Positions 1-64,000 of a stretch of 64,000 nt of DNA are shown here, piece by piece. The DNA comes from Zoogloea sp. (lineage in GTDB: Bacteria; Pseudomonadota; Gammaproteobacteria; Burkholderiales; Rhodocyclaceae), in the NCBI GenBank assembly GCA_016703645.1, contig JADJBR010000007.1:62001-126000 (forward strand), given 5' to 3'. The notes under the pieces were generated by a model. That model was given only the letters and a program-made list of their open reading frames with translations, had not been told where the DNA came from and did not search any database. Every line of letters begins with the position of its first letter. Position 1 is the stretch's first letter. The translations under genes and the position numbers were made by a program.

Positions 1-1
1 C

Positions 2-382
2 GCCCTGTTCACGGGCATCGTGGCCACCCTGGGCGGCCATTTCGTGTGGGAGAACGGTGCCCACTACGCCTTACTGGGCATGACCGGCGCCGAGTTCGGC
101 GACGTACCTGAAGGCCCCACCACGCCCGACCTGGAATGGCCGACCTGGATCGTGTACAGCGCGATCCCCCTGGGCTCAAGCCTGATGTGCTTCCGCTTCC
201 TGCAGGTGACCTGGAACTTCCTCAAGACGGGCGAGTTGCCCCATCACGACCATGGTCATGTGGATGGTCTTGAAGACGAAGTTGCCGCGGTGGATGCGAA
301 CCCTTATTCGCTGGACGACAACCTCCATGTCCACGACCTCAAGCACAAGCCGCTCGGCGACCGTGAAGGAGACCGCAAATGA
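2..382 (+). CDS. dctQ: TRAP transporter small permease, DctQ type (5' truncated)
   Basis: This is the C-terminal 126 codons of a reading frame that enters from the left edge, so the start is not visible. The small DctQ subunit is an inner-membrane protein that pairs with the large DctM permease and a periplasmic solute-binding protein to import organic acids using an ion gradient. One hydrophobic segment is clear (WPTWIVYSAIPLGSSLMCFR, about 50-70 codons into the visible part), followed by a hydrophilic tail rich in His and Asp (HHDHGHVDG and HVHDLKHK). The stop overlaps the dctM start as ATGA, so the two are translationally coupled. The call rests mainly on this coupling. The long His-rich tail is unusual for DctQ and could bind metal, which is speculation. 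Confidence 0.75.
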   Translation, partial: ALFTGIVATLGGHFVWENGAHYALLGMTGAEFGDVPEGPTTPDLEWPTWIVYSAIPLGSSLMCFRFLQVTWNFLKTGELPHHDHGHVDGLEDEVAAVDANPYSLDDNLHVHDLKHKPLGDREGDRK

Positions 383-1662
383 ACGCCGCCATCATCTTCG
401 GGATTCTCTTGGCCCTGATGCTGACGGGGATGCCGATCTCCATCTCCCTTGGCCTCACCGTGCTGTCCTTCCTGTTCACCATGACCCAGGTGCCGCTTGA
501 GTCGGTGGCCCTCAAACTGTTCACCGGCATCGAGAAGTTCGAGATCATGGCGATCCCGTTCTTCATCCTGGCGGGTAACTTCCTGACCCATGGCGGTGTG
601 GCCAAGCGGATGATCAACTTCGCCACCTCCATGGTCGGGCACTGGTACGGCGGCCTGGGGCTTGCGGGTGTGCTGGCTTGTGCGCTGTTCGCAGCGGTGT
701 CGGGCTCCTCGCCGGCCACCGTGGTGGCCATCGGCTCCATCCTGCTGCCGGCGATGGTCCGGGCAGGTTTTCCGAACAAGTTCGGGGCCGGCATCATCAC
801 TACCGCAGGTGCGCTGGGCATCCTGATCCCGCCGTCCATTGTCATGGTGATGTACTCGGTGGCCACCAACACCTCCGTCGGTGCGCTGTTCATGGCCGGC
901 GTGGTGCCGGGTCTGGCCCTGGCAGCGACGCTGGGTGGCGTCACCTGGTACCGGGCGCGTAAGTTCGACTACCCCCGTCAGCCCAAGGCGTCAGTGGCGG
1001 AGCGCGTGAAGGCCTTCAAGGAGTCCGTGTGGGGCCTGCTGCTGATCGTGGTTGTGATGGGCGGTATCTACACCGGCATGTTCACGCCCACCGAAGCGGC
1101 CGCCATGAGCGCCATGTACGCCTTCGTCGTGGCGGTGTTTGTGTACCGCGACATGCCCCTGAAGGACGTTCCCAAGGTGCTGCTGAATTCGGCCAACATG
1201 TCGGCGATGCTGCTCTACATCATCACCAACGCGGTGCTGTTCAGCTTCATCATGACCAACGAGAACATCCCCCAGGCCTTGGCCGAGTGGATGCTGGGCA
1301 ACGGATTGGGCGTCATCGCCTTCCTGCTCGCGGTCAACGTGCTGTTGCTGCTGGCCGGCAACTTCATGGAGCCCTCGTCCATCGTGCTGATCTTCGCCCC
1401 GATCCTGTTCCCGGTCGCAATCAAGCTGGGTATCGATCCGGTGCACTTCGGCATCATCATGGTGGTGAACATGGAGGTGGGCATGTGCCATCCACCGGTG
1501 GGGCTGAACCTCTATGTGGCCTCGGGCATCACCAAAATGGGTATTACAGAGCTGACGGTGGCGGTATGGCCGTGGCTGCTGTCGATGCTGGTGTTCCTGG
1601 GGCTGGTCACCTACTGGCCGGGTCTGTCCCTGTGGTTCCCGCGCATGCTCGGGATGATCTGA
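379..1662 (+). CDS. dctM: TRAP transporter large permease, DctM type
   Basis: A 427-residue integral membrane protein of about a dozen hydrophobic segments, the usual length for the DctM subunit of tripartite ATP-independent periplasmic transporters. It is the ion-coupled translocation channel for carboxylates, substrate unknown here. Family-typical stretches are visible: GMPISISLGLTVL near residue 15, the SGSSPATVVAIGSILLP loop near 110, GILIPPSIVMVMY near 145, FTPTEAAAMSA near 235 and CHPPVGLNLYV near 365. It starts inside the dctQ stop (ATGA) and ends 18 bases before a strong hairpin, so it is the last gene of its operon. The solute-binding protein is not in the window, so no substrate can be assigned. 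Confidence 0.93.
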   Translation: MNAAIIFGILLALMLTGMPISISLGLTVLSFLFTMTQVPLESVALKLFTGIEKFEIMAIPFFILAGNFLTHGGVAKRMINFATSMVGHWYGGLGLAGVLACALFAAVSGSSPATVVAIGSILLPAMVRAGFPNKFGAGIITTAGALGILIPPSIVMVMYSVATNTSVGALFMAGVVPGLALAATLGGVTWYRARKFDYPRQPKASVAERVKAFKESVWGLLLIVVVMGGIYTGMFTPTEAAAMSAMYAFVVAVFVYRDMPLKDVPKVLLNSANMSAMLLYIITNAVLFSFIMTNENIPQALAEWMLGNGLGVIAFLLAVNVLLLLAGNFMEPSSIVLIFAPILFPVAIKLGIDPVHFGIIMVVNMEVGMCHPPVGLNLYVASGITKMGITELTVAVWPWLLSMLVFLGLVTYWPGLSLWFPRMLGMI

Positions 1663-1680
1663 TTCCTCCCTGCTGAATGT

Positions 1681-1711
1681 CCGAAAGCGCGCCCCTGTGG
1701 CGCGCTTTCGG
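1681..1711 (+). terminator. Hairpin terminator after dctM
   Basis: A perfect 13-bp inverted repeat (1681-1693 against 1699-1711, loop CCTGT) begins 18 bases after the dctM stop. There is no run of T after it, so termination may be imperfect or may serve mainly to protect the 3' end. It separates the TRAP operon from ccoI. Confidence 0.6.
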
Positions 1712-1765
1712 CATTTACGGGTTCGGGGCGTGTTTTGCCGGGCCTGCGCTTTGTGATAAAAGAGC

Positions 1766-4273
1766 GTGTTTACTGCGGCCGTCCGGTCGCGCGTGTCGTC
1801 TGCGAGGCCCCTGTTGTCTGAATCTCTCCCGTCGTCCGAGCACGACTGCTATCACTGCGGGCTGCCCATCCCCGCCGACGTGGATCTCCAGGTGGAGATC
1901 GAAGGGGTGCCCCACCGGATGTGCTGTACGGGGTGTCAGGCTGTGGCCCAGTCCATCGTGAGTAGTGGCCTGGTGGATTACTACAAGCGCCGCGACACGC
2001 TGCCCGAGCAAGCCCGTGAGGCCATGCCCGACGAGCTCAAGGAGCTGGGGCTATTCGATCATCCGGATTTTCAGCAGGGCTTCGTCAAGCCCATTGGTGA
2101 GCATGAGCGGGAAGCTGACCTGATCCTTGAAGGCATCACCTGTGCCGCCTGCATCTGGCTCAACGAGCAGCATGTGGCCCATCAGCCGGGGGTCACGGCG
2201 GTGGACATCAATTACGCCACCCGGCGGGCACGGGTGCGCTGGGACGAGCGCAGGATCAAGCTCTCCGACATTCTTGGCGCGGTCCAGGCCATTGGCTACC
2301 GCGCCTATCCGTATGATGCCGCCCGTTCGGAGCAGATTTCCCAGCGTGAGCGTCGTTCCGCCCTGTGGCGCCTGTTTGTGGCCGGCTTCGGCATGATGCA
2401 GGTCATGATGTACGCCTTTCCGGTGTACGTGGCCGACCCTGGCGACATGACCGCCGACATCGAGCTGTTGATGCGCTGGGCCAGCCTGATTCTTACGGCT
2501 CCGGTGGTGCTCTACTCCGCGGCGCCCTTCTTCAGCCACGCCCTGCGTGATGTGCGCTTGCGGCGCCTGGGCATGGACGTCCCGGTTGCCCTTGGTGTCG
2601 GGGCCGCCTTTGTGGCGAGTTGCTGGGCCACCTTCACGGGCAAGGGGGAGGTGTACTTCGACTCGGTCACCATGTTTGTGTTCTTCCTGCTGTGTGGGCG
2701 TTACGTGGAAATGCTTGCCCGTCAGAAGGCCGTGCGAGGGGTCGAGGAGCTGGGCAAGGCCTTGCCGGCCTTTGCTGAGCGACTGGCGGCCTACCCGCTG
2801 CCCGAGGGTGAGCGGGTGCCCGTCTCGCAGCTCCTGGTGGGGGACATCATCCGCATCAAGCCCGGTGAAACCGTGCCGGCGGACGGTGTGGTGGTTGACG
2901 GCAGCAGCGAGGTCAACGAAGCCCTCCTCACGGGTGAGAGCCGGCCGGTACCAAAGACGCCGGGGGTCGAGGTTACGGGCGGAAGCCTCAACATCGGAAG
3001 TCCACTGACCGTGCGGGTCAGTCGCACCGGCGACAACACCCGGCTTGCGGCCATCCGCCATCTGATGGAGCGAGCGTCGGCAGAGAAGCCTAGGGTCGTT
3101 CAGCAGGCCGATCGTGTCGCTGCCTATTTCATCGTGGCTTTACTGGTGCTGGCGGTGGTAACGGCTGCGTGGTGGTGGTGGACGGATCCAGACCGGGCTT
3201 TGTGGGTCTTTGTTTCGGTGCTGGTGGTGAGCTGCCCCTGCGCTTTGTCCCTTGCAACGCCGGTGGCCCTCACGGTGGCCACCGATGCGCTGGCCCGTAT
3301 CGGCGTATTGGTGACCCGTGGGCACGCCATCGAAGCCCTGGCCCGCGCCGATCATTTCGTTTTCGACAAGACTGGAACCCTTACCTATGGCGAGATGCGG
3401 GTCGAGCAGATCCGCTTGCTGGGCCGTGCCGAAGAGGCGGATGTCCTGGCGCTGGCTGCTGCGCTCGAACAGGGGTCGGAACATGCCATCGCTGCGGCGC
3501 TGCGTTTGCGGGTGGGGACCACGGCCTTGCCGGCCCTCGTCGAGCTCGCCGCGACCACGGGGCAGGGCGTGTCGGGTTCGCTGGCCGGTGTGCGCCATCG
3601 CATCGGGCGGCCGAGCTTCGTTGCCGACCTGACCGGTTTGCCGGTGCCCGAGGCTCTGCGTGAAGACGAACGCTCGGGGCGTACCGTGATTGCCCTGGGG
3701 TCGGAGAAGGGTTGGCTGGCTGGCTTCACCCTGTCCGATGGGCTCAGGGAGGACTGCCCAGCGGCTTTCGAGTCTCTGCGCAGAAAGGGCATCGCTCTTT
3801 CCATCTTCAGTGGCGATACGCCTTCCACCGTCGAGGAGCTGGGTCGCCGCCTCGGTGTTGCACAGGCCCTCGGCGGCATGACGCCCGAGGACAAGCATCG
3901 CGGCCTGGTTGCCCTGCAAAAGGGTGATGCCGTGATTGCCATGGTGGGTGATGGCGTGAACGACGCCCCGGTTCTGGCCCAGGCGCAGGTATCGGTGGCC
4001 ATGGGCGGAGGTACCGATCTGGCCCGCAATCAGGCTGACATCGTTCTGCTGAGCGGCCACCTCTTGTCTCTTGCTGACGGCGTCAGCCTGTCCCGGCGGG
4101 CGCTTGCCATCATCAGGCAGAACCTGTGGTGGTCGTTTGCCTATAATTTCACCGCGATACCCCTTGCCATGCTCGGGCTCGTCACACCCTGGATGGCCGG
4201 TATCGGCATGTCGGCGAGTTCGCTCTTTGTCGTTCTGAACGCCCTGCGCCTCCAGCGCAGGCTTTCCCGCTGA
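1766..4273 (+). CDS. ccoI: Copper-translocating P-type ATPase for cbb3 oxidase assembly (CcoI/FixI)
   Basis: An 835-residue P1B-type ATPase. In order: an N-terminal Cys-rich metal-binding region (C28xxC31 and CCTGC at 53-57), an HMA domain with CAAC at 126-129, membrane helices from about 200, the TGE actuator motif at 389-391, the CPC metal-transport motif at 490-492, DKTGT phosphorylation site at 534-538, and a GDGVND hinge near 730. The Cys-rich N-terminal extension and the ccoS gene 8 bases downstream mark it as the CcoI/FixI/CtpA branch, which exports copper for maturation of cbb3-type cytochrome c oxidase, rather than a detoxifying CopA. The GTG at 1766 gives the longest frame. A TTG at 1814 (residue 17) is an alternative start. 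The structural ccoNOQP genes are not in the window. Confidence 0.93.
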   Translation: MFTAAVRSRVSSARPLLSESLPSSEHDCYHCGLPIPADVDLQVEIEGVPHRMCCTGCQAVAQSIVSSGLVDYYKRRDTLPEQAREAMPDELKELGLFDHPDFQQGFVKPIGEHEREADLILEGITCAACIWLNEQHVAHQPGVTAVDINYATRRARVRWDERRIKLSDILGAVQAIGYRAYPYDAARSEQISQRERRSALWRLFVAGFGMMQVMMYAFPVYVADPGDMTADIELLMRWASLILTAPVVLYSAAPFFSHALRDVRLRRLGMDVPVALGVGAAFVASCWATFTGKGEVYFDSVTMFVFFLLCGRYVEMLARQKAVRGVEELGKALPAFAERLAAYPLPEGERVPVSQLLVGDIIRIKPGETVPADGVVVDGSSEVNEALLTGESRPVPKTPGVEVTGGSLNIGSPLTVRVSRTGDNTRLAAIRHLMERASAEKPRVVQQADRVAAYFIVALLVLAVVTAAWWWWTDPDRALWVFVSVLVVSCPCALSLATPVALTVATDALARIGVLVTRGHAIEALARADHFVFDKTGTLTYGEMRVEQIRLLGRAEEADVLALAAALEQGSEHAIAAALRLRVGTTALPALVELAATTGQGVSGSLAGVRHRIGRPSFVADLTGLPVPEALREDERSGRTVIALGSEKGWLAGFTLSDGLREDCPAAFESLRRKGIALSIFSGDTPSTVEELGRRLGVAQALGGMTPEDKHRGLVALQKGDAVIAMVGDGVNDAPVLAQAQVSVAMGGGTDLARNQADIVLLSGHLLSLADGVSLSRRALAIIRQNLWWSFAYNFTAIPLAMLGLVTPWMAGIGMSASSLFVVLNALRLQRRLSR

Positions 4274-4281
4274 GGATTCCC

Positions 4282-4476
4282 ATGGAAAGCCTTTACTTGC
4301 TGATACCGCTGTCCGTTGTGCTGGTTTTCGTGATCGGGGTCGTATTCTGGTGGTCGGTGCGGAGCGGCCAGTTTGATGATCTCGAAGGGCCGGGTTATCG
4401 GGTGGTGGTGGACGATGACGCTCCACCGTCGGCGAAGCCGCCGGTCAAGGAAGAGGAAGGCGCCGAGCCCCGCTGA
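4282..4476 (+). CDS. ccoS: cbb3-type oxidase assembly protein CcoS
   Basis: A 64-residue protein beginning MESLYLLIPLSVVLVFVIG, with a single N-terminal transmembrane helix (about residues 4-26). It continues with the family-typical WSVRSGQFDDLEGPGYRVV stretch and ends in an acidic, proline-rich tail. CcoS is a small inner-membrane factor needed to insert cofactors into cbb3 oxidase and is normally encoded next to ccoI, as here (8-base gap). A ribosome site GAGGATT precedes the ATG. The function is inferred from family and context. Confidence 0.9.
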   Translation: MESLYLLIPLSVVLVFVIGVVFWWSVRSGQFDDLEGPGYRVVVDDDAPPSAKPPVKEEEGAEPR

Positions 4477-4511
4477 CAAATCGAAAATTCACCCTTCTAT
4501 GTGAATGGTTT

Positions 4512-4553
4512 TTGACCCAAATCAAGACACCCGGGCAGGGAAGTGCGCATACT
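4512..4553 (+). promoter_or_regulatory. FNR/ANR box with spaced -10 element (class II promoter)
   Basis: TTGAC-CCAA-ATCAA lies at 4512-4525. It matches the FNR/ANR consensus TTGAT-N4-ATCAA at nine of ten fixed bases. The box centre is 4518.5. A -10-like CATACT lies at 4548-4553, which puts a start near 4560 and the box at about -41.5, the standard place for activation by FNR-family regulators. No gene begins within 370 bases downstream, but a terminator ends 110 bases after the predicted start. The arrangement therefore fits a small-RNA promoter. The binding of FNR is inferred, not shown. Confidence 0.72.
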
Positions 4554-4559
4554 TCGCTC

Positions 4560-4670
4560 CAAGTTGAAAACGCGAACACGAGCAACAACATGCGTTTTCG
4601 TGGCGCGATGGCGCCAAGACTAAAGTCTCTCTGTTGGGGTTGGGGGTGCGCGATGCGCACCCTTTTTTTT
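4560..4670 (+). ncRNA. Candidate FNR-activated small RNA
   Basis: About 111 nt run from the start predicted by the FNR-box promoter to the end of a T8 tract. Folding by eye gives three or four elements. An 8-bp stem pairs 4566-4573 with 4592-4599 around an 18-base A/C-rich loop. A 6-bp stem pairs 4601-4606 with 4611-4616 around GATG. A short AGAC/GTCT hairpin sits at 4617-4628. Next come an unpaired CU-rich then G-rich stretch and the terminator at 4644-4670. No credible open reading frame fits. The layout (oxygen-sensing promoter, open loop, terminator ending in poly-U) resembles Hfq-dependent regulators such as enterobacterial FnrS and neisserial AniS. I do not recognise the sequence itself, so the family is unassigned. 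Confidence 0.65.
4644..4670 (+). terminator. Rho-independent terminator of the candidate small RNA
   Basis: GGGTGCGC (4644-4651), loop GAT, GCGCACCC (4655-4662), followed directly by eight T. This is one of the best terminators in the window. It would block read-through from ccoIS or the FNR promoter into ndk. Confidence 0.9.
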
Positions 4671-4935
4671 GTTTCGTCGCCCCCTGTCTCCACACGACGA
4701 ATGCCCTCCCTGCGCCCTTGCTGTCCGGCCGCCTTGTCGGACCCGATCCGGGCTCTTCAGTCGTTCCGTGCCCGGGCTTATCTCGTGCTCCGCCGGGCAC
4801 TTGCCGCAGGCGTCCCTTGCTTTTCACTCGCTCTCATGGCGGCCTGCGCGGAAAAGCGCCGATCTGCAGCGCCAACCTGCTAAAATTCCGGGCTTTAGTT
4901 TTTCGACCATCCCTTGTCTCACTGGAGTCTGCCTC
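4671..4935. other. Non-coding leader region before ndk
   Basis: There are 265 bases between the small-RNA terminator and the ndk start with no supported gene. Two inverted repeats are visible: GTCCG/CGGAC at 4723-4742 and GTGCCCG/CGGGCAC at 4768-4800. TAAAAT at 4881-4886 could be the -10 of the ndk promoter, but I see no convincing -35. Confidence 0.4.
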
Positions 4936-5361
4936 ATGGCCATTGAACGTACCCTGTCCATCATCAAACCCGATGCCGTTGCCAAGAACGTGATCGGCCA
5001 GATCTACGCCCGCTTCGAAGGCGCCGGCCTGAAGATCATTGCTGCCAAGCTCGTGCACCTTTCCGAGCGTGAAGCCGGCGAGTTCTATGCTGTGCACAAG
5101 GAGCGTCCCTTCTTCAAGGATCTCGTTTCCTTCATGACGTCCGGCCCGGTGATGATCCAGTGCCTCGAAGGGGAAAACGCCATCGCCAAGAACCGTGAGC
5201 TGATGGGCGCCACCGACCCGAAGAAGGCCGAGAAAGGCACCATCCGTGCCGATTTTGCCGAATCCATCGATGCCAACGCTGTGCATGGCTCCGACGCGCC
5301 CGAAACTGCGGCTGTCGAAGTTGCCTTCTTCTTCCCCGGCATGAACGTTTACAGCCGTTGA
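4936..5361 (+). CDS. ndk: Nucleoside diphosphate kinase
   Basis: The product is 141 residues, exactly the usual length, starting [18 protein letters not shown]. It transfers the gamma-phosphate of ATP to nucleoside diphosphates through a phosphohistidine. The catalytic His lies in NAVHGSDA near residue 117. The frame stays open upstream to 4669, but the ATG at 4936 matches the family N-terminus and follows CTGGAGTCTGCCTC, a good ribosome site. It heads the housekeeping series and is separated from rlmN by a short hairpin-bearing gap. Confidence 0.97.
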
Positions 5362-5369
5362 TGATCTCT

Positions 5370-5402
5370 GGTTGCGGGGTGAGATGTCTTCTTCCCGCAA
5401 CC
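5370..5402 (+). other. Inverted repeat overlapping the rlmN leader
   Basis: GGTTGCGGG (5370-5378) pairs perfectly with CCCGCAACC (5394-5402) around a 15-base loop. It begins 8 bases after the ndk stop and ends directly against the AAGGATGG ribosome site of rlmN. With no T-run it is unlikely to be a plain terminator. It could stabilise the ndk message or restrict ribosome access to rlmN. Confidence 0.55.
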
Positions 5403-5418
5403 AAGGATGGAACTGCCC

Positions 5419-6507
5419 GTGGTCAATCTTCTCGATTTCGATGCCGAAGCCCTCACCGACTGGTTTGTCCAGCAGGGTGAGAAGCCGTTCCGCGCCAAGC
5501 AGGTGCTCCGCTGGGTGCATCGTTTTGGTGTCACCGATTTTGAGCAGATGACCGACGTGGCCAAGTCCCTGCGGGCCAAGCTCGCAGGGACGGCCTGCAT
5601 CACGCCGCCGGTGCCGGTGCGTGACAGTGTTTCCACGGACGGCACCCGCAAGTGGCTGCTGGATGTCGGTAACGCCAATGCGGTCGAGACGGTGTTCATT
5701 CCCGAAACCAACCGCGGCACCCTGTGCATTTCCTCGCAGGCGGGATGCGCCCTTGATTGTGCGTTCTGTTCGACCGGCAAGCAGGGCTTCAACCGCAACC
5801 TCAGTGCAGCCGAGATCATCGGCCAATTGTGGCTGGCCAATCGCATGCTGGGCGCCAATGGCGACGGCGAGCGGGTCATCAGCAATGTGGTGATGATGGG
5901 CATGGGCGAGCCCCTTGCCAACTTCGACAACGTCGTGTCAGCGCTCAAGCTGATGCTCGACGACAACGCCTATGGCCTGTCCCGGCGACGTGTCACGGTG
6001 TCCACATCCGGCATCGTCCCGGCCATGGATCGCCTGCGCGACACCTGTCCCACGGCGCTTGCCGTGTCGCTGCACGCGTCCAATGACGCCCTGCGCGACA
6101 GGCTGGTGCCGATCAATCAGAAATACCCCCTCCGCGAGCTGATGGCAGCCTGCCGGCGTTATCTCGAGAAGGCGCCGCGTGACTTCATCACCTTCGAGTA
6201 CGTCATGCTGGACGGAGTCAACGATTCCGATGCCCATGCCCGCGAACTGATCGCCCTTGTGCGGGACGTGCCCTGCAAGTTCAACCTCATTCCGTTCAAT
6301 CCGTTTCCGGGGTCCGGCTTCGAGCGTTCTCCGGCGCCGCGGATCCGGCGTTTTGCCGAAATACTCATTGATGTGGGCATCGTCACCACGACGCGCAAGA
6401 CACGTGGAGATGATGTGGATGCGGCCTGCGGCCAGCTTGCCGGTCAAGTGCAGGACAAGACCCGCCGTACGACGCGTATCGTGCCCATTGGGGAGGTCCG
6501 AACTTGA
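5419..6507 (+). CDS. rlmN: Dual-specificity RNA methyltransferase RlmN
   Basis: A radical-SAM enzyme that methylates C2 of A2503 in 23S rRNA and A37 of some tRNAs. The CxxxCxxC cluster motif is visible as CALDCAFC near residues 110-117, followed by [24 protein letters not shown] and [12 protein letters not shown] also match the family, and the second catalytic Cys is in VDAACGQL near the C-terminus. I place the start at GTG 5419 because [10 protein letters not shown] fits the family N-terminus and AAGGATGG lies at proper distance. ATG 5407 is the alternative, but it abuts the Shine-Dalgarno bases. It overlaps pilW by 4 bases. Confidence 0.95.
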
Positions 6508-7292
6508 AGCGTCTTGTGCTCTTGTCCATCCCGCTCCTGCTGTCGGCCTGCGCCGGGCCGCAGATCCCCGGGGGCGTGGCACGCCTTGAACGTCCGGTAT
6601 CCGAACAGCCCGTTCAGAGTGACGGGCGGCGCAAGGCAAAGGTGCATGTGGAACTGGGGCAGGCCTATTTTCAGGCCGGGCGTTTCGGCGTTGCGCTTGA
6701 CGAGGCCCGTGCCGCCGCGGCTTACGATTCCGGCTACGCGCCTGTCTATCAGTTAATGGGTCAGGTGCATATGTTCCTTGAGGAGAACGCGATCGCGGAG
6801 GCGAATTTTGCCCACGCCCTGCGTCTTGCTCCAGGCGACCCGGAAGTGATGAACTCGTACGGATGGTTCCTGTGCTCCGTCGGCAAGGAGCAGGCCGGGC
6901 TCGAACTCCTGAACACGGCGGCCCGGAATCCCTACTATCAGAGTCCGGCCCGGGCGTTCACCAATGCGGGCCTGTGCCATGTCCGGCTGAAGAACGACAG
7001 GGCGGCCGAAGAGCAGTTCCTGCGCTCCCTGGAGGCGGACCCGACGAATCTTCAGGCCATCTATCATCTCGCTGCCATTACTTATCGCCGTGGCGCTTAC
7101 GAGGCATCCCGGCGATACGTCGCGGCCTTGCATGAGGGCGGGGAACCCACCGCTGAAAGCCTGTGGCTCGGCATCCGCGTTGAGCGCCGACTTGGCGATC
7201 GCGCCGCGGAAGCGACCCTCGTGCAGCAGCTACGCCGACGTTTTCCCACTTCTCCCGAATATCAGGCATTTCTGCAAGGGCAGTACCAGTGA
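6504..7292 (+). CDS. pilW: Type IV pilus biogenesis/stability lipoprotein PilW (PilF)
   Basis: A 262-residue lipoprotein with a signal peptide ending in the lipobox LLLSAC (Cys about residue 16), followed by tetratricopeptide repeats (for example [17 protein letters not shown] and [18 protein letters not shown]). PilW/PilF is the outer-membrane pilotin that allows the PilQ secretin to assemble. The start is TTG, chosen because it overlaps the rlmN stop (TTGA), follows a strong GGGGAGG site and gives a complete signal peptide. No ATG or GTG fits. It is coupled to rodZ downstream (GTGA). Confidence 0.9.
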
Positions 7293-8200
7293 CAGATTCT
7301 CAAGCTTTGCCGTCTTCCTCGAATCCGGCCGTGGAGCCCTCTGCTGGCGAAGGATTGCGACATACTCGTGAGGCCCAGGGGCTTAGTGTTTCCGAGGTTG
7401 CCCATGCGCTCAAGCTCAATCCGCGTCAGATAGAGGCCCTCGAGGCGGGGCGTTTCGATCTCCTGCCCGGTTATGCGTTTACACGTGGCTTCCTGCGCAA
7501 TTACGCTCGTCTGCTCAAGATGGACCCTGCGCCCTTGTTGGCGCAGCTCGAACCTCAGGAGGCTGGCGCAGATGTGGAGCTGGCGCCCAGCTCCAACGCC
7601 CAGGGGGAGATGCCCGAGGTGGGGCGAGGGCGTTTCCGGCGTTCCGTGATTCCCGGCATCCTTGCGGCGCTTGCCCTGCTGGGTATCGTCGTTGCGGGTT
7701 GGTACTACGACACCCTTCGCTCCAGACCGGCCGAGGAGCTTGCAGCCAGTCTTCCTGCTCCTTCTGAGGCCGCCCCGCCCACCGAGTCATCTCCGCCGGT
7801 TGGGGCGGTGTCGGTGCCCGTGCCTGTACTTGTGCCTCAAGCCGATTCGTCCGCGGTGCCTCCTCAGCTTCCGGCGGCGACTTCGCCAGCGGCTGTTTCG
7901 GTTTCCGAGACGGCGGCGGTGCCGGCGGCTGAACCTGCGGCGGCTGCAAAGACGCCCGATGGCGTGGATCGCCTTGTTTTCGATTTCACCCAGGACGCCT
8001 GGGTGGAGATCAAGGACGGAAACGGCAAGGTCGTGTTCTCGCGTCTGGGCAAGGCGGGCTCGCGGGAGCAGGTTGAAGCACGTGCTCCGCTGTCTCTGGT
8101 GGTGGGTAATGCCCGCTACGTGAAGCTCGAGCGCAATGGTAGTCCGGTCGACCTGGGGGCATCCTCCAAGGTGCCGGTTGCCCGTCTTAAGCTGGAATGA
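7289..8200 (+). CDS. rodZ: RodZ-like cytoskeletal membrane protein (HTH + DUF4115)
   Basis: The 303-residue product has the RodZ layout. An N-terminal helix-turn-helix domain ([19 protein letters not shown], about 20-90) is followed by a basic linker and one transmembrane helix ([18 protein letters not shown], about 113-130). A Pro/Ala/Val-rich periplasmic linker leads to a C-terminal DUF4115 domain starting [19 protein letters not shown]. RodZ links MreB to the cell-wall elongation machinery. The GTG start overlaps the pilW stop, and the end overlaps ispG by 4 bases, so the series is tightly coupled. Confidence 0.92.
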
Positions 8201-9460
8201 GTGCACGAACCATGGATCTACTGCTTTCCGGGCGGGCAGCCGCCCGCCGCGTCACCCGCGAAGTACGGATTGGCAGCGTTGTGATCGGATCAGCCGGCCC
8301 CATCGTAGTGCAGTCGATGACCAACACTGATACCGCTGATGATTTTGCCACCTCAATGCAGGTTGCTCAGCTTGCCCGGGCGGGGTCGGAGTTGGTGCGG
8401 ATCACGGTGAATAATGACGAGGCCGCCAAGGCAGTACCGAAGATCCGCGACAAACTGCTGTCCATGAATCTGGATGTTCCCTTGGTGGGGGATTTCCATT
8501 ACAACGGGCACAAGCTGCTGGCTGACAATCCCGCCTGCGCCGAGGCCCTTGCCAAGTTCCGCATCAATCCGGGAACGTGGGGCGGGGGCCAAACGCGATA
8601 CCCAGTTCGCCTCGATCGTCGAGATGGCTTGCCGTTTCGACAAGCCGGTCCGCATTGGTGTCAATTGGGGCAGTCTTGATCAATCGGTTTTGGCTCGGAT
8701 CATGGATGAGAATGCCCGCAGGGAGATTCCTCGGGATGCCGGTGCCGTCATGCGGGAAGCCCTGGTGACCTCGGCACTGGAGTCGGCCGCGAAAGCCGAG
8801 GAGTACGGCCTGGGCGGCGACAAGATCATCCTGTCCGCCAAGGTGAGCAGCGTGCAGGATCTGATCGCGGTGTATCGGGATCTGGCCGCCCGCTGTGACT
8901 ATCCTTTGCACCTCGGCTTGACCGAGGCAGGCATGGGTTCGAAGGGCATCGTCGGTTCAACGGCGGCGCTGGCTGTACTCCTGCAGGAGGGGATCGGCGA
9001 CACGATACGTGTCTCACTGACGCCTGAGCCCAATGGCAGCAGAACCCAGGAGGTCATTGTTGCCCAGGAGATCCTGCAGACCATGGGGCTGCGCGCGTTC
9101 ACGCCGATGGTGACGGCTTGTCCCGGCTGCGGACGTACGACCAGCACGCTTTTCCAGGAGCTTGCTTCCGATGTGCAAAGCTACGTTCGCGACAATATGC
9201 CCATCTGGCGTGAGCAGTTCGATGGCGTCGAGAACATGAATCTCGCGGTGATGGGTTGCATCGTTAACGGCCCTGGCGAAAGCAAGCATGCCAACATCGG
9301 GATTTCCCTTCCGGGTACGGGCGAGTCTCCTGCAGCACCCGTATTTGAGGACGGCGTGAAAACGCAGACCTTGCGTGGCGACAATATCGCCAACGAATTC
9401 AAGACGATCATCGAACGGTACGTTGCCCGTACTTATCGCCGTAAGGTCGCCCCGACCTGA
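8197..9460 (+). pseudogene. ispG: (E)-4-hydroxy-3-methylbut-2-enyl-diphosphate synthase IspG, frameshifted
   Basis: IspG (GcpE) catalyses the penultimate step of the MEP isoprenoid pathway with a 4Fe-4S cluster. The first part reads in one frame to FRINPG near 8573. Homology then resumes one frame over with [17 protein letters not shown] from about 8587 and runs to 9460. The conserved motif RINPGNVGxGAKRD is disrupted between 8573 and 8590 by a net loss of two bases, best explained as two separate single-base deletions (GGC to GG, and one base in the following G-rich run). Downstream Fe-S motifs are intact ([27 protein letters not shown]). Everything else looks normal and the gene is usually essential, so a base-call error is at least as likely as a real mutation. 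Confidence 0.9.
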
Positions 9461-9494
9461 TAGAACGGTCGTCTCCTACCCATACAAGACTGAT

Positions 9495-10790
9495 ATGAGC
9501 AAAGCCCTCCAGGCCGTGCGCGGGATGAACGATATCCTGCCCGACGAAGCCGAAATCTGGGAACAGTTCGAGGACATCGTCCGCAACTGGCTTCACAGCT
9601 ACGGCTATCGTCCCATCCGCATGCCGATTGTCGAGCCCACCCCGCTTTTCAAGCGGGCCATCGGTGAGGTGACTGACATCGTCGAGAAGGAAATGTACTC
9701 TTTCGAGGATGCCCTGAACGGTGAGCACCTGACCTTGCGACCCGAAGGTACTGCTTCCTGCGTGCGGGCTGCGATTCAGCATAACCTGCTTTTCGGAAAC
9801 CCCCGTCGGCTGTACTATCACGGGCCGATGTTCCGTCACGAGCGCCCCCAGAAGGGCCGCTATCGCCAGTTTCATCAGGTGGGGGTGGAAGCACTGGGGT
9901 ACGACGGGCCCGACATTGATGCCGAGCACATCCTCATGTGCGCCCGTCTGTGGGACGATCTGGGCCTGGACGACGTAAGGCTCGAGATCAATTCCCTCGG
10001 TAGCAGTGACGAGCGTGCCGCACACCGGGCTGCGCTCATCACCTATCTTGAGCAGCACAAGGCACGTCTCGACGAGGACGCTCAGCGCCGTCTCTACTCG
10101 AACCCGCTGCGCATCCTGGATACCAAGAATCCTGACTTGCAAGATATCGTGGAGGCGGCGCCCCGTCTGGCCGACTTTCTGGGCGAGGAGTCCATGCGGC
10201 ATTTTGACGGCGTGCAGACGCTTCTGAAGGATGCGGGCATGCCCTATCGCATCAATCACCGTCTGGTGCGCGGTCTGGATTATTACAACCGGACGGTTTT
10301 CGAGTGGGTGACGACCCGCCTTGGTGCTCAAGGCACGATCTGTGCCGGTGGTCGCTACGATGGGCTTGTGGCCCAGCTAGGCGGCAAGCCGGCGCCAGCG
10401 GCGGGTTTCGCCATGGGGGTCGAGCGGCTTTTGGCCCTGTGGCAGGAATGTGGCGGCGAAGCAGAGCGGGTGGTGCCGGATGTCTATGTGGTGCATGCGG
10501 GCCAGGAGGCTCAGCGGGCCGCCTTCCGCGTGGCCGAAGCACTGCGTGGTACGGGGTTTTCGGTCACCCTGCATTGCGGCGGGGGTGGTTTCAAGTCCCA
10601 GATGAAGAAAGCCGACGCATCGGGTGCGCCCTTTGCCGTGGTCATCGGTGATGACGAGGCCGCGGCGGGCGAGGTCAGCCTCAAGCCACTGCGCGATGGT
10701 AGTGAACAGATTCGCGTCCCCATGGATGCGCTCCCGGAAACCCTGGCGGACCGCCTACTCGAATCGGAAGAAGACGATGGCAGCATTTGA
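9495..10790 (+). CDS. hisS: Histidine--tRNA ligase
   Basis: A 431-residue class II aminoacyl-tRNA synthetase that charges tRNA-His. It begins [20 protein letters not shown]. Motif 2 appears as [20 protein letters not shown] near 110-130, the histidine-specific [15 protein letters not shown] near 255, AGGRYDGLV near 280 and motif 3 as [12 protein letters not shown] near 305, with a C-terminal anticodon-binding domain. The frame is open upstream to 9375, inside ispG, but the ATG at 9495 gives the family N-terminus. It overlaps yfgM by 14 bases. Confidence 0.97.
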
Positions 10791-11430
10791 CCTCGAAGAA
10801 CAGGAACAGATTTCCCAGATCAAGGGTTGGTGGGAGCAGTACGGAACGGTCGTCACAGCGATCGCCGTTGTTGCTGCCCTGGCCTCCGTTGGCTGGCAGG
10901 GCTGGAGCTGGTACAGGGGGAAGCAGGGCGCCGAGGCGTCGGCCCTGTATGGCGTGGTTCAGCAGGCTGCCGCTGAGCGCAATGCCCAGAAGGCCCGTGA
11001 AGCGGCGGGTACGATCATTGAAAAATACAGCGGCACGCCCTATGCAGACCTTGCCGCCCTGATGTCGGCCAAGGTCCAGAGTGATGTCGGTGATCTCAAG
11101 AACGCTCGAGTGCCCCTCGCCTGGGCCGCCGAGAAGGCCAATGATCCAGCGCTCCGCAGCCTCGCGCGTTTGCGGCTGGCTTCGGTCCTGCTTGACGAGA
11201 AGGCATATGACGAGGCTCTTGCACAAGTCCAGGCACCGGTCGATGCGGACATGGCTGCGCGTTTTGCCGACTTAAAGGGTGACATCCTTGTGGCCAAGGG
11301 CAAGCCGGAAGAGGCGCGGGCCGCATACAAAGAAGCGGTTGATGCCTTGGCTGGCGCGACCAAGTCCGAGGCATCGGCGTTGCGCGAGATTGCCCAGGCC
11401 AAGCTTGATGCGGTCGGGAGCGTCAAGTGA
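10777..11430 (+). CDS. yfgM: YfgM-like ancillary SecYEG translocon subunit (TPR)
   Basis: A 217-residue protein starting [20 protein letters not shown], with a single transmembrane helix at about 23-42 and a periplasmic TPR-like domain (UPF0070). In E. coli YfgM associates with the Sec translocon and PpiD. It lies between hisS and bamB, the usual family position. The ATG at 10777 overlaps the end of hisS. The stop overlaps the GTG start of bamB. Function is by family and synteny. Confidence 0.88.
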
Positions 11431-12563
11431 GCGCGCGTCGTCTTACGCTGCTTGTGGCGGGGGCTTTTTGCCTGGGCGCGTGTTCTTCCCTCAATCCATT
11501 TTCGTCATCGAATACCAAGATCCCGGCACTGAAGCCCCTGACTGCCGTTGCAAAGACCGCGGAGGTCTGGCGCGGGCGGGTCGGGAGTGCGGGACGCTTC
11601 GTCTTCCAGCCGGCGGTCTTTGGTGATGCGGTGTTTGCTGCCGCGGCCGATGGTACGGTGGTCAAGTTGCAGGCCGGGCGCAATGTATGGAAGTCCTCGG
11701 TCGATATGCCGATCTCTGGTGGCGTTGGCAGCAATGGTCGGCTCGTTGTTGTCGGATCACCCAAGGGTGACGTGCTAGCCCTGGATGCCGAGTCGGGCAA
11801 GATGAAGTGGCGGGTGTCGGTCAATGCCGAGATACTCGCGGCGCCGGTCGTGTCGGATGGGATGGTCGTGGTGCGCAGCGCGGATAGCCGTCTGTTCGGC
11901 CTGGACCCTGCGGATGGCAAGCGGCGCTGGGTCTATCAACGGGCTCTGCCCGCATTGTCCCTGCGGAGTTCCGCCGGTGTGGTGCAGGAGGGGAATGCGG
12001 TTTTTGCCGGGTTTCCCGGCGGCAAGCTGGTGGCGGTCAATGCGATCAACGGCAGCTTGATGTGGGAAGGTGCGGTCGCAGTGCCCAGGGGTGCTACCGA
12101 GCTTGAGCGCATTGCCGATATCACCAGTCTGCCGGTGCTGGGCAGTCGTGCCGCATGTGCCGTGGCCTATCAAGGGCGTATTGCCTGCTTCGATCTGGCC
12201 AATGGATCGACCTTGTGGGCTCGGGACATGTCGAGCTCCAGGGGGCTTGATCAGGATGGCAGACATGTGTTTGTGACGGACGAAAAAGGGTCCGTGCATG
12301 CGTTGGATCTGTCCACCGGTTCCAGTGCCTGGAAGCAGGATCAGCTGGCCGGGCGCGGTGCAGGGCGTCCCAGGGTGGTTCGGGAATATGTCGTCGTCGG
12401 GGATGTCGAAGGTTACATCCACGTCTTGCGCAAGGATGACGGAAGTCTTGTTGGACGCCTCCGTGCAGAATCCAGCCCGATTCTTGCCGATATCCAGCTT
12501 TCTGGTGGTGATGTCGTCGTGCAGACGCAGGACGGAAGTGTCTACGCCCTTGGCGTTCAATAA
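11427..12563 (+). CDS. bamB: Outer membrane assembly lipoprotein BamB
   Basis: A 378-residue lipoprotein: signal peptide LTLLVAGAFCLGAC with the lipobox Cys at about 19, followed by an eight-bladed PQQ-type beta-propeller. Blade repeats are seen as VLALDAESGKMKWRV, LFGLDPADGKRRWVY, LVAVNAINGSLMWEG, IACFDLANGSTLWAR and VHALDLSTGSSAWKQ. It is part of the BAM complex that inserts beta-barrel proteins. The GTG start overlaps the yfgM stop. The neighbouring order hisS-yfgM-bamB-der is conserved in many proteobacteria. Confidence 0.95.
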   Translation: MSARRLTLLVAGAFCLGACSSLNPFSSSNTKIPALKPLTAVAKTAEVWRGRVGSAGRFVFQPAVFGDAVFAAAADGTVVKLQAGRNVWKSSVDMPISGGVGSNGRLVVVGSPKGDVLALDAESGKMKWRVSVNAEILAAPVVSDGMVVVRSADSRLFGLDPADGKRRWVYQRALPALSLRSSAGVVQEGNAVFAGFPGGKLVAVNAINGSLMWEGAVAVPRGATELERIADITSLPVLGSRAACAVAYQGRIACFDLANGSTLWARDMSSSRGLDQDGRHVFVTDEKGSVHALDLSTGSSAWKQDQLAGRGAGRPRVVREYVVVGDVEGYIHVLRKDDGSLVGRLRAESSPILADIQLSGGDVVVQTQDGSVYALGVQ

Positions 12564-12578
12564 CGGAGTCGCCGACGC

Positions 12579-13907
12579 GTGAAACCCACTCTCGTCCTGG
12601 TAGGACGCCCCAATGTGGGCAAATCGACCCTTTTCAATCGCCTCACCAAGACCCGTGATGCCCTCGTTGCCGATTTTCCGGGCCTGACCCGGGACAGGCG
12701 CTACGGTATGGGGCGCGCACTCGAGCGAGAGTTCCTGGTCGTCGATACCGCGGGTTTTGACCCGGTCGCCAAAGACGGTATCGTTCATGAAATGGCCAAG
12801 CAGGCGGAGCAGGCCATTGCCGAGGCCGATGCGCTGGTCTTCATGGTGGATGCCCGTTCCGGACTGACTCCCCACGATGAGCAGATTGCCAGTCGTCTGC
12901 GCCGTACCGGTCGTCCGACCTTTCTGGTGGTGAACAAGGCCGAAGGCATGAACCGGGCGATGGTTTCGGCGGAGTTTCACGCCCTGGGGATTGGCGATCC
13001 CCTGTGCATTTCGTCGGCCCATGGTGACAATGTGAACGCCCTGATGGAGTTGATTCTCGAGTCCTTCCCCGAGGACGACGAGGGCGATGTTCAGGATGAG
13101 AAGGGGCCGCGGGTGGCCATCGTGGGGCGGCCCAATGTGGGCAAGTCGACCCTTGTGAATACGCTGATTGGTGAAGAGCGGGTCATTGCCTTCGACATGC
13201 CGGGTACCACACGCGATGCCATCGAAGTGCCCTTTGAACGCAATGGCCGTCACTACACGCTGATCGATACCGCAGGCCTGCGCAAGCGCGGCAAGGTTTT
13301 TGAAGCCGTCGAGAAATTCTCGGTGATCAAGACGCTGCAGGCGGTTGAGCAATGCAATGTCGTGGTTCTGGTGCTCGATGCAAGCCAGGAGATTTCCGAT
13401 CAGGATGCACATATCGGGGGTTTTGCCGTCGAAGCCGGTCGTGCGCTGGTTGTGGCAGTGAACAAGTGGGACAGCGTCGACGACTATCGTCGGGATCGTA
13501 TCAAGGAGGACATCTCCCGGAAGTTGCCTTTCCTGGGCTTCGCCCGATTCTTGTACGTATCGGCCTTGAAGGGGCAGGGTATTGTTCCCATGCTGAAGGC
13601 GGTTGACGGCGCCTATGAGGCGGCGATGACAAAGCTCTCGACACCCAAATTGACCCGCCTGCTCCTCGATACGATCATCCGCCAGCAGCCGCCCCGGCAT
13701 GGGGGCTTTAGGCCCAAGATGCGTTATGCCCATCAGGGAGGAATGAATCCTCCTGTGATCGTGATCCACGGCAGCGCACTTGATCATGTGCCGCCGTCAT
13801 ATGTCAGATTTCTGGAGCGGAGTTTCCAGGAGGCGTTCAAATTGCAGGGCACGCCATTGCGGATACAATTCAAGTCGTCCCACAATCCTTACGCGACCAA
13901 GGATTGA
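12579..13907 (+). CDS. der: Ribosome biogenesis GTPase Der (EngA)
   Basis: The 442-residue product has the diagnostic tandem G domains: [15 protein letters not shown] near residue 10 with DFPGLTRDR and DTAGF, and [15 protein letters not shown] near 186 with [16 protein letters not shown] and NKWD. A C-terminal KH-like domain ([20 protein letters not shown]) follows. Der acts in 50S subunit maturation. The start is GTG with GGAG upstream. The end is followed by the hfq promoter, with no terminator between. Confidence 0.97.
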
Positions 13908-13946
13908 AGAACCGTTTTCCACACCATCGAGCGAATTGCTGCTGTT

Positions 13947-13976
13947 TTGTGGCAGTGCAGCAAAAAGCTCTATAAT
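13947..13976 (+). promoter_or_regulatory. Putative hfq promoter
   Basis: TTGTGG (13947-13952) and a perfect TATAAT (13971-13976) are separated by 18 bases in the 100-base der-hfq gap. They lie 32 bases before the hfq ATG, so hfq can be transcribed apart from der. Confidence 0.6.
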
Positions 13977-14007
13977 TATTCCAAACTAAAACCATAGAGG
14001 TTCTACC

Positions 14008-14250
14008 ATGAGCAACAAGGGGCAACTCCTACAAGATCCGTTCCTCAACGCATTGCGGCGCGAACATGTGCCCGTCTCCATCTATCTCGTGAACGGTATC
14101 AAGTTGCAAGGACAGGTTGAATCCTTCGATCAGTACGTTGTTCTGTTGAAGAACACCGTAATCCAAATGGTCTACAAGCACGCCATCTCGACCGTTGTGC
14201 CTGCTCGGCCGGTCAATATTCAGCAGGAACAGAACGAGGCTGCAAGCTGA
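14008..14250 (+). CDS. hfq: RNA chaperone Hfq
   Basis: An 80-residue Sm-like protein beginning [20 protein letters not shown], with Sm1 ([20 protein letters not shown]) and the Sm2 signature [14 protein letters not shown]. The residues lining the proximal RNA-binding face (Q8, and the YKH at about 56-58) are present. The C-terminal tail is short, as in many betaproteobacteria. It forms a hexamer that pairs small RNAs with mRNAs. The ribosome site is TAGAGG. This is relevant to the candidate small RNA at 4560. hflX follows 50 bases later. Confidence 0.98.
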
Positions 14251-14300
14251 GTCCCGTTGCCAAGGGCCGTATTTCGGTCCGGGAAGGAGTGGGTTGAGTC

Positions 14301-15437
14301 GTGTTTGAGCGACCCGCTGCGGGAAACCGAGCCGTCCTGGTTCAGGTTGATTTCGGACAGGGCAGCATCGAAGAACGCCTCGCGGAGGTAGCGCTGCTGG
14401 CCAGTAGTGCGGGCGCATCTGTCGTGGCCGTGGTTCAAGGGCGTCGGCAGGCGCCCGACCCCGCCTTCTACGTGGGCAAGGGCAAGGCCGACGAGGTCGG
14501 GCTTGCGGCTCAGGTGAATGGCGCGGATCTCATCATCTTCAACCACGACATCACGGCCGCGCAACAACGAAATCTTGAACGCAAGCTGAATTGCAGGGTT
14601 GTGGACAGGTCGGCGCTGATCCTCGACATCTTTGCATTGCGGGCCAAAAGCCATGAGGGCAAGCTGCAGGTCGAGCTGGCCCAGTTGCAGCACCTCTCCA
14701 CTCATCTTGTCAGGGGCTGGACCCACCTTGAGCGTCAAAAAGGGGGGATTGGCTTGCGGGGTCCGGGAGAGAAGCAACTCGAGACAGACCGTCGCCTCCT
14801 GGGTGAGCGCGTCAAGATGCTCAAGGGGCGCCTGGCTGCGCTTGAGCGTCAGCGTGCTGTGCGCAGGCGGGCGCGGGAGCGTAGAGATGTGCTGAGTGTG
14901 TCTCTGGTTGGTTACACGAATGCCGGCAAGTCGACCCTCTTTAATGCCCTGACAAAGGCAGGCGCCTACGCGGCCGATCAGTTGTTTGCCACGCTGGACA
15001 CGACCTCCCGTCGACTTTTTCTTGGTGATGCCGGGAACATCGTCCTCTCGGATACGGTCGGATTCATTCGAGATCTGCCCCATGCCTTGGTTGCGGCATT
15101 TCATGCGACGCTGGAAGAAACGGTGTCGGCCGACTTGCTACTGCATGTCGTCGATTCGTCCAGTGCTGACAGGGAAGGGCAGATTGCGGCTGTGAATGGT
15201 GTGCTGGAAGAGATCGGTGCCGGTATGCTTCCCCAGATTCAGGTCTGGAACAAGATTGACGCGGGTATGGCGAGTGCGGAAGTGCAACTGGATGCTTGTG
15301 GTAACATCTCGCGCGTTTTGCTCAGCGCCAGGTCTGGAGAAGGGCTTGGCCTCCTGCGTCAGGTTCTTGCAGACGTTGCGCACAAACATAAGGCATCGTT
15401 GGCAGCCATCTCGGAGTCCCGGGAAGAGTCCTACTGA
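14301..15437 (+). CDS. hflX: GTPase HflX
   Basis: A 378-residue ribosome-associated GTPase that splits or rescues stalled ribosomes. The N-terminal HflX domain contains VGKGKADEV and the glycine-rich GGIGLRGPGEKQLETDRR near 150, followed by a coiled coil and the G domain (LVGYTNAGKSTLFNAL near 200, DTVGFIRDLP near 250, NKID near 315). The GTG start at 14301 follows GGAAGGAG. It belongs to the conserved hfq-hflX-hflK-hflC order. Confidence 0.96.
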   Translation: MFERPAAGNRAVLVQVDFGQGSIEERLAEVALLASSAGASVVAVVQGRRQAPDPAFYVGKGKADEVGLAAQVNGADLIIFNHDITAAQQRNLERKLNCRVVDRSALILDIFALRAKSHEGKLQVELAQLQHLSTHLVRGWTHLERQKGGIGLRGPGEKQLETDRRLLGERVKMLKGRLAALERQRAVRRRARERRDVLSVSLVGYTNAGKSTLFNALTKAGAYAADQLFATLDTTSRRLFLGDAGNIVLSDTVGFIRDLPHALVAAFHATLEETVSADLLLHVVDSSSADREGQIAAVNGVLEEIGAGMLPQIQVWNKIDAGMASAEVQLDACGNISRVLLSARSGEGLGLLRQVLADVAHKHKASLAAISESREESY

Positions 15438-15494
15438 CTGTTCCCATTACCTCACTTCCCGGAGCGGATACATACCGTGATCTCAGGCATTCTC

Positions 15495-16763
15495 ATGTCC
15501 CTCAATGACCCCAAATGGGGCAACCGTGGCGGTGGCGACAATCGCGGCGGCGGTGACAATCAGGGTCCTCCGGACCTCGAAGAACTGTGGCGCGACTTCA
15601 ATCGACGCCTGTCCGGCATGTTCGGGCGCAATTCAGGTCGGCCCGGGGGGACTGGTGGCGGGGACGGTGGAAATCGGCTTCCCGAATTCAATTTTCGCCA
15701 GTTTGGGGGTGGGATCGGACTGATTGCTGCCTTTGGGGCGGTGGTCTGGCTGGCCAGCGGGTTTTACATCGTGGACGCCAGTCAGCGTGGCATCGTCCTG
15801 CAGTTCGGGCGTTTCCTGGAGGCCACTGAGCCGGGTCTGCGCTGGCGTGTTCCGTATCCGATACAGACGCATGAGCTTGTGAATCTGACAGGGGTGCGCA
15901 CGGTGGAGATCGGCTACCGTGGCTCGGAGCGCAACAAGGTGCTCAAAGAGGCCCTGATGCTCACGGATGACGAGAACATCGTGAACATTCAGTTCGCAGT
16001 GCAGTACATCCTCAAGGATCCACAGCAGTATCTGTTCAACAATCGCGGTGCTGATGATTCGGTCATCCAGGCGGCTGAGACGGCCGTGCGCGAGATCGTA
16101 GGCAAGAGCAAGATGGACTTCGTGCTTTACGAGGGGCGTGAGCAGGTGGCGGCGAATGCCCAGAAGCTTACTCAGGAGATTCTTGACCGTTACGCTACCG
16201 GGATCCAGGTGAGCAAGGTCACCATGCAGAATGCCCAGCCACCTGAGCAAGTACAGGCGGCTTTCGATGATGCGGTGAAGGCGGGGCAGGATCGTGAGCG
16301 GCAGAAGAATGAAGGCCAGGCTTACGCCAACGATGTCATACCCCGGGCCCGCGGCGCGGCGTCACGCCTGCTTGAGGAGGCCGATGCGTACAAGGGCAAG
16401 GTAGTGGCCCAGGCAGAGGGTGATGCCTCGCGTTTCAAGCAGATCCTCACGGAGTACGCCAAGGCTCCCGAGGTCACCAGGCAGCGCATGTACATCGACA
16501 CCATGCAGCAAGTTCTGTCCAATACCTCGAAGGTTATGGTGGATGCCAAAGGAAGCGGAAACCTGCTCTATCTTCCCCTCGACAAACTGATGCAAGTCAC
16601 TGCCGCAGCCGGCGTGCCGCCGAGTACCGATCCGACCCAAGTGGCGCGTCCGTCTTCCACTCCCGCGACGGAAAGCGCGGTTACACCGCCCCGTGTTGAT
16701 GCCCTCTCGGGTGAAGCGAGAACCAGGGAATCCACACGTAATCGCGATAGGGGAGAACGTTGA
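15495..16763 (+). CDS. hflK: FtsH protease regulator HflK
   Basis: A 422-residue inner-membrane protein of the SPFH/band 7 group that forms a large cage with HflC around FtsH. It starts MSLNDPKWGNRGGGDNRGGG, with a Gly/Asn-rich cytoplasmic head. One transmembrane helix follows (GLIAAFGAVVWLASGFYIV, about 74-92), then the SPFH domain starting DASQRGIVLQFGRF and a long Ala/Glu-rich coiled coil. The frame is open to a GTG at 15477, but ATG 15495 fits the family. The stop overlaps the hflC start (TGATG). Confidence 0.95.
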   Translation: MSLNDPKWGNRGGGDNRGGGDNQGPPDLEELWRDFNRRLSGMFGRNSGRPGGTGGGDGGNRLPEFNFRQFGGGIGLIAAFGAVVWLASGFYIVDASQRGIVLQFGRFLEATEPGLRWRVPYPIQTHELVNLTGVRTVEIGYRGSERNKVLKEALMLTDDENIVNIQFAVQYILKDPQQYLFNNRGADDSVIQAAETAVREIVGKSKMDFVLYEGREQVAANAQKLTQEILDRYATGIQVSKVTMQNAQPPEQVQAAFDDAVKAGQDRERQKNEGQAYANDVIPRARGAASRLLEEADAYKGKVVAQAEGDASRFKQILTEYAKAPEVTRQRMYIDTMQQVLSNTSKVMVDAKGSGNLLYLPLDKLMQVTAAAGVPPSTDPTQVARPSSTPATESAVTPPRVDALSGEARTRESTRNRDRGER

Positions 16764-17668
16764 TGAGAGAGCGTCTGTCACTTCTTGTCGGCATTGGCCT
16801 TTTCGTTGTTGCCGTGCTGTCGATGTCGCTGTTTACGGTCGATCAGCGTCAACATGCGCTGGTATTCCAATTGGGTGAGGTCAAGGAGCAGATCAGCGAA
16901 CCCGGGCTCCACATGAAGATTCCGCTGATCCAGAACGTGCGCTACTTCGATAGTCGTATCCTGACGCTTGATACGACGGAGCCGGAGCGTTTCATTACTT
17001 CTGAAAAGAAGAACGTGCTGGTCGATCTGTTCGTCAAGTGGCGAATTGTTGATCCCAAGCTCTACTACATCTCGGTCGGGGGGGACGAAGCCCGCGCCAG
17101 GACGCGTCTTGAGCAGACAGTTAACGCGGGGCTGCGGGAAGAGTTCGGCAAGCGTACGGTTCATGATGTTGTCTCTGGTGAGCGGAACAAGATCATGGAT
17201 GAGATGCGCGTCAAGGCGGACCAGGATTCCCGCAAGATTGGTGTGCAGATTGTGGATGTCCGTTTGAAGCGGGTGGATCTGCCTGCGGAGGTTTCCGAGT
17301 CTGTCTATCGGCGCATGGAGGCCGAGCGCAAGCGTGTGGCCAATGAATTGCGTTCCGAAGGCGGCGCCGAGGCGGAGAAGATCAAGGCCGATGCGGACAA
17401 GCAGCGTGAGGTGATTCTCGCTGAAGCCTACCGGACAGCCCAGATGGTCAAGGGCGAGGGTGACGCCAAGGCGTCCGCGATCTACGCTCAGGCGTTCGGG
17501 CAGAGTCCCGAGTTCTACGCCTTCTACCGCAGTCTTGAAGCCTACCGGAGCAGTTTCAAGAGCAAATCCGATGTCATCGTCGTCGAGCCGAACTCCGAGT
17601 TCTTCAAGTATCTGAAGAGCTCTGGCGGCCGCTCGGGTGGGTCCGATTCGGGCAAGAGCGGGAAGTGA
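16763..17668 (+). CDS. hflC: FtsH protease regulator HflC
   Basis: A 301-residue partner of HflK: N-terminal transmembrane helix (about 5-24), SPFH domain starting TVDQRQHALVFQLGEV, and an Ala/Glu-rich helical stretch ending near AQAFGQSPEFYAFYRSLEAY. The last 15 residues are Gly/Ser-rich. The ATG at 16763 overlaps the hflK stop by one base. TTG 16760 is a less likely start. The stop overlaps the next gene. Confidence 0.95.
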   Translation: MRERLSLLVGIGLFVVAVLSMSLFTVDQRQHALVFQLGEVKEQISEPGLHMKIPLIQNVRYFDSRILTLDTTEPERFITSEKKNVLVDLFVKWRIVDPKLYYISVGGDEARARTRLEQTVNAGLREEFGKRTVHDVVSGERNKIMDEMRVKADQDSRKIGVQIVDVRLKRVDLPAEVSESVYRRMEAERKRVANELRSEGGAEAEKIKADADKQREVILAEAYRTAQMVKGEGDAKASAIYAQAFGQSPEFYAFYRSLEAYRSSFKSKSDVIVVEPNSEFFKYLKSSGGRSGGSDSGKSGK

Positions 17669-17853
17669 TGGGGCGAACCCTGATCATCGCATTTGCGCTG
17701 ATGCTGGTGCTGGAAGGCATCATTCCTTTTGTCGCCCCCGCCACATGGCGGGAGACTTTTTCCCGCCTGATCCGCTTGGCGGACGGGCAGATTCGTTTTG
17801 TCGGTCTGGGTTCGATGGTTCTCGGCCTCGTCATTCTGATAGTTTTTTCCTGA
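17668..17853 (+). CDS. DUF2065 (YjeT) small membrane protein
   Basis: A 61-residue protein starting MGRTLIIAFALMLVLEGIIP with two hydrophobic helices (about 4-22 and 44-60) and the family motif FVAPATWRE. DUF2065/YjeT proteins commonly sit just after hflC, as here, and their function is unknown. The ATG overlaps the hflC stop by one base. Translation is almost certain from the position and the lack of any gap. Confidence 0.88.
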   Translation: MGRTLIIAFALMLVLEGIIPFVAPATWRETFSRLIRLADGQIRFVGLGSMVLGLVILIVFS

Positions 17854-17865
17854 GGCGCTTTACCC

Positions 17866-19023
17866 ATGTTGCGTTGGGTTCTACCCGAATATATCCAGGA
17901 TGCCCTGCCCGCCGAGGCGGCCAAGCTGGAAGATCTGCGCCGTCGCTTGCTTGATGCTTTCCGCTTGAACGGGTATCAGCTTGTGGCGCCCCCGCTGCTC
18001 GAGTATCTCGAGTCCCTGCTGACCGGCGCTGGCCAGGATCTTCAGCTCAAGACGCTGAAGCTCGTGGACCAACTCTCGGGCCGTACCATGGGGGTGCGTG
18101 CTGACATCACCACTCAGGTTGCCCGTATTGATGCTCATCTCCTCAACCGACGGGGAGTGGCGAGGCTCTGCTACTGTGGCACGGTGGCCCATGCGGTGCC
18201 TTCGTCACTCACTGCCACCCGGGAGCCTCTGCAGCTTGGCGCGGAGCTCTACGGTCATGCAGGGCTGGAGGCAGATGCGGAGGTGATCCGGCTGCTTGCC
18301 GAAACCCTCACGATTGCGGGCGTAGGCACTTCCCGGATAGATCTGGGGCATGTGGGCCTGTTCAGAGCTTTGTCCCGTAAGGCCGGCTTGGCCGCTGATC
18401 GGGAAGAGGCCTTGTTTGATTGCCTTCAGTCGAAGGATCTGCCTGGCTTGCATGACTTGCTTGGTGATGTGTCTGCCGATGTCCGGGCGGGCCTGTTTGC
18501 TCTTCCGACGCTTTATGGTGCTGCTGACGTCCTGACCAAGGCCCGGGCCGTTCTGCCGGACGACGTGGAGATTCGCGCGGCCCTTGATGATCTTCAGCAG
18601 CTTGCTACCGATCTGGCGGATCTGCCCGTCAGTTTTGATCTGGCCGACCTGCGGGGCTATCACTATCACAGCGGCGTCGTGTTTGCAGCCTATGGCGGAA
18701 ACTCTCCTGTCGCACTGGCCCTGGGGGGGCGCTATGACAGTGTTGGTCGCGCGTTTGGACGCGGCCGCCCTGCGACAGGTTTCAGCCTGGATCTACGCGA
18801 TCTGGCCGCTCAGGTGGCGGATCCATTGATGCCCGGCGCCATCCTGGCGTCCGGATCCGGGGTCGCTGGCTTTAACGAGGCGGTAGCCCGTCTGCGCGAA
18901 GCGGGGGAGAATGTAGTCATTGAATTGCCAGGCCACGGCGGGACGTGGCGTGAGGCCGGTTGTGACCGGCATCTGGTTCTGCGGGGCGGTGCCTGGCAGG
19001 TTGAACCGCTTCAGGGAGAGTAG
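17866..19023 (+). CDS. hisZ: ATP phosphoribosyltransferase regulatory subunit HisZ
   Basis: A 385-residue paralogue of histidyl-tRNA synthetase that activates the short form of HisG in histidine synthesis. HisS-like features are present ([63 protein letters not shown]). Catalytic HisS motif 2 is lost, and the protein is shorter than HisS (431 residues, at 9495). Its place before purA is typical of betaproteobacteria. hisG is not in the window. Confidence 0.94.
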
Positions 19024-19028
19024 GAAGA

Positions 19029-20339
19029 ATGGCAAAGAATGTCGTGGTGGTTGGTACCCAGTGGGGTGACGAGGGGAAGGGCAAAATCGTCGATTGGCTG
19101 ACGGATCAGGCCCAGGGGGTGGTGCGCTTCCAGGGGGGGCACAATGCGGGTCATACCCTTGTGGTGGGGACGACCGAGTACAAGCTCAACCTGGTCCCGT
19201 CGGGGATCGTTCGGGCGGGTGTGCAGTGTTATATCGGCAATGGCGTGGTGCTGGATATCCACCATCTATTGGCGGAAGTCCGCGGCCTTGAGGCCGGCGG
19301 CATCAAGGTCCGTGAGCGCTTGCGGATCAGTCCGGGTTGTCCAATCATTCTGGGCTATCACTCGGCCCTGGATCGTGCCCGGGAAGCCAAGAAGAGTGCA
19401 GGCGACAAGATCGGCACCACGGGAAAGGGCATCGGCCCGACCTACGAGGACAAAGTCTCTCGCCGTGCCCTGCGGGTTTATGATTTGTTTGACCCGAAGC
19501 GGTTCGCGGAGAAGTTGACCGAGGTTCTCGATTATCACAATTTCGTGCTGACGAAGTATCTTGGGGCCGAGCCGGTCGAGTTTCAGGCCGTTTTTGATCA
19601 GGCGATGGCGGACGCGGATGAGATCCGTCCGATGGTGACCGATGTTTCTGCGGATCTCTACGCCATCAACAAGGCAGGCGGCAATTTGCTGTTTGAAGGC
19701 GCCCAGGGCACCCTGCTCGATATCGATCACGGTACCTATCCTTTTGTAACGTCGAGCAATTGCGTGGCCGGTCAGGCTGCTGCGGGTTCTGGCGTGGGTC
19801 CGGGCCGGTTGCACTATGTGCTGGGCATCACCAAGGCCTATTGCACTCGCGTCGGCGGCGGTCCTTTCCCCACCGAGCTGGATTTCGAAACGCCGGGAAC
19901 ACCGGGCCATCAGATGTCCACCGTTGGCAGGGAGTTTGGCACCGTTACTGGCCGCAAGCGCCGTTGTGGATGGCTGGATCTGGCTGCTCTGAAGCGTTCC
20001 ATCATTATCAATGGTGTTTCAGGGCTGTGTATTACCAAGCTTGATGTTCTGGATGGTCTGACAGAACTCAAGCTATGTACCGGCTACATGCTGGACGGCA
20101 GGCGCATCGACTTGCTGCCGATGGGGGCAGAGGAGGTGGTTCGTTGCGAGCCCATCCTTGAAACGATGCCGGGCTGGAGTGGGACTACCTTTGGTGCGCG
20201 AACCTGGGATGCCCTGCCACCTGAGGCCCGTGCCTACCTGCATCGTATCGAGGAGATCTGCGAGATTTCGATTGATGTCATCTCGACCGGGCCGGAGCGA
20301 GACGAGACCATTCTGAAGCGCCATCCTTTCGGCGCCTGA
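19029..20339 (+). CDS. purA: Adenylosuccinate synthetase
   Basis: A 436-residue enzyme joining IMP and aspartate with GTP in AMP synthesis. The N-terminal [19 protein letters not shown] holds the P-loop and catalytic Asp. [12 protein letters not shown] near 38, [18 protein letters not shown] near 125, [20 protein letters not shown] near 220 and [11 protein letters not shown] near 300 are all intact. AGGAAG precedes the ATG, 5 bases after hisZ. An imperfect hairpin follows the stop. Confidence 0.97.
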
Positions 20340-20359
20340 GCAGAAGTGTTGTTTGTCGT

Positions 20360-20409
20360 AACCCCCTTGGTGCAGATGAGATTGAATCATCGCCTGCGCA
20401 AAGGGGGTT
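20360..20409 (+). terminator. Possible terminator after purA
   Basis: AACCCCCTT (20360-20368) pairs with AAGGGGGTT (20401-20409). The loop is partly paired by GCAG/CTGC and ATGA/TCAT. No T-run follows, so it is only a likely end of the purA message. Confidence 0.4.
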
Positions 20410-20460
20410 GCGCGTTTCTGGGTCGGTGAAGATGCTGACGCACGGGCCCCGTAGCGGACG

Positions 20461-20499
20461 ATAAAAACAGAAAGGCCGGTCACGAATGACCGGCCTTTC
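20461..20499 (-). terminator. Terminator of tRNA-Leu copy 1
   Basis: A 13-bp perfect stem (20470-20482 with 20487-20499, loop CGAA) lies 8 bases past the tRNA 3' end. It is followed in the minus direction by TGTTTTTAT. Confidence 0.85.
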
Positions 20500-20507
20500 A
20501 ATGTTCT

Positions 20508-20592
20508 TGGTGCCCAGAAGAGGACTCGAACCTCCACGCCTCGCGGCACTAGTACCTGAAACTAGCGCGTCTACCAATTTCGCCATCTGGGC
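20508..20592 (-). tRNA. tRNA-Leu (CAG), copy 1
   Basis: The minus strand gives an 85-base tRNA starting GCCCAGATGG and ending CTCTTCTGGGCACCA. The seven acceptor pairs are perfect (GCCCAGA/TCTGGGC), with an A discriminator and encoded CCA. The anticodon loop TTCAGGT holds CAG, flanked by the CTAGT/ACTAG stem. The long variable arm and GGTTCGAGTCC T-loop are typical of leucine tRNAs. The sequence is identical to copies 2 and 3. It reads CUG, a very common codon here. Confidence 0.97.
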
Positions 20593-20604
20593 AAAGAAGG
20601 CCGA

Positions 20605-20632
20605 ATTATAGACTATCCCTTCGTTTTTGCAA
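20605..20632 (-). promoter_or_regulatory. Promoter of tRNA-Leu copy 1
   Basis: On the minus strand, TTGCAA (20627-20632), a 16-base spacer and TATAAT (20605-20610) lie 12 bases before the tRNA 5' end. Confidence 0.8.
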
Positions 20633-20688
20633 GGAGTTTGGCGGAGGTTTTCTATCGCTGGTCTGGTAAGAACTTTGGGATGCAAAAC

Positions 20689-20722
20689 GAAGAAAGCCGG
20701 TCAATTTCGACCGGCTTTCTTC
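20689..20722 (-). terminator. Terminator of tRNA-Leu copy 2
   Basis: A 14-bp perfect stem (20689-20702 with 20709-20722, six-base loop) lies 6 bases past tRNA copy 2 and is followed in the minus direction by GTTTTGC. Its core AAGCCGGTC is shared with copy 3, and a related GGCCGGTC occurs after copy 1. Confidence 0.8.
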
Positions 20723-20728
20723 ATGAAT

Positions 20729-20813
20729 TGGTGCCCAGAAGAGGACTCGAACCTCCACGCCTCGCGGCACTAGTACCTGAAACTAGCGCGTCTACCAATT
20801 TCGCCATCTGGGC
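20729..20813 (-). tRNA. tRNA-Leu (CAG), copy 2
   Basis: An identical 85-base copy of the tRNA at 20508-20592, with the same acceptor stem, CAG anticodon and encoded CCA. The 3' end is offset 221 bases from copy 1. It has its own promoter and terminator, so it is not a processed member of one tRNA operon. Confidence 0.97.
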
Positions 20814-20824
20814 AATAAAGCGCT

Positions 20825-20852
20825 ATTATAGAACAAATTGATGCATACGCAA
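20825..20852 (-). promoter_or_regulatory. Promoter of tRNA-Leu copy 2
   Basis: On the minus strand, TTGCGT (20847-20852), a 16-base spacer and TATAAT (20825-20830) lie 11 bases before the tRNA 5' end. Confidence 0.75.
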
Positions 20853-20904
20853 AAGCCTTGCTGTCTGAAGCCCTCCGGCGTCATCTGTTCCAGATCGAAA
20901 CGAT

Positions 20905-20934
20905 CAAAGAAAAAGCCGGTCAAAAGACCGGCTT
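20905..20934 (-). terminator. Terminator of tRNA-Leu copy 3
   Basis: AAGCCGGT (20913-20920) pairs with ACCGGCTT (20927-20934) around CAAAAG. In the minus direction the stem is followed by TTTCTTTG. It lies 13 bases past tRNA copy 3. Confidence 0.82.
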
Positions 20935-20947
20935 CCTCGAAACATCC

Positions 20948-21032
20948 TGGTGCCCAGAAGAGGACTCGAACCTCCACGCCTCGCGGCACTAGTACCTGAA
21001 ACTAGCGCGTCTACCAATTTCGCCATCTGGGC
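20948..21032 (-). tRNA. tRNA-Leu (CAG), copy 3
   Basis: The third identical 85-base copy, 219 bases from copy 2, nearest to rnr. It has the best promoter of the three. Outside the tRNA body, promoter and terminator, the spacers differ between copies, so the duplication is old or the controls are under selection. Confidence 0.97.
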
Positions 21033-21044
21033 AACGAGCTAAGA

Positions 21045-21072
21045 ATTATAGAGTAGAAATTATCCGTGTCAA
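21045..21072 (-). promoter_or_regulatory. Consensus sigma-70 promoter of tRNA-Leu copy 3
   Basis: On the minus strand, a perfect TTGACA (21067-21072), a 16-base spacer and a perfect TATAAT (21045-21050) lie 12 bases before the tRNA. The -35 element overlaps the first codons of rnr on the other strand (GTG at 21066). Confidence 0.9.
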
Positions 21073-23537
21073 TATCGAAAACTAAGAACACCAAGAAACT
21101 CAGCAAACTGCGTCGCAGTGACCCTTTCTTTGAAAGGGAGTGTCAGAAGTATGACTTTCCCTTGCCAAGCAGGGAGTTCATCATCCAGACGCTCGGAGAG
21201 CATGGCATTCCGATGCCGTTCTCCGATCTGGTCATCGCCCTGGATATCCAGGAAGGAGAAGTGCCGTTCTTCGAACGTCGCATGTTTGCGATGGAGCGGG
21301 ACGGACAGGTCATGCGCAACCGGCGCGGAGACTATCTGCTTCCGGCCAAGGCTGATTTGATCCGGGGGACGGTGCAAGGCCATCCCGATGGCTACGGTTT
21401 CGTGAGCACCGAGGAGGAGGGGCCTGACGTCTTCCTTGGTCCCAATGAAATGCGGGAGGTTCTGCACGGGGATCGAGTGATGGTTCGCGTTGCGGGGCTG
21501 GATCGGCGGGGGCGGCCTGAAGGCAAGATCGTCGAGGTGCTCGAGCGCGCCAATACGCGGGTCGTAGGGCGTGTGCTCGTCGAGAATGGGGTGACCCTCG
21601 TGGTGCCCGAGAATCGGCGCATCTCTCAAGAGATCCTTTTGGCGCCCGGTGTCAAAGCGAAGGCAAAGGCCGGGCAGGTTGTGGTGGTTGAGCTCGTTCA
21701 GCAGCCGACCCGCTATGCCCAGCCCATCGGCAAGGTGGTTGAGGTGCTGGGCAATTATGCGGATCCGGGCATGGAAATCGAGATTGCCCTGCGCAAGCAT
21801 GAGTTGCCCTTCGAGTTCGGCAAGGCTGCGAAGGAGCAGACACGTCGGCTGCCTGAGAAGGTTCGCAAGATGGACTGGAAGGGGAGGGAGGATCTCACGG
21901 CCCTTCCGCTGGTGACCATTGACGGTGAGACGGCACGGGATTTCGATGATGCTGTGTATTGCGAGCGCCAGGGGCGTGGCTTCCGACTGGTCGTGGCGAT
22001 TGCCGATGTCTCCCACTATGTAACAGTCGGTTCCGCTCTGGATGGGGAGTCGTATGACCGGGGAAACTCGGTCTACTTCCCGCGTCGGGTGATCCCGATG
22101 CTGCCCGAGAAGCTGTCCAATGGCCTGTGCTCTCTCAATCCGCAGGTGGAGCGTCTGTGCATGGTGTGCGACATGGCCATTTCCCAGACCGGCGTGATCA
22201 AGCAGTATCGGTTTTACCCGGCGGTGATGTTCTCCAAGGCGCGTCTTACCTACAATCAGGTTGCGGCAGCACTCTATGAAAGCGATCCGGCCGCGCTAGA
22301 GATCGTTGGCGGCCTGCTGCCCCATCTGCAGAACCTGGACAAGCTCTTTCGGGTACTTCTCAAGGCTCGGGCGAAGCGGGGGGCAATAGACTTCGAAACC
22401 CAGGAAACACGGATGGTCTTCGACGACCAGGGCAAGATAGAGAAGATCGTTCCGGAGAGTCGCAACGATGCGCACCGCCTGATCGAGGAGTGCATGCTTG
22501 CGGCCAACGTCTGTGCCTCCGAGTTCCTGCAGGGGCAGGAGCATCCGGCTCTGTACCGGGTTCATGAAGGCCCCACGCCCGAGAAGCTTGCCAAGTTGAG
22601 GGACTTTCTTGGCGAATTCGGGCTGCAGCTGGGCGGGGGAGATGAGCCCAAGGCCGGTGATTACGCCCGCCTGCTGGACAGCATCAAGGAGCGGCCGGAT
22701 CTGCAGCTCCTGCAGACTGTGATGCTTCGCTCCCTGCGCCAGGCCGTTTACAGCCCCGACAATGTGGGCCACTTTGGTCTTGCCTATGAGGCCTATACCC
22801 ACTTCACTTCGCCAATCCGGCGCTATCCGGATCTTCTGGTGCATCGGGCCATCAAGGCGGCCTTGCTGGGGCAGTGCTACGTGCCGGCACAGGAAGGCGG
22901 GGATTGGGAGGCGATCGGTATGCATTGCTCCATGACCGAGCGCAGGGCAGATGAGGCCGACCGGGATGTGGAGAACTGGCTCAAGTGTTATTACATGCAG
23001 GATCGGATCGGCGAGGAATTCGACGGCAGCGTGTCGGCGGTGGTTCCCTTCGGGCTATTTGTGGCGCTGCACGATGTGTTTGTCGAAGGCCTCGTGCATA
23101 TCTCGGATCTGGGCAGCGATTACTTCCATTTCGATGATGCCCATCACGCCCTTGTTGGCGAGCGTACAGGCCAGCGTTACCGGCTGTCTGATCAGGTCAG
23201 GGTGCAACTGGTGCGGGTCAACATGGAAGCCAGCAAGATAGACTTTCGACTCGTTCGGGGCCCTGAGCGTGCAACCGAACGCGTGGGCAAGACCGCTCGC
23301 GCCCATCTTGCACGGGAAGCTGCTGCGGGAGCGCCGGTGAGTATGGATCCGACCCCGGCTGTTCCTCGCCGCCGGGCCAGCAGGGCGAGCCGCCCCGAAT
23401 TGGTCCGCCCGATAGTAGAATCGGCTCCCCCGCCAGCGGCTGTCACCTCCAAGGTGGCTGACAAGGTCAAAACCACCAAACCGCGAAAGAGCACCGCGGA
23501 CAGTTCCAAGAAGAAGAAAGCCAAGTCTCGTGTCTGA
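21066..23537 (+). CDS. rnr: Ribonuclease R
   Basis: An 823-residue 3'-to-5' exoribonuclease that degrades structured RNA. N-terminal winged-helix and cold-shock domains are followed by the RNB catalytic domain, with TIDGETARDFDDAVYCE near 285-300 carrying the metal-binding Asp residues. The S1 domain begins near GEEFDGSVSAVVPFGLFVAL at 650. A Lys/Arg/Ser-rich tail (residues 750-823) is typical. GTG 21066 gives a plausible N-terminus (MSISKTKNTKK), but its ribosome site is weak. The end overlaps rlmB by 8 bases. Confidence 0.95.
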   Translation: MSISKTKNTKKLSKLRRSDPFFERECQKYDFPLPSREFIIQTLGEHGIPMPFSDLVIALDIQEGEVPFFERRMFAMERDGQVMRNRRGDYLLPAKADLIRGTVQGHPDGYGFVSTEEEGPDVFLGPNEMREVLHGDRVMVRVAGLDRRGRPEGKIVEVLERANTRVVGRVLVENGVTLVVPENRRISQEILLAPGVKAKAKAGQVVVVELVQQPTRYAQPIGKVVEVLGNYADPGMEIEIALRKHELPFEFGKAAKEQTRRLPEKVRKMDWKGREDLTALPLVTIDGETARDFDDAVYCERQGRGFRLVVAIADVSHYVTVGSALDGESYDRGNSVYFPRRVIPMLPEKLSNGLCSLNPQVERLCMVCDMAISQTGVIKQYRFYPAVMFSKARLTYNQVAAALYESDPAALEIVGGLLPHLQNLDKLFRVLLKARAKRGAIDFETQETRMVFDDQGKIEKIVPESRNDAHRLIEECMLAANVCASEFLQGQEHPALYRVHEGPTPEKLAKLRDFLGEFGLQLGGGDEPKAGDYARLLDSIKERPDLQLLQTVMLRSLRQAVYSPDNVGHFGLAYEAYTHFTSPIRRYPDLLVHRAIKAALLGQCYVPAQEGGDWEAIGMHCSMTERRADEADRDVENWLKCYYMQDRIGEEFDGSVSAVVPFGLFVALHDVFVEGLVHISDLGSDYFHFDDAHHALVGERTGQRYRLSDQVRVQLVRVNMEASKIDFRLVRGPERATERVGKTARAHLAREAAAGAPVSMDPTPAVPRRRASRASRPELVRPIVESAPPPAAVTSKVADKVKTTKPRKSTADSSKKKKAKSRV

Positions 23538-24291
23538 TAACACCAGTTCCCGTCTCATTTACGGTTTCCATGCTGTTCTTGCCAAGCTTCGTCAAGATCC
23601 GGAAGGCATCTTTGAGATCTTTACCGATGCGCAGCGTAATGATGCTCGGGCGAGGGATCTTCTTCGGCAGGCAGAGCAACTGGGAGCCCGTATCATCCCT
23701 TCCGAGGGGGAGCGGCTTGATCGCATGGTGGGGACACGTCGCCATCAGGGCGTTGTCGCGAGGGTGGATGGGCGCCGGAAGGAGCTGAAGCTACCCGATG
23801 TTCTCGATGGTCTGACCGAACCTGCCCTGTTGCTGGTGCTCGATGGCATTCAGGATCCCCATAACCTGGGGGCCTGTCTCCGGGTGGCGGATGCTGCGGG
23901 TGCCCATGCGGTCATTGCCCCCAAGGACAAGGCGGTGGGTTTGAACGCAACGGCCATCAAGGTTGCGAGCGGCGCGGCAGATACTGTTCCCTATATTACG
24001 GTTACCAACCTTGCCCGGGCCCTTCGGGAAATGCAGGAGGCGGGAGTCTGGATTTTGGGCGCAGCAGGAGAGGCGGAGAAATCCATCTACACCGTGGATC
24101 AGAAAGGGCCGGTGGCCTGGGTGCTCGGTGCCGAGGGAGACGGTTTGCGAAGGCTGACACGCGAGACCTGCGATGAACTGATCAGTATCCCCATGTACGG
24201 TACCGTCGAGAGTCTCAACGTATCCGTTGCCAGCGGTCTGTGTCTGTTCGAGGCGCGTCGCCAGCGTGGCGGTGAACGTCTTCAGGCATGA
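23530..24291 (+). CDS. rlmB: 23S rRNA (guanosine-2'-O-)-methyltransferase RlmB
   Basis: A 253-residue SPOUT-family enzyme that methylates G2251 of 23S rRNA. An N-terminal L30e-like substrate-binding domain starts LIYGFHAVLAKLRQDPEGI. The SPOUT domain carries motif 1 (LDGIQDPHNLGACLRVADAAG), motif 2 (WVLGAEGDGLRRL) and motif 3 (IPMYGTVESLNVSVA). The GTG start overlaps the rnr stop, a gene pair conserved in proteobacteria. Confidence 0.96.
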   Translation: MSDNTSSRLIYGFHAVLAKLRQDPEGIFEIFTDAQRNDARARDLLRQAEQLGARIIPSEGERLDRMVGTRRHQGVVARVDGRRKELKLPDVLDGLTEPALLLVLDGIQDPHNLGACLRVADAAGAHAVIAPKDKAVGLNATAIKVASGAADTVPYITVTNLARALREMQEAGVWILGAAGEAEKSIYTVDQKGPVAWVLGAEGDGLRRLTRETCDELISIPMYGTVESLNVSVASGLCLFEARRQRGGERLQA

Positions 24292-24974
24292 AGCTCGACT
24301 ATACGGAGGTTCGCCGCTTGCTTCGCACCGGGCGCAGTGGGGCGCTCGGCAGCATCTCCGTGGCCATGTCCGGCTATCCGTTTGTAAGTTTGCTGCCCTA
24401 CGGGCTGGACGCGAGGGGCCGCCCTCTCTTTCTGCTCAGTCGTCTGGCGGAACACACAAAAAACCTGCTGGCTGATCCCCGTGCCAGTCTGATGGTTTCC
24501 GATGAGGCGCCAGGTAGTTCACTGGAGCGTGTCAGGCTGACTCTGTTGGGGACGATGGACAGGGTGGATCTGGATGAGTTCGGGCGCGCCCGCTTTCTGC
24601 GCTACAGCCCGAATTCCGCCGAATTCCTTGACTGGGGGGACTTCAGCTTTTTCAGGATGGAGCCCCTGAAAGCGCGATTCATCGGCGGGTTCGGACGCAT
24701 GGGGTGGCTTGATGCAGTGCCCTTGGATGACCCCCTTGAACCTGCAGAGGAAACGGCCCTGCTCGAGGCTCTTGCCCGCCGGCTTCCTGTCGGTATGGGA
24801 GTCGAAGGGCTCGATCCGGAAGGGGTGGACCTCTTGGTGGCAGGGGTCCGTCGTCGGATTGCCGTCGAACCGATGGGAACAGGACCGGCGGCCCTGTTCG
24901 AGGCCACGTGTGATGCGCTTGACAGGGCGGGTTTGTTCGAGTCCGCGGACCCCCCGGCGGGGGTCTTTGTCTGA
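24288..24974 (+). CDS. HugZ-like heme-utilisation / PNPOx-fold protein
   Basis: A 228-residue protein with an FMN-binding split-barrel fold in its first 150 residues (RSGALGSISVAMSGYPFVSL; RLAEHTKNLLADPRASLMV; FFRMEPLKARFIGGFGRMGW) and a C-terminal DUF2470-like region. This layout fits the HugZ/HutZ group, some members of which degrade heme. Without heme-uptake neighbours the substrate is uncertain. The ATG overlaps the rlmB stop, so it may simply ride the rnr-rlmB message. Confidence 0.8.
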   Translation: MKLDYTEVRRLLRTGRSGALGSISVAMSGYPFVSLLPYGLDARGRPLFLLSRLAEHTKNLLADPRASLMVSDEAPGSSLERVRLTLLGTMDRVDLDEFGRARFLRYSPNSAEFLDWGDFSFFRMEPLKARFIGGFGRMGWLDAVPLDDPLEPAEETALLEALARRLPVGMGVEGLDPEGVDLLVAGVRRRIAVEPMGTGPAALFEATCDALDRAGLFESADPPAGVFV

Positions 24975-25000
24975 TGCTCAATCAACCCGATTGAGTTTGT
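24948..25000 (+). terminator. Terminator hairpins at the end of the HugZ-like gene
   Basis: GACCCCC (24948-24954), CGGC, GGGGGTC (24959-24965), then TTT lies inside the last codons of the gene. A second hairpin, CTCAATC/GATTGAG (24977-24995) followed by TTTGT, lies inside the 3' end of the convergent gene. The two coding regions are only 3 bases apart, so the terminators had to evolve within coding sequence. Confidence 0.6.
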
Positions 25001-25760
25001 CCATGTATTGTTTGGTGAACACCCGGTCCGGTAGATCCTTCGCCGTCATTTGGGAATATCGCAGTACTGACACTTCCCCCTTCTTGAGCGCATCCTCCAT
25101 CACTAGCTGGGTGGGGCGGACTCGCCCCCCCAGATTCTGGAATTTTTCATACCGCGCGACCTTGAGGAGGCGCTCGGAGAGCGAGTAGAACTCGGCTCGG
25201 TGAGGCCAGTTGTTCGATTGCCTGACCCAATAGAGGACTTTTGCATAGGTTACGCCACGGTCGACTGCTGTCAGCTCAAGAACGTACATCTTCTCGCCGT
25301 CAATGGTCTCGGTTCGCAAGATCTTCGGCTCATAGTCACCGGAAAAGTTGGCACGTGCCAAGTCGCCGTTGGCGACCTGTCCTGTCAGCCGCTGGGCCAG
25401 GGAAAGACGTACGGGCTGCGAGATGTTGGGCATGAAGATCCAAAGGTCGCGACCACGCATGAGCATCGACTGACCGCGATCAGTCGCAGGTTCAAGGGTC
25501 TGCACGATCGTGTTCTCATTTCCCTTGGAGAGAATCCGGTACTTTCGTTCGTCAGCAGGCTCACCCGGGGTGGTTGACTCGATCGTGATCAGGACCTGAA
25601 AGCCATCGCGCGGAAAGCGCACTTCGTCGGAACGAGCCACTACGGTGCGGGCTGTATCGTCGTCGTCTGCCAGTGCAGGGGCGGAAAGCCCCATCACTGA
25701 GGCAGCCATGAGTGCAATGCAGGTTGCGCGCAAGCCGGGCAGGTAAAACTTGAAGCTCAT
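24978..25760 (-). CDS. Outer membrane lipoprotein-sorting protein (LolA-like, PF17131 type)
   Basis: A 260-residue exported protein with a signal peptide ending ALA-DDDD (cleavage about residue 32), followed by a LolA/LolB-like fold. Recognisable stretches are YRILSKGNENTIVQTLEP, GRDLWIFMPNISQPVRLS and NGDLARANFSGDYEP. Members are usually encoded beside an FtsX-type ABC transporter and are thought to handle lipids or lipoproteins in the periplasm. The start ATG at 25760 has AAGGA at good spacing. The frame is open for 14 more codons upstream, into the promoter region of the divergent ABC gene. Confidence 0.82.
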   Translation of the reverse strand: MSFKFYLPGLRATCIALMAASVMGLSAPALADDDDTARTVVARSDEVRFPRDGFQVLITIESTTPGEPADERKYRILSKGNENTIVQTLEPATDRGQSMLMRGRDLWIFMPNISQPVRLSLAQRLTGQVANGDLARANFSGDYEPKILRTETIDGEKMYVLELTAVDRGVTYAKVLYWVRQSNNWPHRAEFYSLSERLLKVARYEKFQNLGGRVRPTQLVMEDALKKGEVSVLRYSQMTAKDLPDRVFTKQYMDKLNRVD

Positions 25761-25802
25761 GGTGTTATCCTTGGAAAGCAAACAACATAGTTCAGTGTGC
25801 AA

Positions 25803-26549
25803 ATGCCGATTATCCGTGTTGACGATTTAAGCAAGACCTATCGACTTGGCGATCAGGACGTCACCGCGCTGGAGGGGGTGTCGTTGACCGTTGAAGAGGG
25901 TGTGTTCATGGCCATTGCCGGGCCGTCCGGGAGTGGTAAATCGACATTGCTCAATATCATGGGGTGCATTGATACGCCAAGCAAGGGGCGTGTCGAGATT
26001 GAGGGGAAGGACGTGTCCGGTCAAAGCCCTGACGATCTTGCTGACGTACGTGCACGAACGATCGGTTTCATTTTTCAGACCTTCAATCTCCTGCCGGTGC
26101 TCTCAGCCTTCGAGAACGTCGAGTACCCGCTGCTTCAAATGCGTGAGCTGTCGGCGCCGGAGCGGCGGGAGCGGGTGAATCATTATCTGTCCAAGGTGGG
26201 GCTGGCGAAGTATGCCCATCACCGTCCAAACCAGTTGTCTGGTGGGCAGCGGCAGCGAGTGGCGGTTGCCCGGGCACTGGTGACCCATTCACGTGTTGTG
26301 CTGGCGGACGAGCCGACGGCCAATCTGGATCGACGTACCGGGGAGAGCATTCTCAATCTGATGCGGGATCTCAACCAGAACGACGGTACTACCTTCGTGT
26401 TTTCAACCCACGATAAGCGAGTCATGAACCGGGCTGATCGTTTGGTCAGGATGGAGGATGGCCAGATCACCGCTCTAGGTCTGCGGCGCGACGGAGCCTG
26501 GAAATTTGTTCAGGATCGACGCAAGCCGGAAGACGACCCTGAGATCTGA
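25803..26549 (+). CDS. ABC transporter ATP-binding protein (LolD/MacB-like)
   Basis: A 248-residue ATPase: Walker A GPSGSGKSTLLN near 37-48, Q-loop FQTFNLLP near 90, signature LSGGQRQRVAVARAL near 143, Walker B VVLADEPTANLD near 165 and the H-loop STHDKRV. It is closest in character to LolD/MacB ATPases that power FtsX-fold permeases. No such permease is adjacent, so its membrane partner must be elsewhere or shared. The start is ATG 25803. A GTG 6 bases upstream is possible. A DUF1302 gene follows by 25 bases. Confidence 0.93.
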   Translation: MPIIRVDDLSKTYRLGDQDVTALEGVSLTVEEGVFMAIAGPSGSGKSTLLNIMGCIDTPSKGRVEIEGKDVSGQSPDDLADVRARTIGFIFQTFNLLPVLSAFENVEYPLLQMRELSAPERRERVNHYLSKVGLAKYAHHRPNQLSGGQRQRVAVARALVTHSRVVLADEPTANLDRRTGESILNLMRDLNQNDGTTFVFSTHDKRVMNRADRLVRMEDGQITALGLRRDGAWKFVQDRRKPEDDPEI

Positions 26550-26574
26550 TCGCAATCATTAGCAAGAGGAATAG

Positions 26575-27867
26575 ATGAATCTTTTCAGGTCAAAGCCCAC
26601 TTTGCTCGCCTTGGCCTTGGCGATGCTGGCCTCGGCGGGGTCCGCTACCGCAGCCAACGATGATCTTGATCTTGATCTCGACGAAGCCGGGAAAACCAGG
26701 GCCGGGGGTATTCTCCAGTTTGATCTTGCGCGAACCTATGCTGATCGGGAACACTGGTCGATGGCCCGGTCCCGTGCGGAACTGTCGGCCCAAGGTAGCA
26801 GTTCCGGTTTCAAGTGGAAAATTTCCGGGCGGGCTGACGCGGATGCGGTCTTCGCGATCGATTCCGGCTTCTATCCGGATGCTGTGCGCCGGGACCAGCA
26901 ATATCAGTTTGATCTTCGCGAAACCTACGTGGACTTCTCGGCGGGTGAGGTGGATGTCCGGCTTGGGCGGCAGCACATCGTTTGGGGCGAGATGGTCGGC
27001 CTCTTCTTTGCCGACGTGGTCTCCGCCAGGGATCTGAGGACATTCTATCTGCCCGATTTCGAACAACTGCGCATTCCCCAGTGGGCAGCGCGTGCAGAGT
27101 ACTATTTCGGCGAGACCCACGCCGAGCTGGTCTGGATTCCGTCGCCCAGCTACGACAGGATCGGCAAGCCAGGCGCGGAATTCTATCCGCTTCCTCGGGG
27201 AGCGAACGTTCGTGGTGAAGTCAAGCCGGATGGTTCGCTAGGGAACACCAATTGGGGGGGGCGTCTTTCCCGGCTTGTCGGGGGGTGGGACGTATCGGGT
27301 TTTTACTACCGTAGTCTTGATGTCGCCCAGACTTTTTATGTTGTTGGATTGAATGAGTTTGAGCCCCGGCATGACCGGATCACCCAGTTGGGTGGAACGG
27401 TCGCCAAGGATTTTGGTGAGTTCGTGCTGAAAGGTGAGGTTGTACACACGCGGGGACGGCAGTTCCTTTCGACCGACCCTGCTGCGCCAAATGGCTTGGT
27501 CCGGCAAGACACCCTCGACTACGTCATCGGGGTTGATGTGCCCGCGTTCAATGATGGCCGGATCAACCTCCAGTACTTTGCCCGTCGGGCGGCAAACCAC
27601 GATCCATCCATCGGGACGGATCGTACCGAGGGCGGAGCCAGCATCCTGTTGGGTACCCGGGTTACCCAGGCATGGGAGACGGAAGCCCTGCTGGTTTCAA
27701 TGCTGAATCGCACGGATTTCATGTTCAGGCCGAAAGTGAAGTGGACCGCCGCGAAGAACCTGAAGGTTACGTTCGGTGTTGATGTCTTCGGCGGAAAGCC
27801 TAACGGTCTGTTCGGTCGCTATGACGATCGTGATCGCGTATACACCGAGGCACGCTGGTCCTTCTGA
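26575..27867 (+). CDS. DUF1302-type outer-membrane beta-barrel protein
   Basis: A 430-residue exported protein: signal peptide LLALALAMLASAGSATAA (cleavage near 27), a short Asp-rich stretch (DDLDLDLDEAG) and alternating beta strands ending in RVYTEARWSF, whose C-terminal Phe is typical of BAM-inserted barrels. RQHIVWGEMVGLFFADVVSA and YVDFSAGEVDVRLG resemble DUF1302 proteins. The role is unknown. Together with the LolA-like protein and the ATPase it probably serves outer-membrane lipid transport, which is inference from gene context. Confidence 0.75.
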   Translation: MNLFRSKPTLLALALAMLASAGSATAANDDLDLDLDEAGKTRAGGILQFDLARTYADREHWSMARSRAELSAQGSSSGFKWKISGRADADAVFAIDSGFYPDAVRRDQQYQFDLRETYVDFSAGEVDVRLGRQHIVWGEMVGLFFADVVSARDLRTFYLPDFEQLRIPQWAARAEYYFGETHAELVWIPSPSYDRIGKPGAEFYPLPRGANVRGEVKPDGSLGNTNWGGRLSRLVGGWDVSGFYYRSLDVAQTFYVVGLNEFEPRHDRITQLGGTVAKDFGEFVLKGEVVHTRGRQFLSTDPAAPNGLVRQDTLDYVIGVDVPAFNDGRINLQYFARRAANHDPSIGTDRTEGGASILLGTRVTQAWETEALLVSMLNRTDFMFRPKVKWTAAKNLKVTFGVDVFGGKPNGLFGRYDDRDRVYTEARWSF

Positions 27868-28067
27868 CGCTTGTTCGCTCCAGTTTGCATCGCAAATATG
27901 ACGAATCCCGGTGTTCGTGGTGGTTTTTTCGTTTACGAATCGTTGCGCCATGTGCCCATTGCGGGGTGGCGTGACGTTTTTCTCCAGAGCCGTGTTCGGG
28001 CTGCCGTAATATCCGCTTGTTATCATCAGAAGGCTGCAGACGAGCCTAATTGAGGGAAAGGTTTTTT

Positions 28068-28673
28068 ATGAAACGACTATTGACGATTGGTGCGCTGGCC
28101 TGCTTTGCAGCGGGGCTGACCGGGTGCGCGACACCTCATCCCGCAGCGCCGGCTTCCGCCACGAACGCCGAATACAACTACCTGATAGGGCCCGGTGATT
28201 CCGTCAATATCGTCGTGTGGCGAAATCCCGAACTGTCCATGCAGGTTCCTGTGCGCCCGGATGGTCGGATCACCACGCCGCTTGTGGAGGATCTTCCGGC
28301 TGCCGGACGCGACGCGTCCACGCTGGCCCGCGAGATCGAAAAGGCGCTTGCCAAGTACATTCGTGACCCGGTCGTGACCGTCATTGTCACGTCCTTTGTC
28401 GGCCCCTATTCGGAGCAGGTTCGGGTTGTTGGCGAGGCGGCTCGCCCGATGACGCTCCCGTTCAAGCAGAAGATGACGCTGCTTGACCTCATGATTGCGG
28501 TAGGCGGCATCACCGATTTTGCCGATGGCAATCGGGCAACGCTGTTGCGTACGTCAGAGGGAAGCAAGCAGTATTCGGTTCGTCTCCGAGACCTCATCAA
28601 GCGTGGCGACGTCTCTGCGAACGTCGAGCTCAAGCCGGGCGATGTCCTGATCATTCCTCAAAGCTGGTTTTGA
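28068..28673 (+). CDS. XrtA-system polysaccharide export lipoprotein (EpsE/Wza family)
   Basis: A 201-residue lipoprotein with lipobox LTGC (Cys about 21), the poly_export domain (YLIGPGDSVNIVVWRNPELS; VRPDGRITTPLVEDLPAAG) and SLBB-like beta strands (EQVRVVGEAARPMTLPF), ending DVLIIPQSWF. It is shorter than Wza and matches the exosortase-associated export proteins (TIGR03027 type) that form the outer-membrane exit for polysaccharide. The start is ATG 28068; the frame is open to 28050. It is the first gene of the locus. The 200 bases upstream hold no gene and no promoter I can defend. Confidence 0.93.
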   Translation: MKRLLTIGALACFAAGLTGCATPHPAAPASATNAEYNYLIGPGDSVNIVVWRNPELSMQVPVRPDGRITTPLVEDLPAAGRDASTLAREIEKALAKYIRDPVVTVIVTSFVGPYSEQVRVVGEAARPMTLPFKQKMTLLDLMIAVGGITDFADGNRATLLRTSEGSKQYSVRLRDLIKRGDVSANVELKPGDVLIIPQSWF

Positions 28674-28691
28674 CCCATTCTTCTTGATTTC

Positions 28692-28713
28692 CTCCCCGGG
28701 GCGTCCCGGGGAG
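28692..28713 (+). other. GC-rich hairpin between the export and chain-length genes
   Basis: CTCCCCGGG (28692-28700), GCGT, CCCGGGGAG (28705-28713): a perfect 9-bp stem in the 59-base gap, with a second tiny CCG/CGG hairpin behind it. There is no T-run. It may protect the 3' end of the first cistron or partly attenuate the downstream genes. Confidence 0.6.
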
Positions 28714-28732
28714 CCGCCTTCGGAATCTCCCA

Positions 28733-30292
28733 ATGGAAGACATACTAAGACAGCTGTCGGTGATCCTCCGCGGCATGTGGCTCTATCGCTGGTGGGGCTT
28801 GGCTGCTGCATGGATCGTCGGCCCGATCGCTGCCGCGACGGTTTACTTGCTGCCTGACCGTTATGAGTCCTCGGCGCGGGTCTATGTGGATACCCAATCC
28901 ATCCTCAAACCCCTGATGTCCGGGCTTGCCGTCCAGCCCAATGTTGATCAGCAGATCAGCATTCTCAGTCGAACACTGATCAGCCGTCCCAATGTGGAAA
29001 AACTGATCCGGATGGCCGATCTAGATCTCACAGTCAAGACCAAGGAAGAGCGTGAGGCGCTCATTCTCGGCGTTACGAAGTCTCTTGAGATCCGGGTTGC
29101 CGGTCGCGACAACCTCTATACGCTGGCCTATACGGATACTGATGCGGAGCGTGCCAAGCGTGTCGTTCAGTCCATGGTGTCCATGTTCGTCGAATCCGGA
29201 CTCGGTGACAAACGCAAGGATTCAGACACTGCCCGCAAGTTCATCGAAGAGCAGATCAAGTCTTACGAGCAGAAGCTTGAGGAAGCCGAGAACCGGCTCA
29301 AGGAGTACAAGCTGCGCAATCTGACCACCGTTGGATCTGGTGGGCGGGATTACTTCGCCAAGATGAACGAAGCCAACGAGCAGCTCGGTCAGGCACGTCT
29401 GGCCTTGCGTGAAGCGGAGAACTCCCGTGATGCCCTGAAGCGCCAGATCGTTGGAGAAGAGCCCATCCTGCTGCCTGATAACGTCAGCAGCGCGTCGCTG
29501 GCGGCGGTGTCGGTGCCCGAACTCGACGGACGTATCGAAGCGCTGAAAAAGACGCTGGATGGTTTGCTGCAGCGCTACACCGACCAACATCCGGACGTTG
29601 TCGGAACCCGCAAGACCATCGAGATACTCGAAGCGCAGAAGATCCAGGAGATCCAGAATCGCCGGAAGACAGCACCTACCGGCATGTCGAGTTCGGCAGG
29701 TTCCAACCCTGTTTACCAGCAACTCAAGATGTCTCTTGCCGAGGCGGAGGCGAATGTGGCGTCGTTGCGTGCCCGGGTTGCAGAGTACGAGAGCCGTGTC
29801 CAGTCGCTGTCGGCGGCATCCCGCATGCTGCCGCAGATCGAGGCCGAATACACACAGCTTAACCGGGACTACGACGTCAACAAGCGCAACTATGATCAAC
29901 TGGTTGCGCGCCGCGAGTCCGCCACGATGGCCGTCGAGATGGGGGCTACATCCGGTGTGGCTGACTTCCGCCTGATCGACCCGCCGACAGTGCCGAACAA
30001 GCCTGCCGCGCCGAATCGGCTGTTGTTGATGCCGGCCGCCGGCCTTGCTGCCTTGCTGATGGGGGCTGCGATCAGTTTCCTGATCAGTCAGATCCGTCCG
30101 ACGTTCTCGGACACGAACGTGTTGCGGGACGTGACGGGGCTTGCGGTGCTTGGTGCAGTCAGCATGATTGCCGATCCTGACCGGGCGCGAAATCAGCGTC
30201 GGGGCAAGATCGCGTTTCTTGGTGGGGTGGGAGCCCTGGTGGGGTTGTTTGGCGCAATGACGGTCTGGTTGATGCTGGCCAGAATGGCTTGA
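28733..30292 (+). CDS. XrtA-system polysaccharide chain-length determinant (Wzz/EpsF-like)
   Basis: A 519-residue inner-membrane co-polymerase. A first transmembrane helix lies at about 21-40, then the Wzz domain (VYVDTQSILKPLMSGLAVQP). A long periplasmic coiled coil covers about 160-390, interrupted by NPVYQQLKMSLAEAEANVAS. The proline-rich second membrane segment contains IDPPTVPNKPAAPNR. A further hydrophobic stretch lies at the C-terminus (residues 495-517). It sets polymer length and works with the kinase encoded 9 bases downstream. Confidence 0.94.
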   Translation: MEDILRQLSVILRGMWLYRWWGLAAAWIVGPIAAATVYLLPDRYESSARVYVDTQSILKPLMSGLAVQPNVDQQISILSRTLISRPNVEKLIRMADLDLTVKTKEEREALILGVTKSLEIRVAGRDNLYTLAYTDTDAERAKRVVQSMVSMFVESGLGDKRKDSDTARKFIEEQIKSYEQKLEEAENRLKEYKLRNLTTVGSGGRDYFAKMNEANEQLGQARLALREAENSRDALKRQIVGEEPILLPDNVSSASLAAVSVPELDGRIEALKKTLDGLLQRYTDQHPDVVGTRKTIEILEAQKIQEIQNRRKTAPTGMSSSAGSNPVYQQLKMSLAEAEANVASLRARVAEYESRVQSLSAASRMLPQIEAEYTQLNRDYDVNKRNYDQLVARRESATMAVEMGATSGVADFRLIDPPTVPNKPAAPNRLLLMPAAGLAALLMGAAISFLISQIRPTFSDTNVLRDVTGLAVLGAVSMIADPDRARNQRRGKIAFLGGVGALVGLFGAMTVWLMLARMA

Positions 30293-30301
30293 GGGGCAGA
30301 T

Positions 30302-31273
30302 ATGAGCATTATTGAAAAGGCCGTCGAGCGGCTCGAGCAACTCCAGCGAGCTGCCGGTAACGGCGATACCGCCGAGCGTCAGGAGCCTTCCGACCAGGCG
30401 CCGGCGGTGGCGCCAACCTCAACCACGGTGCCGTCACCGGTTGCTGCTGTGACTGAGCAGCCCGCTTCGGTAGTACCGGCGGCTGCCGTATCCCGTGCGC
30501 AAAGTCCGGATCGTTTTGTTGAAATTGATCTTGATCGCCTTCATTCGATTGGAATCGTTACACCCAATGCACCACGTTCCTTGATTGGGGACGAGTTCCG
30601 TATCGTCAAGCGCCCCCTGTTGCGCAACGTGCAGGGGAAGGGGGCTGCTGCGGTCAAGAACGCAAACCTGATCATGGTCACGAGTTCCCTTCCGGGTGAG
30701 GGCAAGAGCTTCAGTTCCATCAACCTCGCAATCAGCATGGCCATGGAGCTGGACCACACCGTGCTCCTGATCGACGCGGATGTCTCTCGTCCGTCCGTTC
30801 TCAACATCCTAGGTCTGGCGCCACGGAAGGGGCTGATGGATGTGCTGACCTCCAACGACATGCATTTGGGCGATGTGCTTCTCAAGACGAATATTGAAAA
30901 GCTCAGCATCCTTCCTGCCGGGACGCCGCATCCGCGGGCAACCGAATTGCTGGCCAGTGATGCGATGAACCATCTGTTGGCGGAGCTTGCTGACCGCTAT
31001 TCAGATCGGATCGTTGTATTCGACTCCCCGCCGCTTCTGGTGACGACGGAATCCCGCGTGCTTGCCACCCATATGGGGCAGGTAGTGATGGTTGTTGAGT
31101 CCAATCGCACCACGCAGGCTGCTGTCAAGCAGGCGCTGGGCACCATCGACTCTTGTCCGGTCAGATTGATGCTTCTGAACAAGGCACAGCAAACCAGTGG
31201 TGGTTCCTACGGCTACGGCTATGGCTACGGTTATGGTTATGGCTATGGTCAGGGACCGAGGGAGGGCGCGTGA
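30302..31273 (+). CDS. XrtA-associated tyrosine autokinase (BY-kinase)
   Basis: A 323-residue cytoplasmic BY-kinase: Walker A SSLPGEGKSFSSINLA with Lys135, Walker A' VLLIDADVSRP near 155, and Walker B VVFDSPPLL near 235. The C-terminus carries seven Tyr in a strict Gly-Tyr repeat, the autophosphorylated tail. The kinase cycles with the separate chain-length protein to control export. The stop overlaps the next gene start (GTGA). Confidence 0.94.
   Translation: MSIIEKAVERLEQLQRAAGNGDTAERQEPSDQAPAVAPTSTTVPSPVAAVTEQPASVVPAAAVSRAQSPDRFVEIDLDRLHSIGIVTPNAPRSLIGDEFRIVKRPLLRNVQGKGAAAVKNANLIMVTSSLPGEGKSFSSINLAISMAMELDHTVLLIDADVSRPSVLNILGLAPRKGLMDVLTSNDMHLGDVLLKTNIEKLSILPAGTPHPRATELLASDAMNHLLAELADRYSDRIVVFDSPPLLVTTESRVLATHMGQVVMVVESNRTTQAAVKQALGTIDSCPVRLMLLNKAQQTSGGSYGYGYGYGYGYGYGQGPREGA
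31208..31249 (+). repeat. Seven-unit 6-base repeat coding the Tyr-Gly tail of the kinase
   Basis: Seven consecutive TAY-GGY units (31208-31249) encode Tyr-Gly seven times. Tyr codons mix TAC and TAT, and Gly codons mix GGC and GGT, so the repeat is not a fresh slippage product. Unit number could still change by recombination. Confidence 0.9.
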
Positions 31274-32844
31274 AGCTCCGTCACCCTGCCTGTTGTCCCG
31301 GCTCCTTGCCGAGCCTGTGTTTTGCTGCATTGTCGGCGGCGTTTGCTGGCCCGGCCTTTTCCCAAGTGCAGGAAAAGCCTCAGGCGCAGTCAGTGGCGCC
31401 AATCTTTCAGACTGCTGTCCGTGTAACGGAGACCATCACCGACAACGTTCAGCTACGCAACGGTTCTGAGGCAAAAAGTGACTGGATCACGATGATCAGT
31501 CCGAGTGTTGCGATGAGGTCTGATGGGGCTCGAGTCAAGGGAAATCTGCAAGCAGCGTTCAATGCGTCGCTGTATGGGCGTGACTCGGACCTGAGCCGGG
31601 GTTATCTGACCCTGCGTGGGGATGGCAAGCTGACGGCTTGGGAAAATCTGGCTTTCGTTGATTTGCAGGCCACGGTTTCCCAGGAGGCGCTGTCAAGTCT
31701 CGGTGTGCAGTCCGGAGATGGTGTTACCGGGCGATCCAATCAGACCAGTGTTCGGAATATCGTTGTCAGCCCCTACCTCACAGGGCGTTTCGCCTCCACC
31801 GGTAAGGCTGAATTGCGCTACACGCTGGCAGATACCGATACTTCCTCGGGTACCTTTCAGAAGATGCAGAGTCGAACCCTGTCGGCGAATGTTTCCGACC
31901 CGAAGGCGTTTGGCAGAGTCGGATGGTCGGTGGTCGCCGTCGATAGTGCCATTGAGGCAACGGATCGGCGTGATCTGAATAGCAATTCAATTCGCGGAAG
32001 TGCGCTGCTTCAGATCGATCCGCAACTTCAGATGCGTCTCATCGTTGGGTCGGAAGCCAATAACTACCGGACGGTCGACAGCGAGCGCTCCACCATCACC
32101 GGTGTTGCCCTGGATTGGATGGCAAGCCCCCAGACGAAGTTCTCGGGCCTCTGGGAAGATCGCTTCTTCGGCCCCGGCTACTTGATGAGCGCCAGTCACC
32201 AGAGCGGGCGCTATATCGTTTCGGCGCGCTACTCCAAGGACGCAAGTTCCACGAATCAATCCCTGAACTCGAGTGCTCAGCTAGATACTTATGGCCTGTT
32301 GATGGCAATGACCGCCGCGCGCTTCCCGGATTTGGCTGAAAGGGATGCCTGTGTGCGCTCCTACATCGCGGAGCGGGGACTTCCCAACCGCCTGGGAGTG
32401 AGCCAGGCTGTGCTCTCGAACGGAGTCTTTCTGGATCGACGAATCAATCTGGACATGATGGTGACCAGCCCCAGGAATACCCTCCAGTTTTCGGTTTATC
32501 GCTCCGAGCGCTCCACGCTGACCAGCCAGGATTTTGCCTTGACCGGGGATTTTGCGTCGAGCTCGCGGATAACCGACATCAGCGGTACGGTGAGTCTTAC
32601 GCGTCTGCTGACGCCCGTCACCTCGGCTAACATCGGCCTGACACTGGTGCGCAGCCATCAGGACAGTGTCAGTACCGCCTCAAGTATCGATCTGAGCAAC
32701 CGGACGCGCCGCATCTATGCCGGCGTGATGACTCAGTTCACGTCCAAGGCCGATGGCTCACTGCAGATTCGCAACAGCGAGGGCAAAGGGACGAGCTCCT
32801 ATACCGAGAATGCCATCATCGGTTCGGTTTCCGTCAGGTTCTGA
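31270..32844 (+). CDS. XrtA/PEP-CTERM-associated outer-membrane protein (TIGR03016 type)
   Basis: A 524-residue exported protein predicted to be a beta-barrel: a signal peptide ending near AFAGPAFSQ, then a domain beginning VRVTETITDNVQLRNGSEAKSDW and many alternating strands, ending IIGSVSVRF with a terminal Phe. Relatives (TIGR03016) occur only with exosortase loci, between the kinase and the ATPase as here. They may be the large outer-membrane pore or an assembly partner of the export lipoprotein. The GTG at 31270 overlaps the kinase stop. Confidence 0.87.
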   Translation: MKLRHPACCPGSLPSLCFAALSAAFAGPAFSQVQEKPQAQSVAPIFQTAVRVTETITDNVQLRNGSEAKSDWITMISPSVAMRSDGARVKGNLQAAFNASLYGRDSDLSRGYLTLRGDGKLTAWENLAFVDLQATVSQEALSSLGVQSGDGVTGRSNQTSVRNIVVSPYLTGRFASTGKAELRYTLADTDTSSGTFQKMQSRTLSANVSDPKAFGRVGWSVVAVDSAIEATDRRDLNSNSIRGSALLQIDPQLQMRLIVGSEANNYRTVDSERSTITGVALDWMASPQTKFSGLWEDRFFGPGYLMSASHQSGRYIVSARYSKDASSTNQSLNSSAQLDTYGLLMAMTAARFPDLAERDACVRSYIAERGLPNRLGVSQAVLSNGVFLDRRINLDMMVTSPRNTLQFSVYRSERSTLTSQDFALTGDFASSSRITDISGTVSLTRLLTPVTSANIGLTLVRSHQDSVSTASSIDLSNRTRRIYAGVMTQFTSKADGSLQIRNSEGKGTSSYTENAIIGSVSVRF

Positions 32845-32852
32845 GGGCGCTC

Positions 32853-33923
32853 ATGTACGAAGCTTATTTCGGTCTGCGCGGCAAGCCTTTTCAGTTGAAT
32901 CCGGACCCGTCCTTTTTTTATGGTAGCCGGGGTCATCGCAGGGCGATGGCTTATCTGGAGTATGGGCTTCACCAGAATGAGGGTTTTATTGTCGTGACTG
33001 GTGAGGTCGGCGCTGGCAAGACGCTGCTGGTGCGCAGCCTGCTGGAGAAGCTGGATCCCGGCAAGATCGTCGCCGCCAATCTGGTGAGTACACAGATAGA
33101 TGCCGATGACATACTTCGACTGGTTGCGGCTTCCTTCGGGATACCGAGCAAGCACCTTTCGAAGAGTGACTTGTTGCTGGCGATCGAAGCGTTTCTCGTA
33201 TCCACGACGGCATCCGGCAAGCGTGCGCTGCTGATCGTTGACGAGGCGCAGAATCTGACCCAGCGTGCGGTAGAAGAACTACGGATGCTTTCCAACTTTC
33301 AGTTGGAAGATCATGCATTGCTGCAGAGTTTCCTGGTCGGGCAGCCCGAATTCAGAAGCATCATGCAAAGTCCCGAAATGGTGCAGTTGCGCCAGCGGGT
33401 CATAGCGTCATATCACCTCGGCCCCTTGGACGTGGCGGAAACCCAGGCCTACGTGGAGCATCGTCTCGGATGTGTCGGCTGGAAGGGTAACCCGGCTTTT
33501 GAGGCGGAGGCCCTGAAAGGCATTTTCGATCATAGCCAGGGGATTCCCCGTCGCATCAATGCGCTTTGCGACAGAATAATGCTGGCTGCATTCTTGTCTG
33601 ACAAGCGCCAGATTTCGGCTGAACTCGTGGAGCAGGTCGCCACCGAGATGAGCGAGGAGCAGGTTGTGCCGGCGGCACGCCAGACCGAAGCAGCCGTGCC
33701 TGGTCAGCTCCATTCCGGGGGCGATCTGTTGCGCCTGCTGGCCGATCCCGAGGCATCACGGACCCTTGCCGGTTTGGGGGCTGGCTATGATACGACCCGC
33801 TTTGAGGACCGTCTGGCCCTCCTTGAGCGGACTCTCTCTACTACCCTGAACGCTCTCAGTCAGTTGATCGGTGCTGCCGAGCAGCGCATTGACGGAGAAG
33901 GGAAAGAGGTTGCAAGCAAATGA
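32853..33923 (+). CDS. XrtA-associated AAA ATPase (ExeA-like)
   Basis: A 356-residue ATPase beginning MYEAYFGLRGKPFQLNPDP, the ExeA family opening. Walker A is TGEVGAGKTLLV (Lys56), Walker B LLIVDEAQNLT (Asp130-Glu131), and sensor and lid regions follow to about 270. The C-terminal 80 residues are variable. This is the TIGR03015 type found in nearly all exosortase A loci. Its role is unproven but probably concerns assembly of the secretion machine. ATGA overlap with the deacetylase. Confidence 0.93.
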   Translation: MYEAYFGLRGKPFQLNPDPSFFYGSRGHRRAMAYLEYGLHQNEGFIVVTGEVGAGKTLLVRSLLEKLDPGKIVAANLVSTQIDADDILRLVAASFGIPSKHLSKSDLLLAIEAFLVSTTASGKRALLIVDEAQNLTQRAVEELRMLSNFQLEDHALLQSFLVGQPEFRSIMQSPEMVQLRQRVIASYHLGPLDVAETQAYVEHRLGCVGWKGNPAFEAEALKGIFDHSQGIPRRINALCDRIMLAAFLSDKRQISAELVEQVATEMSEEQVVPAARQTEAAVPGQLHSGGDLLRLLADPEASRTLAGLGAGYDTTRFEDRLALLERTLSTTLNALSQLIGAAEQRIDGEGKEVASK

Positions 33924-34789
33924 CCGTATCGCGAGATGACCGAGGAAAGGTCACCAATGCCCTGACCATCGATGTGGAGGACTACTTCCAGGTTTCCGCC
34001 TTGGCATCCCATTTTCCAAAGGATGTGTGGAACACCACTCCGTGCCGAGTTGAGCGGAACGTCGAGCGTATTCTTGCGATTCTCGCCGAGCGTGGTGCCA
34101 GGGGCACCTTCTTCACGTTGGGCTGGATTGCGGAGCGATATCCCGCCTTGGTGAGGCGAATCGCTGCCGAAGGGCATGAACTAGCCAGTCATGGCTATGC
34201 CCACGAGCGGGCCAGTGACCAGTCACCAGAAGCCTTTCTAGCCGATATCAAGCTCGCCAAGGTGGTGCTTGAGGATGTGGCTAGCTGTGAGGTGCGAGGT
34301 TATCGGGCGCCCAGTTTCTCGGTCGGGCTGTCAAATCCTTGGGCTCACGGCTGCATCGAGGAGGCGGGCTATGCCTATAGTTCAAGCGTCTATCCGGTAA
34401 AGCATGACCACTACGGCGTGCCTGATGCACCCCGTTTCCCATACGCGGTTGGCGCGAAGCTCGTCGAGATCCCCATCACCACGGTGAGGCGTTTCGGACG
34501 CAACTGGCCGGTGGGCGGGGGAGGCTACTTCCGCCTGCTGCCTTACCCTGTTTCGGCCTGGGGTATCCGGAAAGTAAACCAGGAAGACCGCAAACCCGCC
34601 ATCTTCTATTTCCATCCTTGGGAGATTGATCCCGGGCAGCCGGTCGTGCGCGAGGCTTCTGCCAAGGCGCGATTCAGGCATTACGTCAATCTCGCGCAGA
34701 CCGAGGCCCGTCTCCAGCGCCTTCTCCAGGATTTTTCCTGGGGCAGGATGGACGATGTGTTTCTGCCTGCAGCAAGTCAGTCTGTTTAG
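33920..34789 (+). CDS. XrtA-system polysaccharide deacetylase
   Basis: A 289-residue NodB-type deacetylase: TIDVEDYF near 15 (catalytic and metal Asp), SHGYAHE near 94 (metal His pair), YRAPSFSVG near 127 and IFYFHPWEIDPGQP near 230. This is the TIGR03006 type confined to exosortase loci. It lacks a signal peptide, so it probably acts on lipid-linked intermediates in the cytoplasm. FemAB follows by 10 bases. Confidence 0.93.
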   Translation: MTVSRDDRGKVTNALTIDVEDYFQVSALASHFPKDVWNTTPCRVERNVERILAILAERGARGTFFTLGWIAERYPALVRRIAAEGHELASHGYAHERASDQSPEAFLADIKLAKVVLEDVASCEVRGYRAPSFSVGLSNPWAHGCIEEAGYAYSSSVYPVKHDHYGVPDAPRFPYAVGAKLVEIPITTVRRFGRNWPVGGGGYFRLLPYPVSAWGIRKVNQEDRKPAIFYFHPWEIDPGQPVVREASAKARFRHYVNLAQTEARLQRLLQDFSWGRMDDVFLPAASQSV

Positions 34790-34799
34790 GGTTTCCGGC

Positions 34800-35837
34800 A
34801 TGGTTTCTGTAGTCAAAGTGCGTCCATTCGCAGAGGTTGACTCTGTACGCTGGAACGAGTTCGTGTACGCCTGCCCCAGTGCAACCTTCTTTCACCGGAT
34901 CGAGTGGAGAGGGATCATGCGGGACGTGTTCCGGCACAACACGCACTATCTGATCGCCGAGCGCGATAGCAGGGTCGTGGCCGTCCTGCCGCTGGCGGAG
35001 GTGAAAAGCCGGCTGTTCGGCCATGCCCTGACATCCCTGCCTTTTGCCGTTTATGGGGGGGTCGCCGGAGACGATGTGGAAGCGGTGGCGGCCCTTGAGG
35101 CGGCTGCGGAAGATCTGGCCCGCAAGATCGGCGTCCAGCATCTCGAATACCGGAATCTCAGCGCCCGACACCTGGATTGGCCGCGGCAGGAGGTCTATTT
35201 CACCTTCCGCAAGGAGATCCTCCCGGACGAAGATGCGAATATGGCAGCGATTCCGCGCAAGCAGCGTGCGATGGTCCGGAAGGGCATCAAGAACGGCTTG
35301 GTGGCGACTTTCGACCCCACGCCGGATCGTTTCTTTGCCCTTTACTCCGACAATGTGTTGCGCCACGGTACGCCGGCGTTGTCCAAGAAATTCTTCCAGA
35401 CTTTGTTGTCGGTTTTCGGCAAGGATTGCGACATCCTTACGGTGTCCACCGCTGATGGCAAGCCGTTGTCGAGTGTGCTGAGTTTCTATTTTCGCGAGGA
35501 GATCCTTCCGTACTACGCGGGAGACGATCTGGCTGCGCGGGATCTGGCCGCCAATGATTTCAAGTACTGGGAGTTGATGCGTCACGCCTGCAACCGGGGT
35601 TGCCGCGTCTTCGACTACGGCCGCAGCAAGGCGGGTACCGGGCCCTTCAGTTTCAAGAAGAACTGGGGTTTTGAACCGCAGCCCCTGTCTTATGAGTATC
35701 GTCTTTTCAAACGGGACGCCATCCCCCAGAACAATCCCCTGAACCCCAAGTATCGTGCCTTCATTGCCTTGTGGAGACGCTTGCCGATTGGAGTCGCCAA
35801 CCGTCTTGGTCCGACGCTTGTGCGTAATCTCGGCTAG
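34800..35837 (+). CDS. FemAB-family XrtA-associated acyltransferase
   Basis: A 345-residue GNAT-fold protein related to FemAB peptidyltransferases (TIGR03019 type), with RRxQRAMVRKGIK-like positively charged motif near 155 and FDYGRSKAGTGPFSFKKNWGF near 280. It may add an aminoacyl or acyl group to the polysaccharide, which is inference. The start is ATG 34800 directly after the deacetylase. The frame is open upstream, but only as overlap. Confidence 0.9.
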   Translation: MVSVVKVRPFAEVDSVRWNEFVYACPSATFFHRIEWRGIMRDVFRHNTHYLIAERDSRVVAVLPLAEVKSRLFGHALTSLPFAVYGGVAGDDVEAVAALEAAAEDLARKIGVQHLEYRNLSARHLDWPRQEVYFTFRKEILPDEDANMAAIPRKQRAMVRKGIKNGLVATFDPTPDRFFALYSDNVLRHGTPALSKKFFQTLLSVFGKDCDILTVSTADGKPLSSVLSFYFREEILPYYAGDDLAARDLAANDFKYWELMRHACNRGCRVFDYGRSKAGTGPFSFKKNWGFEPQPLSYEYRLFKRDAIPQNNPLNPKYRAFIALWRRLPIGVANRLGPTLVRNLG

Positions 35838-35936
35838 ACATTCGCTCGATACCATGAACATGTCGTTCGTCTCCAAGTGCCAATCTCGCTGATGGCAATC
35901 GACGTGTCCATGCCGCGTAAACAACAGGAAAACTCA

Positions 35937-37445
35937 ATGAGCCCTATCTTGCGGGTGTCTTTGGCCATGGCTGCCGTACTGGCCTGGGTTGTTGCATGGT
36001 ATTCAGGTACCGCCCAGGAGGTGTTCTCCATCTGGTGGCGCTCCGAAACCTTTGCTCACGGACTTCTGGTGCTGCCGATCTCCGGCTGGCTGGTTTGGCG
36101 CAACAGGGATCGCCTGGTCGGACTGCAGATCGGGACTGCCCCGGTGATGGCCTTGCCGATCCTCGCAGCTGGCTTTGGCTGGTTGCTCGGCGAACTGGCC
36201 AGTGTCGCTTCCGTAACGCATGCGGCCCTGGCCTTCATCCTCGTCTTCAGCCTGGTAGGTGTGCTCGGTTTTCAACTTGCCCGCCCTCTGGCCTTTCCTA
36301 TTCTGTTCCTGCTTTTCGGGATTCCGATCGGGGAATTCCTGCTACCGGTGATGATGGATTACACCGCTGAGTTTACGGTCTCGGCACTCCGCCTTTCCGG
36401 TGTCCCTGTTTATCAGGAAGGGCTCCATTTTGTTGTTCCCAATGGGCGCTGGTCGGTGGTTGAGGCATGCAGCGGAGTTCGCTACCTGATGGCTTCCCTG
36501 ATGGTGGGTACCTTGTATGCTTACCTGAGTTATCGCTCGCTTCACCGGCGTCTGCTTTTCTTGGTTGCCGCAATTGTTGTTCCGATCATTGCTAATTGGT
36601 TGCGCGCCTACATGATCGTCATGCTGGGTTTCCTCAGCGACAATCGAATTGCTACGGGCGTTGACCATATTTTGTACGGATGGCTGTTCTTTGGCATTGT
36701 CATCGTGCTGATGTTCTGGATTGGGGGGCATTGGCGCGAGGATCTCGACCCGGAGGTGCCCCGACAACTGTCTCCGATGAAGGCGGGCGTGGCGCGGTCA
36801 GGTCTTGCCCGGCTCGTTCCCTTGGCGCTGGCCGTTGCCGCTGCACCACTGGTTTTGCATCATCTCGAAAGCTCCGAGGCACTGCATCCGGCCACGGCGT
36901 CGCCCATACCTGCGTTGGCCATCGCTGCACCCTGGAGTGGGCTTGCTGCTCCGTCCGTCAGTTTCAAGCCATCTTTCATGGGCTATCGGGAGGAAAGTCT
37001 TCGTCACTACGCAAATGGCAAGCAGGTCGTGTCGGTCTATGTGGCGAGCTATGCCGATCAGCAGCCCGGTCATGAATTGGTGCAGAGCCAGAACGCCCTG
37101 TTGCTGCCGAACGATCTGCACTGGAACCGTCTGGCTCAAAGTCGGGGGCCCGATTCCGGTGCCGGGCATTGGCTGGTGACCAGTATGGCAAGGGAGTCGG
37201 CCAGTGCGCTGGTGTGGTCGGGCTACTGGATAAATGGGCGTCTCGTTACCAATGATTACGTTGCCAAGTCATTGCTTGTGCTGGAGCGCTTGCAGGGTCA
37301 CCCGGACACCTCTGTCTTCGTCGCCGTTTGGGCGACAGCAGATGATCTGACAGCCGCAGCGTCGGCGCTCCAGGCCTTCCATCAGGCGAACGGGCCGGCG
37401 CTCCTCGACATGATTGCGAAGACCGTTCAGCCGGCCCCGAAATGA
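35937..37445 (+). CDS. xrtA: Exosortase A with fused C-terminal EpsI domain
   Basis: A 502-residue multi-spanning membrane transpeptidase, with eight or so helices in the first 300 residues. The catalytic triad is intact: Cys178 in VVEACSGVRYLM, Arg223 in NWLRAYMIVM and His244 in GVDHILYGW. Exosortase A cleaves PEP-CTERM tails of secreted proteins. The last 190 residues form an EpsI-type domain (AAPWSGL, SFMGYREESLRHYANG). ATG 35937 is chosen because AGGA lies at good spacing. Starts at 35877, 35892 and 35910 are possible but lack ribosome sites. Confidence 0.95.
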   Translation: MSPILRVSLAMAAVLAWVVAWYSGTAQEVFSIWWRSETFAHGLLVLPISGWLVWRNRDRLVGLQIGTAPVMALPILAAGFGWLLGELASVASVTHAALAFILVFSLVGVLGFQLARPLAFPILFLLFGIPIGEFLLPVMMDYTAEFTVSALRLSGVPVYQEGLHFVVPNGRWSVVEACSGVRYLMASLMVGTLYAYLSYRSLHRRLLFLVAAIVVPIIANWLRAYMIVMLGFLSDNRIATGVDHILYGWLFFGIVIVLMFWIGGHWREDLDPEVPRQLSPMKAGVARSGLARLVPLALAVAAAPLVLHHLESSEALHPATASPIPALAIAAPWSGLAAPSVSFKPSFMGYREESLRHYANGKQVVSVYVASYADQQPGHELVQSQNALLLPNDLHWNRLAQSRGPDSGAGHWLVTSMARESASALVWSGYWINGRLVTNDYVAKSLLVLERLQGHPDTSVFVAVWATADDLTAAASALQAFHQANGPALLDMIAKTVQPAPK

Positions 37446-38605
37446 GTGCTTCAGGCAAGGATGGACGTCTCCTCGTGATGCACGTGGTATTCAGCTTCGC
37501 CGTCGGTGGGCTGGAGAATGGTGTGGTCAATCTGATCAATCGTCTTGATGTGCGCCGCTTTCGGCACGTGGTCGTGGCTCTGACAAAATGTGACCCGGTG
37601 TTCTGCGCCCGAGTAAGCCGCCCGGATGTAGAATTTGTCGCATTGCACAAACCCCCCGGGCACAGCATCAGATTGTTTCCGGCGCTCTTTCGCCTGTTTC
37701 GCAAGTATCGCCCGGATGTTGTTCATACCCGCAATCTGGCTGCGCTTGAGACGACTCTGCCGGCCTGGTTGGCAGGCGTTCCCGTGCGGATTCACGGCGA
37801 GCACGGCTGGGACGTTACCGATCCGGACGGGACCAACCGGACCTATCGCCTGATCCGTCGCCTGCATCGTCCTTTTGTGACCCACTACATCGCGCTCTCC
37901 GGACATCTTGAGTCCTATCTGCGTGACGCCATCGGAGTTCCCGGAGGGCGCGTGACCCGGATCTGCAATGGTGTGGATCTGGAGCGGTTTGTGCCGCGAG
38001 GGCTGCAGAGGGCAGCGATTGCGGGATCTCCGTTCAACGATCCGAAGTTCTACGTCTTTGGCACGGTGGGGCGTCTGCAGGAGGTGAAGGACCAGATGAA
38101 TCTGCTTCGGGCCTTCGTCCTGCTCATTCGGTGTCAGCCTGAACTGGCTGCGCTCGCCAGGCTGATCCTCGTCGGTGAGGGGCCGCTTCGGAAAGTGCTT
38201 GAGGCAGAGATTTCCCGGGAGCGTGTCGATGGTCACGTCTGGTTGGCCGGTGAGCGGGGTGACGTGCCGAATGTCATGTCGGGGTTCGATTGTTTTGTGC
38301 TTCCCTCCAAAGCTGAGGGGATTTCCAACACCATCCTTGAGGCAATGGCGGCCGGCCTGCCGGTCGTTGCGACCGCGGTCGGTGGCAGTGGAGAGCTGGT
38401 CGAGAACGGGGTGACCGGAGTGCTGGTCCCTCCTCAGGATGCGGATTCGCTGGCCGGTGCACTTCAGCCTTACCTGATCCGGCGCGAACTCGCTGCCGAG
38501 CAGGGTAGGGCAGGACGCAAGCGCGTCGAAACGTTCTTCAGCATTGATGGCATGGTGGGGCAGTACGCAGGTTTGTATCAATCCCTGTCGGGACTTTCAA
38601 ATTGA
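37442..38605 (+). CDS. XrtA-system glycosyltransferase (TIGR03088 type, GT-B)
   Basis: A 387-residue family-4 glycosyltransferase: N-terminal VVFSFAVGGLENGVVNLINR, IHGEHGWDV near 119, VGRLQEVKDQMNLLRAF near 205 and the C-terminal donor-site E-x7-E motif in PSKAEGISNTILEAMAAGLPV near 290. The family is specific to exosortase A loci. ATGA overlap with xrtA couples the two. Donor and acceptor sugars cannot be told from sequence. Confidence 0.93.
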   Translation: MSASGKDGRLLVMHVVFSFAVGGLENGVVNLINRLDVRRFRHVVVALTKCDPVFCARVSRPDVEFVALHKPPGHSIRLFPALFRLFRKYRPDVVHTRNLAALETTLPAWLAGVPVRIHGEHGWDVTDPDGTNRTYRLIRRLHRPFVTHYIALSGHLESYLRDAIGVPGGRVTRICNGVDLERFVPRGLQRAAIAGSPFNDPKFYVFGTVGRLQEVKDQMNLLRAFVLLIRCQPELAALARLILVGEGPLRKVLEAEISRERVDGHVWLAGERGDVPNVMSGFDCFVLPSKAEGISNTILEAMAAGLPVVATAVGGSGELVENGVTGVLVPPQDADSLAGALQPYLIRRELAAEQGRAGRKRVETFFSIDGMVGQYAGLYQSLSGLSN

Positions 38606-38619
38606 CTTGCCCGGGCAAG
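38606..38619. other. 14-base perfect palindrome after the glycosyltransferase stop
   Basis: CTTGCCCGGGCAAG follows the stop codon directly. As RNA it makes a 5-bp stem with a CCGG loop. It is too weak for a terminator and lies 24 bases before the amidotransferase start. Confidence 0.4.
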
Positions 38620-38643
38620 ACGACGGAATAAGGGTTAGCAACT

Positions 38644-40569
38644 ATGTGCGGCATTGCCGGACTTTTCGATACACGAGCGAAACAGACCTTCCCGCGCGAA
38701 CTCATGCAGCGCATGAACGACATCCAGCTTCACCGTGGGCCGGATGAGAGCGGATATCACTTTGAGCCGGGGGTCGCGCTGGCGCACCGGCGTCTTTCCA
38801 TCATCGACATTTCAAGCGGGCAGCAGCCCCTGTTCAACGAAGATGAGTCGGTGGTTGTGGTCTTCAACGGAGAGATCTACAACTTCCAGGAGCTGATTCC
38901 AGAACTCACGGCCCTTGGCCATCGCTTCCACACCCGCAGCGACACCGAAGTGATTGTGCATGCCTGGGAGTCCTGGGGGGAGGCATGCGTGGAGCGCTTC
39001 CGCGGCATGTTTGCGTTCGCCCTGTGGGATCGCAACCGCCAGACGTTCTTCATGGCCCGCGACCGGATGGGCGTCAAGCCCATGTATTACGCGATTCTGG
39101 ACGACGGCACCCTGATGTTCGGATCCGAGCTGAAGGTGCTGATGCAGCATCCTGGCCTTGACCGAAGCATGGACCCCCTGGCGGTCGAAGAGTACTTTGC
39201 TCTTGGCTATGTGGCTGAGCCACGTACCATCTTTTCGGGTGCCCGCAAGCTTGAGCCCGGCTTCTCCCTGTGCATTCGTCACGGCCAGCCCGTCCCGGAG
39301 CCCAAGCCCTACTGGGACGTGCGTTTCACCCTCGACAATAAGGTGTCCCTGGCCGACGCTCAGGCTGAAATGGTCGAGCGCCTGCGCGAGTCGGTGCGTC
39401 TGCGCATGGTCGCCGAGGTTCCCCTGGGGGCTTTTCTGTCTGGCGGAGTGGATTCCAGTGCCGTGGTGGCGACCATGGCCGGCCTGTCTTCAGAGCCCGT
39501 CAATACCTGTTCCATCGCCTTTGACGATCCGGCCTTCAACGAGTCGGCGTTTGCCCAGATGGTGGCCGACCGTTACAAGACCAATCATCGGGTTGAAACC
39601 GTTCAGTCCGATGACTTCGATCTGATCGATACGCTGGCGGCCCTGTATGACGAGCCCTACGCCGACAGTTCGGCGATTCCCACCTACCGGGTGTGCCAGC
39701 TTGCCCGCAAGCACGTGACCGTGGCTCTGTCGGGTGACGGGGGGGATGAGAACATGGGGGGCTACCGCCGCTATCGCTTCCACATGATGGAAGAGAAAAT
39801 GCGCGGCGCTCTTCCCTTGGGGGTGCGCAAGCCGGTGTTCGGACTGCTCGGGCAGGTCTATCCAAAGGCTGATTGGGCGCCGCGGGTTTTTCGTGCGAAG
39901 ACGACCTTTCAGGCGCTCGGCCGGGATTCGGTCGAGGCGTACTTTCACTCCGTCTCGATCCTGCGGGGGGATATGCGTACGCAGCTGTTCTCGCCGGATT
40001 TTCAACGCCGTCTGGCGGGCTACAATGCGCTGGAGGTATTTCGGCGCCATGCCGCGAACGCGGGTACCGACGATCCGTTGGCGCTCATCCAGTATCTGGA
40101 CATCAAGACCTACCTGGTGGGCGACATCAACACCAAGGTGGACCGGGCGAGCATGGCCCATTCGCTGGAAGTCCGGGAGCCCCTCATGGACCATCCCCTG
40201 GTCGAATGGCTGGCCAGCCTTCCGAGCACCCACAAGATCCAGGGCCAGGAAGGCAAGTACCTGTTCAAGAAGGCGATGGAGCCCATGCTGCCGAATGATG
40301 TGCTCTATCGCCCCAAGATGGGGTTTGCCGTGCCGCTGGCCAACTGGTTCCGTGGCCCCCTCAGGGAAAGGGTGCGTAGCGCCCTGACCGGAGAGATCCT
40401 GGCGGCGACCGGCATGTTCAATCCGGCGTATCTCAGGCATCTCGTGGACGCCCATCAGAATGGAAGCCGTGATTACAGTGCGCCGCTGTGGACACTGCTG
40501 ATGTTTGAGGCTTTCCTGCGCAATTGTCAGGCCGTCACGGGCAGCGTTCCGGCAATGAGGGCGGCTTGA
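38644..40569 (+). CDS. XrtA-system amidotransferase, asparagine-synthase-like (copy 1)
   Basis: A 641-residue protein: N-terminal Ntn glutaminase with nucleophile Cys2 (MCGIAGLFDT), RLSIIDISSGQQP, NGEIYNF, and a C-terminal synthetase domain with the PP-loop FLSGGVDSSAVVAT near 262. This is the TIGR03108 type linked to exosortase A. It probably amidates a sugar carboxylate or related intermediate using glutamine and ATP. A real asparagine synthetase role is less likely given the locus. Stop and next start overlap (TGATG). Confidence 0.93.
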   Translation: MCGIAGLFDTRAKQTFPRELMQRMNDIQLHRGPDESGYHFEPGVALAHRRLSIIDISSGQQPLFNEDESVVVVFNGEIYNFQELIPELTALGHRFHTRSDTEVIVHAWESWGEACVERFRGMFAFALWDRNRQTFFMARDRMGVKPMYYAILDDGTLMFGSELKVLMQHPGLDRSMDPLAVEEYFALGYVAEPRTIFSGARKLEPGFSLCIRHGQPVPEPKPYWDVRFTLDNKVSLADAQAEMVERLRESVRLRMVAEVPLGAFLSGGVDSSAVVATMAGLSSEPVNTCSIAFDDPAFNESAFAQMVADRYKTNHRVETVQSDDFDLIDTLAALYDEPYADSSAIPTYRVCQLARKHVTVALSGDGGDENMGGYRRYRFHMMEEKMRGALPLGVRKPVFGLLGQVYPKADWAPRVFRAKTTFQALGRDSVEAYFHSVSILRGDMRTQLFSPDFQRRLAGYNALEVFRRHAANAGTDDPLALIQYLDIKTYLVGDINTKVDRASMAHSLEVREPLMDHPLVEWLASLPSTHKIQGQEGKYLFKKAMEPMLPNDVLYRPKMGFAVPLANWFRGPLRERVRSALTGEILAATGMFNPAYLRHLVDAHQNGSRDYSAPLWTLLMFEAFLRNCQAVTGSVPAMRAA

Positions 40570-41774
40570 TGCGTATTCTCCACGTTCTCGATCACTCCCT
40601 GCCCTTGCATAGCGGCTACGCCTTCCGCACTGTTTCTATCCTGCGGGAACAGCGCCGCCTGGGCTGGGAGACCTATCATCTGACCACGCCCAAGCAGGGC
40701 GCGGGTGACGCCCTTGAGCAGGAGGTGGATGGCTGGCATTTCCATCGCACCCCGAGCGATGGCCAAGAAGGGCTACTGGCCCAGATGCAGCTGACGGCCC
40801 GTCGGCTGGACGAGCTCGTCATGCAACTCCGGCCGGATGTCATTCATCCCCATTCCCCGGTGCTCAACGCCTTGCCGGCCCTTTGGGTGGGGCGCAAGCA
40901 CCGGATACCTGTGGTCTATGAGATGCGGGCTTCCTGGGAGGATGCAGCGGTCGATCACGGCACGACTACGGAGGGAAGCCTGCGTTACCGTATTTCCAGG
41001 GCACTGGAGAGCTTCGCCCTTCGGCGAGCCGATCAGGTCACGACGATCTGCGAAGGCCTGCGGGGCGACATTCGGAGCCGGGGTGTGCCGGACAGCAAGA
41101 TCACGGTGATTCCGAACGCGGTGGATGTGGCAACCTTCACATTCGGTGCCGAGCCCGACCCGTCCTATCAGGCCCGGCTCGGCGTGACCGGAAAGACCGT
41201 GCTGGGCTTTGCCGGCTCGTTCTACGGGTACGAGGGGCTGGATCTGCTGATTGATGCGGCCCACAGGCTGGTTGGCAAGTATCCCGATCTGCGGGTCTTG
41301 CTTGTGGGGGGCGGTCCGCAGGAGGCCAGCCTGAAGGCCCAGGTCGCCCGCTTGGGGCTGGATGACCGGGTGATCTTCACCGGTCGGGTTCCCCATTCCG
41401 AGATCCAGCGCTACTACGAGTTGATCGATGTGCTGGCTTATCCGCGCATCCCGATCAGGCTGACCGAACTTGTGACGCCACTCAAGCCGCTTGAGGCCAT
41501 GGCGCAGGGCAGGATGTTCGTCGCGTCCGATGTCGGCGGTCATCGCGAGCTGATCCGTGATGGTGAGACAGGTTTTCTCTGCAAGGCCGGCAGCGTCGAT
41601 GCCTTGGCCACGTCGATAGACGATGTTCTCGCGAAGCGCGAGGACTGGCCCCGCATCAGGATGCAGGCACGCCACTTTGTGGAGGTGGATCGGACCTGGG
41701 CGAACAGCATTTCCCGCTATCGGGGTGTGTATGAGCGGGCGCTTGCCACTTACGGCCGAATCGTCAAACTTTGA
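40569..41774 (+). CDS. XrtA-system glycosyltransferase (TIGR04063 type)
   Basis: A 401-residue GT-B glycosyltransferase starting MRILHVLDHSLPLHSGYAFR. YEMRASWEDAAVDHG near 124, GFAGSFYGYEGLDLLIDAA near 215 and the donor-binding PLKPLEAMAQGRMFVASDVG near 310 are typical. Its family is restricted to exosortase A loci. ATG 40569 overlaps the previous stop by one base; TTG 40566 is less likely. Confidence 0.93.
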   Translation: MRILHVLDHSLPLHSGYAFRTVSILREQRRLGWETYHLTTPKQGAGDALEQEVDGWHFHRTPSDGQEGLLAQMQLTARRLDELVMQLRPDVIHPHSPVLNALPALWVGRKHRIPVVYEMRASWEDAAVDHGTTTEGSLRYRISRALESFALRRADQVTTICEGLRGDIRSRGVPDSKITVIPNAVDVATFTFGAEPDPSYQARLGVTGKTVLGFAGSFYGYEGLDLLIDAAHRLVGKYPDLRVLLVGGGPQEASLKAQVARLGLDDRVIFTGRVPHSEIQRYYELIDVLAYPRIPIRLTELVTPLKPLEAMAQGRMFVASDVGGHRELIRDGETGFLCKAGSVDALATSIDDVLAKREDWPRIRMQARHFVEVDRTWANSISRYRGVYERALATYGRIVKL

Positions 41775-41783
41775 GGTGGCATT

Positions 41784-43712
41784 GTGTGTGGAATTCACGG
41801 GATTTACCGATTTGACGGGCAGCGGGTTGAGCCTGCAATGCTCACCGCCATGGGCGACCGGACCGTCCACCGGGGGCCGGACGATGAAGGTCAGTACGTT
41901 GAAGGCCCCTGCGGAATCGCGATGCGCAGGCTGTCCATCATCGACCTGGCGGGGGGGCACCAGCCAATCTCCAACGCCGATGACAGTGTGTGGATTGTCT
42001 GTAATGGCGAGATCTACAATTTTCGGGAGCTGCGGGCCGAACTGCAGGGGATGGGCTTCACGTTCAAGACCGGCTCCGACAGCGAGGTGTTGCTCCATGC
42101 CTACGATGCCTTTGGCGATGATTTCGTTCTTCGCCTCAATGGCATGTTCGACTTTGCCCTTTGGGACCGTCGCCGTCGCCGGCTCCTGATTGGTCGTGAC
42201 CGGATCGGTGTAAAGCCGCTCTACGTGCTCCAGGATGCCCATCGCCTGGCGTTTGCCACCGAGGCAAAGGCCTTGCTTGCCTTGCCCGGGGTGAGCGTCG
42301 AGCTGGATACGGCTCAACTTCCCGGCTATCTCCATCTTGGTTATGTGGCCGCGCCGGGCTCGATGTTCAAGGGAATTCGCAAATTGCCTCCCGCAACGCT
42401 GCTCTCCATCGAGAATGGCGAAGTAAAGGAATGGCGTTACTGGCGCCTGCCGGCGGGGATTGATCGTTCGTTGTCGGAGGCCGAATGGCGGGAGCGGGTA
42501 CGTGCGCGGATTGAAGAGTCGGTGCGCATGCAGATGGTCAGCGATGTTCCGATTGGTGCCTTCCTTTCGGGCGGCGTTGATTCCAGTGCAGTCGTCGGGC
42601 TGATGGCCCGCCATTCGGACCAGCCCATCCGCACCTATGCCATCGGGTTCGAGGGCGGCGAGGCGGAAACCCTCTACAACGAGTTGCCTTACGCTCGGCA
42701 GGTTTCACGGCTTTTTGGCACGGAGCACCATGAAATTGTGGTCAAGCCGGATGTCGTGGACCTGTTGCCGAAGCTTTTGTGGCACATGGATGAGCCGATT
42801 GCCGATACGGCATTCATCACGACCTTTCTGGTCTCGGAATTCGCACGCAAGGATGTGAAAGTGATCCTCTCCGGCGTGGGTGGAGATGAGCTGTTCGGAG
42901 GTTATCGGCGTTACCTGGGTGGGCACTACGCCCAGCGTTTCCAGCAGCTCCCTGGTGTCGTTCGAGGATTGATGTCCAGCGTGGCGCGACGCCTGCCTAG
43001 TGATCGGCATTCCGGCCTGCTGAACACCCTGCGATTGGCAAAGGGTTTCATCGCCACGGCCGAGATGAGCCCTGATGAGCGTTATCGCAGCTACCTCCAG
43101 GTCCTGGGCCGTGAAACAGTGAACAGCCTGTTGTGCGCACCTTCGACAGCATTTGCCGCGGATTCCCTCACGCAGGCCTTCGCGGCGGCGGGGAGCCAGG
43201 ATGACTTGAACCGCATGTTTGCCGTGGATGCAGAAACACAACTGCCTGACGATCTGCTGTTGCTGACCGACAAGATGAGCATGGCGGTGTCCCTGGAGTG
43301 TCGGGTTCCCTTGCTCGATCACGAGCTTGTGGAGCTTGCCGCTGCCATGCCGGCTTCGATCAAGGTCAAGGGTGGGCGCCTCAAGCACCTGATGAAGGAC
43401 TCCCTCAGCGATCTCCTGCCCGCTGACATCCTGGATCGCAAGAAACGCGGCTTTGGTACGCCGATGGGGGCTTGGCTCAAGCGCGAACTTGCTCCTGTCC
43501 TCAAGGAACTGCTATCGCCCCGGGTCGTGGCGCAACGGGGCCTGTTCCGCCATGACGTGATAGCGGGGCTGATGAACGATCATGAAGCCAACCGCAGTGA
43601 TGGTACGGATGCGCTGCTGTCCTTGATGAATCTTGAAATCTGGAGCCGTATCTATCTCGACCGACGTGAGCCCGGCGATGTTGCCGCCGAGCTGAAGAGC
43701 TACATTCAATGA
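41784..43712 (+). CDS. Asparagine-synthase-like amidotransferase (copy 2)
   Basis: A 642-residue paralogue of the amidotransferase at 38644: Cys2 nucleophile (MCGIHGIYRF), RRLSIIDLAGGHQPISNAD, and the PP-loop FLSGGVDSSAVVGL near 256. The GTG start directly precedes the Cys codon, so Cys2 becomes N-terminal after Met removal. The two copies differ throughout, so they are not a recent duplication and probably act on different substrates. ATGA overlap with the next glycosyltransferase. Confidence 0.92.
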   Translation: MCGIHGIYRFDGQRVEPAMLTAMGDRTVHRGPDDEGQYVEGPCGIAMRRLSIIDLAGGHQPISNADDSVWIVCNGEIYNFRELRAELQGMGFTFKTGSDSEVLLHAYDAFGDDFVLRLNGMFDFALWDRRRRRLLIGRDRIGVKPLYVLQDAHRLAFATEAKALLALPGVSVELDTAQLPGYLHLGYVAAPGSMFKGIRKLPPATLLSIENGEVKEWRYWRLPAGIDRSLSEAEWRERVRARIEESVRMQMVSDVPIGAFLSGGVDSSAVVGLMARHSDQPIRTYAIGFEGGEAETLYNELPYARQVSRLFGTEHHEIVVKPDVVDLLPKLLWHMDEPIADTAFITTFLVSEFARKDVKVILSGVGGDELFGGYRRYLGGHYAQRFQQLPGVVRGLMSSVARRLPSDRHSGLLNTLRLAKGFIATAEMSPDERYRSYLQVLGRETVNSLLCAPSTAFAADSLTQAFAAAGSQDDLNRMFAVDAETQLPDDLLLLTDKMSMAVSLECRVPLLDHELVELAAAMPASIKVKGGRLKHLMKDSLSDLLPADILDRKKRGFGTPMGAWLKRELAPVLKELLSPRVVAQRGLFRHDVIAGLMNDHEANRSDGTDALLSLMNLEIWSRIYLDRREPGDVAAELKSYIQ

Positions 43713-44926
43713 ACATCCTTTACGTTTGTCACCGTTTTCCGTATCCACCCAAGCGGGGAGGGAAGATCCGTCCCTTCAACATGGTTCGCCACCTCAGCAG
43801 CAACGGGCACCAGGTTACAGTCTGTTCCCTGGCCCGTTCCGAGGCGGAGGCGGAGGAGGGGCGGGGGATCGCCCCCCATTGCGCAGGCTTTGAAATGGGA
43901 ATGGTGAGCAACCCGGTCCAGGTCTTGCGGATGGTCGCCCGCCTGCCGTCGCTGACGCCATCGTCCATGGGGTTTTTCTATTGCCCGGACCTGCAGCAGA
44001 AGGTCAACCAGTTGCTGTCGAGCCGGAAGTGGGATCTGATCTTTGTGCACTGCTCATCGGTCGCCCAGTACGTTGCCCATGTGCGCGACGTCCCCAAGAT
44101 ACTGGACTACGGCGACATGGACTCCCAGAAATGGCTTGAGTACGCGAATTACAAGCCCTGGCCCTTGTCGTGGGGCTATCGTCTTGAAGGGCTCAAGATG
44201 CTTGCGGCCGAGAAGCGACTGGCCCGAAGCTTCGATATGGGTACGGCAACAACCCGGGCCGAATGGGAAACGCTTGAGAGCTATGGCACAGGGCTGGTTT
44301 CCGACTGGTTCCCGAACGGTGTCGATGCCCAGTTTTTCTGTCCGGATGAGACTGTGTCATATGATCGCGACACGATCAGTTTCATCGGGCGGATGGATTA
44401 CTACCCGAACCAGGAGTGCATGTTCCGTTTTTGTCGGGACGTCTGGCCACGGCTGAAGGCCGTTCGCCCGAGTCTGAAGCTGCTGATCGTCGGTGCTGAT
44501 CCATCGCCGGCGGTGTGGAAGCTCGCTGAGCTGGATGGCGTGACCGTGACCGGTTCGGTGCCGGATGTCCGCCCTCACGTGCGCGCCTCGGCGCTGATGG
44601 TTGCCCCCCTCAATATTGCCCGCGGTACCCAGAACAAGATCCTTGAGGCGATGGCCATGGGTGTGCCGGTCGTCACGAGCCGCGTTGCGGCGGGCGGCGT
44701 CGATGCGGAATCCGAGAAGCATTTCCTCGTCGCGGAAACTCCCGACGACTATGCTCGGCAAATTCTTCGGGTGTGCTCCGATGACGACGAGCGCAGGCGT
44801 CTTGCAGACGCAGGGCGGGCGCGCATGCTGAGCAACCATGCCTGGCCTCGCTCAATGGACCGGCTGGACAAGATCATCACTCGCTGCATTCAACAGTTTC
44901 ACGAGAACAAGGGACAACAAACATGA
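43709..44926 (+). CDS. XrtA-system glycosyltransferase (TIGR03087 type)
   Basis: A 405-residue GT-B glycosyltransferase beginning MNILYVCHRFPYPPKRGGKI. VSDWFPNGVDAQFF near 195, FIGRMDYYPNQECMFRF near 225, and PLNIARGTQNKILEAMAMG near 300 fit the exosortase-linked stp1 group. The stop overlaps the dehydrogenase start. Sugar specificity is unknown. Confidence 0.93.
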   Translation: MNILYVCHRFPYPPKRGGKIRPFNMVRHLSSNGHQVTVCSLARSEAEAEEGRGIAPHCAGFEMGMVSNPVQVLRMVARLPSLTPSSMGFFYCPDLQQKVNQLLSSRKWDLIFVHCSSVAQYVAHVRDVPKILDYGDMDSQKWLEYANYKPWPLSWGYRLEGLKMLAAEKRLARSFDMGTATTRAEWETLESYGTGLVSDWFPNGVDAQFFCPDETVSYDRDTISFIGRMDYYPNQECMFRFCRDVWPRLKAVRPSLKLLIVGADPSPAVWKLAELDGVTVTGSVPDVRPHVRASALMVAPLNIARGTQNKILEAMAMGVPVVTSRVAAGGVDAESEKHFLVAETPDDYARQILRVCSDDDERRRLADAGRARMLSNHAWPRSMDRLDKIITRCIQQFHENKGQQT

Positions 44927-46239
44927 AGATCAGCATTTTTGGCCTCGGTTACGTGGGCGCCGTCTCGCTGGCCTGTCTGGCACGAGATGGTCACGAGGTG
45001 ATTGGGGTGGATATCGACCCCACCAAGCTGGATCTGATCCGTGAAGGCAAGACGCCGGTGGTGGAAGAGGGCATGGTCGATCTGATGCAGGCCACGGTGG
45101 CGAGTGGCCGGGTCACCGTCACCACCGATGTGGTCGCAGCCGTGCTCGCCAGTGACATTTCCCTGGTTTGCGTGGGAACGCCCTCGGCCTTGAACGGTAG
45201 TCAGGATCAAGGGGCTGTGCTGCGCCTTGCCGAAAGTGTGGGAATGGCACTCCGCGAGAAGGCGGAGCCTCATGTGGTGGTGTTCCGCTCCACGCTGGTG
45301 CCCGGTACGGTTGAAGAGACCCTGCGTCCGATCATCGAAGCCGTTTCCGGCAAAAAGGATGGTGAAGGTTTCCACCTCTGCTTCCAGCCCGAGTTCTTGC
45401 GGGAAGGGTCTTCGATCCGCGATTACGACAAGCCGCCCTTTACGGTGGTTGGCGCAAATCACGACTATCCGATCGAGCGGCTTCAGCAACTGTTTGGCCA
45501 CCTCCCGTGCAAGTTCCTGCGTACTTCGGTCCGGTCCGCCGAGATGATGAAGTATTGCTGCAACAACTTTCACGCCCTCAAGATCACTTTTGCCAACGAG
45601 ACCGCGCGGCTCTGCGAAGCCTTGGGTGTGAATCCGTTCGAAGTCATGGATCTCGTCTGCCAGGATACGCAGCTGAACATTTCCCGCGCTTACCTGCGTC
45701 CGGGGTATGCCTTCGGCGGCTCCTGCCTGCCCAAGGATCTGCGTGCCACCACCTACCTTGCCAAGACTCACGACGTCGATATTCCCATGCTCGCCGGTAT
45801 CATGGCGTCCAACCGCAGTCATGTGGAACTCTCCATCACCAAGCTGCTGGAAACCGGCAAACGGAAGATCGGTTTCGTTGGCCTGTCGTTCAAGACGGGT
45901 ACGGATGATCTGCGTGAAAGCCCCTTGGTGGCGCTCGCGGAGCAACTCGTCGGCAAGGGCATCCAGCTCTCCATCTACGACCCCGAGGTTCATCTTTCCC
46001 GCCTGCTTGGGGCCAACCGCCGTTTCATCGAGCAGCATGTGCCTCACCTCGGTGCGCTGATGAAGCCGCATCTTGCTGATGTGGTTGCCGAATCCGAGGT
46101 GCTTGTGGTCGGCCTTGCGACTGCGGAGATCTTCAAGACGCTGGCCGAGACGGTGAAGCCGGGTCAATACGTGCTTGACTTGGTGGGTTTGCCGGCGGAT
46201 CTGAAGCTGCAGGGCGAGGTGGAAGGACTCTGCTGGTGA
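44923..46239 (+). CDS. GDP-mannose 6-dehydrogenase (AlgD-like)
   Basis: A 438-residue four-electron sugar-nucleotide dehydrogenase: NAD-binding FGLGYVGAVSLACLARDGHE, VCVGTPS near 83, FQPEFLREGS near 154 and the catalytic Cys268 in FGGSCLPKDLRA. Residue numbering and length (436 in Pseudomonas aeruginosa AlgD) match AlgD better than UDP-glucose dehydrogenases, so GDP-mannuronate is the likely product. This predicts an alginate-like acidic sugar in the polymer. UDP-glucose is the alternative substrate. ATGA overlaps on both sides. Confidence 0.9.
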   Translation: MKISIFGLGYVGAVSLACLARDGHEVIGVDIDPTKLDLIREGKTPVVEEGMVDLMQATVASGRVTVTTDVVAAVLASDISLVCVGTPSALNGSQDQGAVLRLAESVGMALREKAEPHVVVFRSTLVPGTVEETLRPIIEAVSGKKDGEGFHLCFQPEFLREGSSIRDYDKPPFTVVGANHDYPIERLQQLFGHLPCKFLRTSVRSAEMMKYCCNNFHALKITFANETARLCEALGVNPFEVMDLVCQDTQLNISRAYLRPGYAFGGSCLPKDLRATTYLAKTHDVDIPMLAGIMASNRSHVELSITKLLETGKRKIGFVGLSFKTGTDDLRESPLVALAEQLVGKGIQLSIYDPEVHLSRLLGANRRFIEQHVPHLGALMKPHLADVVAESEVLVVGLATAEIFKTLAETVKPGQYVLDLVGLPADLKLQGEVEGLCW

Positions 46240-47264
46240 GTGCTTCACGACGGCGCGTCTGGCTGGTCCGGTTGTTGAAGCTGGACGTGGCAGTGTTGCT
46301 GCTGGTTGTCGCGTGGGTGTTGTCCCAGGCGGTACCCAGCAGCGAGGCCGTACGTCTGCGCAATGCGTTGGTGCTCGACGGCACGGTTAGCGCTGCCGGG
46401 GCGGAGTGGTCGCCTTTGCAGGCGCCGTCGGATTTCCGGTTTGAACAGCGTAAGCCGAGTCAGTTCTTTCAGCGCTTGGCTGATCGTCCGGAGTTCAAGC
46501 TTGAGGGTTCATGGATCCGCGCCCAGGCCTTGGGTCGCAGCCTGCAGGTGAAGCTGGAGGACAGGGGCCCGATCATGAAGGGCCTTGAGGAGAGCTATAC
46601 CCGGATTGTTGAGCGCGGGGAGGGCTATTGTGGTGATTTCGCAGATGTTTTCACTGCAATGGCCCACGCCAGTGGTATCGCGACCCGTCAGTGGAGCTTT
46701 TCCTTTGATGGGTATGGCGGGAACGGACACATTTTTAATGAGGTCTGGGACGACAAGGCAAACAAGTGGCGCGCGCTGGACATCTTCAATAACTACGTCT
46801 TCTTGGATCCCGAGTCGGGTGAGGCGTTGTCGGCACTGGAGTTCAGGGCTTCTCTGCGTGGTGAGCGCCCCATGGCGCGGATCGTCCAGTTCAATCCGGC
46901 GGCCCGGGTGGGTTTCGTGATTCCCGAGAAGGCGGTGGCCTATTACCGTAAGGGAATGGACCAATGGTATCTGTGGTGGGGAAATCACGTTTTTACGACC
47001 GATGCCGATCCGGCTGTCGACATGCTCGGCAGGATTTCCCGCCATGCGGGGCAACTCGCCGCTATTGCTGAAGGCGTCCAGCCCAGGATGCGGATTGTTG
47101 AGACGCCTGCAAGCTCCGCCGAGATTGCCCGCATGCTCGAACTCAAGGAGCGATTGCTGCTCGCGGGAAAGCTTGCTGCGGGCTTGTTGATCGTGGCCCT
47201 GGCAATCGGCATTGCGCTAAAGCTGCATCCGTCCAAGGGTGGAAGGGCATTTCATGGCCGTTGA
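46236..47264 (+). CDS. Membrane transglutaminase-like protein of the EPS locus
   Basis: A 342-residue protein with hydrophobic segments at about 17-31 and 311-328, enclosing an extracytoplasmic domain. GEGYCGDFADVFTAMAHASG, GGNGHIFNEVW and WRALDIFNNYVF carry a complete transglutaminase-fold triad, Cys132-His165-Asp182. Such papain-like domains act as proteases, amidases or crosslinkers. I do not recognise a family with known function. Tight coupling (GTGA to the dehydrogenase, overlap with the next gene) shows it belongs to the polysaccharide system. Confidence 0.85.
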   Translation: MSASRRRVWLVRLLKLDVAVLLLVVAWVLSQAVPSSEAVRLRNALVLDGTVSAAGAEWSPLQAPSDFRFEQRKPSQFFQRLADRPEFKLEGSWIRAQALGRSLQVKLEDRGPIMKGLEESYTRIVERGEGYCGDFADVFTAMAHASGIATRQWSFSFDGYGGNGHIFNEVWDDKANKWRALDIFNNYVFLDPESGEALSALEFRASLRGERPMARIVQFNPAARVGFVIPEKAVAYYRKGMDQWYLWWGNHVFTTDADPAVDMLGRISRHAGQLAAIAEGVQPRMRIVETPASSAEIARMLELKERLLLAGKLAAGLLIVALAIGIALKLHPSKGGRAFHGR

Positions 47265-48339
47265 GCCCCGGGTCGCTGTCGTCGGCCCCCTGCCACCGCC
47301 GTCCGGCGGGATGGCGAATCAATGTCGTCAATTGGTGCGCCTGATGGAGTCGGAGGGTATTCCGATGGAGCTGGTACGCACCAATGCGCCGTACCGACCG
47401 ACCTGGGTGGGCGGTATTCCGGTGCTGCGAGCGTTCGCCCGTCTGCTGCCCTATATCTGGACCCTGTGGCGGGCTGCGGGGCGCAACCAGATTTTTCATA
47501 TTTTCGCCAATTCAGGCTGGGCCTGGCACCTGTTTGCCGCGCCGGCGGTGGTGATCGGTCGGTTGCGTGGGGTGAAGATCATCGTCAATTACCGAGGAGG
47601 GAACGCGGAACCCTTCCTGCAGTCGACCACACCCTATGTGGTCAAGATGCTGGGGGCGGTGGATAGGTTGGTGACACCGTCCGGGTTTCTCAAGGATGTC
47701 TTTGCGCGCTTCGGGCTCCAGGCCCAGATTGTCTCGAACATTGTGGACCTCACGCGCTTCCGGGCTCGGGAAAGAGACAGTACCGACGCGCCGCACCTCA
47801 TCGTGACCCGCAACCTTGAGCCGATCTACGACATTCCTACGGCGATTCGTGCCTATGCGCGGGTTCGATCACACTATCCGGCAGCGCGCTTGACCGTCGC
47901 GGGGACGGGGCCGGATCTGGCGAAATGCGAGTTGCTGGCGCAGGGGTTGGGGGTGGCGGACGGCGTGCGCTTTGCCGGGCGGATCGACAATGACCAGATT
48001 CCGGAACTCTATGCCAATGCAGATGTTGCCCTGAATCCAAGCACGGTGGACAACATGCCCATCTCGATACTGGAGGCATACGGAAGCGGGGTGCCTGTGG
48101 TGACGACCGATGTGGGCGGTATCCCCTACATTGCCATCCATGATCGTACGGCCTTGCTGGTTCGTCCGGGAGATGATGTGGCGATGGCCGCGTCCGTTTG
48201 CCGGCTGCTGGGTGATTCAGCTCTGGTAAATCGCCTCGTGGAGGCCGGGCAGACTGAAGCCCGGGCTTACGCCTGGCCCCATGTGAAAGAACAATGGCTC
48301 GCTGTGTACCGGAGTGTCCTCGACACTCCGGTACGCTGA
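47254..48339 (+). CDS. Glycosyltransferase family 4
   Basis: A 361-residue GT-B enzyme starting MAVEPRVAVVGPLPPPSGGM. NYRGGNAEPFL near 112, VTRNLEPIYDIPTAIRAYA near 185 and NPSTVDNMPISILEAYGSG near 262 (donor-site glutamates) are visible. ATG 47254 has GGTGGAAGGG upstream and overlaps the transglutaminase-like gene by 11 bases. GTG 47239 is the alternative. Specificity is unknown. Confidence 0.92.
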   Translation: MAVEPRVAVVGPLPPPSGGMANQCRQLVRLMESEGIPMELVRTNAPYRPTWVGGIPVLRAFARLLPYIWTLWRAAGRNQIFHIFANSGWAWHLFAAPAVVIGRLRGVKIIVNYRGGNAEPFLQSTTPYVVKMLGAVDRLVTPSGFLKDVFARFGLQAQIVSNIVDLTRFRARERDSTDAPHLIVTRNLEPIYDIPTAIRAYARVRSHYPAARLTVAGTGPDLAKCELLAQGLGVADGVRFAGRIDNDQIPELYANADVALNPSTVDNMPISILEAYGSGVPVVTTDVGGIPYIAIHDRTALLVRPGDDVAMAASVCRLLGDSALVNRLVEAGQTEARAYAWPHVKEQWLAVYRSVLDTPVR

Positions 48340-48360
48340 CCATGACGACGTCCGATATCC

Positions 48361-49725
48361 ATGAGTCTATACACCTCCTTGTGTTCCGGTCTGCTGTTCC
48401 CCCTGCATGAACGCCTGAAGCACCATGATTCGGTTGCCGTTCGAAAGCGGCTGGAGGCGCAGGAGCGTCTGTCCAGTGATGCGCTCGATCAATGGCGGGT
48501 TCAGCGTTTGCGGGAGTTCCTGGTCAATGTTGGGGAGCGTGTTCCCCATTATCGGGATCTCTTTCAGTCCGTCGGCTTTCATCCGGAACGACTGAGTTCC
48601 CTGGCAGACCTGCAGGCACTGCCCCTGTCCGACAAGGCCACCATGCGTGCCGCAGGTGAGCGCTTGCGCGCAGAGGGGGCGATCAACCTGAGCCGCTACA
48701 ACACGGGCGGTTCGTCTGGCGAGCCCTTGATCTTCTATATCGGCAAGGCCCGCAAGAGCCATGATGTCGGTGCCAAGTGGCGGGTGACCCGCTGGTGGGG
48801 CGTAGACATTGGTGACCCGGAAATCGTGGTTTGGGGAAGTCCCATCGAGCTGGGCACGCAGGACCGTGTGCGGATGGTCCGGGACACGGTCTTGCGCACC
48901 GAACTGCTGCCGGCGTTTGAAATGTCCGAGGCCAACCTGGATCGATTCGTCGCAACCATCCGGGCAAAGCGGCCAACAATGCTGTTCGGCTACCCATCTT
49001 CCCTGTCTCTCATTGCCGCCCATGCGCGCAAGAAGGGGATTCGGCTTGATGCCCAGGGAATCAAGGTTGTGTTCGTCACGAGTGAGCGTCTCTACGACGA
49101 GCAGCGCGCCACCATCACTCAGGTGTTTGGCGCCAGGGTGGCCAATGGGTATGGCGCGCGAGATGCGGGCTTTATCGCCCACGAGTGCCCGGCCGGTGGA
49201 ATGCACGTTCAGGCCGAGGATATCATCGTCGAGATCGTCGGTCCGGATGGGGCCGTCCTGCCGGCAGGCCAGGCCGGCGAAATCGTGGTGACTCACACCG
49301 CGACTGCCGATTTCCCTTTTATCCGTTACCGCACCGGTGATGTCGCAGTCATGAGCGATGAGGCCTGTAGCTGCGGACGGACGCTCCCCTTGCTGAAAGA
49401 GATCCAGGGTCGAACGACCGATTTCGTCGTCGCAGCCGACGGTACGATCATGCATGGTTTGGCGCTGATCTACACCGTGCGTGATGTGCCGGGCGTGGAG
49501 CGTTTCAAGATCATCCAGCATTCACTGGATCACACCGAGGTGCTGCTCGTGACCACTCCCGTTTTCAATGATGCGGGTGCCGACCGTATTGTAAGGGACT
49601 ACAAGGCCCGCCTTGGGGCATCGGTCCAGGTCAGCCTCACCCGGGTGGACGAGATCCCCCGGGAGGCGTCGGGCAAGTTCCGCTACGTTGTCAGCAAGGT
49701 TCAGGCGGGAGCGCCCCATGCGTGA
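48361..49725 (+). CDS. CapK/PaaK-like adenylate-forming ligase
   Basis: A 454-residue ANL-superfamily protein of the phenylacetate-CoA-ligase/CapK group. The ATP-binding P-loop is YNTGGSSGEPLIFYIG near 117. GARVANGYGARDAGFIAHEC near 257, FIRYRTGDVAVMSD near 320 and a C-terminal domain ending REASGKFRYVVSK follow. CapK-like ligases are common in capsule loci and may activate an acyl or amino acid for attachment to the polymer. It overlaps the next gene by 8 bases. Confidence 0.88.
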   Translation: MSLYTSLCSGLLFPLHERLKHHDSVAVRKRLEAQERLSSDALDQWRVQRLREFLVNVGERVPHYRDLFQSVGFHPERLSSLADLQALPLSDKATMRAAGERLRAEGAINLSRYNTGGSSGEPLIFYIGKARKSHDVGAKWRVTRWWGVDIGDPEIVVWGSPIELGTQDRVRMVRDTVLRTELLPAFEMSEANLDRFVATIRAKRPTMLFGYPSSLSLIAAHARKKGIRLDAQGIKVVFVTSERLYDEQRATITQVFGARVANGYGARDAGFIAHECPAGGMHVQAEDIIVEIVGPDGAVLPAGQAGEIVVTHTATADFPFIRYRTGDVAVMSDEACSCGRTLPLLKEIQGRTTDFVVAADGTIMHGLALIYTVRDVPGVERFKIIQHSLDHTEVLLVTTPVFNDAGADRIVRDYKARLGASVQVSLTRVDEIPREASGKFRYVVSKVQAGAPHA

Positions 49726-51046
49726 CATCGTCCTGATGGGCCTGGTCTTGCTGGTGCTGCCCAGTGCCCTCATGCACACGACCACGGCGGTGATGCTATG
49801 GACTTGGGTAAGTATCATGAACCCCCATCGGCTCGCCTTCGGCATTGCACACAGCTTCCCCTTTGCCATGGTGGCCGCAGGCTGTGCAGCGATTTCCCTG
49901 TTGCTGACGAAGGATCCCCTGAAGATCCCGTACAAGTCACCGGTCAAGTATCTGATCTTCTTTCTGATATGGGTCTGCATCACGACAGCCATGGCCTTCT
50001 ATCCTTCGGAGTCGATGGTTCAGCTCAACAAGGTACTGAAGATCCAGCTCATGACCGTGGTGGCGTTGGCGGCGCTCCACGAGCGCAAGCACATCGAGAT
50101 GTTTGCCTGGGTCAATGCGCTGTCCATCGGCTTTTATGGGTTCAAAGGCGGTTTGTTCACCATTTCAACAGGTGGTGGCAGCCGGGTCTGGGGCCCTCCC
50201 GGCAGCTTTATCGAGGGAAACAATGAACTTGCCGTCGCCCTGATCATGGCGATTCCGCTCCTCAATTACTTGCGCCTGGTGTCTCCCCACCCGTGGGTAC
50301 GTCGCCTTCTCCTGGCTGTCTCGATCCTGTCCGCCGTGGCGGCGATTGGAACCCAGTCGCGGGGGGCGCTGTTGGCCATTTCCGCAATGGGATTCGTGCT
50401 GTGGTTGCGCTCCCCGAAGAAGCTGGTCGCGGGTATCACCGTCGTGGTGATGGCCACTCTGCTTGTTGCGTTCATGCCTTCCAGCTGGGGTGAGCGCATG
50501 AACACAATACAGTCCTACGAGCAGGATGGATCGGCAATGGGCCGGATCAATGCCTGGATGCTGTGTTTTAACGTGGCGAAAAATCATCTTTTTGGTGGAG
50601 GCTTTGAGATCTACACCTTTGAGATGTTTGCCCGATATGCCCCGGACCCCCTGGATCTGCACGTGGCTCACAGTATCTATTTCCAGGTCTTGGGAGAGCA
50701 CGGCTTTATCGGCTTGTTCCTGTTCCTGGCGATCTGGTTCTATACCTACAAGATCGGAACCCAGATCCGCAAAGTTGCGAAGGGTCGGCCCGAACTCGAT
50801 TGGGCTTACAACTTGGCTGGCATGTGTCAGGTGGCTATTGTCGGCTATGCGGTGGGAGGTGCGTTCCTGAGCCTTGCCTATTTCGATCTACCCTATAACG
50901 TGATGGTCATATTGGTTTGCACTCAGCGCTGGATTGAAGCGAAACGCTGGGAGATGGATACCCGGGGTGCTTTCGGGGCGACTGCGCCCGTGGCTCGACT
51001 TGATCTCCAGGCGGGATCCGCTTCCGCTGCTGCACATAAGACATGA
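49718..51046 (+). CDS. O-antigen ligase/polymerase-type protein, exosortase A-associated (TIGR03097 type)
   Basis: A 442-residue membrane protein with about ten hydrophobic helices and a large periplasmic loop (about 260-335) containing TQSRGA and the HSIYFQVLGEHGF motif characteristic of Wzy/WaaL proteins. Called O-glycosylation ligase in exosortase A loci, it could polymerise repeat units or attach glycan to PEP-CTERM proteins. ATG 49718 lies within the end of the ligase gene. A frame extension to 49613 is only overlap. Confidence 0.9.
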   Translation: MRDIVLMGLVLLVLPSALMHTTTAVMLWTWVSIMNPHRLAFGIAHSFPFAMVAAGCAAISLLLTKDPLKIPYKSPVKYLIFFLIWVCITTAMAFYPSESMVQLNKVLKIQLMTVVALAALHERKHIEMFAWVNALSIGFYGFKGGLFTISTGGGSRVWGPPGSFIEGNNELAVALIMAIPLLNYLRLVSPHPWVRRLLLAVSILSAVAAIGTQSRGALLAISAMGFVLWLRSPKKLVAGITVVVMATLLVAFMPSSWGERMNTIQSYEQDGSAMGRINAWMLCFNVAKNHLFGGGFEIYTFEMFARYAPDPLDLHVAHSIYFQVLGEHGFIGLFLFLAIWFYTYKIGTQIRKVAKGRPELDWAYNLAGMCQVAIVGYAVGGAFLSLAYFDLPYNVMVILVCTQRWIEAKRWEMDTRGAFGATAPVARLDLQAGSASAAAHKT

Positions 51047-52011
51047 TCTCCAAGCTGCTAACCGGGGCCATGGCCCCTGGTGGTTCCCAGGGTCGCCTGA
51101 GTACCCTGATCTTTCATCGCGTGCTTTCCGAGCCCGATCCGATCTTTCCTGGCGAGCCTGATATCCGTCGATTCGACGAGATGCTGGGTTGGGTCAAGCG
51201 GTGGTTCAACGTGCTTCCGTTGGATCGCGCAGTGCATCTGCTCGCTCGCAACGAGTTGCCCGCGCGCACGCTGACCATCACCTTCGACGATGGCTACGCC
51301 GACAACGCAGAGAACGCGTTGCCGGTGCTGCAGAAGCATGGGATGTCAGCCACGTTTTTCATTGCCACCTCGTTCCTGAATGGGGGACGGATGTGGAATG
51401 ACACGGTAATCGAGGCGGTGCGAAATACGGATCGATCGGAGTTGGACTTGATCGAGATCGGGCTGGGAAGGCACACCGTCGCCTCACCGGATGAAAAGCG
51501 GGCGGCAATTGAGAGCATTCTGCGGCAAATAAAATACGAATTACCTGCAGATCGACTGGAAAGAGCGGCGGCCATTGCGAAGATGGCGGGCAGCCGTCTT
51601 TCGGACAGGCTGATGATGCGTTCCGATCAGGTTCGGGTGCTGCGTGATTCAGGCATGCAGATCGGTGCTCATACACTGAACCATCCAATTCTTGCACGTC
51701 TTTCCGACGCGGATGCGCGTTTCGAGATGCAGGGCAGCAAGGCCTTTCTCGAAGATCTGCTGGGCGAAGAAATCCCGCTGTTTGCCTATCCGAACGGCCG
51801 GCCCGATCAGGATTACCTGAGCCGTCATGCGATCATTGCACGGGAGGTGGGCTTCGCCGCAGCCGTGTCTACGGCCCCCGGTGTTGCGCTGCCGGATGCA
51901 GATCTGTTCCAGATCCCCCGGTTCACTCCGTGGGACCGGACCGCGATGCGCTTCGGGCTGCGAATGCTGATGAACACACGGGTCACTCGCCCCGCCGTGG
52001 CGACGACTTGA
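51043..52011 (+). CDS. Polysaccharide deacetylase (copy 2)
   Basis: A 322-residue NodB-fold deacetylase: LIFHRVLSEPDPIFPGE near 23, catalytic TFDDGYADN near 79, GAHTLNHPIL near 207 (metal His), and PLFAYPNGRPDQDY near 245. It differs from the deacetylase at 33920 in length and N-terminal motif, so it is a separate subfamily. ATGA overlap with the ligase/polymerase gene. It is the last gene of the first block, before a convergent hairpin. Confidence 0.92.
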   Translation: MISKLLTGAMAPGGSQGRLSTLIFHRVLSEPDPIFPGEPDIRRFDEMLGWVKRWFNVLPLDRAVHLLARNELPARTLTITFDDGYADNAENALPVLQKHGMSATFFIATSFLNGGRMWNDTVIEAVRNTDRSELDLIEIGLGRHTVASPDEKRAAIESILRQIKYELPADRLERAAAIAKMAGSRLSDRLMMRSDQVRVLRDSGMQIGAHTLNHPILARLSDADARFEMQGSKAFLEDLLGEEIPLFAYPNGRPDQDYLSRHAIIAREVGFAAAVSTAPGVALPDADLFQIPRFTPWDRTAMRFGLRMLMNTRVTRPAVATT

Positions 52012-52025
52012 GGCGTCAGAAGCAT

Positions 52026-52045
52026 GGGCGCCGAAAGGCGCCCTT
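52026..52045. terminator. Bidirectional hairpin between convergent genes
   Basis: GGGCGCC (52026-52032), GNRA-type loop GAAA, GGCGCCC (52037-52043), then TT. It lies midway between the stop at 52011 and the minus-strand stop at 52075, so it can end both messages. Confidence 0.6.
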
Positions 52046-52074
52046 CACTGCGGGTGGTCGGATCGGGGGGCGGG

Positions 52075-53190
52075 TCAGTCCGCAGCGGAGGCCGTCGCGG
52101 GGCGAAACCGGGCTTCAAGGCGGCTGCGCAGGTGCTTGATCCGCTTGCCCAGAAAGTGCTTGCTGCCGGCAATGAAGCCCCCGATGGTGCGGGGATTGAA
52201 TGCGATGATGCCGAATCTTTCCCGCCGTCGTGACATCCAGTGGCGCTTATAGCTGTCATCGCCGCTCAGGTAGTCCACTTCCTGGACCTTGTCACCGTCG
52301 ATCACCCGACGAATCATGTCTGCTGTCAGGACAGCTCCGGCAGAAAGGGCCGCATGGGCCTGATCGTAAGCGATCTTGTAGATCAGGGCACGGCCATTGA
52401 CCACGAACCATAGTTGCGCAGCGATGGTCTGGCCTTCGACATTCAGCAGGCCGAGGCGCAGCCAGCCCTGGCGGGCGGCCAGCCTGCAGAGGCTGGGGAT
52501 GAACTCGGGGTAAGGTTCAGGCTGCTTCCAGCTCAGATTGTAAACACGCTCGAACTCCGCGATTGCTGTTTCCAGCGCAGGCCCCTCGTCGGTGACGACT
52601 TCGATGTTCCAGGAGCAGGTGGTATCGAGCTTCTTCCTTGCGCGCGAAATATTGCTGCGCAACTTGGATGTACGGGACGCCAGGTACTGGCTGTAGTCAC
52701 GTCCTTCGACTTCAAAAAACCAGTTGCCAAAGCAGAAAAGGGTGTCTGTCCAGTAGCCCTCGGCCTTGAGGCCTGCCAGCATGCCACTGAAGAAGTCACT
52801 TTCCGTGTCCAGCGGGTGAAAGTCGATCACTGGCCAATGGTCCGGATGCTGCCGTATCGCCCGGGCGAGGGTTGCCCAAGCTTGAGCAGGAAGTGCTTTC
52901 CCTGGAACGATAGGTCCGTAGAGGCAGCTATAGTAGTTGCTTAGACTGGCCAGCGTTGTGCCCATGGGGGCATCGCTGCGGAAGCCGTCAGCCATCGGCA
53001 CACAGCCGACGATGCGACCGTCTTGCTCGAACGCCCACAACCGGGGCCGGGCCGCGCTGTCGAAACCGGTCGCAGCCAGGTTTGCAAACCATTCCTGGGT
53101 CAGAAATACATCATTCACCTCGTGCCCGGAGCTCGATGCACTGAGGTGCTTTCCAATGTCTTCAAAGTTGTCGAGCAACAGAATCTGCAT
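52075..53190 (-). CDS. GNAT/FemAB-like acyltransferase
   Basis: A 371-residue protein with a GNAT_6 (CelD/BioF-like) fold: DVFLTQEWFANLA near 27, PVIDFHPLDTESDFF near 120, and LWFVVNGRALIYKIAYDQAHAALSAG near 265 followed by DYLSGDDSYKRHWMS near 320. It is a second acyltransferase in the locus, distant from the FemAB protein at 34800, and the only minus-strand gene in it. Role inferred as decoration of the glycan. Confidence 0.82.
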   Translation of the reverse strand: MQILLLDNFEDIGKHLSASSSGHEVNDVFLTQEWFANLAATGFDSAARPRLWAFEQDGRIVGCVPMADGFRSDAPMGTTLASLSNYYSCLYGPIVPGKALPAQAWATLARAIRQHPDHWPVIDFHPLDTESDFFSGMLAGLKAEGYWTDTLFCFGNWFFEVEGRDYSQYLASRTSKLRSNISRARKKLDTTCSWNIEVVTDEGPALETAIAEFERVYNLSWKQPEPYPEFIPSLCRLAARQGWLRLGLLNVEGQTIAAQLWFVVNGRALIYKIAYDQAHAALSAGAVLTADMIRRVIDGDKVQEVDYLSGDDSYKRHWMSRRRERFGIIAFNPRTIGGFIAGSKHFLGKRIKHLRSRLEARFRPATASAAD

Positions 53191-53542
53191 GGGATTGGAC
53201 GTGTGGAGGGATTTGGCTGCAAGCAGTCTATTTCGAGATCGCGCATTATCCTCGATAAGCGGGCTGCGGGCTTTGGAAAAATGTCACGGACCCCATGGGT
53301 CAAGCATGCTTCATCGTGGTGAATACACGGTATGACGCATGCTGCTTTTTCACGATCTTGCACATGTTTTGCAATATGCGCGTGGTAGCGCCCGGAATGT
53401 CACGTGATTCCCCGTCGGGGCGTTTGGGTGTTCGCCGGATGCCTGAATTCAGGTTGATCCACGGAACGCATGCCGGGCAATGTAATTCAGATGTTGTTTG
53501 CTTCTGTGTGTGTCATTTCACGCGACTTTTCAGGATATCCCC

Positions 53543-53548
53543 TATAAT
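53543..53548 (+). promoter_or_regulatory. Possible promoter (-10) upstream of the flippase gene
   Basis: A perfect TATAAT in CCTATAATTTGG, with no good -35 at 16-18 bases (an activator may be needed). A start near 53555 would give a 240-base leader before the flippase ATG. Confidence 0.4.
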
Positions 53549-53554
53549 TTGGCG

Positions 53555-53775
53555 CCATCTGATCGATGGCTGGATCTGTCTGGTTTTTTTCCATGGCTGG
53601 CGGACTTCGATGCGGAATCGCCGCGCCTTCATCTGTCTATCAAGGGTTTCCTGTCGTGTCTCCTGCAGTCTGACCAAAGCACTTTCGGCGTGCGTGCGGG
53701 CTCTCGATGTCTTTCGAACGATGGGGTGTTCCTGACGTACATCATGCGTTTTGGTGCCGAGATCGGCACCTTTTT
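53555..53775 (+). ncRNA. Candidate leader RNA with terminator before the flippase gene
   Basis: From the predicted start to the terminator this gives about 220 nt that lack a credible gene. The terminator stands only 17 bases before the flippase start, so transcription of the second biosynthetic block would need read-through or antitermination, or else the RNA is an independent small RNA. I recognise no riboswitch class. Boundaries are approximate. Confidence 0.35.
53753..53775 (+). terminator. Rho-independent terminator just upstream of the flippase gene
   Basis: GGTGCCG (53753-53759), AGAT, CGGCACC (53764-53770), TTTTT. It has a 7-bp GC-rich stem with an immediate T5 and lies 17 bases before the ATG at 53793. 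Confidence 0.72.
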
Positions 53776-53792
53776 GAGATTATGACAATTTG

Positions 53793-55307
53793 ATGGCTGA
53801 AGCACATCGCAAGTTGAGTTTTGTCCAGCGTGCCTTTCGCCCCAAGCCCGATGATCTGGGGCGGAGCGTGGCCCAGGGGGCTGCACTGACCTTCCTTGGT
53901 ATCGGTATTCGCACTGCCATTACCTTTGGATCGATGGCCGTGCTTGCTCGTCTGTTGACGCCTGCTGACTTTGGTCACGTGGCGATGGCAACAGTTGTTA
54001 CCGAACTGGCCGCTCTTTTTGCAAATTTCGGTTTTGGCGCCATCCTGATTCAGCGTCTGCGCATATCCCGTATCCAGATCGATACGATGTTCTGGTCTGC
54101 CTGCGTGCTCGGTATTCTTCTGACCCTGGCTGTGCTGGTCACTTCCTTGTTTGCCGGGAAGCTCTTCAACGATCCGGTGGTGGGAGAGTTGTTGCAGGTC
54201 ATGGGGGTGATGTTCATCCTGGAGGAGTTGACGGTCGTTCCACGCAGTCTGCTTACGCGCATGCTCATGTTCCGGCAGGACATGGTGGTGCAGATCGGCA
54301 TGATGTTGATCCGCGCCGGTGCCGGTATCTTCCTGGCGTGGTCTGGCTGGGGCGTTTGGAGTCTCGCCATGGCCTCCCTCGCGGGCTCCACGGCGCAAAT
54401 GCTGGCCTACACCTTTGTTACCGGGTATCGTCCGAGGCTGCGCTTCAGCCGCAGTTTTCTGGCGAATACCTGGCGTACCAACGGAGGCTATTTCGGCAAT
54501 GGCTTTCTTTTCTATGCCAATGCCAACCTCGATCTGTTCTTGATTGGGCGTTTGCTGGGAGCGGGGGCACTTGGCTATTACCAGAATGCCCGTGCGCTGA
54601 CGGATGAAATCCGTGCCCGTATTGCCATTCCGTTGCAGCAAGTGCTGTTTCCGGCGTTTTCGGCCCTCCAGCATGACATGGATCGATTTCGCGCAGGCAT
54701 CTTGCGCAGCGGGCGCCTGCTGTCCCTGGCTGTCGTGCCCATCGGCTTCGGGATCGGTGCCGTCGCCGATGAGCTGGTGCCGCTGTTGTATGGTGATCAA
54801 TGGCTGGAGATGATTCCCATCCTGAAAATCATTTCGGTCGGTGCCGGTCTGCGTGCGGCGACGACCATCGGTATCCCCATTTTCAACGCCACCAATCGCT
54901 TGGGCCTGTCGTTCCGCCTTTACCTCGCCAATACCATCATCTGCCTTGGCGCGATCGTGGTGGGGAGCCTGTGGGGGCTCACCGGTGCCGCCTATGCGGT
55001 ATTGTTCGGGACCGGGGTTGCTCTGGTGTTCTTTCGGATATCGATCGGGTTGGTGGGTATGGATACCCGCGATCTGGGACGCATCCTTGGGGCGCCGACC
55101 GTGGCTTCCGTCCTGATGTTCGTGGCGGTGGCGATGGTGCGTGTCCCGGTGCTTGCTGTGACTGACTCGATCGCGCTGCAGATGGCTATCCTGGTGACGG
55201 TCGGCGTGGCAGCCTATGTCGTCTCCATATTGCTGATCGCTCCGGCCTATGTGGGTGACTTGCGAGATTTGTTGACTAAGTTTGCATCCCGCCAGAAGGC
55301 GGCGTGA
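53793..55307 (+). CDS. Oligosaccharide flippase (Wzx/MOP family)
   Basis: A 504-residue inner-membrane protein with about fourteen helices, starting MAEAHRKLSFVQRAFRPKPD. GAALTFLGIGIRTAITFGSM, LARLLTPADFGHVAMATVV and GALGYYQNARALTDEIR are typical of Wzx/lipopolysaccharide flippases that move lipid-linked repeat units across the membrane. The ribosome site before ATG 53793 is weak, and a terminator stands immediately upstream, so expression is probably regulated. It heads the second biosynthetic block. Confidence 0.92.
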   Translation: MAEAHRKLSFVQRAFRPKPDDLGRSVAQGAALTFLGIGIRTAITFGSMAVLARLLTPADFGHVAMATVVTELAALFANFGFGAILIQRLRISRIQIDTMFWSACVLGILLTLAVLVTSLFAGKLFNDPVVGELLQVMGVMFILEELTVVPRSLLTRMLMFRQDMVVQIGMMLIRAGAGIFLAWSGWGVWSLAMASLAGSTAQMLAYTFVTGYRPRLRFSRSFLANTWRTNGGYFGNGFLFYANANLDLFLIGRLLGAGALGYYQNARALTDEIRARIAIPLQQVLFPAFSALQHDMDRFRAGILRSGRLLSLAVVPIGFGIGAVADELVPLLYGDQWLEMIPILKIISVGAGLRAATTIGIPIFNATNRLGLSFRLYLANTIICLGAIVVGSLWGLTGAAYAVLFGTGVALVFFRISIGLVGMDTRDLGRILGAPTVASVLMFVAVAMVRVPVLAVTDSIALQMAILVTVGVAAYVVSILLIAPAYVGDLRDLLTKFASRQKAA

Positions 55308-55341
55308 AGGTCTTGGCCCACAAGGTGATTTGAGAGAGTTC

Positions 55342-56478
55342 ATGTCCCAGCCCACCGTTAGCGTCCTGGTTCCCACGTTCAACCGGGTCAACTACATCGC
55401 TGAATGCCTCGATAGCCTTCTTGCCCAGACGGTTCCACCGCTTGAGGTCATCGTGATTGATGATGGCTCGGAAGACGGTACTGCCGATCTGCTGGCGTCC
55501 TATGGTCATCGGATCCGCCACATCCGGAAGGAGAATGGCGGCAAGCCTACCGCAGTGAATCTGGGTATCCAGGAGGCGCGGGGAGACCTGATCTGGATCT
55601 TCGATGATGATGACGTGGCGCTGCCCGATGCCATCGAGACCCGGCTCGCGGCCCTCACCGGCTGCCCGGACGCGGGTTTTGTCTATAGCCCGCATTACTA
55701 CGGGAGTGATGGCCCGGATGGACGCATTGTGCAGGGACGCCTGCATGCGGTGCCGGAGCACGATCCCGACAGCTTCTTTGCCGAGCTGATGCTGGGCTGC
55801 TTTTTCCACCTTGCGACTGCCCTTGTGAGACGTGAGGTGTACCTGCAACTGGGTGGCTTTGATACGCAGCTACTCAGTTCAGAGGATTACGACATGCAGC
55901 TTCGGCTGGCCTGCACCCAGAAGGCCGTGCGCTCGTCGGCACCCTGCTTCATATTTCGTCAGCATTCGGGGCTTCGTGGAGCCAAGGCGATCCGCTACGT
56001 GGGGGCCGATCGCAGCAAGGTGTTTCGCCGCTTCGACCAGCGAGTCGGGCGCAAGCTCAGGGCCGATGTCGATCTCCGGGACTATCTGCCGCGTCATGCG
56101 GGGACGGGTGACGAGGGTAGTATGCGTGAGGCCGCGTTACTGGCCCGGATGCAGGTCATGGCAAGCAAGGGGTGCCTCCCGGAGATGCTTGAAGACTTGC
56201 GGGCCGTGCTCGCGCTGACGGATGGAAAGCCGGCGCAGGGCGCCGCAATGGTGCGCAAGGCCATATGCACCGGCTACGCCTGGTCGGCGATGGAGGACGA
56301 CTGGACGGACTTCCGGGCCTCGCTTTCGGAGCTCAAGGCCATGCCGGGTGGGCAAGGCCTGGTCCGGGCAATGGCCCTTGGATGCCTGGCTATGGCAAAG
56401 GGCTATCCGGGAACACTGAGCGAGCGCCTGGGCAAGGGAAGGGCCGGCCTTCAGCTATGGTTGAACAGCATTTTCTGA
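55342..56478 (+). CDS. Glycosyltransferase family 2
   Basis: A 378-residue GT-A enzyme: PTVSVLVPTFNRVNYIAECL at the start, VIVIDDGSEDGT near 35, the DxD metal motif in IWIFDDDDVALPDA near 88, and SSEDYDMQLRLAC near 190. The C-terminal 130 residues are less conserved. ATG 55342 is preceded by GAGAG; the frame is open for 20 codons upstream but without a ribosome site. A 150-base gap without genes follows. Confidence 0.92.
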   Translation: MSQPTVSVLVPTFNRVNYIAECLDSLLAQTVPPLEVIVIDDGSEDGTADLLASYGHRIRHIRKENGGKPTAVNLGIQEARGDLIWIFDDDDVALPDAIETRLAALTGCPDAGFVYSPHYYGSDGPDGRIVQGRLHAVPEHDPDSFFAELMLGCFFHLATALVRREVYLQLGGFDTQLLSSEDYDMQLRLACTQKAVRSSAPCFIFRQHSGLRGAKAIRYVGADRSKVFRRFDQRVGRKLRADVDLRDYLPRHAGTGDEGSMREAALLARMQVMASKGCLPEMLEDLRAVLALTDGKPAQGAAMVRKAICTGYAWSAMEDDWTDFRASLSELKAMPGGQGLVRAMALGCLAMAKGYPGTLSERLGKGRAGLQLWLNSIF

Positions 56479-56628
56479 GTGTGCCCGGGACGTGATATCT
56501 GTAACGTCCTGGACTGCAAAATACCTTTGTGCCCGTATCGGGCCGAATGCACGATGGTAGAGTAACGCCCACTACGCAGGCTCTTGCCTACCCGCAATCC
56601 CTTCAGCAGAACTGACCGTTTTCGATCC

Positions 56629-57714
56629 ATGAGCTCATCCCCTGCGCGCCTGATAGCCTTTCACCTCCCCCAGTTTCATCCGATCCCCGAGAATGACGAG
56701 TGGTGGGGCAAAGGGTTTACTGAATGGACCAATACCGGAAAAGCCAAGCCATTGTTTCCCGGTCATGATCAGCCCAAGGTGCCGACAGATCTGGGTTACT
56801 ATGATCTTCGACTGCCCGAGGCGCGCAAGGCCCAGGCCGACCTGGCGCGGAAGTATGGTGTCGAGGGTTTTTGTTACTACCACTACTGGTTCGGTGGCAA
56901 GCGGCTCTTGGAGCGCCCGGTCAACGAGATCATCGCGAGTGGTGAGCCGGATTTCCCGTTTTGTCTTTGCTGGGCCAACGAGTCTTGGACAGGCATCTGG
57001 CACGGGGCGCCGCGTCGCATGCTGATGGAGCAGACCTATCCGGGTGAGGCCGATCACCGGGCTCACTTTGAATACCTGCTCACGGCGTTTCGGGACAAAC
57101 GCTATATCACCGTGGACGGTCGTCCGATGTTCGTGATCTATCGCGCCTGGCAGATCCCGGACGTGAAAGCGGTGCTGGACTTCTGGAACGCTCTCGCTGA
57201 CGAGGCCGGCATTCCCCATCCTTTTTACGTGTGCGTGCGTACGCCGGATCTGGATTGGAATCCCTTGGAACACGGCTTCTCTGCCACGGTCACGCCCAGC
57301 ATGCCTCGGATACGTCACTGGATCTCGTGGGCCGAACCGGTCGCCAGGCTGCGCAAATACTGGAAGGACAAGCGCAAGCTTCCGCACATCTTTCAGCATG
57401 CCGAAGTCATGGATCAGATGCTTGCCGAGAACGTGAGCGGCGGCAAGGACTACCCCTGTGTTATTCCCAATTGGGACAACACCCCCCGTTCGGGTAGCAG
57501 AGGGGTGGTCTTGCAGGGTTCCACGCCGGAACTGTTCCGGGGGCACCTGCGGCGGGCACTGGACCGGGTGAAGGACAATCGGCCGGAGGAACGTATTGTC
57601 TTTGTGAAGTCGTGGAATGAGTGGGCCGAGGGCAACCATCTTGAGCCGGATCTGCGCTTCGGGCATGGCTATCTCGAGGCCGTGCGGGATGAGCTGGCGC
57701 GCGCGGGTGGCTGA
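56629..57714 (+). CDS. WbsX-like / GH99-like protein
   Basis: A 361-residue protein of the WbsX group (glycosyltransferase WbsX, glycoside hydrolase family 99-like fold): RLIAFHLPQFHPIPENDEWW, GFTEWTNT, FCYYHYWFGGKRLLERP, CWANESWTGIW and the C-terminal SWNEWAEGNHLEPD. These proteins occur in O-antigen and rhamnan loci, and whether they make or cut glycosidic bonds is unresolved. ATG 56629 fits the family start; the frame is open to 56584. The 150 bases before it contain a weak GGACGT/ACGTCC inverted repeat (56488-56509). Confidence 0.88.
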   Translation: MSSSPARLIAFHLPQFHPIPENDEWWGKGFTEWTNTGKAKPLFPGHDQPKVPTDLGYYDLRLPEARKAQADLARKYGVEGFCYYHYWFGGKRLLERPVNEIIASGEPDFPFCLCWANESWTGIWHGAPRRMLMEQTYPGEADHRAHFEYLLTAFRDKRYITVDGRPMFVIYRAWQIPDVKAVLDFWNALADEAGIPHPFYVCVRTPDLDWNPLEHGFSATVTPSMPRIRHWISWAEPVARLRKYWKDKRKLPHIFQHAEVMDQMLAENVSGGKDYPCVIPNWDNTPRSGSRGVVLQGSTPELFRGHLRRALDRVKDNRPEERIVFVKSWNEWAEGNHLEPDLRFGHGYLEAVRDELARAGG

Positions 57715-57763
57715 GCGCCGTGAGATACGTGAGTAATCCCGACCTTGCCAGGGGCCTGCAGGA

Positions 57764-58735
57764 ATGACCGATTTGACGCCCCCATGCGATTTGGCCTTGC
57801 CGCTCGTCAGCGTCGTCATGCCTGCTTACAACGCCGGCCCATATATTGAGCAGGCCATCCGCAGTGTTTTGGAGCAGGACTACCCGAACATCGAGCTGAT
57901 TGTTGTCGATGATGGCTCCAAGGATGGTACGCCGGAGGCTGTCGAGGCGCTTTTCGGTGATCGGGTGAGGGTGCTCCGTCAGAAAAATGGTGGCCCCGCA
58001 GCTGCGAGAAATCTGGGAATCCGCGCTTCAAACGGCACACTGTTGGCTTTTTTGGATGCGGATGACGTCTGGTTGCCGGGTAAATTGCAGGCTCAGGTAA
58101 GCTACATGTTGGCTCATCCTGATATCGGCTTGGTCTATGGCAAGTTCTTGCGCTGGGAGAGTATTGCCGATGGCAGCTTTTTGCCGCCCCCCCCACCCGA
58201 GGGGGATGGCCCTGGATTGGTGGAAGCGCATTCCGGCTGGATCTATCGGGAGCTGCTGTTCGACAACATCGTGCATATCATTACCGCGTTGGTGCGCAAG
58301 ACCGTCCTGGAAAGTGTGGCGGGACTCGATGAATCCTTGCGGACAGGGGAGGATTACGACCTGTGGCTCAGGGTCTCGCGCCAGACAAAGGCCAGCAAGC
58401 TGAACCAGACTTTGGCCTACTATCGGGTCCACGCCCAAAGTACCACCCAGGTTCCTCGCCCGGAGAACAACGAATACAGAGTGTTGCGACGCACGCTCGA
58501 TCGGTATGGGCTGGCCGGACCTGATGGTCTCGCGGCCGATGGCGATGCGGTGCGTCGGCGCTTGTTTCAGATGTGTTTCAGCCACGGTTATTTTCATTAC
58601 TGGCAAGGCAGTTCGGTGGTGGCTCAGGCGGCATTTCGCGAGGCGCTGGATCATCGGATTTCGAGTCCCAAGGCCTGCATATATTGGTTTCTGGCCTGGG
58701 TGAAGAGAATGAGGTTAGGGAGCTCCGATGCTTAA
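57764..58735 (+). CDS. Glycosyltransferase family 2
   Basis: A 323-residue GT-A enzyme: PLVSVVMPAYNAGPYIEQAI, IVVDDGSKDGT, NGGPAAARNLGIR, LLAFLDADDVWLPGKL (DxD near 102) and TGEDYDLWLRVSR near 210. AGGAATG precedes the start. It overlaps the TPR gene by 8 bases. Confidence 0.93.
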   Translation: MTDLTPPCDLALPLVSVVMPAYNAGPYIEQAIRSVLEQDYPNIELIVVDDGSKDGTPEAVEALFGDRVRVLRQKNGGPAAARNLGIRASNGTLLAFLDADDVWLPGKLQAQVSYMLAHPDIGLVYGKFLRWESIADGSFLPPPPPEGDGPGLVEAHSGWIYRELLFDNIVHIITALVRKTVLESVAGLDESLRTGEDYDLWLRVSRQTKASKLNQTLAYYRVHAQSTTQVPRPENNEYRVLRRTLDRYGLAGPDGLAADGDAVRRRLFQMCFSHGYFHYWQGSSVVAQAAFREALDHRISSPKACIYWFLAWVKRMRLGSSDA

Positions 58736-59462
58736 GTTTATTGGTCCGCTGATTGTTCTGGTTGCGCTCGCGCCTTGCGGTGTTAGAGCCGGTGAGATTG
58801 ATTGTGGTGCGCTCGTCAATCACTTTGGGCCGTTCGACTATCGGACGACACCCAAGGAGCGGCGCTCGCTTGTGGAGGATGCACACTTCACCCCGCAGGT
58901 GGAGCGGTTGATGCGAGGGCAGAGTACGGCAGTCATCGGTGCGGATATCAACTATGTCCTGAGCGTTTTCCCCAACCACCCGCGGGCACTGCTTGCCATG
59001 ATGAATCTTGCCCAGAAGGAAAAGCTGGACAAGCCGAAAGGGTCGGGGTTCACTGTTGACTGCTGGTTCGATCGGGCCGTGCGCTTCCGTCCGGAAGATC
59101 CCAATGTACGCATGCTGTATGGCATATATCTCTTGCGAAAGGGGAAGGCCAAGGACGGAATCGTGCAGCTAAAAGAAGCGGAGTCGATTCAGGAAGGGGG
59201 CGGAAACGCCAATCTGTATTACAACATGGGGTTGGCCTATTTTTCGGCCGGCGACTATGAGAAGTCCCTCAAGTATGCTCACCAAGCCTATGGCCTCGGG
59301 TTTGACTTGCCTGGGTTGCGCAACAAGCTCAAGGGGGTTGGCAAGTGGGCTCCGCCAGCGCCGGTTTCGCCCGCTGAGAACGTACCCGACGTTGCGGCAC
59401 CCGCCCGGAACAATGAGCCATCAACGGACTCTCCCGCGGACGCCGGCGATTTGAAGCGCTGA
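58728..59462 (+). CDS. Exported TPR protein of the EPS locus
   Basis: A 244-residue protein with a signal peptide (LIVLVALAPCGVRA, cleavage near 21). A Cys-bearing N-terminal region (IDCGALVNHFGPFDYR) and tetratricopeptide repeats follow (PNVRMLYGIYLLRKGKAKDG; ANLYYNMGLAYFSAGDYEKS), then a Pro/Ala-rich tail. TPR proteins in export loci often scaffold periplasmic assembly. The specific role is unknown. It overlaps neighbours on both sides. Confidence 0.85.
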   Translation: MLKFIGPLIVLVALAPCGVRAGEIDCGALVNHFGPFDYRTTPKERRSLVEDAHFTPQVERLMRGQSTAVIGADINYVLSVFPNHPRALLAMMNLAQKEKLDKPKGSGFTVDCWFDRAVRFRPEDPNVRMLYGIYLLRKGKAKDGIVQLKEAESIQEGGGNANLYYNMGLAYFSAGDYEKSLKYAHQAYGLGFDLPGLRNKLKGVGKWAPPAPVSPAENVPDVAAPARNNEPSTDSPADAGDLKR

Positions 59463-60661
59463 TGGCGGACGCCTTGGAGCCACTCCGGATTTCAAGGTTC
59501 GATCCCGCGCCCTGTGGTTTTCCTCCTCCTCGGGTATCGCTCTTGCCTCGCCGGGCGAGTTGGGGGAAAGGGGGGCCGGAGTCGGTCTTTCTTGGCTCCG
59601 GAAACGTGTTCTTCAGCCGGGGGCGCTATGCCTTGAGAGCAGCGCTGCGCGCGCTTGCCTTCGGGCCCGGGGACCAATTGCTGGTGCCGTCGTATCATTG
59701 CCGAACGATGCTTGATCCCGCTCTTGATCTCGGTGGGCACGTCGCGTTCTATCCGCTGATGCCTTCCCTCGCGCTGCGAATGGATATGCTTGAGCGGATT
59801 GTTCAAGGCGGTGGTGCATCTTTCAAGGCGTTGCTGTATCCCCACTATTTCGGATTTCCCCAGTCTTTGACGGAGGTGGCGGCGTTCTGCAGACAGCAGG
59901 GTATTGCCCTGATAGAAGATTGCTCCCACGCCTTCTTCGGCACTTCAGACCTGGGGCCGGTAGGGAGTGCAGGAGATTTCGCGATCGCCAGCCCCTACAA
60001 GTTTTTTCCGTCCGAAGACGGCGGTATCGTACGACAGAATGGATGCCTCGCTGGAGAGGCGCGGCTGCAGCCGCCGTCCCGACGAGACTGGAGGCGGGAG
60101 GCCAAGGGGAGCGCATCGCTCCTGAAGCGATGGCTTGTTTCGCCGAAGCCCGTGGTCTTGTCCGGCGCGCCCCTGTTGCTCGGTTCTTCCGTTCTCCCAC
60201 CACCCGCCGTTGAGCGCGTGGAGGTCGATTGCGCCCCGTCATCCAATTACCTCGCTTCCGAGGGAGGGCTGTATGGGCAGTATGCCTCTGCCTGGATCAT
60301 GAGGCATGCCGGTCGGACACATCTCGCTGGTGCGCGGCGTGCGCGTTTCATTGAGTGGCTGTCCGTCGTCGAAGCTCTGCCCCGATGCAGACCTCTCGTG
60401 CGAGAACTGCCTGAAGGCGTGGTTCCGTACATGTTCCCGCTCCTGCTTGATGAGGGTGAGGCCGATTTTTACAGGCTTAAGCAGTTGGGCATGCCCATTT
60501 GGCGTTGGGATGACATGGCTGTTTCCGAGTGTGAGGTTGCCTCCCGCTATCGCAAGCGCCTGATCCATTTGCCCTGCCATCAGGCGCTTGGCGATTCTGA
60601 AATGAACTGGATGACCCTGGCGCTTCGTACTGTTCTGAGCCCTGTCAGCGCTGATGCGTGA
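59462..60661 (+). CDS. DegT/DnrJ/EryC1-like aminotransferase
   Basis: A 399-residue PLP-dependent protein: FSRGRYALRAALRAL near 51, LIEDCSHAFFG with Asp153 (binds the PLP ring nitrogen), and ASPYKFFPSEDGGIV with the Schiff-base Lys180. Members make amino sugars from keto sugars. The spacing after Lys180 departs from the common form, so it may be an unusual branch with another substrate. ATG overlaps the TPR stop by one base. It is the last gene of the locus. Confidence 0.85.
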   Translation: MADALEPLRISRFDPAPCGFPPPRVSLLPRRASWGKGGPESVFLGSGNVFFSRGRYALRAALRALAFGPGDQLLVPSYHCRTMLDPALDLGGHVAFYPLMPSLALRMDMLERIVQGGGASFKALLYPHYFGFPQSLTEVAAFCRQQGIALIEDCSHAFFGTSDLGPVGSAGDFAIASPYKFFPSEDGGIVRQNGCLAGEARLQPPSRRDWRREAKGSASLLKRWLVSPKPVVLSGAPLLLGSSVLPPPAVERVEVDCAPSSNYLASEGGLYGQYASAWIMRHAGRTHLAGARRARFIEWLSVVEALPRCRPLVRELPEGVVPYMFPLLLDEGEADFYRLKQLGMPIWRWDDMAVSECEVASRYRKRLIHLPCHQALGDSEMNWMTLALRTVLSPVSADA

Positions 60662-60764
60662 AGGTCGGCGGAGGTCTGAGCATTTGCGTGGCCCGGATGC
60701 ATGCAAGGGTGCGCTGTACAAAAAGCCGCTCTTGGCTTAGGATAATGAGTCTATTTTGGGCAGT

Positions 60765-60788
60765 AAACGGCGGCGAAAGCCGCCGTTT
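60765..60788. terminator. Hairpin after the EPS locus
   Basis: AAACGGCGGC (60765-60774), GAAA loop, GCCGCCGTTT (60779-60788): a perfect 10-bp stem. A/T-rich ends in both directions fit a bidirectional terminator. The 232-base gap before argF otherwise holds a weak GCCTCG/CGAGGC repeat (60801-60830) and no gene. Confidence 0.65.
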
Positions 60789-60893
60789 CGCCTTTCTGCC
60801 GCCTCGTTGGGTACGGTATGCAGTCGAGGCAGAAATCGAGTCGTCCGGCAAGCCGGGCGGCTCTCGCGAGCATCACAACCAAGAACGAGTGCC

Positions 60894-61826
60894 ATGAACG
60901 CACCGAGACATTACTTACAGTTCAAAGACTTTTCTCGCGCTGAGTATGACTATCTTTTTTCCCGCACGCGCTGGATAAAGGATCGCTTCAAGCGTTACGA
61001 ACCCCATCATCCGCTGTTCGATCGGACGCTGGTGATGATCTTCGAGAAAGCCAGCACCCGCACGCGACTGTCCTTCGAGGCAGGCATGCAGCAGCTCGGA
61101 GGGTCGGCGATCTATCTCAATACCCGCGATTCACAGCTTGGTCGCGGTGAGCCTGTCGAGGACGCCGCCCAAGTGATTTCGCGGATGAGCGACATCGTCA
61201 TGATCCGCACTTTCGAGCAGTCAATCATCGAGCGTTTCGCTGAATATTCCCGGGTGCCCGTCGTCAACGGTCTGACCAACGAGTACCACCCATGCCAGAT
61301 CCTTGCGGACATCTTCACCTTCATCGAGCATCGAGGGCCGATCCAGGGCAAGACGGTGGCTTGGGTGGGGGACTCCAATAACGTCTGCAATACCTGGCTG
61401 CAGGCAGCTGAGGTACTCGACTTTCAGGTGCGCGTCTCCACACCCCCTGGCTACGAGGTTGAAACGGAGCGGGCTGGGCTGTATGGCACCGGGAACTTCG
61501 TCCACTTCGATGATCCCATGGAGGCATGCCGTGGTGCGGATCTGGTGACCACGGATGTGTGGACGAGCATGGGTTTCGAAGCGGAGAACGAGGAGCGGAT
61601 GCGTGATTTTGCCGACTGGCAGGTGGATGAGGACATGATGAAGGTGGCCAATCCCGGTGCCGTCTTCATGCACTGTCTGCCCGCCCATCGGGGTGAAGAG
61701 GTCTCGGCGGAGGTGATCGATGGTCCTCAGTCCGTGGTCTGGGATGAGGCTGAGAATCGCCTGCATGTGCAGAAGGCGCTGATGGAGTTTCTCCTGATCG
61801 GCAAGATTGACGAAGAACGCATTTGA
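60894..61826 (+). CDS. argF: Ornithine carbamoyltransferase
   Basis: A 310-residue enzyme making citrulline from ornithine and carbamoyl phosphate. The carbamoyl phosphate site EKASTRTRLSFE lies near 54, NGLTNEYHPCQ near 125, and the ornithine-binding HCLPAHRG near 261. ATG 60894 gives MNAPRHYLQFKDFSRAEYD, the typical betaproteobacterial N-terminus; the frame is open to 60756 without function. argG follows by 49 bases. No clear ARG box is seen. Confidence 0.97.
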   Translation: MNAPRHYLQFKDFSRAEYDYLFSRTRWIKDRFKRYEPHHPLFDRTLVMIFEKASTRTRLSFEAGMQQLGGSAIYLNTRDSQLGRGEPVEDAAQVISRMSDIVMIRTFEQSIIERFAEYSRVPVVNGLTNEYHPCQILADIFTFIEHRGPIQGKTVAWVGDSNNVCNTWLQAAEVLDFQVRVSTPPGYEVETERAGLYGTGNFVHFDDPMEACRGADLVTTDVWTSMGFEAENEERMRDFADWQVDEDMMKVANPGAVFMHCLPAHRGEEVSAEVIDGPQSVVWDEAENRLHVQKALMEFLLIGKIDEERI

Positions 61827-61875
61827 AGCGTTTTATTGACTCTAGAATCATTTACTCATTTTCGGAAAGCGGGAC

Positions 61876-63105
61876 ATGAGCGACGTAAAGAAGGCAGTGC
61901 TTGCCTATTCGGGTGGGCTGGATACCTCGGTGATCCTGAAGTGGTTGCAGGATACCTACCAGTGCGAAGTGGTCACCTTCACGGCTGACCTGGGGCAGGG
62001 TGAGGAGCTTGAGCCGGCCCGGGCCAAGGCACTGCAGTTCGGTATCAAACCGGAGAACATCTTCATCGACGATCTGCGCGAAGAGTTTGTGCGCGATTTC
62101 GTGTTCCCGATGTTTCGCTGCAATACCGTGTATGAAGGCGAGTATCTTCTCGGTACCTCCATCGCCCGGCCACTGATCGCCAAGCGCCAGATCGAGATTG
62201 CCCGGCTGACCGGCGCCGATTCCGTTTCCCATGGCGCAACGGGCAAGGGCAACGATCAGGTGCGTTTCGAGCTCGGCTATTACGCCCTGATGCCTGGCGT
62301 GAAAGTCATCGCTCCCTGGCGAGAGTGGGATCTGCTGTCCCGTGAAAAGCTGCTGGCCTATGCCGAGAAGCATGGCATTCCCATCGAGATGAAGCACAAG
62401 CAGGGTGGTTCACCCTACTCGATGGATGCCAATCTGTTGCACATCTCCTTCGAAGGGCGGCACCTGGAAGACCCCGCCGCCGAGGCTGAGGAGTCCATGT
62501 GGCGTTGGACCGTGTCTCCCGAGGCCGCTCCGGATGCCGCGGAGTACGTGGATCTTGAGTTCGAGCGGGGCGATCTTGTCGCCATCAATGGGACTCGCAT
62601 GAAGCCGCACGAATTGCTCGCCAGACTGAACGAGCTGGGTGGCAAGCATGGCATTGGTCGCCTTGATCTGGTTGAAAACCGCTACGTCGGGATGAAGTCC
62701 CGCGGCTGCTATGAGACGCCGGGTGGGTCCATTCTGCTGCGCGCCCACCGCGCGATCGAGTCGATCACTCTCGATCGCGAAGTCGCTCACCTCAAGGACG
62801 ACCTGATGCCGCGCTATGCGAGCATGATCTACACTGGCTACTGGTGGTCTCCCGAGCGCCTGGCCCTGCAGGCCCTCATTGATCAGACACAGCAAACGGT
62901 GAATGGCTGGGTGCGTGTCAAACTGTACAAGGGCAACGTGATTGTCGTGGCTCGGGATTCAAAGACCGACTCCCTGTTTGATCCGACGATTGCAACCTTC
63001 GAGGATGATCAAGGGGCGTACAACCAGAAGGACGCCCATGGCTTTATCCGCCTGAACGCGCTGCGTATGCGGATTGCCGCAAACGCCCGTAACAAGCGGA
63101 GCTGA
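61876..63105 (+). CDS. argG: Argininosuccinate synthase
   Basis: A 409-residue enzyme joining citrulline and aspartate with ATP. The N-type ATP pyrophosphatase motif [16 protein letters not shown] lies near 10, [15 protein letters not shown] near 117, and [15 protein letters not shown] near 180. It pairs with argF for the last steps of arginine synthesis. The gap before it contains TTGACT (61836-61841), but no acceptable -10, so co-transcription with argF is likely. Confidence 0.97.
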
Positions 63106-63114
63106 TAGACCAGA

Positions 63115-63348
63115 ATGGACCCCACCGCGCCCCTGTTGTTCGGATTGACCGTTGCAGAGTTTGAAGAGATTTCACTTCAGGTTTGCGTCGGTGGCCTTAT
63201 CGCCTACATGGTCTTCATCATCGGGCATCTTGCCTGGGAGTCGAAGGCCGGCAAGTATGGTGCGATCTGGATGTTTGTGGGGCTTGGTGTGGGATTCATC
63301 GGTTTCATGGCGAAGGGCATCATCCAGCGCCTGCTGGGCATCGAATAA
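63115..63348 (+). CDS. DUF2788 small membrane protein
   Basis: A 77-residue protein with two hydrophobic helices (VCVGGLIAYMVFIIGHLAW, about 23-41, and IWMFVGLGVGFIGFMAKG, about 51-68). The family is unassigned and common after argG in betaproteobacteria. It starts 9 bases after argG, so it is probably on the same message. Confidence 0.83.
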   Translation: MDPTAPLLFGLTVAEFEEISLQVCVGGLIAYMVFIIGHLAWESKAGKYGAIWMFVGLGVGFIGFMAKGIIQRLLGIE

Positions 63349-63369
63349 AATCCAGGAATTGATCTGAAC

Positions 63370-63693
63370 ATGACTCAAGAAATCCAGTTCGACGGTGTCT
63401 CCGTCGTCAAGAAGGCAAACGTTTATTTTGACGGCAAGTGTGTCAGCCACACGGTCATCCTTGCTGACGGGGTTCGGAAATCGGTGGGAGTGATCCTTCC
63501 TTCCACCCTTACTTTCAATACGGGTGTGCCCGAAATCATGGAAGGCGTGGCGGGTAGCTGCCGTGTTCGTCTGAAGGGCGAGTCAGAGTGGAAGGCCTAC
63601 GCTGCGGGCGAGTCCTTCAATGTGCCCGCGAACTCGAGTTTCGATATCGAGGTTCGCGACGAGGCTTATCACTACGTCTGCCATTTCGCCTGA
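63370..63693 (+). CDS. ppnP: Pyrimidine/purine nucleoside phosphorylase PpnP
   Basis: A 107-residue cupin-fold protein (YaiE/DUF1255 family) that splits nucleosides with phosphate. [39 protein letters not shown] and [13 protein letters not shown] match the family over nearly its whole length. The position 21 bases after the DUF2788 gene suggests co-transcription. Confidence 0.93.
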
Positions 63694-63705
63694 GCGGAGT
63701 CAGCC

Positions 63706-64000
63706 ATGCCGTCCTTCGACATTACCTCCGAAGTCGATATGGTCGCATTGCGCAACGCGGTGGAAGGGGCGAATCGCAAGATCAACGGGCGTTACGATTT
63801 CAAGGGCAGCGATGCCCGGGTCGAGCAGGCCGAGAAGTTGCTGACCTTGCATGCCGACAGTGATTTTCAGCTGGAGCAGATGCTGGCGATCCTCCTTCCG
63901 GAGATGACGGCAAAGAAGATCGATGTCCGTTGTCTCAAACACGGGGATGTTCAGAAAGTCAGTGGCAACAAGGTCAAGCAGGAACTGACCGTCCGGGTTG
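63706..64000 (+). CDS. yajQ: YajQ-family nucleotide-binding protein (3' truncated)
   Basis: The first 98 codons of a 160-residue-class protein: MPSFDITSEVDMVALRNAVE and NRKINGRYDFKGSDARVEQ are the family opening. YajQ proteins bind nucleic acid or cyclic-di-GMP. The gene runs off the right edge with an open frame. Confidence 0.95.
   Translation, partial: MPSFDITSEVDMVALRNAVEGANRKINGRYDFKGSDARVEQAEKLLTLHADSDFQLEQMLAILLPEMTAKKIDVRCLKHGDVQKVSGNKVKQELTVRV

Follow-up and report, generated by a model that had tools for sequence, protein, structure and literature searches.

The window examined here is a stretch of 64,000 nucleotides from a Zoogloea sp. contig, in which a compact unit between ccoS and ndk resembles the gene of a small RNA (sRNA) under FNR-type control. 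The genes and features of this region, all on the plus strand, are as follows.

1766..4273, plus strand: ccoI, heavy-metal P-type ATPase gene, above cut-off with TIGR01525 and TIGR01511 and named from its position beside ccoS
4282..4476, plus strand: ccoS (TIGR00847), the conserved upstream neighbour
4512..4525, plus strand: FNR/ANR box TTGACCCAAATCAA, centred at about -41.5 (class II position)
4548..4553, plus strand: -10 hexamer CATACT, 22 nt 3' of the box
4560..4670, plus strand: predicted small RNA gene of ~111 nt, delimited by promoter spacing and terminator, its start being derived from promoter geometry
4566-4573/4592-4599, plus strand: stem 1, enclosing an A/C-rich 18-nt loop (4574-4591)
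4601-4606/4611-4616, plus strand: stem 2, with RNAalifold two-sided changes at three of five predicted pairs and some broken cells
4625..4645, plus strand: seed GUCUCUCUGUUGGGGUUGGGG with core UCUCUGUUGGGGUUGGGG at 4628-4645, the probable target-pairing region
4642..4670, plus strand: intrinsic terminator, with stem 4642-4651/4655-4664 (10 pairs), a 3-nt loop and T8 at 4663-4670
4936..5361, plus strand: ndk (NF001908), outside the unit and its downstream neighbour in the genus only

The box, CATACT hexamer, hairpins and T8-tailed terminator of the preliminary description were thus each found in place. A pyrimidine- and G-rich stretch (4625-4641) lies between stem 2 and the terminator stem, and the terminator overlaps the 3' end of the seed. 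The unit is single-copy, with one match in the 4.99-Mb genome. Elsewhere in the window, three tandem tRNA-Leu (CAG) genes are present on the minus strand at 20508-21032, spaced ~220 nt apart.

The box at 4512-4525 is the only exact match to TTGAY-N4-RTCAA in the 64-kb window. With one mismatch allowed there are three matches versus 5.1 in shuffled sequence, and since such matches are rarer than in shuffles the box alone proves little; it is conservation across the family together with promoter geometry that raises the unit above chance. CATACT, lying 22 nt after the box, implies a start near 4560 and centres the box at -41.5, as had been proposed, and the same spacing class recurs among relatives: 148 of the 149 distinct units carry an xAxxxT hexamer at a distance of 21-23 nt downstream of the box (104 at 22, 43 at 21), and at the other offsets tested (12 to 33) it occurs in 0-27 of the 149. 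The hexamer is CATACT itself in 71 of these units. The count was made on 210 matches that have 230 nt or more of upstream sequence (four more had less), many of them from overlapping loci, which gave 149 distinct boxed units. Eleven of the 210 matches have no box, and these comprise six in unrelated organisms (Nocardioides, Ruegeria, a Deltaproteobacterium and three in Nostoc), two ompW 3' UTRs (L027 and L111) and three cases of a target on the other strand (L071, L170 and L245). Judged by its sequence, the spacing of box and hexamer is that of a class II FNR promoter, and a class II box at about -41.5 combined with a -10 element is what would mark an FNR-dependent sRNA.

Conservation of this box-to-terminator unit in relatives had been named as one of two points on which the sRNA proposal would stand or fall, and the unit proved to be conserved, mostly downstream of ccoIS. 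Using blastn with 4480-4690 as query, 150 of 199 family genomes, from 54 of 68 genera, matched at E<=0.01, and 49 gave no match to this query at that threshold. Within the genus 21 of 23 genomes have a match. Outside the genus most matches shrink to ~4625-4670, which is the seed block and the terminator. We took 30 loci, the best-scoring ones, from the family search, and CcoI and/or CcoS lay upstream in all 31 early loci (two being the window itself). Among these 31, ndk follows the unit only in L001-L007, that is the window's genome twice and five of the same genus, and because ndk is downstream only within the genus the unit has no fixed link with that gene.

A covariance model built on the 3' block was then searched against 399 genomes of the order, matching 60 genomes at E<=0.001 and 15 at E<1e-10. 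These strong matches were confined to the family (13 genomes) and two other genomes, G369 and G388, in both of which the unit lies beside CcoI/CcoS and in the first of which it has an FNR box. Among the rows weaker than 1e-10, 33 of 54 cover only model positions from 12 on, chiefly the terminator; of 11 weak-match loci inspected none had a CcoI/CcoS match, no seed was found in five, and a box was sought in the remainder. An exact scan of the GTDB species collection with TCTCTGTTGGGGTTGGGG returned at least 119 stretches, with Azoarcus, Thauera, Aromatoleum, Dechloromonas, Azonexus, Zoogloea, Uliginosibacterium, Denitromonas, Sulfuritalea, Accumulibacter, Tepidiphilus, Hydrogenophilus and others among the matches listed; Tepidiphilus and Hydrogenophilus lie outside Rhodocyclales. 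Among the first 80 of these stretches, 78 loci in named genomes extend 200 nt or more upstream; the FNR box is exact in 74 of them and CcoS or CcoI precedes the unit in 70, in keeping with the proposed siting beside cbb3 oxidase assembly genes. Loci L060-L178 were picked by the exact 18-mer and its invariance there is by construction, whereas the family blastn, the order-wide model search, the genus search and CcoI probing are free of this bias.

CcoI probing covered 20 of the 49 unmatched family genomes, and G025, which had a match. Six of the 20 have no true CcoI (best matches <=54% identical). CcoI is present in the other 14, three of which do carry the unit, with box and intact seed in G021, and with box, diverged seed and terminator in G018 and G051. 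No unit was found downstream of CcoI in the remaining 11, and the unit is therefore common without being universal, and genomes may lack or lose it. In five of the 11 (G006, G045, G071, G055, G059) an FNR box stands directly before ccoN, as identified by eye, and appears to drive it directly; three (G017, G078, G027) have an Rrf2-family gene after ccoS (one checked, PF02082), and three have neither. In G025, G018, G021 and G051 the sRNA lies between ccoS and ccoN (again assigned by eye).

RNAfold of 4560-4671 returned stem 1, stem 2, two weak helices and the terminator at -41.9 kcal/mol (z -2.76), with 0 of 200 shuffles equally stable. For covariation we aligned 19 of 21 distinct same-genus units, L198 and L199 having been omitted for their odd loop lengths before the counts were made. 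In this alignment 93.4% of stem 1 cells are paired, with 12 two-sided changes, each of these values being reached in 0 of 500 shuffles, and slid partners pair in 37-54%. Two other measures of stem 1 do not rise clearly above background, namely the number of pairs with a two-sided change (4, reached by 43 of 500 shuffles) and of further pair types (8, reached by 363 of 500). RNAalifold on the genus keeps both stems, with two-sided changes in seven of 32 predicted pairs (stem 1 having four of these and stem 2 three), so that the covariation looked for in the 4566-4599 stem is present within the genus. Across 141 distinct units the 5' domain has no common sequence, and folds with a mean z of -2.5 versus dinucleotide shuffles, compared with -0.5 for equal-length flanks downstream (n=137) and -0.1 upstream (n=141). 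The seed is partly open in the predicted folds, with UGUU ~0.8 unpaired and the flanking UCUC and GGGG 0.1-0.5. The A/C-rich loop at 4574-4591 had been put forward as the exposed target-recognition site, but it is conserved in the genus only, for which reason we set it aside; the part kept family-wide is 4625-4670, and target recognition probably lies with the 3' seed at 4625-4645 instead.

To find what the seed might pair with, its complement was sought before ATG codons in 121 family genomes, at least 100 of them with a match. In genome G073 the leader of a TusE/DsrC-family gene (TIGR03342) offers 20 perfect pairs with the seed, from -27 to -8 relative to the start codon. A DsrC-like gene of this closest group was found in 14 of 71 genomes searched, giving with G073 15 leaders (L245 and L281-L294) for testing. 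DsrC carries two C-terminal cysteines, and the proteins encoded behind these 15 leaders, which end in PAKQxxRYAGxPKPTGCV, keep only the last. The window seed pairs with 12 of the 15 at -25 to -42 kcal/mol. Tested against permuted seeds, 14 of 15 leaders fell at a fraction <=0.033 and nine at 0/300, and 12 of 13 remained at <=0.033 when two pattern-found leaders were set aside; leaders of other DsrC paralogues reached <=0.05 in one of 16 cases. When each genome's own sRNA was paired with its own leader, 12 of 13 sRNA-bearing genomes gave -25.7 to -42.1 kcal/mol, with the paired stretch between -35 and the start codon; the exception, G025, has both sRNA and DsrC-like gene but no site (-21.5 kcal/mol). 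Complementarity was weaker in G017 and G065 (-21.0 and -23.4), which have the DsrC-like gene and in which no sRNA was found. Furthermore, L071 and L170 from the exact 18-mer scan are antisense matches to at least two further DsrC-like leaders, each a perfect 18-nt complement. A conserved seed complementary to translation starts is thus seen in the DsrC-like leaders of relatives, and on this sequence evidence the TusE/DsrC-like mRNA is a probable target of the sRNA there. One candidate for a compensatory change, a seed A for G with a leader T in G069, was rejected, as G066 combines that leader T with an ordinary seed.

Eight of the 15 leaders (L245, L281, L282, L284, L286, L287, L289 and L294) also carry, ~50-90 nt before the start, a palindrome (e.g. 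ACCTGACTAAAATAGTCGG) which we take to be IscR/Rrf2-like, being within two mismatches of the motif as we wrote it.

This target is claimed for relatives only, because in the window's own genome a DsrC-like gene was not found and neither the tpx leader (-16.9) nor the pirin leader (-20.4) has a site. Among 202 start regions of this genome, with starts chosen by a simple rule and regions of 65 nt compared with leaders of 80-91 nt in the target tests, none reached -30 and one reached -28, where permuted seeds average 0.5 and 1.9. At <=-22 there were 21 against a permuted mean of 35.7, making the seed no better than permuted ones in these 202 regions. The best single candidate in the genome, at -30.7 kcal/mol, belongs to what is presumably a DUF924-type gene, and the exact 10-mer CCAACAGAGA occurs at one other place in the genome, a locus with a reverse-transcriptase-like ORF (by eye). 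By analogy with its relatives, the same mechanism may extend to the window's own genome.

Several other genes were considered as targets. For tpx, 14 of 30 leaders fell at a permutation fraction <=0.05 (12 of 28 when two pattern-found leaders are excluded), but three of the 14 (L264, L270, L272) come from genomes in which no sRNA was found and the own tpx leader lacks a site, for which reasons tpx is only suggestive as a second target. Pirin leaders of the genus reached -33 or better in five of 21, with one borderline (-27.7) and no site in the others, the window's own included; one of the five positive genomes, G589, is again one where the sRNA was not found, and pirin targeting is at most lineage-specific. 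Near-complements of the seed in the genus number 40 beside the 21 sRNA genes, versus 20 for the reversed pattern. Of 20 that we chose from the 40 and inspected, 13 lie just before a plausible start codon, belonging to pirin (4), flavohaemoprotein, HbpS-like (2), MOSC, cupin, NmrA-like and a second pirin type, and to one ORF without a name (2). Each of these genes is hit in a single genome or a handful, the fifth pirin genome having come from the orthologue search. These sites are leads, as are those elsewhere at ferritin-like and hemerythrin genes and at gapA and clpX (the last two identified by eye).

A second arrangement of the module was found in L027 (G028) and L111, in which the seed core follows the stop codon of an OmpW-like gene at a distance of 8 nt (PF03922 for L027, by likeness for L111), with an FNR box ~750-770 nt upstream of the seed. 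With seed and terminator standing behind an OmpW-like gene that has an upstream FNR box, the sequence suggests that the module can also serve as the 3' UTR of a probably FNR-driven mRNA. Such loci bear on the origin rather than the function of the unit, which could have begun as a 3'-UTR-type sRNA from ompW mRNA and been captured by a promoter of its own. There are two loci of this kind only and the stand-alone form is commoner, and we consider this descent rather unlikely, though not far-fetched.

As to function, the strongest competitor to a base-pairing repressor is an RNA that exists and is FNR-driven but whose main action is protein titration or pairing with RNase P RNA, the DsrC-like pairing being a lineage side effect. 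RNase P RNA was the recurrent seed-complement match among the matches listed: a 9-10 nt perfect complement lies in its stretch CAACAGAGA(G) in two rnpB genes (L201 1394-1757 and L208 1393-1835, both checked as RF00010), and permuted seeds reach such a complement in 2.5% and 0.7% of cases, figures that hold for rnpB alone, with no correction for the other stable RNAs. The unit also occurs in genomes without a DsrC-like gene, including the window's own. The rnpB stretch is, however, nearly unchanged between genomes and so counts as one event, not many, and the complement in RNase P RNA is probably a coincidence. Against this rival stand up to 20 perfect pairs at or just before the ribosome-binding site in 12 of 13 sRNA-bearing genomes, and we regard titration or RNase P pairing as the main route as improbable.

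A cis-acting element, either an FNR-driven attenuated leader or a read-through control of the downstream gene, would fit the promoter and terminator upstream of ndk, and in some relatives the unit is followed by a further FNR box and ccoN (by eye). Yet the downstream gene varies between genera while the unit persists, downstream ccoN has its own box (L363, L366, L370, L372), and the conserved block includes the terminator; we give this explanation very little weight. Less still attaches to a small-protein gene, whether leaderless or a short ORF, ended by the terminator. Mechanical ORFs do cross the region in the window, but the earlier view that no protein frame explains it agrees with the wider survey, in which 77 of the 144 distinct units lack any ATG in the 5' domain, and in 127 no ATG-initiated ORF of that domain reaches its stop before the transcript ends. 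An own intrinsic terminator and no shared coding frame, counting ATG starts, are what would be seen in an FNR-dependent sRNA.

We compared the unit with known sRNAs. None of 4227 Rfam families matched it at gathering score across the whole window, and at E values up to 1 in 4000-5200 the only matches were SorX, SorY and a plant-type microRNA model. The last of these concerns a long imperfect hairpin inside ccoI (window 4021-4101) which scored 26.1 of the 59 bits needed; it is surely a chance match for that family, and a strong fold in coding sequence. Rfam holds an FnrS model, which gave no covariance-model match up to E 1 in 4000-5200, nor at gathering score in the whole window. SorX (RF02784) and SorY (RF02651) of Rhodobacter have in common with the unit a CUC-CUGUUGG stretch before the terminator, but scores are well below the gathering cut-offs, at 21.0 of 46.6 bits for SorX and 22.2 of 111 bits for SorY, rising to at most 26.0 and 30.0 in two of the four relatives scored. 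Both belong to another class of bacteria and are under stress sigma-factor, not FNR, control.

The hosts of neisserial FnrS/AniS are Betaproteobacteria. Enterobacterial FnrS is an FNR-activated sRNA made without oxygen from a class II FNR site at -41.5, and represses genes dispensable without oxygen (PMC8139620, PMC3032703). The unit shares the class II promoter at -41.5 with it, but differs in having its seed at the 3' end, adjoining the terminator, and another gene as the target seen. Neisserial FnrS/AniS likewise has a class II FNR promoter, followed by a 5' stem-loop, an unstructured stretch and a terminator (PMC3032703), and the unit shares this promoter class and a similar build, although its sequence is, as far as is known, another. 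The S17/bdhR1 block is 100% conserved in various Betaproteobacteria, is thought to disrupt ribosome binding, is flanked in Bordetella by a glycosyltransferase gene and coq7, and has been tested for targets in Aromatoleum; the word FNR does not occur in that paper (PMC11722255). This Betaproteobacteria toxic sRNA (RF02278) is a different gene, and the unit gives no cmscan match to it. SicX and PhrS of Pseudomonas are reportedly oxygen- or Anr-linked sRNAs with other targets. The unit has no Rfam match to either SicX (PMC10247376) or PhrS. The accessible parts of two papers on Azoarcus (PMC6456745) and Aromatoleum (PMC9765128) treat small RNAs only in general terms, and among the literature matches listed, which mostly do not cover subscription papers, none describes an FNR-controlled sRNA in Rhodocyclales. 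The unit is apparently a new sRNA family of a known kind, an FNR-sRNA without apparent sequence kinship to the enterobacterial and neisserial ones. The Rhodocyclales counterpart of FnrS/AniS originally suggested gains support from the unit's conservation and from the stem covariation in the genus.

Because of its family-wide conservation, promoter geometry, 5' structure and the complementarity of DsrC-like leaders, we interpret the unit as the gene of an FNR-activated, trans-acting, base-pairing sRNA that would block translation of selected mRNAs at low oxygen, with a probability of about 0.85. Response to oxygen, binding by FNR, transcription itself, the sign of regulation and any requirement for Hfq are inferred. 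In the mechanism we propose, an FNR/ANR-type regulator would bind the box at -41.5 at low oxygen and drive a terminator-ended RNA of ~111 nt (median 96 over 144 units), built from a 5' hairpin domain whose structure is maintained while its sequence varies freely, then the seed, then the terminator. Pairing of the seed with the leaders of particular mRNAs, at the ribosome-binding site or immediately upstream of it, would block their translation.

More tentatively, and with rather less than even confidence, one seed and terminator module may serve most Rhodocyclales as an oxygen-controlled repressor, usually as a stand-alone FNR-driven sRNA and, in at least two lineages, by forming the 3' UTR of an ompW mRNA that has an FNR box. 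Its strongest known target would be the TusE/DsrC-like sulfur-relay gene (up to 20 perfect pairs), with an IscR/Rrf2-like palindrome in the promoter region of that gene in about half of genomes, and oxygen sensing would thus be wired post-transcriptionally to sulfur or Fe-S traffic. If proven, the sulfur-relay target and the ompW-borne form would lift the finding beyond a new family of a known kind; as it stands it extends by one the set of FNR-sRNAs described in enterobacteria and Neisseria. Rhodocyclales play a leading part in waste-water denitrification and phosphorus removal and live by switching between oxygen and nitrate. An sRNA present across the family, with a strongly conserved seed, a steady position beside the cbb3 assembly genes and a target open to checking, would offer a handle on that switch.
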